Assembly (NCBI GenBank): GCA_001657575.1
Contig: LBCX01000006.1
Location: forward strand, 1-38,268
Direction: 5' to 3'
DNA length: 38,268 nucleotides
Origin: Bacteroidales bacterium Barb4
Lineage (GTDB): Bacteria > Bacteroidota > Bacteroidia > Bacteroidales > Tannerellaceae
Under the pieces are notes generated by a model. It was given only the letters and a program-made list of their open reading frames with translations, had not been told where the DNA came from and ran no database searches. Shown one piece after another: positions 1 through 38,268 of the stretch. The position numbers were made by a program, and so were the translations under genes. Each line of letters opens with the position of its first letter. Positions within the stretch are counted from its first letter, which is position 1.

Positions 1-1302
1 GGCGCCATGTATGCAGCACTCGGATTGCACGGGTGCCTGCCTCACAGTCACGGTTCGCAGGGTTGCTGCTCCTATCACCGAAGTGCCCTCACGCGCCACT
101 TCAAGGAACCCGTTATGGCGGCTACGAGTTCCTTTTCCGAAGGCTCCTCCGTATTCGGCGGTTCGGCTAACTTGGTAACCGCCATCGAAACGATCTTCAC
201 GGTATATAATCCGGATGTAGTGGCTGTTCACACCACCTGCCTCTCCGAAACAATCGGTGACGACTTGACGCAAATCGTTTCCAAAGCCCACGAAGACGGA
301 CTTGTACCCGAAGGGAAGAAAGTTATTTACTGCAACACGCCCAGTTACGTGGGAACACATGTAACCGGCTATTCCAATCAGGTGGCGGCTTTCGTTAAAT
401 TCTTCTCTACGGCAACTCCGAAGAAGAAAAACGTTGTCAATTTGGTAGCCGGCTGGATGGAGCCTTCGGATATGCGCGAAATCAAACGCCTTGCACAGGA
501 GATGGAAGCCCGTATTATCCTGTTCCCCGATATGTCGGGCGTATTGGATGCCCCCCTAACGGGAAAGTTTGAGATGTATCCCAAAGGGGGTACTACGCAA
601 GCGCAGTTAATCGCTACCGGCGACAGTAAATTTACGATAGGTTTAGGTGCCTATACGACCGAAGATGCCTGTGTGAAATTGGAAAACAAGTGCAAGGTAA
701 AGTTTGAAGTAGTCGAAATCCCCATCGGACTGAAAGCGACCGACCGGTTCATCACTTCTTTAAGCCGCCATGCCAATGTGCCTGTGCCCGACAGTATCAC
801 CGAAGAGCGCGGACGTTTGGTGGACTTGATTGCCGACAACTCAAAGTATTTCTACGGCAAAAGAGTGGCTCTGTTTGGCGACCCCGATACGCTGATTCCC
901 TTGACGGAGTTTTTACTCACTTTGGATATGAAGCCCGTGTATATCGTTACCGGTACGCCCGGCAAGCATTTCGACGAATCCATGCAAACGCTTTTATCGG
1001 AAAAGGTGCCCGAAGCGAAATACAAGAGCGGGCCCAATGCCGATATGTTCCAGCTTCATCAATGGATTAAGCAGGAGTCGGTAGATTTGCTGATAGGTAA
1101 TACGTATGGCAAGTATATTGCCCGTGATGAGAACATTCCCTTTGTTCGTATGGGATTTCCTATTGTGGACAGAGCAGGGCACAACTACTTTCCGAATACA
1201 GGTTATGTAGGAGCGACCAATCTTGTCATTAAGATATTGGAAAAGGAATTAGACCACCTCGACCGCAATTGCCCGGACGAAAAGGTAGAATGGCAGTTGT
1301 AG
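1..1302 (+). CDS. nifK: Nitrogenase MoFe protein beta chain NifK (5' partial)
   Basis: Beta subunit of dinitrogenase; with NifD it forms the alpha2beta2 MoFe protein carrying P-clusters and FeMo-co. The reading frame is open from base 1, so the gene begins outside the window; the Met at base 7 is internal, as the preceding Gly-Ala matches the usual GAM context. Visible P-cluster ligands: Cys in HGSQGC (second ligand, Cys95 of Azotobacter), Cys in TTCLSETIGDD (codon 238-240, Cys153) and Ser in NTPSY (codon 343-345, Ser188); the first ligand cysteine would lie just upstream and is not seen. The C-terminus ends normally after the GYVGATN region. The compact form without long extensions fits NifK of anaerobes rather than the proteobacterial type. 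nifE follows after 21 bp, so they are surely cotranscribed. Only the missing N-terminus is uncertain. Confidence 0.97.
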   Translation, partial: GAMYAALGLHGCLPHSHGSQGCCSYHRSALTRHFKEPVMAATSSFSEGSSVFGGSANLVTAIETIFTVYNPDVVAVHTTCLSETIGDDLTQIVSKAHEDGLVPEGKKVIYCNTPSYVGTHVTGYSNQVAAFVKFFSTATPKKKNVVNLVAGWMEPSDMREIKRLAQEMEARIILFPDMSGVLDAPLTGKFEMYPKGGTTQAQLIATGDSKFTIGLGAYTTEDACVKLENKCKVKFEVVEIPIGLKATDRFITSLSRHANVPVPDSITEERGRLVDLIADNSKYFYGKRVALFGDPDTLIPLTEFLLTLDMKPVYIVTGTPGKHFDESMQTLLSEKVPEAKYKSGPNADMFQLHQWIKQESVDLLIGNTYGKYIARDENIPFVRMGFPIVDRAGHNYFPNTGYVGATNLVIKILEKELDHLDRNCPDEKVEWQL

Positions 1303-1323
1303 AATATCCATAAGACCCATGCA

Positions 1324-2652
1324 ATGACAGGCTTTTTACAGGATAGAAAATCACAGATAATCACCAAGGGCAAAGGCAACTTTGATTTGATTGGCGGAAA
1401 ACCCAGTATTGCGGGTTCCGTCAGTCAGCGTGCCTGTGTCTTTTGCGGCTCTCGTGTCGTCTTGTATCCCATAGCCGATGCCATACATTTGGTGCATGGG
1501 CCTATTGGATGTGCTTCTTATACATGGGATATTCGGGGAGCCATGTCATCGGGACCCGAATTGCACCGCAACAGTTTCTCAACCGATTTGCGCGAGAAAC
1601 ACGTAGTCTTTGGCGGAGAAAAGAAACTCTATGCCGCCTTAGTTGAACTCATCGACAAGTACCAACCCAAAGCGGCTTTTGTGTATTCCACCTGCATCGT
1701 AGGCGTGATAGGTGACGATGTGCAATCGGTGTGTCGGCAAGTAGAAAAACTAAAACACATTCCCGTTATCCCCGTCATGGCGGAAGGCTTTCAAGGCACC
1801 AAGAAAGACGGCTACAAAATTGCCTGCGATGCAATGGCTACTTTGGTTGGCACCGATGAGAGTAAAGTGATTTCTCCAATAAGCATCAATATTTTGGGCG
1901 ATTTCAACTTAGCCGGCGAACTGTGGATATTAGCGGATTATTATAAAAAGATTGGGGTAGAAATAGCAGCCTCTATTACGGGCGACGGGCGGGTGAATGA
2001 TATTCAAAATGCCCATCGGGCAGCTTTGAACGTGGTACAATGTTCCGGCTCCATGCTCCATCTCGCCAAAACGATGAAAGAGCAATACGGTATTCCTTTC
2101 AGGAAGGTTTCGTATTTCGGCATAGAAGATATGTCGGATGCTTTGTATGAGGTGGCAAAATTCTTTGGAAAGGAGGAACTGATGGACAATGCTCGCGACT
2201 TGGTCAAAGAGGAGCTGAAAACCCTGCTTCCTGCTTTGGAGCCTTATCGTAATGCTTTGCAGGGCAAGAAGGCTGCTATCTATGTGGGCGGTGCTTTCAA
2301 AGCCATCTCTTTGGTGAAGGCATTGCGACTGATAGGTGTGCAAACTGTCATTGCCGGTACACAGACAGGCGATACGGAAGATTACAAACTGCTGAAAACT
2401 ATCTGTGACGACGGTTGTATCTTGGTGGACGATTCCAATCCGGTGGAATTGTCGGAGTTTGTGAAACAAACCGGAGCAGACCTGTTTATTGGCGGCGTAA
2501 AAGAACGCCCGATTGCTTATAAATTAGGTATCGGCTTTTGCGACCACAACCACGAACGCAAATTGGCTTTAGCCGGTTATGAGGGAATGCTCAACTTTGC
2601 CAAGGAAGTCTATGAAACGGTATGTAGCCCTGTATGGAGGTTTGCCTTATGA
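1324..2652 (+). CDS. nifE: FeMo-cofactor assembly scaffold NifE
   Basis: NifE pairs with NifN to form the NifEN scaffold on which the NifB product is matured to FeMo-co before transfer to NifDK. The 442-residue length is normal. Cluster-ligand regions are visible: RACVFCGSR (Cys38, Cys41), HGPIGC (Cys63), STCIVGVIGDD, and VQCSGSM in the middle of the protein, corresponding to the Cys250 region of Azotobacter NifE. The C-terminal KERPIAYKLGIGFCDHN segment is typical of NifE and differs from NifD, which keeps a FeMo-co-binding His. The gene starts 21 bp after nifK and its stop overlaps the start of nifN (ATGA), which suggests translational coupling. Confidence 0.96.
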   Translation: MTGFLQDRKSQIITKGKGNFDLIGGKPSIAGSVSQRACVFCGSRVVLYPIADAIHLVHGPIGCASYTWDIRGAMSSGPELHRNSFSTDLREKHVVFGGEKKLYAALVELIDKYQPKAAFVYSTCIVGVIGDDVQSVCRQVEKLKHIPVIPVMAEGFQGTKKDGYKIACDAMATLVGTDESKVISPISINILGDFNLAGELWILADYYKKIGVEIAASITGDGRVNDIQNAHRAALNVVQCSGSMLHLAKTMKEQYGIPFRKVSYFGIEDMSDALYEVAKFFGKEELMDNARDLVKEELKTLLPALEPYRNALQGKKAAIYVGGAFKAISLVKALRLIGVQTVIAGTQTGDTEDYKLLKTICDDGCILVDDSNPVELSEFVKQTGADLFIGGVKERPIAYKLGIGFCDHNHERKLALAGYEGMLNFAKEVYETVCSPVWRFAL

Positions 2653-4025
2653 ATGAAATGAAAGAAGCGGCATCTTCCTGCAATGCGTGCAAACAATGCG
2701 CTCCCTTGGGTGCCTGTATTGCTTTCAAAGGGATTGAAGGTGCTTTGCCGATGCTGCATGGCTCGCAAGGCTGTGCTACGTATATCCGCCGTTACCTGAT
2801 TAGCCATTTCCGGGAAACAATGGATATTGCTTCTTCCAATTTCAGCGAAGAGACCACTATCTTCGGCGGCAACAGGAATTTTAATACGGGTATAGACAAT
2901 ATCATCAGTCAATACCATCCGCAGGTCATTGCTATTGCCAGCACTTGCTTGGCTGAAACAATAGGCGAAGATGTACAGCGATTGATTTATGAATATCAGG
3001 CTACGCATGAAGAGGTGCCTGAAATGGTTTTCGCTTCTACCCCCAGCTATCAGGGTACGCATTACGAAGGCTTTCACGAAGCTGTGTTTGCCACCGTAAA
3101 AACCTTAGCCAAAGGAAAAGCATCGGACAATCCCCTTTCTCTCCACCAGCTAAACCTGTTCTGCAACCTGATTTCACCCGAAGACATTCGTCATTTGAAA
3201 GAGATAGCTGCCGATTTTTCATTAAAGACAATGATATTCCCCGATTATTCGGATACGCTCGACGGCACTTCATGGGACAGTTACCAACGCATTCCCGAAG
3301 GGGGAACGACTATTGAAGCCATCGAAAACAGTCCTTGGGCTGCCTCCTCTCTCGAATTAGGTTATATCTTGAATGCCACCCTGACACAATCAGCCGGCGA
3401 ATATCTGCAAAATGCTTTTGGCGTAGATAACTTCAGAACCGGACTGCCGATTGGCATCCGGGAATCGGATAAGTTTTTCGCTCAGTTATCTGCTCTTTCG
3501 GGTAAAGTAATTCCCCTGAAATACCAGAAGCAACGGGGGCGATTAGTCGATTTGTATTTCGACGGGCACAAGTATGTTTCCATGAAAAGGGCAGTTATCT
3601 ATGGCGAAGAAGATTTAGTCGTAGGCTTGGCGGCTTTTGCGGCTGAAACAGGCATCAAACCGGTTTTATGCGCAACAGGCGGTGAAAGCGGAACACTTCA
3701 ACAGACATTGCGAGAAGTGCTCGGCGACTTATATTCAGAAGAAATAATCGTAGGTCAGGGAATGACTTTTGAGGCTATGGAGGCTGCCATTCACGACTTG
3801 GACTTGCAGCCCGATTTATTTATCGGCAACAGTAAAGGCTATTACCTTGCCCGCAAACTGGATATTCCGATTGTTCGCGCCGGCTTTCCCATTCACGACA
3901 GGATTGGAGCGCAACACAATCGCCTGCTGGGATACGAAGGCACCACCATACTTTTTGAGCAAATAGTAAATACCTTGTTAGAAGATAAACAACGCAAATC
4001 ATCCGTAGGATATAAATACATGTAA
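2649..4025 (+). CDS. nifN: FeMo-cofactor assembly scaffold NifN
   Basis: Second subunit of the NifEN scaffold, a NifK paralogue. Start chosen at 2649 rather than the in-frame ATG at 2634: this ATG overlaps the nifE stop as ATGA and a GGAGG ribosome-binding site sits at 2636-2640, 8 bases upstream. The N-terminus has a cysteine-rich CNACKQC followed by GAC, then HGSQGC and STCLAETIGED, the cluster-binding pattern of NifN/NifK. The product of 458 residues is in the family range. NifN assignment rests on position after nifE and before nifB and on lower similarity to NifK. Its stop overlaps the nifB start by one base. Confidence 0.94.
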   Translation: MNEMKEAASSCNACKQCAPLGACIAFKGIEGALPMLHGSQGCATYIRRYLISHFRETMDIASSNFSEETTIFGGNRNFNTGIDNIISQYHPQVIAIASTCLAETIGEDVQRLIYEYQATHEEVPEMVFASTPSYQGTHYEGFHEAVFATVKTLAKGKASDNPLSLHQLNLFCNLISPEDIRHLKEIAADFSLKTMIFPDYSDTLDGTSWDSYQRIPEGGTTIEAIENSPWAASSLELGYILNATLTQSAGEYLQNAFGVDNFRTGLPIGIRESDKFFAQLSALSGKVIPLKYQKQRGRLVDLYFDGHKYVSMKRAVIYGEEDLVVGLAAFAAETGIKPVLCATGGESGTLQQTLREVLGDLYSEEIIVGQGMTFEAMEAAIHDLDLQPDLFIGNSKGYYLARKLDIPIVRAGFPIHDRIGAQHNRLLGYEGTTILFEQIVNTLLEDKQRKSSVGYKYM

Positions 4026-5290
4026 TGATGAAAGATATTTCCAAACATCCCTGTTTTAATGCAGAGGCAAAACACCAATATGCCCGCGTGCATTTGCCGG
4101 TAGCACCGAAGTGTAATATCCAGTGCAATTATTGCAACCGCAAATACGATTGCAGCAACGAAAGCCGTCCGGGTGTAACAAGTACTGTATTGTCGCCCAT
4201 GCAGTCGGTGCATTATCTGAAAGCACTGACGGAAAAGATTCCGAACATCAGTGTGATTGGGATAGCAGGCCCGGGCGACCCCTTCGCCAATCCCGAAGAA
4301 ACGCTCAATACAATGAAGATGGTGAAGCAGGCTTTCCCCGATAAAATCTTCTGCTTATCGACCAATGGTTTGGATTTGGCTCCCTATATTGATGAGTTGG
4401 CAGAGATAGGCGTGTCGCACGTCACGATTACCATCAACTCACTGCGACCCGAAACCTTGGCAAATATGTATCGCTGGGTGCGCTTCAACCGTCGTGTCTA
4501 TCGGGGCGAAGCGGCAGGAAAAGTATTGCTCGAACAGCAACTTGGCAACATCGTCAAGCTCAAGGAAAAAGGCATCACAGTGAAGATCAATACAGTGGTT
4601 TGCCCGGGCATCAATGACGATGAAGTAGAAGAGGTCGCACAAAAAGTAGCTTCCTTGGGAGCAGACACGATGAACTGTATCCCCTTGTATCCGACGGAGA
4701 ACACCGAGTTTGCCCTCCTGCCCGAACCGTCGAAACCGATGATGAAAGGCATTAAAGCCGCTATCTCCAAACACATCCAGCCGATGGCGCATTGCGCCCG
4801 TTGCCGTGCCGATGCTGCCGGTTTATTGGGTCACGACAATACGGTAGCAATGGACATGATAGGGCAATTCTCTACCATGACAGTAAATAGAAGCGAAGGT
4901 CGCACGCGGGTAGCCGTAGCGAGCAACGAAGGCTTGTTAGTCAATCTTCACTTGGGCGAAGCCCGCAAGGTGTATGTGTTTGAAAAATCATTGAACGGTT
5001 ATCACTTCGTGGAAATCCGAAACACCCCGCCCGAAGGCAGAGGCATGGCACGCTGGGAAGAGTTGGCTGCAAAGACTTTGGGCGATTGTCAGGCAATCTT
5101 GGTGGCAGGTATTGGCGAAACACCGATGAAAGTGATGCAGCAAAACGGCATCAGGGTCATACAAATGAGCGGTTTGATAGATGCAGGTTTGGATGCGGTC
5201 TATCTCAACCTGCCCGTCAAAACCCTTTGCCGGAGTGACTATACAAAGTGCGGCGAGAGTTGCCGCGACGCAGGCAATGGCTGCGGATGA
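4025..5290 (+). CDS. nifB: FeMo-cofactor biosynthesis protein NifB (radical SAM plus NifX-like domain)
   Basis: NifB fuses two [4Fe-4S] clusters and inserts the interstitial carbide to make NifB-co, the first committed FeMo-co precursor. The N-terminal half is a radical SAM domain: HPCF with Cys10, then CNIQCNYC (Cys30, Cys34, Cys37; CX3CX2C) and the NifB-typical NRKYDCSNESRPGV. The CARCRADAAG motif near residue 260 supplies additional cluster ligands. From about residue 290 a NifX/NafY-like domain follows (RVAVASNEG, AILVAGIGETP), so this is the two-domain form. The tail is unusually cysteine-rich (LCRSDYTKCGESC and a final NGCG). Overlaps nifN by one base; an alternative Met is one codon downstream. 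Confidence 0.96.
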   Translation: MMKDISKHPCFNAEAKHQYARVHLPVAPKCNIQCNYCNRKYDCSNESRPGVTSTVLSPMQSVHYLKALTEKIPNISVIGIAGPGDPFANPEETLNTMKMVKQAFPDKIFCLSTNGLDLAPYIDELAEIGVSHVTITINSLRPETLANMYRWVRFNRRVYRGEAAGKVLLEQQLGNIVKLKEKGITVKINTVVCPGINDDEVEEVAQKVASLGADTMNCIPLYPTENTEFALLPEPSKPMMKGIKAAISKHIQPMAHCARCRADAAGLLGHDNTVAMDMIGQFSTMTVNRSEGRTRVAVASNEGLLVNLHLGEARKVYVFEKSLNGYHFVEIRNTPPEGRGMARWEELAAKTLGDCQAILVAGIGETPMKVMQQNGIRVIQMSGLIDAGLDAVYLNLPVKTLCRSDYTKCGESCRDAGNGCG

Positions 5291-5333
5291 GAATGAGAAC
5301 TGATTACGAAATAACAATTAAAACAGTCAAGCA

Positions 5334-5636
5334 ATGAAGAAGCCGGATTATTTGTTTTTAGTATGCAACTCGTACCGGGTTGCCGGAGACGCACAAGGGT
5401 TTTGCAACAAACAGGGAGCTGTTTCCTTTTTGCAGTACATTACCGAAGAATGTGCAGACAGAGGCATTGATGCCGTAGTTACCACCACCGCCTGTCTGAG
5501 CGTATGCAGTCAGGGACCCGTGCTGGTTGTTCAACCCAACAACTATTGGTATGGCGGTGTTACCCAAGACAGGATAGATGAGATTCTTGATGCCCTCGAA
5601 GAAGGGAAAGCCGTAGAAGAATATCTGATTGCTTAG
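5334..5636 (+). CDS. Thioredoxin-fold [2Fe-2S] ferredoxin, nif-linked
   Basis: A 100-residue protein of the (2Fe-2S) ferredoxin family with thioredoxin fold (Shethna protein I / clostridial 2Fe-2S type). Four cysteines sit as CNSY (Cys11), FCNKQG (Cys24) and the pair TACLSVCSQGP (Cys55, Cys59), matching the family ligand pattern, and the YGGVT motif near the C-terminus is also typical. Such ferredoxins commonly follow nifB in anaerobe nif clusters and are thought to serve as nitrogenase-associated electron carriers or protective proteins. It lies 43 bp after nifB in the same direction, so it is probably in the same operon; downstream the operon is interrupted by a palindromic repeat element. 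Confidence 0.9.
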   Translation: MKKPDYLFLVCNSYRVAGDAQGFCNKQGAVSFLQYITEECADRGIDAVVTTTACLSVCSQGPVLVVQPNNYWYGGVTQDRIDEILDALEEGKAVEEYLIA

Positions 5637-5641
5637 ATGGT

Positions 5642-5918
5642 AATTAACAACTGATGTTACGCAGATGCCCTGAAAGGGCAAGAGATTTCAGCCCCACATG
5701 CAGCGAAGCGGAATGTGGGGTTATGACAAATACATGCCAATAAAGTTCTGAAAGAACGATGCAAACTACAAATGATGGTGGTTTACAATACAATATTATT
5801 ATTCGGTCGTTCTTTCAGAACTTCCTTGCCGACATCATCTTTAACCCCACATTCCGCTTCGCTGCATGTGGGGCTGAAATCTATAGTCCCTTCGGGACTT
5901 CTGCGTAACATGAATTAA
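5642..5918 (+). repeat. Palindromic intergenic element, copy A
   Basis: A roughly 275-bp element with nested inverted repeats. From outside in: terminal ATGTTACGCAG against CTGCGTAACAT; a short GC-rich hairpin at each end (left GCCCTGAAAGGGC, right GTCCCTTCGGGAC); a long arm pair around 5688-5722 and 5842-5876 (CCCCACATGCAGCGAAGCGG and its complement); and an inner pair GTTCTGAAAGAAC / GTTCTTTCAGAAC. No ORF is supported. Two further copies are at 9581-9819 (inverted orientation) and 13165-13443, and a half copy at 18424-18475. This resembles a MITE or a BIME-type composite of REP palindromes. Here it sits inside the nif operon. Confidence 0.85.
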
Positions 5919-5935
5919 CAAGTAAATCAGCTGCC

Positions 5936-6517
5936 ATGATTGACATGCAGGAGTGGACGCAGTTGTTTGTAGCCAACGGCTATGGATTTGGACAGTACTG
6001 GGCAGGTTACGTCTTCGGCAAATCACCGAAAGACCCTTACTTCTTTTATCTTACCGACAAGAAGATGGCGATACTTTCGGCAGGTATAGATGAAGATGGC
6101 GAACGGGGCATCGTAATGGCTTCAGAGGCATTCAGTCCTGCCGAACTGTCGGTCTATTTCCCGTTGGATTACAGCAAGACTTCTGCCATTCAATGGTTTC
6201 AGCCTGTCAATGTATTGCTGCTTTGTCAGAAAGCAGCAAGCGTCAGGGAAAACTTTATCTATTATACCTGGCCTGCGCTCCAATTGAATTTCGTTACTGA
6301 AATAAGCGAGAATACGATAGTTGTCTATGACCGTTTTACGGCAAAAGAAACGTTGGAGGACTTGAAGAAAGAAACTGCCGGCAAAGGGACTGGCAATAAA
6401 GTGGAGTTCTGGTCGATGCTCAAACTGCTTGCTTTGGGCGACCGCTTTGGCGAACTGGCACCCAAAGTGTGCATAGAATCTATTCCGGAAATAAGGGCGA
6501 TTCGTAAAACAACCTGA
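5936..6517 (+). CDS. Unknown protein linked to the nif operon
   Basis: A 193-residue soluble protein with no signal peptide or membrane segment; I do not recognise a named family. It is rich in aromatic residues in the first half (FGQYWAGYVFG, DPYFFYLTD) and has only two cysteines (LLLCQK, PKVCIES), so it is unlikely to hold an Fe-S cluster alone. It ends 4 bp before the ModE-like gene and shares the operon direction, which argues for a role in regulation or metal supply for nitrogenase; that is inference from context only. The start could also be the Met three codons downstream (5945). Separation from the ferredoxin gene by repeat copy A means expression may depend on read-through of a strong RNA hairpin. 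Confidence 0.8.
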   Translation: MIDMQEWTQLFVANGYGFGQYWAGYVFGKSPKDPYFFYLTDKKMAILSAGIDEDGERGIVMASEAFSPAELSVYFPLDYSKTSAIQWFQPVNVLLLCQKAASVRENFIYYTWPALQLNFVTEISENTIVVYDRFTAKETLEDLKKETAGKGTGNKVEFWSMLKLLALGDRFGELAPKVCIESIPEIRAIRKTT

Positions 6518-6521
6518 TACA

Positions 6522-6872
6522 ATGCATCGTCCGTATAAGATTGTCAGCCAACTGGAAATAGACAAGAATGGCGGTTGCTTTCTCAACCCAAGACGAGTGG
6601 AGCTGTTACAGCTTATCCTCGAAAGAGGCTCTATTTTAGCCGCTTCCAAAGAATTACGCATGTCATATCAACAGGCTTGGGCGATTATCAAAGAGATTAA
6701 TACTGCCGCCCCGCTGCCGGTAGTGAGCCGGCAAAGAGGAGGCACTCATGGAGGAGGTGCTGTGCTTACTAATTTTGGCATGAAGATGTTGGAACGGTAT
6801 GCCGCCATTCAACAAAAATATGCTCAAATGCTTTTGGACTTGGATGATGATTTGCAAGAGCTGTGCGTTTGA
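6522..6872 (+). CDS. ModE-like winged-helix DNA-binding regulator (no molybdate domain)
   Basis: A 116-residue protein matching the N-terminal DNA-binding domain of ModE (LysR-type winged HTH). Recognition features: NPRRVELLQLILERGSI, AASKELRMSYQQAWAIIKEI for the helix-turn-helix, and RGGTHGGGAVLT for the glycine-rich wing. It lacks the C-terminal TOBE/Mop molybdate-binding domains of full-length ModE, so sensing, if any, would need a partner or another signal. Such short ModE-like proteins are known in many anaerobes. It lies between the unknown nif-linked gene and a metal transporter permease, so it probably controls nif and/or molybdenum uptake genes. The stop codon overlaps the permease start. 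Confidence 0.9.
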   Translation: MHRPYKIVSQLEIDKNGGCFLNPRRVELLQLILERGSILAASKELRMSYQQAWAIIKEINTAAPLPVVSRQRGGTHGGGAVLTNFGMKMLERYAAIQQKYAQMLLDLDDDLQELCV

Positions 6873-7879
6873 TGAAACGATATACAACAGATGCTCTCCG
6901 GCTCATTGCTTTGGCGGCAATATTGGTTTTAGTGACTTTGGTGTCTTTTTCTTTGGGGAGATACCCGATTGCTGTGGGCGATATACTCGACTATTTATTT
7001 CTGGGAAACTATACCGACGAGAATATTCCCATATTGATTAGTCAGGTCAGGATGCCCCGTATCATCGGAGCTATACTTGCCGGCGGCGGTTTGGCTGTTT
7101 CAGGCGCAGCCTATCAGGGTTTGTTTCGCAACCCCATGGTAAGTCCCGACTTGCTGGGAGTCAGTTCGGGAGCCGGTTTCGGCGCAGCCTTGGCAATTAT
7201 CATGTCAATGGGAATACTTGGAATACAAATGATGGCATTTGTTGCAGGAGTAGGAGCTGTGATGTTTACTTTGTTTATCAGCCGTTTGATTGGGCAAAAT
7301 CACGATAAGATACTGATGCTGGTCTTGTCGGGGATGGTAGTAGGTTCGCTGTTTGGCGCACTCCTCTCGCTGATGAAGTACATTGCCGACAGCGAATCCA
7401 AGTTGCCCGACATTACCTTTTGGTTGATGGGAAGCCTATCGGAAGTCTCGCCAAGAGAATTATCCGTAGTAGCACCTGTTGTACTGTTGGCGTTGATACC
7501 GTTGCTTCTGACTTCATGGAAATTGAATGTGCTGTCGTTTGGCGACGGTGAAGCCTCTGCCATGGGAGTCAATACCCGTCAATTACGCCTGACGGTAATC
7601 GGTTGCGCTTCTTTGATTACAGCTTCCATTGTCAGTATTACAGGATTGATAGGTTGGGTAGGTTTGATTATTCCGCATATAGCCCGCTTTACCGTAGGAG
7701 CCAACCATCGCATTTTACTGCCGGCATCCTTTTTATCAGGCGCAAGTTTTATGCTGATAATAGATGATTTAGCCCGCACTGTTTCTACTTTGGAAATCCC
7801 TTTGGGCATTATTACTTCATTGATTGGAGCACCGCTCTTTTTATTTTTATTGAAGGTTTCCTCAAAGAAGGTTTGGTGA
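6872..7879 (+). CDS. FecCD/BtuC-family ABC transporter permease, possibly MolB-like
   Basis: A 335-residue polytopic inner-membrane permease of the FecCD family (iron-siderophore, B12, haem; also the molybdate permease MolB of Haemophilus). Family hallmarks: RMPRIIGAILAGGGLAVSGA, the QGLFRNPMVSPDLLGVSSGA segment, the cytoplasmic coupling region GDGEASAMGV and the final GLIIPHIARF and IPLGIITSLIGAPLF segments. Start chosen at ATG 6872 (overlapping the ModE stop as TGATG); an upstream in-frame GTG at 6863 is possible. Genomic pairing with a ModE-like regulator in a nif operon suggests molybdate or iron as substrate. No ATPase or binding protein follows: downstream is a RAYT element and a duplicated copy of this gene's own 3' end. 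Confidence 0.92.
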   Translation: MKRYTTDALRLIALAAILVLVTLVSFSLGRYPIAVGDILDYLFLGNYTDENIPILISQVRMPRIIGAILAGGGLAVSGAAYQGLFRNPMVSPDLLGVSSGAGFGAALAIIMSMGILGIQMMAFVAGVGAVMFTLFISRLIGQNHDKILMLVLSGMVVGSLFGALLSLMKYIADSESKLPDITFWLMGSLSEVSPRELSVVAPVVLLALIPLLLTSWKLNVLSFGDGEASAMGVNTRQLRLTVIGCASLITASIVSITGLIGWVGLIIPHIARFTVGANHRILLPASFLSGASFMLIIDDLARTVSTLEIPLGIITSLIGAPLFLFLLKVSSKKVW

Positions 7880-7884
7880 AAAGA
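7820..7884 (+). repeat. 65-bp direct repeat, copy 1 (3' end of permease gene)
   Basis: This 65-bp stretch covers the last codons and stop of the permease gene plus 5 bases. It recurs at 8601-8665 with two mismatches (63/65 identical). The pair brackets the RAYT element. Confidence 0.93.
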
Positions 7885-7894
7885 TTTATTTTTA

Positions 7895-8546
7895 TGTCCC
7901 GCAGGGACAGTACTTTATTAACCGTATGCTTTAGCTTACGGACAGAAGACAGTATCCAATCTGCTAAGTCCCGCAGGGACGACACTTTTGACTACCTGTC
8001 CCAATCGCGCTCATCGAAATCCAAGCCCATTTCCTTGATAAATGCAATATATTCATCTTTGAATGTTGTTGCTTTATGGTGTTCTTGTTGGGTGATTATA
8101 TAATTGATAATCGTTTGTTTATCTCCCATACTTTTGGATAATGCAGCATATCCTTCGCCCCAAGCCACAAATTTTTCAAAGCCCTCTTTTGTTTTGAGAA
8201 TTTTACTCGAGGAACCCTTTAATGCTTGCATAAACTCTGATAATGAAATTGTAGCAGGCATGGTAAAAAGTAAATGTACATGGTCGGGCATAGAATTAAT
8301 ACGATAAAGATAGCCGCCTTTATTTTTAATGATACCCCACATTTCTTGATACAGAAATTTCACTCTGTCGTCTGCTGGCAATGTTTGTTCGCTTTTGTAA
8401 GTGCGGACAACGGCATGTATAAGTAGATTAATGTAACTCATTACATTATTTTTAGTGTCGTCCCATGCGGGACGATTGTGAGTACTCGTGTCTTCTTACC
8501 CGTAAGCTGAAGCATACGGTTAATAAAGTGTTGTCCCTGCGGGACA
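7895..8546 (-). mobile_element. RAYT/REP element with long inverted ends
   Basis: The left end 7895-7941 and right end 8500-8546 are 47-bp inverted repeats matching at 44 positions. Each contains a GTCCCGCAGGGAC-type palindrome and a second palindrome (CCGTATGCTTTAGCTTACGG on the left). A third palindrome lies inside each end (about 7968-7986 and 8454-8474). The single gene between them is a tyrosine HUH transposase of the RAYT kind. The whole is flanked by a 65-bp direct repeat derived from the neighbouring permease gene. Layout (transposase gene between REP-like palindromes) is that of a RAYT-REP locus. Confidence 0.82.
7992..8441 (-). CDS. REP-associated tyrosine transposase (IS200-like Y1 HUH)
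   Basis: A 149-residue Y1 transposase (Transposase_17 family) that nicks and rejoins single-stranded DNA through a phosphotyrosine. The HUH metal-binding motif is MPDHVHLLF with His54 and His56; the catalytic tyrosine is likely Tyr114 in NYIITQQEHH. The LLIHAVVRTY N-terminus and the WGEGYAALS motif are typical of the IS200/RAYT group. Length is normal and no disruption is seen, so the enzyme may be active. It points opposite to the nif operon and is enclosed by inverted palindromic repeats likely to be its substrates. Confidence 0.92.
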   Translation of the reverse strand: MSYINLLIHAVVRTYKSEQTLPADDRVKFLYQEMWGIIKNKGGYLYRINSMPDHVHLLFTMPATISLSEFMQALKGSSSKILKTKEGFEKFVAWGEGYAALSKSMGDKQTIINYIITQQEHHKATTFKDEYIAFIKEMGLDFDERDWDR

Positions 8547-8600
8547 ATGCGTGACGCCGTTTGTTGCATCACTTCGTGCAGGGCGTTGGTGCAGTCATAC

Positions 8601-8665
8601 TTGATTGGAGCACCGCTCTTTTTATTTTTATTGAAGGTCTCTTCAAAGAAGGTTTGGTGAAAAGA
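8601..8665 (+). repeat. 65-bp direct repeat, copy 2 (orphan permease 3' end)
   Basis: Duplicate of 7820-7884 with two base differences, placed just outside the right end of the RAYT element and not attached to any permease coding sequence. It marks a rearrangement associated with, or preceding, the element's arrival. Confidence 0.93.
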
Positions 8666-8710
8666 AATTAATCCTGCCAACCAATTGCATAAAATTCAAT
8701 ACAATATTAT

Positions 8711-8839
8711 TTAATGTTTTTGTCCTGATTTCCCTTTAAGTTTGACATTGTGCTGAACATCAATCGTAATGCCTTGAGTATTTATCATTACTTGATAAAT
8801 ATCTTGTGCAAATTTTTCATATTCAATATTTTTATTCAT
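8711..8839 (-). pseudogene. Truncated restriction-endonuclease-like gene (N-terminal remnant)
   Basis: A 42-codon leftward reading frame starting MNKNIEYEKFAQDIYQ and ending KLKGKSGQKH before a stop. It resembles the N-terminus of Mrr-like restriction endonuclease family proteins, in which a KSGQ-H-Q-I-D catalytic stretch follows; here the protein ends exactly at that point, so the nuclease core is gone. The ATG overlaps the end of the next upstream pseudogene by 8 bases, so the two were probably once translated together. The family assignment is from memory of the motif and is moderate. Confidence 0.5.
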
Positions 8840-9433
8840 AATTCATAATTAACTTATTGTATTCTTTTTCTAAATATTCTACACCACTTCTTAAGGTATC
8901 ATTTTGCTGTTTTAAAAATTCAACATTTATTTTATATTGTTCTGGAAATTTCGCAAACTCTTCTGCCATTCGTTTTACGCCAGCAGGGCATAGATTTGCT
9001 AGTGAATTTCTGCCTTTAATTCCTAACGAAGGGATTGATTCATTAAATAATTGTTCATTAACTTTTACTCCAAATAAAGTTTCTGCGACTTTATTTGTTA
9101 ATTGAATAAAATAAGGAATTCGAACTACTTTGTATCCTAATTCTTTATAAAACTTAGTCTTTTCAATATCATCTGATATTTTATCAATATTAGTAAATGT
9201 TGCAAACCATCAAATTCAATTATTAGTTTTAAACTTTCACTTCTATAATCTGGTCTTACTTTTCTTTTCCACCCACTGCAACTTTTGTCATGAATCCAGT
9301 CATCAACCTTTGGGAAAATAACTTTTAAATATTCTTCGAGCCCTGTTCTATGTAAACCGGTATCTTCATCAATACCAGCCTTTTTTGCATCTTCAATAGT
9401 TTCTCTTAGAAAACCCCATTTTTCACTATCCAT
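8832..9433 (-). pseudogene. Frameshifted DUF559/Vsr-like nuclease-related gene
   Basis: The first 79 codons (MDSEKWGFLRETIEDAKKAG onward) run to LIIEFDGLQH, then the frame is lost. One missing base at about 9195-9196 restores a continuous product: after DGLQH the other frame reads TNIDKISDDIEKTKFYKELG, then YKVVRIPYFIQLTNK and on to a coiled-coil-like tail (FLKQQNDTLRSGVEYLEKEY) ending NYE. The RPDYRSES...LIIEFDG arrangement is that of a PD-(D/E)XK/Vsr-fold nuclease domain. I count one single-base deletion and no other damage, so the loss is recent or is a sequencing error. Base composition is AT-rich compared with the flanking nif and kor genes, as for acquired DNA. Confidence 0.75.
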
Positions 9434-9453
9434 ATTTAATATCCTTTAATTAT

Positions 9454-9570
9454 TTATTGTCTTGCAAGATTCTTAAAAATCTTCATAAACATCCTCAATT
9501 CCCCCTTCTTCTTTCCCGCCTCAGTACATTGCCTGATTATATCTAAGTATATGATATAAATTAGTTTATA
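9454..9570 (-). pseudogene. 3'-terminal remnant of an unidentified gene
   Basis: A leftward open stretch whose last 30 codons read DIIRQCTEAGKKK, then GELRMFMKIFKNLARQ and a stop, a composition like a real protein C-terminus. It ends 20 bp before the start of the frameshifted nuclease-like gene, an operon-like spacing. Upstream it runs into AT-rich sequence and then repeat copy B, so the rest of the gene has been lost. It may be the last piece of a third gene in the same former operon. I cannot name the family. Confidence 0.4.
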
Positions 9571-9580
9571 TTATATCTCA

Positions 9581-9819
9581 TGTTGCGCAGTCGTCCCGAA
9601 GGGACGGGAGATTTCAGCCCCACATGGAGCGAAGCGAAATGTGGGGTTAAAAGAGCAATTACCAATAAGTTCTAAAAGAACGACCGAATAGTATATGTTG
9701 CATTTTGTATTTGTATTGTTCTTTCAGAACTTTCCTGACGGCACTGTCTGTAACCCCACATTTCGCTTCGCTGCATGTGGGGCTGAAATCTTGCATTCCT
9801 TCGGGACGACTGCGCAACA
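9581..9819 (-). repeat. Palindromic intergenic element, copy B (inverted)
   Basis: Same family as 5642-5918 and 13165-13443. Ends TGTTGCGCAGTCGTCCC and GGGACGACTGCGCAACA are perfect inverted repeats; the CCCCACAT...ATGTGGGG arm pair and the inner GTTCT/AGAAC pair are present. The asymmetric centre (GAACGACCGAATA) is on the left here and on the right in the other copies, so this copy lies in the opposite orientation. End-hairpin bases differ from the other copies but still pair. Confidence 0.85.
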
Positions 9820-9895
9820 CGCCGCATGATTAAGGGGTATATTTCCGAACTTTTCCAAATCAATCATGTTCTCATCAATTAAATTCAGGCGCAAG

Positions 9896-9956
9896 AATAG
9901 TGGAATTTGCATAGATAATCTACTTTTTCTCGATTATCTATACAAATTCTACTATT
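9896..9956. other. Long stable hairpin
   Basis: Arms 9896-9920 and 9932-9956 are 25 bases each with 23 complementary positions (one of the two exceptions is a G-U wobble) around an 11-base loop. No T-run follows in either direction close to the stem, so a classical terminator is not obvious. It lies in a 400-bp stretch (9820-10235) without genes. It could be a transcript end, a recombination site or the relic of a palindromic element. Confidence 0.75.
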
Positions 9957-9991
9957 TTCGCTTTGGGCGTAGCTACGACAACAGAAACTGA

Positions 9992-10091
9992 TTGAACTGG
10001 CGCTAAACTTCTTGAATAGTTACTATTCTTTTTGAACTGTCGCTATTCTTCTTGAATAGCCGCTAAACTTTTTGAATAGCTTAAATCGCTC
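9992..10091. repeat. 20-bp tandem array, five units
   Basis: Five consecutive 20-base units at 9992, 10012, 10032, 10052 and 10072, each starting TTGAA and mostly following TTGAANNGNCGCTANNCTT. Units joined together create imperfect palindromes such as GCTATTCTTCTTGAATAGC. There are no spacers and no convincing coding frame. It lies about 140 bp before the korA promoter. Confidence 0.8.
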
Positions 10092-10231
10092 ATTTTCAGA
10101 GGAGATACTGCGTATCCCCTTTGGCTTTCTCTCTTCTCTTGTGGAGAGGGGTCTGGGGAGAGGTTGAATGCGTTCGCCCGCAGGGACTTGGCTATTTTGA
10201 TAACGTTGTGTAACTTTTTCATAAAGTTGTA

Positions 10232-10239
10232 TAACTTTG
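10232..10239 (+). promoter_or_regulatory. Bacteroidetes -7 promoter box for korAB
   Basis: TAACTTTG matches the TAnnTTTG -7 element of the Bacteroidetes primary sigma factor; a GTTG at 10205-10208 may act as a weak -33 element with slightly long spacing. It lies about 37 bases before the korA ATG. Confidence 0.55.
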
Positions 10240-10275
10240 CCGCCGCTTATAGTTTATAACACAATCCTTTATTTT

Positions 10276-12129
10276 ATGGCAGAACAGACAAAAGTAATGA
10301 CGTTGGAGAAGGTGGTCGTGCGCTTTTCAGGGGATTCCGGCGACGGAATGCAGTTGAGCGGGACGATTTTCTCCAATCTGTCGGCAATCTTCGGGAATGA
10401 AATATCCACGTTCCCTGATTTTCCGGCGGAAATTCGCGCGCCGCAAGGCTCGTTGAGCGGTGTGTCGGGATTTCAGGTGCACTTGGGTTCCCGGAAGATA
10501 TTTACGCCCGGCGACAAGGCGGATGTGCTGGTGGCTATGAATCCGGCGGCGTTGAAGGTGAATGTGAAATATTTGAAGCCGGATACGATTGTAATTATCG
10601 ACACCGATTCATTTAAGAAAGAGGATTTGGAAAAGGCACAGTTTGCTACGGACGACCCTTTCGGGGAGCTGGGGTTGACAACGGTGCAGGTGGTGGCGGC
10701 TCCCGTCTCGTCAATGGTGAAGGAAGGCTTGGCGGAATTTGGTTTGGACAATAAGTCGGCTCTCCGCTGCAAGAATATGTTTGCGCTGGGCTTGGTCTGC
10801 TGGCTTTTTGAACGCCCGCTGGAAGGCGCAATACATTTATTGGAAAGCAAGTTTGCGAAAAAGCCGGGCATCGTGAAGGCTAATATCAAGGTGCTTACCG
10901 ATGGATACAATTACGGGAACAACATTGACGCAAGCGTATCGACCTACCGCATCGAAAGCAAGAAGACCGCGCCGGGCTTCTACACGGATGTGAACGGCAA
11001 CAAGGCTCTTTCCTACGGACTGATAGCCGCTGCCGAAAAGGCGGGGCTGAGGCTTTTTCTTGGAAGTTATCCCATTACGCCTGCCACCGATATATTGCAT
11101 GAATTGTCGGGGCGCAAGGAATTGGGCGTGAAAGGGCTTCAGTTTGAAGATGAGATTGCGGGGGTCAGCACGGCTATCGGCGCAAGTTTTGCCGGTGCGC
11201 TGGGGGTTACTTCCACTTCGGGCCCGGGCTTGGCGTTGAAAAGCGAAGCGATTGGCTTGGCGGTGATTGCCGAGTTGCCGTTAGTCGTGGTGGACGTGCA
11301 GCGGGGAGGCCCCTCCACAGGCTTGCCGACCAAAAGCGAGCAGACCGACTTAATGCAGGCTTTGTACGGACGCAACGGCGAGAGTCCGGTAGTTGTCATA
11401 GCGGCTGCCACGCCGACCGACTGTTTCGATGCCGCCTTCTGGGCTGGCAAGCTGGCGGTTGAACACATGACACCGGTCATCCTCCTGAGCGATTCTTTCA
11501 TTGCCAACGGCTCTTCCGCTTGGAAGTTGCCCGATTTGGATACCTATCCTGCCGTAAAGCCTCCCTATGCGGATCAATATAAAGGCGAACAGGTGTGGAA
11601 GCCTTACCGCCGTAATCCCGACACGCTGGTGCGTTATTGGGCAGTGTCCGGCACGGAAGGCTTTGCGCACCGCATCGGCGGACTGGAAAAGGACTATAAC
11701 ACGAGTGCCATTTCCACCGAAGCCATGAACCATCAGAAGATGGTGGAGACCCGTCAGGCGAAGATTGACCGGATTGCGGAGTTCATTCCCGCGCTGGAAG
11801 TGTCTGGCGACACGGATGCCGACCTGCTGATTGTCGGCTGGGGAGGCACTTACGGGCATTTGTATGAAGCGATGGAAACCATGCACGAGCGGGGGCTGAA
11901 AGTGGCGTTGGCTCATTTCAAGTTCATCAATCCGCTGCCGAAGAATACGGAAGAGGTATTGAAGAGATACGGGAAAGTAGTAGTGGCGGAACAGAACAAG
12001 GGACAGTTTGCCAACTATCTGCGGAGCAATATTGCCGGATTTAATCCGTACAAGTTTAATCGTGTGAAGGGGCAGCCGTTTGTTGTCAGCCGTTTAGTTG
12101 AAGAGTTTACTAAAATAGTGGAGGAATAA
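10276..12129 (+). CDS. korA: 2-oxoacid:ferredoxin oxidoreductase, alpha subunit with fused gamma domain (KorA)
   Basis: Large subunit of a 2-oxoglutarate (or related 2-oxoacid):ferredoxin oxidoreductase, which oxidises the keto acid with CoA and reduces ferredoxin. The N-terminal 190 residues are the gamma domain (VVRFSGDSGDGMQLSG, FPAEIRAPQGSLSG), followed by the pyrimidine-binding alpha domain (PITPATDILHELS, LQFEDEIAGVSTAIGASFAG, TSTSGPGLALKSEAIGLAV) and a C-terminal transketolase-like domain (LIVGWGGTYGHLYEA). Start set at ATG 10276 (MAEQTK); an upstream in-frame TTG at 10237 would overlap the promoter box and is rejected. The product of 617 residues is usual for the gamma-alpha fusion. 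Followed by korB after 5 bp. It may supply reduced ferredoxin to nitrogenase as well as for the reductive TCA branch; that link is inferred. Confidence 0.93.
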   Translation: MAEQTKVMTLEKVVVRFSGDSGDGMQLSGTIFSNLSAIFGNEISTFPDFPAEIRAPQGSLSGVSGFQVHLGSRKIFTPGDKADVLVAMNPAALKVNVKYLKPDTIVIIDTDSFKKEDLEKAQFATDDPFGELGLTTVQVVAAPVSSMVKEGLAEFGLDNKSALRCKNMFALGLVCWLFERPLEGAIHLLESKFAKKPGIVKANIKVLTDGYNYGNNIDASVSTYRIESKKTAPGFYTDVNGNKALSYGLIAAAEKAGLRLFLGSYPITPATDILHELSGRKELGVKGLQFEDEIAGVSTAIGASFAGALGVTSTSGPGLALKSEAIGLAVIAELPLVVVDVQRGGPSTGLPTKSEQTDLMQALYGRNGESPVVVIAAATPTDCFDAAFWAGKLAVEHMTPVILLSDSFIANGSSAWKLPDLDTYPAVKPPYADQYKGEQVWKPYRRNPDTLVRYWAVSGTEGFAHRIGGLEKDYNTSAISTEAMNHQKMVETRQAKIDRIAEFIPALEVSGDTDADLLIVGWGGTYGHLYEAMETMHERGLKVALAHFKFINPLPKNTEEVLKRYGKVVVAEQNKGQFANYLRSNIAGFNPYKFNRVKGQPFVVSRLVEEFTKIVEE

Positions 12130-12134
12130 AAGGA

Positions 12135-13148
12135 ATGGAAGAAGCATTGAAATATCAGGCGCAGGATTACAAGAGCGACCAGCATGTACGCTGGTGTCCG
12201 GGGTGCGGCGACCATGCCGTGTTGAATTGCATACACAAGGCGATGGCGGAATTGGGCACGGCTCCGCACAATGTAGCCGTTATCTCCGGCATCGGCTGTT
12301 CCTCCCGCCTGCCTTATTATATGAATTCGTATGGTTTCCATACGATACACGGACGTGCGGCAGCCATTGCGACAGGGGTGAAAACTGCCCGTCCCGATTT
12401 GAGCGTATGGGTGGTGACGGGCGACGGCGACTGTCTCGCCATCGGTGGCAATCATTTTATCCATGCCGTGCGGCGAAATGTAAATCTCAACATTGCCTTG
12501 TTCAACAACAAGATATACGGATTGACCAAGGGGCAGTATTCCCCTACGTCCGAGCGCGGGTTTGTTTCCAAAAGCTCGCCTTTCGGGACGGTGGAAGAGC
12601 CGTTTATTCCTGCCGAGCTAGCGTTGGGTGCTCGCGGCAACTTCTTTGCACGGACGATTGACGTGGATTTGAAGAATACGACGGAGGTATTCGCCGAAGC
12701 TGCCCGCCATAAAGGGGCATCGGTAGTGGAAGTATTGGTGAACTGTGTCATCTTCAATCACGGCATCCACAAGCACATCACTGACAAGGAATACCGCGCC
12801 GAACGTACTATCTTCCTGCGCCACGGCGAAAAGATGCTGTTTGGCAAGGACAACGAGAAAGGGCTTGTGCTGGACGGGCTGAAACTGAAAGCTGTCACTG
12901 TCGGCAAAGACGGCTATACGCTTGACGACATCCTCGTGCATGATGCACATGAAAAGGATATCGCCCTTCACCTGATGCTTTCCTTGATGAAGGATGACAT
13001 GCCGCTTGCGTTGGGTGTTATCCGCGAAGTGGAAGCTCCCTGCTATGATGAGGCTGTTGCCGGGCAGATTGCCGAGGTGCAGGCTAAGAATCCGGCACGG
13101 ACGCTGAAAGAAGTGCTGATGAAGGGGGAAGTGTGGGAGGTTAAGTGA
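12135..13148 (+). CDS. korB: 2-oxoacid:ferredoxin oxidoreductase, beta subunit (KorB)
   Basis: Thiamine-diphosphate-binding subunit that pairs with KorA. Visible: CPGCGDH near residue 22, IGCSSRLPYY, HGRAAAIATGVK, and the TPP motif GDGDCLAIGGNHFIHA ending in NN before KIYGLTKGQ. The 337-residue length is normal. A purine-rich AAAGGA lies just before the ATG, and the gap to korA is 5 bp, so they form one operon. Substrate specificity (2-oxoglutarate versus other 2-oxoacids) cannot be decided from sequence by eye; Kor is the usual annotation in Bacteroidales. Confidence 0.93.
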   Translation: MEEALKYQAQDYKSDQHVRWCPGCGDHAVLNCIHKAMAELGTAPHNVAVISGIGCSSRLPYYMNSYGFHTIHGRAAAIATGVKTARPDLSVWVVTGDGDCLAIGGNHFIHAVRRNVNLNIALFNNKIYGLTKGQYSPTSERGFVSKSSPFGTVEEPFIPAELALGARGNFFARTIDVDLKNTTEVFAEAARHKGASVVEVLVNCVIFNHGIHKHITDKEYRAERTIFLRHGEKMLFGKDNEKGLVLDGLKLKAVTVGKDGYTLDDILVHDAHEKDIALHLMLSLMKDDMPLALGVIREVEAPCYDEAVAGQIAEVQAKNPARTLKEVLMKGEVWEVK

Positions 13149-13164
13149 ACAGGCCTGTTCTATT

Positions 13165-13443
13165 TTATTAACTGATGTTACGCAGATACCCCTTCGGGGC
13201 AAAAGATTTCAGCCCCACATGCAGCGAAGCGGAATGTGGGGTTACGTTATGACAAGTGCATATCAATAAAGTTCTGAAAGAACGATACAAACTACAAACG
13301 ACGGTTTACGATGCAATATGTATTCGGTCGTCCTTTCAGGACTTCCTTACCGGTATCATCTTTTAACCCCACATTCCGCTTTGCTGCATGTGGGGCTGAA
13401 ATCTTTTGCCCCTTCAGGGCATCTGCATAACATCAGTTAATAA
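13165..13443 (+). repeat. Palindromic intergenic element, copy C
   Basis: The best-preserved copy of the element family. Ends are inverted repeats TTATTAACTGATGTTACG and the complement at 13421-13443 with one change. The end hairpins here are CCCCTTCGGGG on the left and GCCCCTTCAGGGC on the right. The inner asymmetric centre is oriented as in copy A. It fills most of the gap between korB and hisIE, downstream of both genes, so it may also act as a bidirectional transcript end. Confidence 0.87.
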
Positions 13444-13502
13444 GTTCGTTTGCCGTATGCTTGCGCTCTTGCATGGCAACTGCCAATTTGATAGTGCCTC
13501 AG

Positions 13503-14096
13503 TTATTTATGCCGCTTCTTCAGCTCCTTAGCCAAATCCTCAATCCGCAAGCCTTTGCTTGTCAGCAAGACAATGAGGTGATACATCAAATCGGAGGCTT
13601 CGTAGATAAAGCCTTCTTCGGTGCCGTTGGTCGCTTCAATGACAGTTTCCACAGCCTCTTCGCCCACTTTTTGCGCCATACGGTTTACGCCTTTGTTGAA
13701 GAGCGAGGTGGTGTAAGAGCCTTCGGGCATTTCTTGGCGGCGGCGTTCGATGAAGTTTTGCAAGAGTTTCAGGAACATGACATCCTCTTCGTTCTTCTCC
13801 CCGAAGCAGGTGTCCTCGCCCGTATGGCAGACGGGGCCGGCAGGTTCGACCTTGATAAGCAGCGTATCATTGTCGCAGTCCGCCTTTATGCTTATCACCT
13901 GCAAGGTGTTCCCGCTCGTTTCCCCTTTCATCCAGAGGCGATTCTTCGTCCGGCTGAAGAAAGTTACTTTGCCGGTTTCTACAGTCTGCCGGTAGGCTTC
14001 TTCATTCATAAAGCCCAGCATCAACACTTTGCTGGTGTTGTTATCCTGTATGACGGCGGGGATTAAGCCGCCTGATTTATCAAAGTTCAGTTCCAT
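13503..14096 (-). CDS. hisI: Bifunctional phosphoribosyl-AMP cyclohydrolase / phosphoribosyl-ATP pyrophosphatase
   Basis: HisIE catalyses steps 2 and 3 of histidine synthesis. The N-terminal HisI domain shows MLGFMNEEAY, FFSRTKNRLWMKGETSGN and the metal-binding Cys-rich DCDNDTLL and GPVCHTGEDTCFG; the C-terminal HisE domain (from about residue 105) shows GVNRMAQKVGEEAVETVIEA and EASDLMYHLIVLL. Length of 197 residues is typical. It begins 13 bp after the stop of the methyltransferase gene of a restriction-modification pair, with no other his genes in the window, which suggests that the pair was inserted upstream of hisIE and cut it off from its original his neighbours. Alternative: hisIE already stood alone. 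Confidence 0.95.
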   Translation of the reverse strand: MELNFDKSGGLIPAVIQDNNTSKVLMLGFMNEEAYRQTVETGKVTFFSRTKNRLWMKGETSGNTLQVISIKADCDNDTLLIKVEPAGPVCHTGEDTCFGEKNEEDVMFLKLLQNFIERRRQEMPEGSYTTSLFNKGVNRMAQKVGEEAVETVIEATNGTEEGFIYEASDLMYHLIVLLTSKGLRIEDLAKELKKRHK

Positions 14097-14109
14097 GTAT
14101 ATTGATAAT

Positions 14110-14694
14110 TTAATGAAATAACTCTAAAGTTTTCCGGTCTGCTCCGATCTGCTCGCCGATTAAGTTTGAAATGTCAACGACTGCTCCATATTCAATAAAT
14201 ACTTCAAAAAATCTATGCGGGTTGTCTCCCCAGTAAATCATGGCACAAGCCATTGGTGCCCCTTTCCCATTGTCTTTTCCGTTCTCCAAAAAACGAAGCC
14301 GTGTATCATATAAAAAGCAAATGGATTTTGCTTTTGTGAAAACGTACTTTTTCCAGTGCGTTGTGTTTGCGGCAATAGGGACAAGGGCTAAAACTTGCGA
14401 ATGATATTCTTCATAAGCATTAGCACATCGCGCCAGCCAGCTTTTTATTGTTGTCCCTCTTTCCTTGTCAATACCGTAAGGGGGATTTACATAGATTGCA
14501 GGGTAATTCCAACTTTCCTTAAGTCCGTCGTGTTCAGGCAAGCAATATTCAACTCTTGCACGGACAATCGAATATTTATTGGAGCACGGGTCAAGGTCAA
14601 TGTGTCCGTCAAACACCTCTCTAACCGCCTTCACGTATTTGTGAGGCGTTCCCCAACTTTGGCTCAATGTATTTATGCTTCGCCCTGCGCTCAT
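14110..14694 (-). CDS. DNA N6-adenine methyltransferase, phage Dam-like (modification subunit)
   Basis: A 194-residue protein of the phage-type Dam family (DNA N-6-adenine-methyltransferase). It starts with a WGTPHKYVKAV segment, then DLDPCSN (residues 33-39) for S-adenosylmethionine binding and the catalytic NPPYG at 70-74 (NPPY-type adenine methylase). Its ATG overlaps the stop of the preceding gene by four bases (ATGA). The preceding gene encodes a probable PD-(D/E)XK endonuclease, so this is likely the modification enzyme of a type II system. Base composition is lower in G+C than the neighbouring hisIE and fcl genes, consistent with horizontal transfer. Recognition sequence unknown. Confidence 0.87.
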   Translation of the reverse strand: MSAGRSINTLSQSWGTPHKYVKAVREVFDGHIDLDPCSNKYSIVRARVEYCLPEHDGLKESWNYPAIYVNPPYGIDKERGTTIKSWLARCANAYEEYHSQVLALVPIAANTTHWKKYVFTKAKSICFLYDTRLRFLENGKDNGKGAPMACAMIYWGDNPHRFFEVFIEYGAVVDISNLIGEQIGADRKTLELFH

Positions 14695-15830
14695 TTTAGT
14701 ATTGCTGCCCAGTCTTTGTTTGTCAATTCGCTCAGTTCGCTTTTCAGATCCGAAAGTTTTTTTACGTTAGGAGAAATGATGTTAAACCAACTTTCAACAG
14801 CCTTTAAGTTCGCGTTAAAATAATCCAGCAAAAGTCTGTTTGCTTCCAAATTCATTTGAACTTTGGTGAACTGGTTTTTCGTTTTCCCTTCCGTGTAACT
14901 CGAAAGAAAAACCTCTCTGATAAACTTTTGTTCCTTTGGAGGATTTAATAAAAGATGGTCAATAAACTCAGACAATCCTTTGTCAGTGAGGAAAAGCAAC
15001 CAGTCGTAAGACTGTACCAATACTTTCAGTTCTTTGTTTGGATTTTCAGATGTGAACCAGTTTCCGTGATTGCTTACAATGCCGACCGTCAGAATGAAAC
15101 GCCTCAACAATTCTTTATCGTTGGAATAGACTACTTCTTCCATCAAATCAACGAACGGTTTGATGATATACGAGCCGTTGCTTTTGTAAATAATACCGTG
15201 AAGTTCGCCTGTCTCCGTTCTGATTTTTTGAAGAGAAGAGGCTGTTCGTGCAACATACGCACCCTGTTTTGCTTTTTCAATAGTTTGAGGGCCTTTGCTC
15301 ATTCCCTCTTCAATGCCAACCCGCTTGCATTCAAAGATGACATAAGGTTTTTTGCTCTGTTCGTACACGTGCAATTCCAATGTATCGCCCTTATCTGTTT
15401 TGATACTTGTCAATAAAAATGAGTTGTCGGATGCCGCAATAGTGCAGGCATTTCTCAAAATACCGTTGCTTAAAAGATTGTTTGATTTTCTTTCTAAACC
15501 ATTTAAGTCAAAGTTTGCTGCTTCAAGTGCTTTGAGTACGATGTTGGCAGTTATTAATTTGTCGGATTTGTCAATGGTTATGGTTGAGTTGCGAACGGTT
15601 GGATGCAAAGCGTATTCTACATTGTGAGTAATGTCGGGGTTACCATATTCTTCAAGTCCGCGTTCTATTGAAATTTGGTTGTTAAACCCCCAAGTTTTAA
15701 GGAGATAATAGGTGATAACCTCAACAAGTGTCCCCAAAGTCCGTCCTGCAGCCTTTTTGGGATCTTTCGTGTACTTAAAAACATCATCTGCTAATACTTT
15801 CTGTAATTTATCAACCGATTCGTATGCCAT
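14691..15830 (-). CDS. Probable type II restriction endonuclease
   Basis: A 379-residue protein that I do not match to a named enzyme. In the middle it has a candidate PD-(D/E)XK nuclease core: DTLELHVYEQ (Asp149, Glu152) followed by a hydrophobic strand and ECKRVG (Glu167, Lys169). The N-terminal part contains a helix-rich KKAAGRTLGTLVEVITYYLL segment seen in several type II enzymes. It is immediately upstream of, and overlaps, an adenine methyltransferase gene on the same strand, which is the main reason for the call. AT-richer than its neighbours. The order R then M with overlap implies the two are made together, so some other control must protect a new host. Confidence 0.75.
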   Translation of the reverse strand: MAYESVDKLQKVLADDVFKYTKDPKKAAGRTLGTLVEVITYYLLKTWGFNNQISIERGLEEYGNPDITHNVEYALHPTVRNSTITIDKSDKLITANIVLKALEAANFDLNGLERKSNNLLSNGILRNACTIAASDNSFLLTSIKTDKGDTLELHVYEQSKKPYVIFECKRVGIEEGMSKGPQTIEKAKQGAYVARTASSLQKIRTETGELHGIIYKSNGSYIIKPFVDLMEEVVYSNDKELLRRFILTVGIVSNHGNWFTSENPNKELKVLVQSYDWLLFLTDKGLSEFIDHLLLNPPKEQKFIREVFLSSYTEGKTKNQFTKVQMNLEANRLLLDYFNANLKAVESWFNIISPNVKKLSDLKSELSELTNKDWAAILK

Positions 15831-15891
15831 ACATAGATGATATAAAAATTCTTCATTATCAAGAGTAAGCGACAGTATTCATAACGCATGT

Positions 15892-16974
15892 TTATTGCCC
15901 TCCATTATACCACTTGTAAAGCCGCCTGACCCCTTCCTCCGCCTCTACCGTATGCCGCCAGCCTAATGCGTGCAGCTTGCTTACGTCCGTCAGTTTCCGC
16001 ATTGTCCCGTCCGGCTTGGACGTGTCGAAGCGTATCTCGCCGCCGTAGCCGACTGCGGTTTGTATGAAGCGGGCGATGTCTCGGATGCTGTGCTCTTTTC
16101 CCGTGCCAATGTTTATATGAGTGTTCCGTATTTCGGAGGAGTCGGAGAGGGGAGAGGCTGTGTCGGTGAAGTTTACGTGCTCCATAATATACACAGAAGC
16201 ATCCGCCATCTCTTCGCTCCACAGCAGTTCGCGGAGAGGCGTACCCGTTCCCCATAATTCCACATGGTCATCGTATATGCCGAAGGATTGCAGCAGGTTG
16301 ATAATATCCTGCTTCGGGGCATTTCCGAAGATGGCTTTGACCGGTCGTTTGTCCAAGTCTTTGCACAAGGCTGTCCAATCCCCGTTGCGCAAGGCTTTGG
16401 CAAGGTGCATTTTCCGCATCATGGCGGGGACAACGTGCGAAGTTTCCAAATCGAAGTTATCGTTTGGCCCGTAGAGGTTGGTCGGCATGACGGACAGGAA
16501 GTTAGTGCCGTATTGCAGGTTATAGCTTTCGCACATTTTGATGCCGGCTATCTTGGCGATGGCATACGGCTCGTTGGTATATTCCAAAGGAGAGGTCAGC
16601 AGAGCATCCTCGCGCATCGGTTGCGGTGCCTCTCGCGGATAGATGCAGGTGCTGCCGAGAAACAGCAACTTTTTCACCTTATATATATGTGCAGCGTGAA
16701 TCACGTTGCTTTGAATCATCAGATTTTGATAGATGAAGTCCGCGCGATACCGCAGGTTCGCCATAATCCCGCCCACATGCGCCGCCGCCAGAAAGACGTA
16801 CTCCGGCTTTTCGCGGGCGAAGAAGTCCTCTGTTGCCTGCCGGTCGGTCAAATCCGTTTCGCTATGCGTTCGGCATACGAGGGAGGTATAGCCCTTCTGC
16901 TGCAGGTTTTTCAGGATAGCCGAACCCACCAGTCCCCGATGACCGGCTACATATATTTTACTGTCTTTCTTCAT
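15892..16974 (-). CDS. fcl: GDP-L-fucose synthase
   Basis: Short-chain dehydrogenase/reductase that converts GDP-4-keto-6-deoxy-mannose to GDP-L-fucose (epimerase-reductase). Rossmann motif GHRGLVGSA at residues 11-19, the family signature [20 protein letters not shown], the catalytic STCIYP and [10 protein letters not shown] (Tyr-X3-Lys), and LYGPNDNFD. 360 residues, usual in Bacteroidetes. It overlaps the end of rfbA by 17 bp, so the two nucleotide-sugar genes are translated from one message. L-fucose is used on capsules and surface glycoproteins in Bacteroidales. Confidence 0.95.
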
Positions 16975-17851
16975 CTTTTAATTTCAACAGTTTCAGCAGA
17001 TACTGCCCGTATTGATTTTTCGACATGGTCGCGGCTATTTCCCGCAGCTTGGCGGCATCTATCCATCCCTTGCTGTAAGCAATCTCTTCCAGACAGGCAA
17101 TTTTCAGCCCCTGCCGCTTCTCGACCACCTCCACAAAGGTGGCAGCTTCCGACAGGGAATCGTGCGTCCCCGTGTCCAACCAGCTGAAACCCCTCCCCAG
17201 CAGTTGCACTTTCAAGGCTTTCTCTTTCAAAAACTCCTGATTGACGGCTGTAATCTCCAACTCGCCCCGTTCCGACGGACGGATGCGGCGGGCAGTCTCT
17301 ACAACTTTGTTCGGATAGAAATAAAGCCCGACAACGGCATAGTTGGATTTGGGCTTCGCCGGTTTCTCCTCTATGCCAAGCACATTGCCGTCCCTGTCAA
17401 ACTCCGCCACGCCGTAACGCTCCGGATCATTCACGTAATAACCGAAAACGGTCGCCTTCCCGTCCTCTTCCGCATCCCGCACCGCATCTTTCAGCATACC
17501 CGTAAACCGCTGTCCGTAAAAGATATTATCACCCAGCACCAGACAAGCGGCATCCGTTCCGATAAAGTCCGCACCGATAATAAACGCCTGCGCCAGCCCA
17601 TCCGGCGAAGGCTGCTCGGCATACTCGAAATGCAGCCCGTAGTCCGCCCCGTCGCCCAGCAGCCGCCGAAATCCAGGCAAATCGTGCGGCGTGGATATAA
17701 TCAATATCTCCCGAATCCCCGCCAGCATAAGCACCGACACGGGATAATAAATCATCGGCTTGTCGTAAACAGGCAACAGCTGCTTTGAAATACCTTTCGT
17801 GACGGGATACAGGCGCGTGCCCGAACCGCCTGCCAGCACAATTCCTTTCAT
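16958..17851 (-). CDS. rfbA: Glucose-1-phosphate thymidylyltransferase
   Basis: RmlA/RfbA makes dTDP-glucose from glucose-1-phosphate and dTTP, first step to dTDP-L-rhamnose. Nucleotidyltransferase signature [11 protein letters not shown] at residues 8-18, [28 protein letters not shown] and the C-terminal [11 protein letters not shown]. Start set at the Met at 17851 (MKGIVLAGG), which gives 297 residues, the family length; an upstream in-frame Met at 17926 would add 25 unrelated residues over the promoter. The rest of the rml genes are not in the window. Overlaps fcl. Confidence 0.95.
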
Positions 17852-17911
17852 TTTATCAAGTATGATTTTAGTTGGAGAAAACCGTAACCATTTCTGTTGC
17901 ACCAACGCCTG

Positions 17912-17919
17912 CAAAGTTA
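17912..17919 (-). promoter_or_regulatory. -7 promoter box for rfbA-fcl
   Basis: TAACTTTG on the minus strand fits the Bacteroidetes TAnnTTTG element, about 60 bases before the rfbA ATG. No good -33 element is seen. Confidence 0.4.
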
Positions 17920-18117
17920 AAATCAAATGAATGGGGACATCACTTTATGCCTGAAACTTTTCCAAGCCCTGCCCCAAGCCCTCAGGTTAGGGGCATCTGC
18001 ATAACTATTTTTCAACTGTAAAGTTGGATATAGTCACCGTTTTCTTTATCCTGTCGTCAGGAAGAGAGACGGAGGAGTAAGGCCGGCTTACGCAGGCATC
18101 AACCTTTGTGACGAAGG

Positions 18118-18398
18118 GCATACGCGAAGAGGAATAAGGCTTCGTCAGTGAGGAATAAGCCTTCGTCAGTGTGACGAAAGGCTTCGTCAGTGAGGAGTAA
18201 GGCTTCGTCAGTGAGAAGTAAGTGCTACTCCACTTGAAACAGCGTTTTCAGGCATGGGGAGGGGTCACAAACAAGAGGGTTTTGACCGTTTCAAAGTGGA
18301 ATAAGGCTTCGTCAGCGAGGAATAAGACTTCGTCAGTGAGGAATAAGGCTTCGTCAGTGTGACGAAAGGCTTCGTCAGAGAGGAATAAGGCTTCGTCT
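18118..18398. repeat. 21-bp tandem array in two blocks
   Basis: Copies of a unit close to GAGGAATAAGGCTTCGTCAGT fill 18118-18226 and 18297-18398. Some junctions form palindromes such as CTTCGTCAGTGTGACGAAAG. The two blocks are separated by a 70-bp segment bounded by inverted CCACTTGAAAC (18230-18240) and GTTTCAAAGTGG (18288-18299). On the minus strand the array reads as a DEALFL-type heptad repeat, which I treat as a by-product of the 21-base period. The 620-bp gap 17927-18548 holds no gene; 17975-18005 also carries a short relic of the palindromic element end (GGGGCATCTGCATAAC). Confidence 0.8.
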
Positions 18399-18423
18399 CT
18401 AAAGAATGAAAAATTGTACACCT

Positions 18424-18475
18424 GAAACCCCACATTCCGCTGCGTTGCATGTGGGGCTGAAATCTCTTGCCCCTG
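18424..18475 (+). repeat. Half copy of the palindromic element (copy D)
   Basis: AAACCCCACATTCCGCTGCG continuing through GCATGTGGGGCTGAAATCT matches the right arm of copies A and C (with one duplicated hairpin change). The left arm and centre are missing. It stands about 30 bases before the -7 box of the exporter gene. Confidence 0.75.
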
Positions 18476-18503
18476 CTTTCTTATGGAAACAGGAAAAATC
18501 AAC

Positions 18504-18511
18504 TACTTTTG
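18504..18511 (+). promoter_or_regulatory. -7 promoter box for the ABC exporter
   Basis: TACTTTTG fits TAnnTTTG and lies 37 bases before the ATG of the exporter gene. No clear -33 element. Confidence 0.45.
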
Positions 18512-18548
18512 TCTTTGCAAGGCTTTGAAAATAATCCCCTTTTGACAA

Positions 18549-20396
18549 ATGAAAGAATTTCTGCATGTTCTCAGGCGGTTTGTGCCACCTTATAAAAAGT
18601 ATTTGACGGCGAATGTGGCGTTTAATATTCTGTCTGCGGTGCTTAATCTGTTTTCCTTTGCCTTGATTATTCCTATTCTTAATATCCTTTTTAAGATTAA
18701 TGAGAAGACTTACGTCTATACGGAGTGGGTGTTTAACCCCGTGTCGCTGGAGTCTTGGGCGGCTGCGCCGGATGCTGTGCAGAATAACTTTTTCTGGCTG
18801 ACGAGCCGGTTGATTGAAACGAAAGGGGGGACTTATACGCTGGTCGTTCTCGGCTTGTTCCTGATTGTGATGACTTTCCTGAAAGTGTCCGCCATGTATA
18901 TGGCTTTTTATACGATGATACCGATACGCACGGGGGTGGTGCGGGACATTCGCAATCAAATCAACCGGAAGATTACGCAGTTGCCTTTGAGCTTCTTTTC
19001 CGAAGAGAGGAAGGGGGATATTATTGCCCGTGTGTCGGGCGATGTGAACGAGATTGAGACGTCTATCATGAGTTCGCTGGACATGCTGTTTAAGAATCCG
19101 ATACTGATTGTGGTTTATCTGGCGGGGATGCTGATTATCAGCTGGCAGCTGACGGTGTTTGTGCTGGTTCTGCTTCCCGTGGCGGGTTATCTGATGGGGC
19201 TTGTGGGGAAGAAGTTGAAACGGAAATCCCTGGTCGGTCAGCAACAGTGGGGACTGTTGATGAGCCGGATAGAGGAGACGCTGAGCGGACTGCGCATCAT
19301 TAAGGCTTTCAACGCCGAAGGCAAGGTGCAGGAACGTTTTGAAAAGGACAATGAGACCTTCCGCAACATCACGAACCGCATCTACCGCCGTCAGCAGATG
19401 GCGCATCCGATGAGCGAGTTTCTCGGCACGGCTGCCATTGCCGCCGTTCTCTGGTATGGCGGGTCGCTTATCCTGTCGGAAAACAACACGATAGAGGCTT
19501 CCACCTTTATTTATTATCTGGTGATATTCTACAGCCTGATTAATCCTGCCAAGGATTTGAGCAAGGCGGCTTATGCGATACAGAAGGGGCTGGCGTCGGT
19601 CGTCCGTGTGGATAAGATACTGACGGCGGAGTCTGACATCAACGATCCGGTACATCCGAAAACTGTTGCGTTGAAGGAGCGGATTACTTTCGATGACGTT
19701 TGGTTCAAGTACCGGACGGAATGGGTGCTGAGAGGCATCAGTCTGGAGATACCGAAAGGGCATACGGTCGCCCTTGTCGGGCAGTCGGGGTCGGGCAAGA
19801 GTACGCTGGCAGACCTGCTTCCCCGCTTCTATGAGGTCAGCAAGGGCAGCATCCGCATAGACGGCACGGACATTCGCGACACCACCCTTTTCAATCTTCG
19901 CAACCTGATGGGAAACGTCAATCAGGATGCCATCCTTTTCAATGATACCTTCTTCAACAACATCTCCTTCGGCGTGAACGATGCCACACAGCAACAAGTG
20001 GAGGAAGCCGCCCGTATCGCCAATGCGCACGAGTTTATCGTTGCTTCCGGAAATGGCTATCATACCAACATCGGCGACCGCGGCGGCAAGCTCTCCGGCG
20101 GACAGCGGCAACGCATCAGCATCGCCCGTGCCATACTGAAAAACCCTCCCGTCCTGATACTGGACGAAGCCACTTCTGCTTTGGACACCGAGTCGGAACG
20201 CCTTGTGCAGGATGCTTTGGAAAACCTAATGCGCAACCGTACCACTCTTGTCATCGCCCACCGCCTCTCCACCATCCGCAAGGCGGATGAAATCTGCGTC
20301 ATGCACGAGGGCGAAATCGTAGAGCGCGGCTGTCACGAGGAACTTCTGCGGCTGGACGGCTATTACAGGAAGCTGTGCGATATGCAAAACTTCTAA
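18549..20396 (+). CDS. MsbA-like ABC exporter (fused permease and ATPase)
   Basis: A 615-residue half-transporter of the type I exporter class; a homodimer would flip lipid-linked or hydrophobic substrates across the inner membrane. The N-terminal 330 residues contain six membrane helices and the ERKGDIIARVSGDVNEIE coupling segment; the ATPase has Walker A GQSGSGKST (about residues 411-419), signature LSGGQRQRISIARA (about 514) and Walker B VLILDEATSALD (about 535), with the H-loop IAHRLSTI. Bacteroidales commonly have one such gene as the lipid A flippase MsbA, but exporters of other lipids look alike, so no symbol is given. It converges with rsmD; the two stop regions overlap by four bases. 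Confidence 0.92.
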   Translation: MKEFLHVLRRFVPPYKKYLTANVAFNILSAVLNLFSFALIIPILNILFKINEKTYVYTEWVFNPVSLESWAAAPDAVQNNFFWLTSRLIETKGGTYTLVVLGLFLIVMTFLKVSAMYMAFYTMIPIRTGVVRDIRNQINRKITQLPLSFFSEERKGDIIARVSGDVNEIETSIMSSLDMLFKNPILIVVYLAGMLIISWQLTVFVLVLLPVAGYLMGLVGKKLKRKSLVGQQQWGLLMSRIEETLSGLRIIKAFNAEGKVQERFEKDNETFRNITNRIYRRQQMAHPMSEFLGTAAIAAVLWYGGSLILSENNTIEASTFIYYLVIFYSLINPAKDLSKAAYAIQKGLASVVRVDKILTAESDINDPVHPKTVALKERITFDDVWFKYRTEWVLRGISLEIPKGHTVALVGQSGSGKSTLADLLPRFYEVSKGSIRIDGTDIRDTTLFNLRNLMGNVNQDAILFNDTFFNNISFGVNDATQQQVEEAARIANAHEFIVASGNGYHTNIGDRGGKLSGGQRQRISIARAILKNPPVLILDEATSALDTESERLVQDALENLMRNRTTLVIAHRLSTIRKADEICVMHEGEIVERGCHEELLRLDGYYRKLCDMQNF

Positions 20397-20926
20397 ATAA
20401 ATATACTGAAATTGACCGCCCCGTAAGCCCTGTGCTGCCGGAAGGCAAGCAGGGCGGAGAAGTCATTCTGCTTGGAATGTTCCATGACAAGGATACCTCC
20501 TTCGCGCAAAAGCCCGCGTTCCAAGATGAGGGAAGGCAAGTCGGGCAGTTCCGGCAAAGCATAAGGCGGATCGGCAAAGATAAAGTCAAAGCCTCCTTTC
20601 GGTGCGGCATTCAGGTAGCGGAACACATCGCCGCGTATCAGTCGGAGCGCATCCGTCTTTAATTCTTTCGCCACTTTTTCGATAAAGCCGGCGTGGGCAG
20701 ATGTTCGCTCTACGGCGGTCACCTGCCGGCAACCGCGCGAAAGGAGTTCAAAGCTGATGCTCCCCGTGCCGGCAAAGAGGTCGAGGGCATCCAAGCCGTC
20801 AAAGTCTGTCAGGTTGGCGAGTACATTAAAGATGTTCTCCTTGGCAAAGTCGGTCGTCGGTCGTGCACCAAATGAGGCAGGCACTTGAAACCGCCTATGC
20901 CCGTATATTCCGCTTATAATTCGCAT
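20393..20926 (-). CDS. rsmD: 16S rRNA (guanine-966-N2)-methyltransferase RsmD
   Basis: Methylates G966 of 16S rRNA in the 30S subunit. MRIISGIYGHRRF at the start, RPTTDFAKENIFNVL, the SAM-binding DLFAGTGSISFELLSRG and the catalytic DPPYALPEL. 177 residues, as in the family. Its start overlaps the end of the DUF3822-like gene by 13 bp; this pairing is a known Bacteroidetes arrangement. Confidence 0.95.
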   Translation of the reverse strand: MRIISGIYGHRRFQVPASFGARPTTDFAKENIFNVLANLTDFDGLDALDLFAGTGSISFELLSRGCRQVTAVERTSAHAGFIEKVAKELKTDALRLIRGDVFRYLNAAPKGGFDFIFADPPYALPELPDLPSLILERGLLREGGILVMEHSKQNDFSALLAFRQHRAYGAVNFSIFI

Positions 20927-21741
20927 ACTGCTAGACTGATTATGTCCGCCGGCATACGCGCCATGTCCGTTCCCAGCAGGTAAGCCTCAGTAGGAATCTC
21001 TACGGGGCGGATTTGCCGGAGGTAGGTGTGAAGAATATGGGTGAGGGCGTTGTACTTGCCTGTGTTGTCGAAAAGATACAGTTCGTCTTTCTCCTGATCC
21101 ATGCCAGCTTGCCGCCATACAAACAGCAGATAGTAGAGAATGTCGTCAAGCGTTTCCGCCTGAAAGGTGTTTACCAAGGTCAAATGTCCTTGCTCGTAAC
21201 AGAAGATGTCAAGTGCCTTGTCATGCCGTATCCCGTACATGCGGCGGGAGGGACTGATACGGCTTTGCCGTTTGCAGAGGGCTAATTGAGGGGTGACCGG
21301 ATGGACAAACAGGGGATTGATGAAGGAACGGGAACAAAACTCATGCACCTCTTTGTCGATGCCGAAGACAATAACCGCCTGCTCATTGTCCAAAGTGTTG
21401 AACAGGCAAGCGTTTTCCGGACGGGAGAAGCTGAACGCGAACATCTCCTCTTTTCGCTTCTCGTCAAACAATGCCTGCGGCACGATCGTATATTGGGAAG
21501 AAAGGGGAACGATATGTATCCGGTTATACGTCCATTCAAAGAACTCATTGGCATAAAAGAAGTCTTTGAGGGACGTTATATAGGAAACACTCCGGTCAAA
21601 CTCCGCCTCCTGATAGAAGAAACTGCCCGCTGCGGAAGGTATATATCCCGAAAAAGAAAGTCCACCCGACCGAAGCCGGATGGACACTGTAAATTTCCCG
21701 GAAGTATCTGCTGTCAGCGTATCTGGGATACGGTTCATCAT
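20914..21741 (-). CDS. DUF3822-like protein
   Basis: A 275-residue Bacteroidetes-restricted protein of unknown function, identified as DUF3822-like by its place directly upstream of rsmD and by the pattern of an actin/ASKHA-like N-terminal half (SVSYITSLKDFFY, IHIVPLSSQYTIVP) and the FCYEQGHLTLVNTFQAET plus DDILYYLLFVW segment in the second half. No signal peptide. It overlaps both its neighbours by a few bases, so the three leftward genes are one operon. Function remains unknown. Confidence 0.78.
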   Translation of the reverse strand: MMNRIPDTLTADTSGKFTVSIRLRSGGLSFSGYIPSAAGSFFYQEAEFDRSVSYITSLKDFFYANEFFEWTYNRIHIVPLSSQYTIVPQALFDEKRKEEMFAFSFSRPENACLFNTLDNEQAVIVFGIDKEVHEFCSRSFINPLFVHPVTPQLALCKRQSRISPSRRMYGIRHDKALDIFCYEQGHLTLVNTFQAETLDDILYYLLFVWRQAGMDQEKDELYLFDNTGKYNALTHILHTYLRQIRPVEIPTEAYLLGTDMARMPADIISLAVCEL

Positions 21742-22370
21742 TCCCAGTTTCCTGCATTGTTGTTGATTTCGTCCAATGCACCGACACGCAAGCCGGGGTA
21801 TTTGCTTTGCTTTTGTGCTTTATCAATCAGGTTGTAACGCAGTTGAGGGTTCAGCCCGACCAGATAGTCTTCAAACTTCACACCGGCTTCAAACACCTTC
21901 ACTTCGTAGCCGGAGGTTGATGTGAGAGTCGCCGTATCCATCGCAAATTGAATATCACCCTCTACCTGCGGAACGAAACGGAACTTGGACACATCGTAAT
22001 CCTTGCCCAGCAACGTATCCTTTGCCAACACCCAGAACGTATCACGTTTGATAAAACCCTGCTTTACGGCTTCCTGCTCGGTCATGCCCTTTTCCAACTG
22101 TTCATCGGTCAATACACCTTCCTTCATAATAAATGGAATCTTATGCTCGGTCAGGAACTTTTCCAAATCATCGAAAGTGCCTGCATGTGTCTTATGTACA
22201 TTCTTGTATTCAAGCTGGACTTTGCGGATTTCCACCAGACGTTCGATAATGGCATCGTCACGCAGTTTCTTTTCCGAATCAAAATTGATAGGTACCAGAA
22301 TACTGCTGATACACATGTAAGCAAGTACCGCAACGGCTGCAACAAGCAAGATGTTTAATACAATTTTCAT
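21738..22370 (-). CDS. Single-pass membrane protein of unknown function
   Basis: A 210-residue protein beginning with an N-terminal hydrophobic helix (MKIVLNILLVAAVAVLAYMC) that can act as signal anchor, followed by a charged, helix-rich extracytoplasmic region (RLVEIRKVQLEYKNVHKTHA), which resembles the pilin-like layout without a clear prepilin site. Start set at 22370; an in-frame Met at 22412 would place 14 charged residues before the helix and overlap the promoter box. Same operon as the DUF3822-like and rsmD genes (4-bp overlap). Confidence 0.8.
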   Translation of the reverse strand: MKIVLNILLVAAVAVLAYMCISSILVPINFDSEKKLRDDAIIERLVEIRKVQLEYKNVHKTHAGTFDDLEKFLTEHKIPFIMKEGVLTDEQLEKGMTEQEAVKQGFIKRDTFWVLAKDTLLGKDYDVSKFRFVPQVEGDIQFAMDTATLTSTSGYEVKVFEAGVKFEDYLVGLNPQLRYNLIDKAQKQSKYPGLRVGALDEINNNAGNWE

Positions 22371-22409
22371 GGGTGTTATTGTTGTTGTTTCCACATTTAA
22401 TTTACCCCG

Positions 22410-22417
22410 CAAATGTA
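22410..22417 (-). promoter_or_regulatory. -7 promoter box for the rsmD operon
   Basis: TACATTTG on the minus strand, 39 bases before the ATG of the first gene of the operon; fits TAnnTTTG. No clear -33 element. Confidence 0.45.
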
Positions 22418-22495
22418 GAAAGATTATTCAATGCGCTACTTTTATGGCAAAAAAATAATCAGAGCAGCCGCATCAAATTATCTGTCAAATCCTCC

Positions 22496-22717
22496 TTATC
22501 TCTTGACCCCAATCACATAGCCTATCTTTACTGCAAAAAAATTGTTGTAGTGTCCTTGATAACGGTATTCTCCTGTAAGCCTGACTTTATTGAAAAACTC
22601 AACGCCTATGCGGGGAGAAGCTATTAAATGCGAAACAGTTTTATGGGGAATTTCCCTGTCTTCTTTTGCAGGACTATGGTTTATTATACGGCTTCCTTTC
22701 TTCTTGAATTGGCATTG
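22496..22717 (-). pseudogene. C-terminal remnant of a beta-barrel-like outer-membrane protein
   Basis: A 73-codon leftward open stretch without a start codon context. Its end alternates aromatic and polar residues like the last strands of a barrel: SPRIGVEFFNKVRLTGEYRY, QGHYNNFFAVKIGYVIGVKR then stop. Upstream it is cut by an in-frame stop at 22718-22720 and no matching barrel sequence is seen beyond. It lies in a 1-kb gap (22371-23376) that otherwise has no supported gene; rightward and leftward ORFs between 22720 and 23100 look random. Confidence 0.45.
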
Positions 22718-23231
22718 CTAATTAAGAATGCTTACCTGTATTTGCAGGAAAAAAGAGTATGAATTGTTCCAAATGCAGCAACGGTTCCCTGATTTTGTCA
22801 TCGGGGACAGAAGCGGTCAAACAGCCGGAAAGTTTAGGAACAAAATAAAGCATCACGGCATGAACAGGATTGCAGGCAATTACCGGAAACCTTACGGGAG
22901 CATCATACCTCAAGAAAAGCATCTGCAAACCAAAGCGGAAATCTTCACGGCAGAAGGATACAACAGTTTGTTCAGGCACTTTTTGGCAGGAACAAGAAGA
23001 AAGTCCAAATGCTGTTCCAAGAAAGCAGAGATGTTGGAAATATCTGTTTTACTATTAATGCATTATCGAAATGGCACGCTAAATGTCCTTCATTAGCAAT
23101 GCCTTAAATTTATTGCTTTAATCCTGCAATATTACTGCTTTTTCACATGGGGCAAATCTAAGGTGCAGGACTTCTGTACAACATCAGAAACATGATATTA
23201 TTTTGTTTCTATCAATTTTTATCACGCACCT

Positions 23232-23263
23232 ACTGTTTTTGGCACGTATTTTGTAATTGTAAC
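23232..23263 (+). promoter_or_regulatory. Sigma54-like promoter 1 upstream of groES
   Basis: The 32-bp segment contains TTTTTGGCACGTATTTTGTA: a -24 TGGCACG and, 10 bases after the GG (23241-23242), a GT at 23253-23254 in place of the usual GC at -12. It is repeated exactly at 23297-23328, 65 bp downstream. The primary-sigma TAnnTTTG pattern is not met. Confidence 0.55.
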
Positions 23264-23296
23264 TACTCCGTACTTATACGTTTCCCCTTGCCAACG

Positions 23297-23328
23297 ACTG
23301 TTTTTGGCACGTATTTTGTAATTGTAAC
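23297..23328 (+). promoter_or_regulatory. Sigma54-like promoter 2 upstream of groES
   Basis: Second, identical 32-bp copy of the segment at 23232-23263; GG at 23306-23307 and GT at 23318-23319. Expected transcript start is about 47 bases before the groES ATG. Confidence 0.6.
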
Positions 23329-23376
23329 AACCATGTTAGAAAATTATTTGTATAACTAATTAAAAATAGAACGAAA

Positions 23377-23646
23377 ATGAACATGAAACCATTAGCAGAC
23401 AGAGTGCTTATCAAGCCGGCTGCAGCAGAAGAAAAAACAGTGGGTGGGATTATTATCCCCGATTCAGCCAAAGAAAAGCCGCTGAAAGGTGAAGTAGTTT
23501 CCGCAGGAAACGGAACAAAAGATGAAGAGATGGTCGTAAAGCCGGGTGACAAGGTATTATATGGCAAGTATGCCGGTACCGAAATCGAATTTGAGGGCGA
23601 ACAGTTCCTCATCATGCGCCAATCTGACATTTTGGCAATCATTTGA
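23377..23646 (+). CDS. groES: Co-chaperonin GroES
   Basis: The 10-kDa lid of the GroEL folding chamber. 89 residues; [27 protein letters not shown] is split as the conserved first strand ([10 protein letters not shown]) and the mobile loop ([17 protein letters not shown]), with [14 protein letters not shown] and DILAII at the end. The start Met precedes a second Met two codons on; the longer start fits the family. groEL follows after 63 bp on the same strand. Confidence 0.97.
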
Positions 23647-23697
23647 AGAAGATGGAGGACAGGCAACCCCTGACCCCCAATAAAAACAAATAAATAA

Positions 23698-25347
<1,650 letters not shown>

Positions 25348-25383
25348 AAAACAGTCGACCTGACACCGAAATACAGGCAGAAG

Positions 25384-25414
25384 AGAGCATCCCCTGAAAG
25401 GGATGCTCTTTTTT
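25384..25414 (+). terminator. Rho-independent terminator after groEL
   Basis: Stem AGAGCATCCC (25384-25393) with GGGATGCTCT (25400-25409), a 6-base loop and a T-run to 25414. Confidence 0.9.
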
Positions 25415-25417
25415 CTA

Positions 25418-25425
25418 TACGTTTG
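25418..25425 (+). promoter_or_regulatory. -7 promoter box for dxs
   Basis: TACGTTTG directly after the groEL terminator and 19 bases before the dxs ATG; fits TAnnTTTG. No clear -33 element. Confidence 0.45.
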
Positions 25426-25444
25426 CATCTCAAAAAAATGACTG

Positions 25445-27361
25445 ATGGACGAGAAGCTTTTGGACGGTATTTTTTATCCGGAGGATTTGCGCAAGCTGAA
25501 GCCGGAGCAACTGCCGTGTGTATGTGCAGAGTTGCGGCAGTATATTATAGATGTGCTGTCAGAACATCCGGGGCATCTGGGTGCGAGTCTGGGCACGGTG
25601 GAACTGACGACGGCTTTGCATTATGTGTTTAATACGCCCTATGACCGTATCGTGTGGGACGTTGGGCATCAGGCTTACGGGCATAAGATTCTGACGGGGA
25701 GGCGGAAGGATTTCCATACGCTGCGGACGTTGAAGGGTATCAGCGGTTTTCCGAATCCGGAGGAGAGCGAATATGATGCGTTTATTGCGGGTCATGCTTC
25801 GACTTCGATTTCGGCGGCATTGGGTATGTCGGTCGCTTCTACGTTGAAGGGGGAGAACCGCAAGGTTGTGGCAGTTATCGGCGACGGGGCGATGACGGGA
25901 GGCTTGGCTTTCGAGGGGCTAAACAATGCGTCTTCCACGCCGAACAATATTCTTATCATTTTGAATGATAATGATATGGCAATAGACCGGAGTGTGGGAG
26001 GGATGAGTCACTATCTGGTGGATATTACGACCAGCAGAGTGTATAACAATATGCGTTATAAGATGTTCCGCCTGCTCAAAAGGTTGAAACTTATCAATGA
26101 CGACCGGCGGGGGAATATTCTCCGTTTCAACAACAGTTTGAAGGCGTTGCTTACGCAGGAGCATAATTTGTTTGAGGGGTTCAGCATCCGTTATTTCGGG
26201 CCGGCAGACGGGCATGATGTAAATTATCTCGTGAAGGTGCTGAAGGATATTAAGGATTTGCAGGGACCTACGTTGCTTCATATCAAAACGAAGAAGGGCA
26301 AGGGCTTTCGTCCGGCGGAGGAATCGGCTACGGAATGGCACGCGCCGGGACGGTTTAACAAGGATACGGGATTGCGTATTTTGCCGGATAATTTGAATCA
26401 GCCGCAGTTGTATCAGGATGTGTTCGGGCATACGCTTGTGGAGCTGGCAGAGACTGACGAGCGGATTGTGGGGATTACGCCTGCCATGCCGACGGGGAGT
26501 TCGCTTTCTTTTATGATGAAGGCTTTCCCTGATCGGGCTTTTGATGTGGGCATTGCGGAGGGTCATGCGGTTACTTTCGCGGCAGGGCTGGCGAAGGAGG
26601 GGATGATACCGTTTTGCTGTATTTATTCTTCGTTTGCGCAGCGGGCTTTTGACATGCTTATCCATGACGTGGCGATTTTGAACCTGCATGTGGTGCTTTG
26701 TCTGGACAGGGCGGGGCTGGTGGGCGAGGACGGGGTGACGCATCACGGGGTGTTTGATTTGGCTTGTCTCCGTCCGGTTCCGAATTTGATTATTTCTTCT
26801 CCTTTGAACGAACATGATTTGCGGAATTTGATGTTTACGGGGTGTACGGCTGTCAGTTCGCCGTTTGTCATCCGTTATCCGCGGGGGAAGGGTGAGCAGA
26901 GGGATTGGAGGAATGCGATGGAGGTTATGCCTGTCGGGAAGGGGAGGCGGCTACGCGACGGGGAGAGGGTTGCCGTGCTTTCGTTAGGCCCGATCGGGAA
27001 TGAGGTGATAAAGGCGTTGGATAGTCTGGAGAAGGAAGGTATCCGCGCGGCACATTATGATATGATTTATCTGAAGCCGTTGGACGAGGAACTGCTTGAT
27101 GAAGTTGGGCAACGCTTTCCGTTTATCATCACGGTTGAGAACGGTGTGACAATCGGGGGATTGGGGACGGCAGTGATGGAGTTTATGACCGGTTGCGGGT
27201 ATGCGCCGGAGATTGTGCGGATAGGTGTGCCGGATTGTTTTGTGGAGCATGGGGCTATTCCGGAGCTTTACAGGCTCTGCGGGATGGATGCGGAGGGGAT
27301 TATGCGGCAAATCAGAAACTTCTCCCCCAATCCCTCTCCACAGGATAGGGGGGAAATATGA
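25445..27361 (+). CDS. dxs: 1-deoxy-D-xylulose-5-phosphate synthase
   Basis: First enzyme of the non-mevalonate isoprenoid pathway; joins pyruvate and glyceraldehyde-3-phosphate with thiamine diphosphate. 638 residues. Evidence: [35 protein letters not shown], the TPP motif [16 protein letters not shown] (from about residue 146), and the [15 protein letters not shown] and [10 protein letters not shown] segments. The last residues ([12 protein letters not shown]) are beyond the conserved end and come from sequence that looks intergenic. It converges with the next gene with a 14-bp gap. Confidence 0.96.
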
Positions 27362-27375
27362 AAAAGGATACATCC

Positions 27376-27795
27376 TCAATACCTGCGATTGAATATCTCC
27401 GAATAAATAACCGCCTTTCTCAAGCCTTCGGGGTCGTGGAAGTCTTCGGCGGAAACAAGTGGCGTTTCCTTGCTCTCCTCTTGGAAGAAAGTAACGGGAG
27501 CAGCTTTTTGTATGGAACGGATTCCCTCGCTTTCAGCGATAGGGAGGGGAGTGACGATCTTGGGAGGTATGGCGGGTACGGGTTTTATCTTTTCCTGCAT
27601 TTCTTGGAGTACGTCCCAGAAATCTCTTTCCGGTGTCGGATTATAGTCATATTCGCTGTCGTCCACTGTAATTTCCCGTTCCGCCTGCCGTTCCGCTTCC
27701 GCCTGCCGCCTCTTTTTCTTTCCGGAAGAGAAGATGCTGCTTGCTCCGGCAATGACCAGAAAGACAATGTAGAGCCAATCACTCAGGTTATCCAT
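27376..27795 (-). CDS. Hypothetical membrane-anchored protein
   Basis: A 139-residue protein with an N-terminal membrane helix (WLYIVFLVIAGASSIFS) followed by a very basic stretch (GKKKRRQAEAERQAER), a positive-inside anchor, and a proline-rich, acidic cytoplasmic region (PVPAIPPKIVTPLPI). I do not recognise a family. Small proteins like this are common between housekeeping genes in Bacteroidales. It has its own promoter box (TACATTTG at 27818-27825, minus strand, 23 bases before the ATG). Confidence 0.7.
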   Translation of the reverse strand: MDNLSDWLYIVFLVIAGASSIFSSGKKKRRQAEAERQAEREITVDDSEYDYNPTPERDFWDVLQEMQEKIKPVPAIPPKIVTPLPIAESEGIRSIQKAAPVTFFQEESKETPLVSAEDFHDPEGLRKAVIYSEIFNRRY

Positions 27796-27817
27796 AACTT
27801 TGATTATTTTTGCGGGT

Positions 27818-27825
27818 CAAATGTA
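27818..27825 (-). promoter_or_regulatory. -7 promoter box for the 27376-27795 gene
   Basis: TACATTTG on the minus strand fits TAnnTTTG. It lies downstream of the candidate sRNA terminator, so the gene and sRNA have separate starts. Confidence 0.45.
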
Positions 27826-27861
27826 AGGCTGATTATTGAAGTATGGATAATGGAATGGACA

Positions 27862-28013
27862 TAAAAAGTGAATGAGGGTAACTTCACAGCCACCCTCATT
27901 CGATTTAACCAAAACCTTAACTATGAAAAAAATCACCTGTCTTTACCTTTGCTAATCTTTTTTGCTTTCGTTTACTATTTACTCAACCCTTGTTAATTCT
28001 TTGTTCGTTTATT
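27862..28013 (-). ncRNA. Candidate small RNA, about 150 nt, minus strand
   Basis: A complete small transcription unit in the 309-bp gap before miaB. Promoter on the minus strand: -33 TTTG at 28050-28047, a 19-base spacer, -7 TACTTTTG at 28027-28020. Terminator: stem-loop 27901-27870 with 10-bp arms (GAATGAGGGT / ACCCTCATTC) followed by ACTTTTTA. The approximately 150-base product has no start codon with a useful frame. It does not show the closed 5'-3' pairing expected of 6S RNA. It may be one of the conserved intergenic sRNAs of Bacteroides; I cannot verify which. Confidence 0.6.
27864..27901 (-). terminator. Terminator of the candidate sRNA
   Basis: Perfect 10-bp stem with a 12-base loop, followed on the minus strand by a run of five T. 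Confidence 0.65.
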
Positions 28014-28019
28014 TGACTG

Positions 28020-28050
28020 CAAAAGTAACCCCTCTTTGGAATACTGCAAA
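28020..28050 (-). promoter_or_regulatory. Full Bacteroidetes promoter for the candidate sRNA
   Basis: TTTG, 19-base spacer, TACTTTTG: the best match in the window to the -33/-7 consensus of the primary Bacteroidetes sigma factor. Confidence 0.65.
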
Positions 28051-28104
28051 CTTTTCGGAAACTTTTTTTCTTAAAAAAAATTAATCACTATTCACAGGTA
28101 TTTT

Positions 28105-29478
28105 ATGAAAGAACAGGATACACTAACCGGCTCAAAAACAGCGGTTGAAAGTCAGGAAAAGCATTTGTTTATAGAGACGTATGGTTGTCAGATGAACGTG
28201 TCCGACAGTGAGGTGGTGGCTTCCGTCATGCAGATGGACGGCTATTTGCTTACGGAGAACATGGAAGAAGCCGATGCCGTCTTCATAAACACCTGCTCGG
28301 TGCGCGACAATGCGGAGCAGAAAATCTACGGGCGGCTGCAATATTTGCGCTCGCTGAAACGGAAAAAGCCCACGTTGATTATCGGTGTGCTGGGTTGCAT
28401 GGCCGAAAGGGTGAAAGATGAATTGATTGAAAGGCACGGCGTTGATTTGGTTGCCGGTCCCGACTCCTACATGGATTTGCCGAACCTTGTCGGAGCGGCG
28501 GAACAGGGAGAAAAGGCAATCAACGTGGCATTGTCCGCGCAGGAGACCTACAAGGAAGTGATACCCCTCAAGCTGCCCGGCGTGCATATCTCCGGTTTTG
28601 TGTCCATCATGCGCGGCTGCAATAATTTCTGTACCTATTGCATTGTCCCCTACACGCGCGGACGGGAGCGCAGCCGCGATGCGGAAAGTATTCTGAATGA
28701 GGTGCGGGACATGCGGGACAAGGGTTTCAAGGAAGTCACCCTTTTGGGGCAGAACGTCAATTCCTATTTATATGAGAAGGACGGGCAAGCGGCGGTTACT
28801 TTCCCTAAACTGTTGGAAACTACTGCTCGCGAAGTGCCCGAAATGCGTATCCGCTTCACCACTTCCCACCCGAAGGATATGAGCGACGACACGCTTCACG
28901 TGATTGCGGCGCATAATAATATATGTAGGCACATCCATCTGGCGGCGCAGTCGGGCAGTTCCCGTGTGCTGAAAATCATGAACCGCAACTATACGCGGGA
29001 ATGGTATTTGGAGCGCGTTGCCGCCATTCGCCGGATTGTGCCCGGCTGTGCCGTATCGACCGACCTGTTTTGCGGCTTCCATTCCGAAACGGAGGAGGAT
29101 TATCAGGAAACACTCTCGCTCATGCAGGAAGCCGCTTTCGACAGTGCCTTTTTGTTCAAATATTCCGAACGTCCCGGCACGTATGCGTCCAAACATCTGA
29201 CGGACGACATCCCAGAAGAAGTCAAAATCCGCCGCCTGCAAGGAATGATTGACCTGCAAAACCGCCTTTCCGCCGAAAGCAACGGGCGGGACATCGGCAA
29301 AACCTTCGATGTTTTGACGGAAGGCTTTTCCAAACGTTCACGTGAGCAGCTTTTCGGTCGCACGGGGCAAAACAAAGTAGTTATTTTCGATAAAAAGAAC
29401 CATCGCATCGGGCAGACAATCCCCGTAACCATCACCCGCGCCTCCTCCGCCACGCTTTTCGGGGAATCGGAAGGCTGA
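28105..29478 (+). CDS. miaB: tRNA-2-methylthio-N6-dimethylallyladenosine synthase
   Basis: Radical-SAM methylthiotransferase that adds a methylthio group to i6A37 of tRNAs reading UNN codons. N-terminal UPF0004 domain with its three cluster cysteines (TYGCQMN, Cys28; NTCSVRDNA; LGCMAERV), radical SAM motif CNNFCTYC (Cys172, Cys176, Cys179) and C-terminal TRAM domain (VLTEGFSKRSREQLFGRTGQ, then VTITRASSATLFGE). The TYGCQMN / SVRDNAEQKIYG signature is MiaB rather than RimO or MtaB. 457 residues. Upstream gap carries a divergent sRNA candidate; no clear + strand promoter was found. Confidence 0.96.
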   Translation: MKEQDTLTGSKTAVESQEKHLFIETYGCQMNVSDSEVVASVMQMDGYLLTENMEEADAVFINTCSVRDNAEQKIYGRLQYLRSLKRKKPTLIIGVLGCMAERVKDELIERHGVDLVAGPDSYMDLPNLVGAAEQGEKAINVALSAQETYKEVIPLKLPGVHISGFVSIMRGCNNFCTYCIVPYTRGRERSRDAESILNEVRDMRDKGFKEVTLLGQNVNSYLYEKDGQAAVTFPKLLETTAREVPEMRIRFTTSHPKDMSDDTLHVIAAHNNICRHIHLAAQSGSSRVLKIMNRNYTREWYLERVAAIRRIVPGCAVSTDLFCGFHSETEEDYQETLSLMQEAAFDSAFLFKYSERPGTYASKHLTDDIPEEVKIRRLQGMIDLQNRLSAESNGRDIGKTFDVLTEGFSKRSREQLFGRTGQNKVVIFDKKNHRIGQTIPVTITRASSATLFGESEG

Positions 29479-29527
29479 ATTATCCCCGAACAGTACTTTT
29501 TAGAGGAAATACGATATTTAATTTGGC

Positions 29528-29705
29528 GATTTCATCAATAAATTTGTAAAATTCATTGATGAAATCGGTAATCTCATTGATGAACTTACTAATTTCATTG
29601 ATAAAATTGGTAATTTTACTGATGAATTTGGTAATTTCATCAACGAAATCAGTAATTCCACCGATGAATTTAGAAATTTCATGGATGAAATAAGGGATTT
29701 CACCT
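29528..29705. repeat. 21-bp palindromic tandem array, about eight units
   Basis: Units of exactly 21 bases starting at 29528, 29549, 29570, 29591, 29612, 29633, 29654 and 29675, each near AATTTCATTGATGAAATTGGT, with the central ATTTCAT/ATGAAAT palindrome. No spacers, so not CRISPR. Because 21 is a multiple of three, the minus strand shows two open frames of heptad repeats (NEISKFI type); I do not consider these real genes. Lies between miaB and a hypothetical gene, 70 bp before the latter. Confidence 0.87.
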
Positions 29706-29774
29706 GTATTTTTCAAGAAATTATATACATTTACCGTCGATAAACAGTAATATTCATCCAAAAAACAGTCTGTT

Positions 29775-30440
29775 ATGACAGCAATGAGACACGGATTAGT
29801 TCCGATAAACGATGCGGATTTTAACAGCTTCCTCGCTATTTTAGCGCAGAAGATGAAAAAGTACAAGGACACGCTCGACCTGACCGATGAGGATCTCGTC
29901 GTCATACTCGCATGGCAAAAAGAATGGCAGGAGGTTTATCTCCCTACGGTGAACAGGGATAATTGTACGCTTGCCCAGGTAAGAAAGAAGAATCAGAAGA
30001 AAAAGGAAATCACGTTGAAACTCAGAGCTTTCATACGTGCCAAATTGCTGTTCAATCCCGGCATGACGGACGGTATGCGCATCGAATTTGACTTGCCCGT
30101 GCGTCGTCCCAACTCGCCTGCCCCCGTCCCCGCAACGGCTCCTTTCGTGCATGTAGCCGCCGGCGACCGGTTCGCCCACATCCTCACGTTCCGCACCGAA
30201 GAAAACGGCAGACGCAACAAGCCGCACGGCGTGAGAGGCATCCGTCTCTACCGCAAATTCAATCAGGTACCCCAACACAACAGCGACCTCGACTTTTTCG
30301 GCGAATTCACCCGCTCAAAAATAACAATCAACTATACGTTCGACGACAGCGGCAAGACAGCTTTTTACGTCGCCCGCTGGGTGAACACCAAAGGTGAAGC
30401 CGGCCCGTGGAGCAACATCGCTTCCAAAAGTATTTCATAA
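29775..30440 (+). CDS. Hypothetical protein with helical N-terminal and FN3-like C-terminal parts
   Basis: A 221-residue protein of a type found widely in Bacteroidetes. The first 105 residues form a charged helical bundle (FNSFLAILAQKMKKYKDTLD, AWQKEWQEVYLP, QKKKEITLKLRAFIRAKLL); a proline-rich linker (RRPNSPAPVPATAP) joins a C-terminal domain ending YVARWVNTKGEAGPWSNIAS, like the last strands of fibronectin type III folds. No signal peptide, Cys residues few. Function unknown. The start may be the Met at 29784. In my experience of such genomes these genes often stand next to 20-21-bp tandem arrays, as here. Confidence 0.8.
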   Translation: MTAMRHGLVPINDADFNSFLAILAQKMKKYKDTLDLTDEDLVVILAWQKEWQEVYLPTVNRDNCTLAQVRKKNQKKKEITLKLRAFIRAKLLFNPGMTDGMRIEFDLPVRRPNSPAPVPATAPFVHVAAGDRFAHILTFRTEENGRRNKPHGVRGIRLYRKFNQVPQHNSDLDFFGEFTRSKITINYTFDDSGKTAFYVARWVNTKGEAGPWSNIASKSIS

Positions 30441-30522
30441 AAGCGGTAGCGATAGCTCCAAAACCGTGCATATCTTGGATTAATTCCATCCGGGGTGTGT
30501 ATTTTGCATGGATATTTCGGGT

Positions 30523-30530
30523 TATATTTG
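30523..30530 (+). promoter_or_regulatory. -7 promoter box for the HrgA-like gene
   Basis: TATATTTG fits TAnnTTTG; a TTTTG 16 bases upstream could be a weak -33 element. 63 bases before the ATG. Confidence 0.45.
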
Positions 30531-30593
30531 CGATGTAAAAAGTGTGTGTAATTAGTATAAGTTAATAAACGATGTTGGATAGTAAATAAAAAA

Positions 30594-31595
30594 ATGGAAA
30601 AGACATTTAAGGAAGCGATTTTGAAAAGTTTAGAAGAGATGGACAAACCATCCAATCCTACTCAAGTTTTTAATCATATTAGGGACAAAAGGCATTATGA
30701 TTTCGGGAATGCTCCAACTCCTTTAGCTACAGTTCAATCACGGTTGGGAGAATTTATAAGTAAAGGAGATACTCGTGTAAAAAGGATAAAAGAAAGTAAG
30801 GGATATTCCTATTATTTGGCTGCAAAAGAGCAAGAGTTCGGTATTGATATTTTTACAGGAGAATATACAGAAACAACGGAAAACCCAAAAAATTCAAAAT
30901 CACCAAAGATTGTAAAAGATATAAAACAAACTTACATAGAACGAGATTTACATAAACTTTTAAGCACTTACCTAAAAAGCACAGAAGTTTATTCAAAGAC
31001 CATTTTTCACGAAAAATCAACTGGTAAAGACAAGAATCAAATTTGGACACATCCGGATATGGTTGGCATAAAGTTCTTGAAATTACAGGAAACAGTCAGC
31101 CAGAATTTTTTGAAATGCATAAACCGTGCAGATACTTTTAAGTTGCGCTCATACGAACTCAAAAAAGAAATCAATAATGACAGCGAATTAAAGGAAGCCT
31201 TTTTCCAAGCAGTCTCAAATTCAAGTTGGGCAAACTACGGATATTTAGTGGCATTTGAATTTAGCGAAAGATTGGCAGAAGAGATGGAAAGGCTAAATCA
31301 ATCTTTCGGAATCGGATTTATCGAATTAAACGCAAATCCATATCAGAGTAGAATCTTATTCTCGGCAAAATATCGGGATTTAGATTTTAAAACAATCGAC
31401 AAACTGTGTAAAATTAATGGAGACTTTGGGAAATTTATTGGACATGTAGAAAAATTAATGACAGCAGATGAAAAATATTTTTCCGGTGTTGAAAAAGAAT
31501 TGGACAGTTTTTGCGATGGCTATTTTAAGGATGACACGGAGGCAGAGGAATATTGTAAGGAAAAGCACATACCCATAGAACAAACAGAGGAATAG
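30594..31595 (+). CDS. HrgA-like protein: HARE-type winged helix plus nuclease-like domain
   Basis: A 333-residue protein resembling HrgA of Helicobacter and COG2958 relatives. Residues 1-75 form a HARE/HB1-type winged helix (FKEAILKSLEEMDKPSNPTQ, IRDKRHYDFG, VQSRLGEFI, GYSYYLA) known from DNA-modification and restriction contexts. Residues about 115-300 are the conserved HrgA core: ERDLHKLLSTYL, IWTHPDMVGIKF, YELKKEIN, NSSWANYGYLVAFEFS and GFIELNANPYQSRILFSAK, reminiscent of a PD-(D/E)XK nuclease fold. It is much AT-richer than fabD and the upstream gene, pointing to horizontal transfer. No methylase or endonuclease is next to it, so it appears as an orphan defence-associated gene. Confidence 0.72.
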   Translation: MEKTFKEAILKSLEEMDKPSNPTQVFNHIRDKRHYDFGNAPTPLATVQSRLGEFISKGDTRVKRIKESKGYSYYLAAKEQEFGIDIFTGEYTETTENPKNSKSPKIVKDIKQTYIERDLHKLLSTYLKSTEVYSKTIFHEKSTGKDKNQIWTHPDMVGIKFLKLQETVSQNFLKCINRADTFKLRSYELKKEINNDSELKEAFFQAVSNSSWANYGYLVAFEFSERLAEEMERLNQSFGIGFIELNANPYQSRILFSAKYRDLDFKTIDKLCKINGDFGKFIGHVEKLMTADEKYFSGVEKELDSFCDGYFKDDTEAEEYCKEKHIPIEQTEE

Positions 31596-31657
31596 AATCA
31601 ATTGTTCATCAGTTAAGGAAAAGAGCATATCGGTAGAACATGCCGGTGGGGATTTCT

Positions 31658-31665
31658 TATCTTTG
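31658..31665 (+). promoter_or_regulatory. -7 promoter box for fabD
   Basis: TATCTTTG fits TAnnTTTG, 38 bases before the fabD ATG. No clear -33 element. Confidence 0.45.
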
Positions 31666-31703
31666 GCGCGGCATTAAAAGTATGAAACCAGCAAATAGAC
31701 AGA

Positions 31704-32588
31704 ATGATGAAAGCGTATGTATTTCCCGGACAGGGGGCGCAATTTCCCGGAATGGGGAAATCCCTTTATGACACTAATCCTCTTGCCGCAGAATGGTTTG
31801 AAAAGGCGAACGATATTCTCGGCTTCCGCATTACCGACCTGATGTTTTCCGGTACGGACGAGGATTTGAAACAGACAAATGTGACACAGCCTGCCGTATT
31901 CCTGCATTCCGTAGTATTGGCTGAAACGCTGGGCAACGCATTTCGCCCGGATATGGTTGCGGGGCATTCGCTGGGTGAGTTTTCCGCGCTGACGGCTGCC
32001 GGTGTACTGTCTTTTGAGGACGGATTACGGCTTGTTTCCAAGCGGGCACAGGCGATGCAGAAGGCTTGCGAGGCTACGCCTTCCGTCATGGCTGCCGTGT
32101 TGGGACTGCCCGATGACAGGGTGGAGAGGATTTGCCGGAGCATTACACACGACACGGTTGTTTGCGCCAACTATAACTGTCCGGGGCAAATTGTCATATC
32201 CGGTACAGTCACCGGCATAGACATTGCCTGCGAAAGACTGACTGCTGCCGGTGCCAAACGTGCCTTAAAGTTGAAGGTGGGCGGTGCTTTCCACTCCCCG
32301 CTGATGGAACCGGCGCAGGCTGAACTTGCCGCTGTCATAAAGGACACCCCCTTTGATAAGCCCGTCTGTCCCGTCTATCAGAATGTAAACGCCATGCCGA
32401 CCACAGACCCCGACGCCATCCGAACCAACCTTATCGCCCAGCTGACCTCCCCTGTGCGTTGGGCGCAAACCATCCGGCAGATGGCAGCCTACGGTGCCGA
32501 CCATTTCATTGAATTAGGTCCGGGTACCGTCCTGCAAGGTCTCATCAAGAAAATCATCAGCAACGTGACCACCGAAGGTATGCAATGA
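31704..32588 (+). CDS. fabD: Malonyl-CoA:ACP transacylase FabD
   Basis: Loads malonate from malonyl-CoA onto acyl carrier protein for fatty acid synthesis. N-terminal FPGQGAQFPGMGKSLYD, nucleophile Ser in GHSLGEFSALTAAG (about residue 89) and catalytic His in GGAFHSPLM (about residue 195). 294 residues. The start is one of two adjacent Met codons. The stop overlaps the start of the next gene as ATGA, so both are coupled although their functions seem unrelated. Confidence 0.96.
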   Translation: MMKAYVFPGQGAQFPGMGKSLYDTNPLAAEWFEKANDILGFRITDLMFSGTDEDLKQTNVTQPAVFLHSVVLAETLGNAFRPDMVAGHSLGEFSALTAAGVLSFEDGLRLVSKRAQAMQKACEATPSVMAAVLGLPDDRVERICRSITHDTVVCANYNCPGQIVISGTVTGIDIACERLTAAGAKRALKLKVGGAFHSPLMEPAQAELAAVIKDTPFDKPVCPVYQNVNAMPTTDPDAIRTNLIAQLTSPVRWAQTIRQMAAYGADHFIELGPGTVLQGLIKKIISNVTTEGMQ

Positions 32589-34036
32589 TCCGGTTTGTTT
32601 GCCTGACGGTGCTTGTTTGTCTGTTGCCGGCTTGCCGTGAGCAGGTCAGTACGGCAAGGGAGACGGCTTCGCTGCCGCCTCTTGTTCCCGACTATACGGA
32701 GGTGACTGTTCCTGCTTCCATTGCACCCTTGAACTTTACGTTGGAAGGAGAATTTGAATGGATAAACGCGGTGCTGGAAGGCAACCGTGCAGGGCAGATA
32801 GAGGTGCAGGGGAAGGAAGACATCCGGATTCCCGTAAAGGAATGGCATACGTTGCTGGAGGCGAACAAGGGGGAGAGCATCCACATTACCGTAGCCGCCA
32901 AGCGGGGCGGACAGTGGGAGCTGTATCGGTCTTTCTCAGTATATGTCAGTCCTTACGCGGTAGATTACGGCTTGGTGTACCGGCTGGTAGCCCCCGGTTA
33001 TGAGGTGTACGGCAAGATGGGTATTTATCGGCGCACACTTTCCGATTTCACGCAGAAGCCTTTAATAGAGAACACGCTGGTGCCCGGCAGTTGTGTGAAT
33101 TGCCATTCCTTCAAGGAGACAAATCCCGCCTATATGAGCCTGCATGTGCGCGGGGAGTACGGGGGAACGTTGTTACAGTCAGGAAACGGCGAGACCGACC
33201 TGCTGAACCTGAAGACCGAAGCAATCGTCAGCGGCGGTGTATATCCCTACTGGCATCCGTCAGGTGATTACATTGCCTATTCGGTCAACAAGACACAGCA
33301 GATGTTTCATTCCGCCGCAGGCGAACGCATTGAAGTGGTTGATTTGGCTTCCGATGTTATCGTGTATGATATAAAGGAGAACCGCATACTGAGCACCCCT
33401 TTATTGAAGACGGAAGACTTTGAGACTTTCCCCGCCTTTTCGCCTGACGGGCATTCGCTCTATTTCACCTGCGCCGCCAAACGTACACTGCCCGGCGAAT
33501 ATAAGGATATACGGTACAACCTCTGCCGCATAGACTTCAATCCGGAAACGGGGATGTTCGGCAACCGTATTGACACCCTCGTCAATGCCGCCTCCGTAGG
33601 CAAGAGCATCTCTTTCCCCCGCCCCTCGTATGACGGCAAGTATCTCATGTACACCTTGTCGGACTACGGCAACTTCTCCATCTGGCATAAAGAAGCCGAC
33701 CTCTGGCTCTTGGATCTGCAAAGCGGGGAAAACCGTCTGTTGGACGAAGTAAACAGCTCTGATACGGACAGCTATCACAGTTGGAGCAGCAACAGCCGCT
33801 GGTTTGTTTTCAGCAGCCGCCGCGGAGACGGGCTATATACACGTCTTTATCTGGCTTCCATTGATGAAGGCGGAAGCGTTTCCAAGCCCTTCCTGCTCCC
33901 GCAGGAAAAGGCAAGGCTTGACGACCCTTTGTTCTTCTCCTACAATGTCCCTGAATTTGTATCGGGAGAGGTGGATGTGAACATCCGCGAGGCGGAGCGG
34001 CAGCTGCGCTCCAGTGTGCGGAAACAGGCGTGGTAA
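32585..34036 (+). CDS. TolB-like beta-propeller lipoprotein with a CXXCH motif
   Basis: A 483-residue exported lipoprotein: hydrophobic leader MIRFVCLTVLVCLLPAC with lipobox LPAC, Cys17 as the lipidated residue. From about residue 215 it has WD40/PD40-like propeller repeats (GGVYPYWHPSGDYIAYSVN, FPAFSPDGHSLYFTC, PRPSYDGKYLMYTLSDYG, HSWSSNSRWFVFSSRR) as in TolB. Before the propeller lies a single haem c binding motif CVNCH (Cys170, Cys173, His174) in the context LVPGSCVNCHSFKE. Proteins of this layout occur across Bacteroidetes, sometimes called cytochrome c biosynthesis or TolB-like; the true role is unknown. Whether it binds haem depends on a periplasmic cytochrome c maturation system. Translationally coupled to fabD; converges with hflX with a 1-bp gap. 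Confidence 0.83.
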   Translation: MIRFVCLTVLVCLLPACREQVSTARETASLPPLVPDYTEVTVPASIAPLNFTLEGEFEWINAVLEGNRAGQIEVQGKEDIRIPVKEWHTLLEANKGESIHITVAAKRGGQWELYRSFSVYVSPYAVDYGLVYRLVAPGYEVYGKMGIYRRTLSDFTQKPLIENTLVPGSCVNCHSFKETNPAYMSLHVRGEYGGTLLQSGNGETDLLNLKTEAIVSGGVYPYWHPSGDYIAYSVNKTQQMFHSAAGERIEVVDLASDVIVYDIKENRILSTPLLKTEDFETFPAFSPDGHSLYFTCAAKRTLPGEYKDIRYNLCRIDFNPETGMFGNRIDTLVNAASVGKSISFPRPSYDGKYLMYTLSDYGNFSIWHKEADLWLLDLQSGENRLLDEVNSSDTDSYHSWSSNSRWFVFSSRRGDGLYTRLYLASIDEGGSVSKPFLLPQEKARLDDPLFFSYNVPEFVSGEVDVNIREAERQLRSSVRKQAW

Positions 34037-34037
34037 A

Positions 34038-35258
34038 TCATTCTTCCTCCTCTTCGTATTGCTGGAAAAGGAAGTCATTGTAGGGAAATCGGGTGACGTG
34101 TATCTGCTTCACCCGCTCGTACAACAGGCTTTTGAGGGCGTCAATGTTGATATGCTCCTTTGCAGAAATGAAGAGGGCGTTGCCTTGCGGCTTGCTCATC
34201 CACGTCTGTTTGAGTTCGTCCAAGGGGATGTTTTCGCGGGTGCGAGGCGTGAGGTCATCGGCTTCTTTGGGGGTGAAGGTGAAAGCGTCCGTCTTGTTGA
34301 AGACCATGAGCACAGGCTTTTCGGGGTCGTCTATTTCTGCCAGAGTCTTGCTTACCACTTCAATCTGTTCCTCAAAGGAAGGGTGGGAAATGTCCACGAT
34401 ATGCACCAGCAGGTCGGCTTCTCGCACCTCGTCCAGTGTGGATTTGAAGGATTCAATCAGTTCGGTAGGCAGTTTGCGAATAAAGCCGACCGTATCCGAG
34501 AGCAGGAAGGGGAGGTTTTCAATAATCACCTTGCGGACGGTCGTGTCAAGGGTAGCAAACAGTTTGTTTTCGGCAAAGACTTCGCTTTTGCTCAACAAAG
34601 TCATCAGGGTAGACTTTCCCACATTCGTATATCCGACAAGGGCGATGCGAACCATTTTGCCCCTGTTCTTGCGTTGAACGCTCTTCTGCTTGTCAATGTC
34701 CGCCAAGTCGTGTTTCAGTTTGGCTATCTTGTCCTGAATGATACGCTTGTCAGTTTCCAACTGCGTTTCGCCCGGCCCGCGCATCATGGCTCCTCCGCCC
34801 CGCTGCCGCTCAAGGTGCGTCCAAAGGCGTGTCAGTCGGGGCAACATGTATTGATATTGCGCCAGTTCGACCTGTGTCTTGGCATGAGCCGTCTGGGCGC
34901 GAAGGGCGAAGATGTCGAGTATCAGACCGGTACGATCCATGATGCGCACCTGCAATTCCTTTTCGATATTACGCAGTTGCTTGGCGGACAGCTCATCGTC
35001 GAAGATGACCAGCCCTATCTCGTGTTCAATTACGTATTCCTTGATTTCAATTAGCTTGCCGGAGCCGACAAAGGTAACGGGGTGAGGATAGTCCAGCCTC
35101 TGCGTGAACCGCTTCACGGTTTCCGTTCCGGCTGTCTCGGCGAGAAAAGCCAGCTCGTCGAGGTATTCCTTTACTTTCTGCTCGTTCTGTTCCGGCGTAA
35201 TCAAACCGACCAAAACGGCTTTTTCGGTTTGCGTATCGGAGATAATAAACTCTTTCAT
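34038..35258 (-). CDS. hflX: Ribosome-associated GTPase HflX
   Basis: HflX splits stalled or stress-inactivated ribosomes. N-terminal HflX domain (TVKRFTQRLDYPHPVTFVGSGK, FDDELSAKQLRNIE, AQYQYMLPRLTRLW, GGGAMMRGPGETQLETD) followed by the G domain: G1 GYTNVGKST, G3 DTVGFI, G4 NKTD. Start set at the Met at 35258 (MKEFIISD), giving 406 residues; an upstream in-frame Met at 35348 would add 30 residues covering the promoter and overlapping the helicase gene. The -7 box TACGTTTG ends 5 bases before this ATG, so the transcript may be leaderless. Confidence 0.94.
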   Translation of the reverse strand: MKEFIISDTQTEKAVLVGLITPEQNEQKVKEYLDELAFLAETAGTETVKRFTQRLDYPHPVTFVGSGKLIEIKEYVIEHEIGLVIFDDELSAKQLRNIEKELQVRIMDRTGLILDIFALRAQTAHAKTQVELAQYQYMLPRLTRLWTHLERQRGGGAMMRGPGETQLETDKRIIQDKIAKLKHDLADIDKQKSVQRKNRGKMVRIALVGYTNVGKSTLMTLLSKSEVFAENKLFATLDTTVRKVIIENLPFLLSDTVGFIRKLPTELIESFKSTLDEVREADLLVHIVDISHPSFEEQIEVVSKTLAEIDDPEKPVLMVFNKTDAFTFTPKEADDLTPRTRENIPLDELKQTWMSKPQGNALFISAKEHINIDALKSLLYERVKQIHVTRFPYNDFLFQQYEEEEE

Positions 35259-35263
35259 GGGCG

Positions 35264-35271
35264 CAAACGTA
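35264..35271 (-). promoter_or_regulatory. -7 promoter box for hflX, very close to the ATG
   Basis: TACGTTTG on the minus strand followed by only 5 bases and the ATG. The expected start of transcription is at or within 2-3 bases of the start codon. No -33 element. Confidence 0.45.
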
Positions 35272-35310
35272 CAATAAAAGCAGGAAATACGGGGGCGCAT
35301 CTTTTGGAAA

Positions 35311-37464
35311 TCACTCCGCTTCTTTGGTGCGCATGAGATAGTCCTCAATGAGAGACAGCAGGTCTTCGCCGTACAGCTCCATCACCTTTTTGCCAATGCC
35401 GGGGATTTGCAGCAGTTGCTTTTCATCGCGGGGCAGGAGATTGGAGATGCCTATGAGGGCTTTTTGTTGGAGTATGACATAAGGAGGTACTTCTTTTTGC
35501 ATGGACAGTTCATAACGCCAATTTCTGATGGCGGCAAACAGTTCAGGGTGACGCACGTCGGAAGAGGGGGTGCTGCTTTCGGGGGAGTCGGCCTTTTCGG
35601 GTCGCGGAGAGCGGGCGGCAGTGCGCTTGCTTTTGGCAGCAACGGGGTCGGTTATCAGTGCCGTGGCTTTGGCGGTGAGGTAGGTGGGGACAGTGAAGCC
35701 TTCGGTGCTTGCCCGCAGGACGGCTGTCTTTACAAGGATGGCTTCTTTCAGGGTGCTGATGGCTTTAGTCAGGAGTTTTTGCGCTTCTTTATTGTCGGTA
35801 TCCAAGGCGGAGACGGCGGCGATGGCGGTGTTGTAGGGTTCTATGTGTGAGAGGAAGTAGGCGGTGCCTTTGCAGATGCGGTCGTTTATTTGTTCGTCGT
35901 GCGCATAGTCGGGGCTTTCGGCTATCAAGCGTTTCAGTTGCTGTTGAAAGCGGGTGCCTATTTCGGTGATGTCCATGCGGAACTGGTCGCGGCTTGCGGC
36001 AAAGCTACTACTGCCTGCAGGATAGAGTTTGGAGAGGTGTGACAAGACGGTGTATGCGGCGGCGTTCAATGGATGCTGGACAGGCTCAAAATCGAACAGT
36101 TCGGTGACTAAACGGAGGAAGTATTGCCGTTCCGCTTCGCGGAGGTTGTCTTCCTTTGCCTGTATTTCGGGGAGGACAGAGGTGTACTGTTCGACACGGC
36201 GGTCGCTGACCAAGGCGTTCCGTGTGAGGGGACGGCTCAATACCATGCCTTCCAAAGTGCGGCAACGGCTTAGGGCAACATATACCTGCCCGTGCGAAAA
36301 GGACTGTGCGGCATCAATGACAGCCCGTTCAAAGGTCAGTCCCTGACTTTTATGGATGGTGATAGCCCAAGCTGTTTTGAGCGGGTATTGGGTGAATGAG
36401 CCGATGACGGTTTCCTTTATCCCCTGCGTTTTCTCGTCTATCGTGTATTTCGTGTTCTGCCATATTTCCCTGCCCACCGTAATGTCTTCGCCCGTATCGT
36501 CCTTGACAACAATGTTCTGCTCGTCTATGGAAATGATGCGCCCTATCTTTCCGTTGTAATAGAGCTTTTCGGGCGATGAATCGTTCTTGACGAACATGAC
36601 CTGTGCGCCAGACTTCAACTCCAGCTTCTCGTCCGTAGGATAGGAATATGCGGGGAAATCGCCATTGATTTCCGCCTCGAAGGTGAAGGACTTGCCGGGC
36701 AATTCGGACAGTTTGCGGCTATTGATATGCTGCGCCTGATAGTTGTGTGTAGTCAGTGTGATATATCCTTCCTTGTCGTCGGGCTTGAAGTCAGGAATAC
36801 AGCGTTTGTTCAGCAGGCGGAGAGTTTCCTCGTCCGGTTGGTTGTCGCGTATTTTATTCAAAAGGCTGATGAAACGGTCATCGCTCTGCCGATAGACGTG
36901 GGTCAGTTCCACGCACAGATAATTGCTGTCCAAAAGTGCTTTGCTGTCGAAGAAGTAGGGGGAGTTGTAATGCTCTTTCAGCAGGTTCCATTCATCTTCT
37001 TTGGCTACGGGGGACAACTGTTGAAGGTCGCCAATCAGGAGAAGCTGTACGCCGCCAAAGGGCTTGCTCTTGTCCCGAAAGCGGCGGAGCACATCACTGA
37101 TGGCATCCAGCAAATCCGCCCGCACCATGCTAATCTCGTCAATCACGAGCAAGTCCATGCTCTTGATGACGTTTATCTTGTCCTTTGAAAATTTATGATT
37201 GAAAGCAGGGTTTCTGTTTTCCGACAAGTCCGACCCATTTGCAGGGAGATAGGGGCCGAACGGGAGTTGAAAAAAGGAATGAGCCGTCATGCCGGCGGCA
37301 TTGATGGCAGCTACACCCGTTGGCGCAATAACCACCATGCGCTTGGGGCAGAGGTCGTGCAGGTTTCGGAGAAAGGTAGTCTTTCCCGTTCCCGCCTTTC
37401 CGGTTAGGAAAACGTGGTATCCGGTGTTGCAGACATAATTCAGTGCAAGGTCAGCTTGTTGCAT
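35311..37464 (-). CDS. PIF1-like DNA helicase with C-terminal HRDC domain
   Basis: A 717-residue superfamily 1B helicase. Walker A TGKAGTGKTTFLR (about residues 21-33), motif Ia IAPTGVAAINAAGMTAHSFF, Walker B LLVIDEISMV, LLLIGDLQQLSPV, and C-terminal motifs AWAITIHKSQGLTFERAVID and GQVYVALSRCRTL identify the PIF1/RecD-like group. From about residue 640 a HRDC domain follows (LFAAIRNWRYELSMQKEVPP, NLLPRDEKQLLQIPGIGKKV), a nucleic-acid-binding module also found in RecQ. The RecQ-like HRDC tail is the usual form in Bacteroidetes. Likely helps replication or repair at structured DNA. 4 bp from the next gene, so they form an operon. Confidence 0.92.
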   Translation of the reverse strand: MQQADLALNYVCNTGYHVFLTGKAGTGKTTFLRNLHDLCPKRMVVIAPTGVAAINAAGMTAHSFFQLPFGPYLPANGSDLSENRNPAFNHKFSKDKINVIKSMDLLVIDEISMVRADLLDAISDVLRRFRDKSKPFGGVQLLLIGDLQQLSPVAKEDEWNLLKEHYNSPYFFDSKALLDSNYLCVELTHVYRQSDDRFISLLNKIRDNQPDEETLRLLNKRCIPDFKPDDKEGYITLTTHNYQAQHINSRKLSELPGKSFTFEAEINGDFPAYSYPTDEKLELKSGAQVMFVKNDSSPEKLYYNGKIGRIISIDEQNIVVKDDTGEDITVGREIWQNTKYTIDEKTQGIKETVIGSFTQYPLKTAWAITIHKSQGLTFERAVIDAAQSFSHGQVYVALSRCRTLEGMVLSRPLTRNALVSDRRVEQYTSVLPEIQAKEDNLREAERQYFLRLVTELFDFEPVQHPLNAAAYTVLSHLSKLYPAGSSSFAASRDQFRMDITEIGTRFQQQLKRLIAESPDYAHDEQINDRICKGTAYFLSHIEPYNTAIAAVSALDTDNKEAQKLLTKAISTLKEAILVKTAVLRASTEGFTVPTYLTAKATALITDPVAAKSKRTAARSPRPEKADSPESSTPSSDVRHPELFAAIRNWRYELSMQKEVPPYVILQQKALIGISNLLPRDEKQLLQIPGIGKKVMELYGEDLLSLIEDYLMRTKEAE

Positions 37465-37468
37465 CCGT

Positions 37469-38152
37469 TTAATCCCTACTTCTTCCCATAAATATCATGA
37501 TGTAATAGAGCAGGGAGGCGAGCGAGCCAAGGGCGGCGACCACGTAGGTGTAGGCGGCGGATCGGAGAGCGTCCTCTGCCTTGTCGTGGGTGTACACATT
37601 CGTTATACCGGAACGGTTCAACCATGCCAACGCTCTCTGACTGGCGTTGATTTCTACCGGCAGGGTGACAAAGCTGAACAGGGTGGTCGTGGCAAACAGT
37701 ATGATGCCGAACAGCAGCAACTGCGGAAAGGTGTTAATCATAAACATACCGCCCAGCAACACCCACGTCATAATGTTGGAGGAGAAATTGACAACAGGCA
37801 CCAAAGCCGAGCGCATCCTCAACGGCGCATACGCCATAGCGTGCTGCACGGCGTGACCGCATTCGTGGGCGGCTACGGCAGCGGCGGCGATGCTGTTGCT
37901 GTGACAAACCGATTCGCTCAGGTTGACGGTCTTGGTGACAGGGTTGTAATGGTCTGTCAGAAATCCCCGCACGGAGGTTACTCTTACGTCCAAGATACCG
38001 TTGTCGCGCAACATCTTTTCAGCCACTTCCTTTCCCGTCAAACCGGAAGGCAGCGGTATCCGCGAATATTTCTCAAATTTGCGTTTCAACTGAGAGGATA
38101 CCAACCAGCTCAATAACGCGAAGCCGATAAAAATAATCCAATAGGTGTTCAT
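37469..38152 (-). CDS. YugP-like neutral zinc metallopeptidase
   Basis: A 227-residue integral membrane protease of the YugP/neutral zinc metallopeptidase family. N-terminal helix (YWIIFIGFALLSWLVSS), zinc motif HECGH at residues 96-100 within AAVAAHECGHAVQHA, the preceding DHYNPVTKTVNLSE segment typical of the family, and two to three further helices (NIMTWVLLGGMFM, LLLFGIILFATTTLFSFV, and the C-terminal YVVAALGSLASLLYYIMIF). Physiological substrate unknown. It ends 4 bp before the helicase gene. Normal length. Confidence 0.93.
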   Translation of the reverse strand: MNTYWIIFIGFALLSWLVSSQLKRKFEKYSRIPLPSGLTGKEVAEKMLRDNGILDVRVTSVRGFLTDHYNPVTKTVNLSESVCHSNSIAAAAVAAHECGHAVQHAMAYAPLRMRSALVPVVNFSSNIMTWVLLGGMFMINTFPQLLLFGIILFATTTLFSFVTLPVEINASQRALAWLNRSGITNVYTHDKAEDALRSAAYTYVVAALGSLASLLYYIMIFMGRSRD

Positions 38153-38189
38153 GCTTTTTGTGTTTAATAGTTTTTATCGTAAAGGAAAT

Positions 38190-38268
38190 CGTCGTTTTCA
38201 AGGTGTCCGATGCTTCGGCAAGTCTGAAAACGTTGTTTTCAAGGTTGCTGAGCCTCAGCAAGTCTGAA
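38190..38268. repeat. Tandem palindromic repeat, about 41-bp unit, at the window edge
   Basis: Two units begin at 38190 and about 38231, each with GTTTTCAAGG at the left and AAGTCTGAA at the right. The centres differ but are each self-complementary: CCGATGCTTCGG in the first and GCTGAGCCTCAGC in the second. The array runs off the window, so its full length is unknown. It lies upstream of the metallopeptidase gene. Confidence 0.65.

What the first reader, a model, noticed from the sequence alone, without database searches (positions are those of the whole stretch)
23232..23328. Two identical sigma54-like promoters in tandem upstream of groESL
A 32-bp segment is repeated exactly 65 bp apart; each has TGGCACG and a TTGT spaced as -24/-12 elements (GG-N10-GT). 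The primary-sigma -7 box is absent, and chaperonin genes are seldom described as RpoN-driven in this phylum. Exact duplication limited to the promoter suggests selection for dosage or recent copying. GroEL is known to be needed for nitrogenase assembly in some diazotrophs, which would make RpoN control meaningful.
Basis: partly seen in the sequence, partly recalled or inferred. Interest (0 to 1): 0.62.

Follow-up and report, generated by a model that had tools for sequence, protein, structure and literature searches.

The report
Doubled sigma-54 promoter of chaperonin genes
Two copies of the same RpoN (sigma-54) switch sit in front of the groESL chaperonin genes of an uncultured, predicted nitrogen-fixing Bacteroidales bacterium; RpoN control of these genes is normal for this phylum and already reported, but the doubling, and the loss of the usual neighbouring activator sites, are rare local changes.

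Summary
The repeat is real: 32 identical bases (37/40 over the longer match), start-to-start 65 bp, each copy with TGGCACG-N4-TTGT (GG-N10-GT), 137 and 72 bp upstream of the groES start. Both are good sigma-54 promoters, and the genome has an intact RpoN. A single sigma-54 promoter at the proximal position is the rule in Bacteroidales (95 of 106 distinct groES upstream regions), and RpoN-type groESL promoters are already published for Flavobacterium psychrophilum and Bacteroides thetaiotaomicron, so 'seldom RpoN-driven in this phylum' is wrong. The likely activator is not NifA but a conserved enhancer-binding protein encoded next to groESL (EBP-lptE-TPR-secG-groES-groEL) in distant relatives. 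Relatives carry its probable sites, TGNCANNNTGKCAG, in 10.5-bp helical steps upstream of the promoter; the window has none there. The genome is a predicted diazotroph (nif and anf), but the probable NifA site (TACA-N4-TGTA, upstream of nifH and anfH) is absent at groESL. Tandem pairs matching the searched consensus occur in only 2 of about 124 family genomes, both at groESL and apparently independent; the second lacks nifD. Verdict: a known kind of promoter with a rare, lineage-specific duplication of unknown effect.

The parts
23232..23263 (+). distal copy of the 32-bp repeat; sigma-54 core TGGCACGTATTTTGT at 23240-23254, predicted transcript start about 23266
   Evidence: start inferred from -24/-12 geometry
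23297..23328 (+). proximal copy of the repeat; sigma-54 core at 23305-23319, predicted transcript start about 23331; sits where relatives have their single groES promoter
23377..23646 (+). groES (89 aa), the only groES found in the genome
   Evidence: sequence
23710..25347 (+). groEL (545 aa)
   Evidence: TIGR02348
23104..23231 (+). region upstream of the distal promoter, where relatives carry TGNCANNNTGKCAG activator sites; none recognisable here
23624..23638 (-). match to the relatives' activator-site consensus inside the 3' end of groES (highest score in the window); probably coincidence from codon use
22711..23103 (+). decayed IS1-family element: terminal inverted repeats GGCATTGCTAATTAAG / CTTCATTAGCAATGCC and a transposase C-terminal remnant
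   Evidence: I1; NF033558, 38.9 bits, below the family cut-off

Best explanation
The two repeats are sigma-54 (RpoN) promoters of groESL. RNA polymerase with RpoN binds GG-N10-GT as a closed complex and is opened by an AAA+ enhancer-binding protein, most likely the conserved EBP of contig C513 (AAA+ and Fis-type HTH, no N-terminal sensor), as part of the phylum's RpoN-driven chaperone regulon (groESL, dnaK, htpG). The proximal copy is the ancestral promoter; the distal copy is a local duplication that adds a second start or polymerase-loading site, and whether it raises output is unknown. Shown here: sequence, conservation, genome content, synteny. Inferred: RpoN binding, activator identity, expression under stress, effect of the second copy.
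For: Consensus-perfect pair, 23.3 bits each, against a median of 24.6 for the best site in relatives. 95 of 106 distinct Bacteroidales groES upstream regions carry the motif, mostly at -60 to -110. The same strict motif occurs upstream of dnaK, and a related one upstream of htpG, in this genome. Intact RpoN with RpoN box. Only two strong EBPs in the genome: this one and a NifA-like one. The EBP is found in the relatives searched, 73-80% identical in full-length family matches, and its operon EBP-lptE-TPR-secG runs into groES-groEL in three order-level relatives (adjacency of coordinates in three more). Relatives' groES promoters have 172 activator half-sites against about 10 in shuffles, in 88 of 95 regions, phased at about 10.5 bp. 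Published start-site data for F. psychrophilum.
Against: No transcript data for this organism. The activator sites that almost all relatives have are missing here (best score 0.1 against a 5th percentile of 9.45), so activation by the same EBP from the same place is not shown. The -12 element is TTTTGT where most relatives have TTCGC; GT in place of GC occurs in 35 of 95 relatives' sites. The genome is a fragmented assembly (553 contigs, 95% complete), so a further EBP could be missing.
Confidence: 0.75

Rival explanations
1. Only the proximal promoter works; the distal copy is a recent neutral duplication with no effect on expression.
For: The proximal copy is at the usual distance from groES. 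Tandem pairs of the searched consensus are almost absent elsewhere: one other in the family, none in 392 further order members at gaps of 5-35.
Against: The 32 identical bases coincide with the promoter while flanks have diverged, which is easier to explain if both copies are constrained; a second groES promoter duplication arose in another genus.
Confidence: 0.35
2. NifA control: the NifA-like EBP (C415, beside a nifV-like gene) drives groESL from these promoters so that chaperonin rises with nitrogenase.
For: The genome has nifHDKENB and anfHD, and a GAF-AAA+-HTH NifA-like protein. The usual activator sites are missing at groESL. It was the only one of 28 family genomes above the nifD cut-off. 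nifH has a sigma-54 promoter TGGCACCGTGTTTGCA.
Against: TACA-N4-TGTA, found once upstream of nifH and three times upstream of anfH, has no match near groES; the nearest exact one is at 22197, inside another reading frame. No TGT-N10-ACA within 800 bp upstream. The groES sigma-54 promoter exists in relatives without nifD, and the other tandem-promoter genome lacks nifD.
Confidence: 0.07
3. The repeats are operators for a DNA-binding regulator and groESL is transcribed by the primary sigma factor.
For: Two exact direct repeats upstream of a stress operon could be operator sites; a loose TATTTG lies at about 23345 (sequence).
Against: The repeats coincide with a -24/-12 promoter conserved in position across the order and mapped in F. 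psychrophilum; no consensus primary promoter is present.
Confidence: 0.05

Closest known systems
Sigma-54 (motif SM4) promoters of groESL, dnaK, grpE-dnaJ, htpG, lon and clpB in Flavobacterium psychrophilum (PMC9723704)
   Same: Same sigma factor class, same gene, -24/-12 motif; same chaperone set (dnaK and htpG sites found here too).
   Different: A single promoter is listed there; start sites mapped there, not here; that paper does not assign an activator in the passages read.
Sigma-54-dependent groES/grpE of Bacteroides thetaiotaomicron and the chaperone enrichment of predicted sigma-54 promoters in Bacteroidota (PMC12316311)
   Same: Same class Bacteroidia, same gene and promoter type.
   Different: No tandem promoter mentioned in the passages read; the window has a diverged -12 element and lacks the activator sites found in relatives.
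NifA/sigma-54-controlled groESL3 of Bradyrhizobium (from memory)
   Same: groESL under sigma-54 in a diazotroph.
   Different: There NifA is the activator; here the NifA-type site is absent and the promoter is shared with relatives that lack nifD.
PspF/psp sigma-54 stress system of Escherichia coli (from memory)
   Same: An EBP with AAA+ and Fis-type HTH and no N-terminal sensor domain controlling a stress operon through sigma-54.
   Different: Chaperonins rather than psp genes; the EBP scores 265 bits on the PspF model, below its 443.55 cut-off, so it is not filed as PspF.

Membership tests
Sigma-54 (-24/-12) promoter | GG-N10-GC/GT with TGGCAC-type -24 element | tested here: met
   Both copies
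Sigma-54 (-24/-12) promoter | RpoN encoded in the genome, with RpoN box | tested here: met
   L001, TIGR02395 416.6 bits over its cut-off 277.35...RRTVAKYRE...
Sigma-54 (-24/-12) promoter | conserved position upstream of the orthologous gene in relatives | tested here: met
   95 of 106 regions
Sigma-54 (-24/-12) promoter | transcript start 12 bases after the -12 element, lost without RpoN | not testable with these tools
   no expression data for this organism
Sigma-54 promoter with upstream activator sites (as in Bacteroidales relatives) | TGNCANNNTGKCAG sites 10-110 bp upstream of the -24 element | tested here: not met
   No half-site upstream of either copy; best matrix score 0.1
Bacteroidota RpoN chaperone regulon | the same promoter type at several chaperone genes of one genome | tested here: met
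   groES twice, dnaK, htpG; grpE, clpB and lon not examined
NifA-controlled promoter | NifA activator site upstream (TGT-N10-ACA, or TACA-N4-TGTA as at nifH/anfH here) | tested here: not met
   the TACA-N4-TGTA site is itself an inference from four occurrences

The most novel reading that the evidence does not exclude
In this diazotroph lineage groESL control has been rewired: the helix-phased activator sites were lost and replaced by a second complete sigma-54 promoter (with activation from solution, from a diverged site, or from the activator-site match inside groES at 23624-23638), giving higher chaperonin output.
Probability: 0.15. Interest if true: 0.55.

Novelty: new variant of a known kind. 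Interest (0 to 1): 0.4.

Why it matters
Bacteroidota use RpoN for chaperone genes, and in the papers read the activator has not been named. The comparison made here points to one specific, directly testable regulator (the EBP encoded beside lptE, secG and groESL) and to its probable binding site and helical phasing. The window itself is a natural variant of that system in which the promoter is doubled and the sites are gone, useful for asking whether the sites are needed.

Tried and rejected
NifA control: no matching site near groES. Primary-sigma promoter: no consensus match upstream. First regular expressions (TTG at the -12 element) missed most relatives, because their -12 element is TTCGC; corrected. 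Synteny of the EBP with groESL in close relatives: not found within the roughly 1.5-2 kb flanks fetched (a search that returned no hits of any kind and so is weak evidence); it appeared only in order-level relatives. Activator site inside the groES 3' end: considered, but the same codon position scores 13-16 in several relatives too, so probably coincidence. Displacement of the activator sites by the IS1 remnant: unlikely, because it ends well over 100 bp upstream of the distal promoter. Assembly artefact: cannot be excluded without reads, but the two copies have different flanks.

Full report
What is there. The 32-bp direct repeat is exact and lies at 23232-23263 and 23297-23328, 65 bp apart; extended to 40 bp it is 37/40 identical, and the flanks diverge. 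Each copy holds TGGCACGTATTTTGT, i.e. GG-N10-GT. groES starts at 23377 and groEL at 23710 (sequence). The strict consensus TGGCACGNNNNTTGY has three matches in the 3.33-Mb genome: these two and one 83 bp upstream of dnaK. About three would be expected by chance in a genome of this size (own estimate), so what counts is that all three sit at promoter distance from chaperone genes. htpG has a weaker site, TTTGGCATTTATTTTGT, at -106.

Conservation. Of 106 distinct Bacteroidales groES upstream regions, 95 carry a TGG(C/T)A(C/T)-type -24 element with correctly spaced G(C/T) in the last 170 bp, most often TTTGGCAC-N4-TTCGC, mostly at -60 to -110 from the start codon. A weight matrix from these gives the two window copies 23.3 bits each; nothing else in the window passes 12. 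So the proximal copy (-72) is the ordinary groES promoter of the order and the distal copy (-137) is the addition. Two caveats: the matrix was trained on sites already selected by a pattern, and the relatives are not independent samples.

Literature. Sigma-54 promoters of groESL, dnaK, grpE-dnaJ, htpG, lon and clpB were mapped in F. psychrophilum (PMC9723704). A 2025 survey finds the chaperone genes enriched for sigma-54 promoters in Bacteroidota and states that groES and grpE of B. thetaiotaomicron are sigma-54 dependent (PMC12316311).

The likely activator. The genome has RpoN and two strong sigma-54 activators: a GAF-AAA+-HTH NifA-like protein beside a gene resembling nifV, and a protein of about 400 aa with AAA+ and Fis-type HTH but no N-terminal domain, followed by genes that look like lptE, a TPR protein and secG (names of these neighbours from sequence resemblance, not from a profile search). 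All 41 genomes searched gave matches to the second protein; full-length matches in the family are 73-80% identical, while a few incomplete genomes gave only partial or weaker ones. In three order-level relatives the order EBP-lptE-TPR-secG-groES-groEL was read directly (L176-L178), and in three more the coordinates of groES and the EBP are adjacent. In the window genome and in its close relative G013 the two are on different contigs. The HTH sequence ISERTLYRKIK is the same in the window genome and the relatives read. The inference that this EBP activates groESL rests on synteny, ubiquity and the small number of alternatives; it was not tested.

Activator sites. Upstream of the relatives' promoters, TGKCAG/CTGMCA half-sites are strongly enriched: 172 against a mean of 10 in dinucleotide shuffles, in 88 of 95 regions. 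The fuller form is about TGNCANNNTGKCAG. Their centres fall at about -16, -27, -38, -49, -60 and -70 from the promoter, a period of 10.5-10.75 bp (Rayleigh nR2 72-74 for 160 positions; shared ancestry inflates this). The window has no half-site upstream of either promoter, best score 0.1 against a 5th percentile of 9.45 in relatives. In this genome dnaK scores only 6.0 and htpG 9.4 (the latter downstream of its promoter), so the sites may have drifted at other chaperone genes too. The best match in the window lies inside the 3' end of groES (23624-23638), but the same codons score nearly as high in several relatives.

The nitrogenase idea. The window begins with nifK (probably cut by the contig end), nifE, nifN-like and nifB; nifH and nifD are on C66, and anfH and anfD on C415. 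nifH has a sigma-54 site TGGCACCGTGTTTGCA; nifH has one and anfH three TACA-N4-TGTA sites, which I take as the NifA site of this genome (inference). None lies near groES. The groES sigma-54 promoter is shared with relatives without nifD. NifA control of groESL is thus not supported.

How rare is the tandem. Two sigma-54 sites in tandem were sought with gaps of 30-60 bp in 124 family genomes (only the window matched), with gaps of 4-34 bp in 123 family genomes (only G006) and with gaps of 5-35 bp in 393 order genomes (none). The G006 pair is also at groES: a perfect 25-bp tandem duplication, together with a 21-bp duplication of its activator site. Different unit length, sequence and genus point to independent origin. 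That both fall at groES hints at selection for stronger groESL expression, but the pattern was built from groES promoters, which favours finding groES, and two cases are few. G006 lacks nifD.

Verdict. The duplication is a rare variant whose effect cannot be told from sequence.

Noticed in passing
window 7-5290: nifK (probably cut by the contig end), nifE, nifN-like and nifB open the window, about 18 kb from groESL; the rest of the genome adds nifH and nifD (C66) and Fe-only anfH and anfD (C415), so the organism is a predicted diazotroph with two nitrogenases.
   Followed up: partly
groES upstream regions of L005-L084 and L132-L160: Probable activator sites TGNCANNNTGKCAG upstream of Bacteroidales groES promoters, spaced in 10.5-bp helical steps; I found no description of this in the papers read.
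   Followed up: yes
L176, L177, L178: Gene order EBP-lptE-TPR-secG-groES-groEL in order-level relatives, linking one sigma-54 activator to the chaperonin operon.
   Followed up: yes
L152 (1826-1875 and 1929-1970, reversed strand): Second groES promoter duplication: perfect 25-bp tandem copy of the sigma-54 promoter and 21-bp tandem copy of the activator site.
   Followed up: yes
window 22711-23103: Decayed IS1-family element with recognisable terminal inverted repeats directly upstream of the groES promoter region; a fragment resembling its transposase also lies on the dnaK contig (L163).
   Followed up: partly
L169 about 12210-12500 and L170 about 3308-3700: TACA-N4-TGTA dyads upstream of anfH (three) and nifH (one), a candidate NifA-type site for this genome.
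   Followed up: partly
L171 8764-9636: A third NifH-family protein on C14 (331.7 bits) behind what look like SusC/SusD-type genes, apart from both nitrogenase clusters; role unknown.
   Followed up: no
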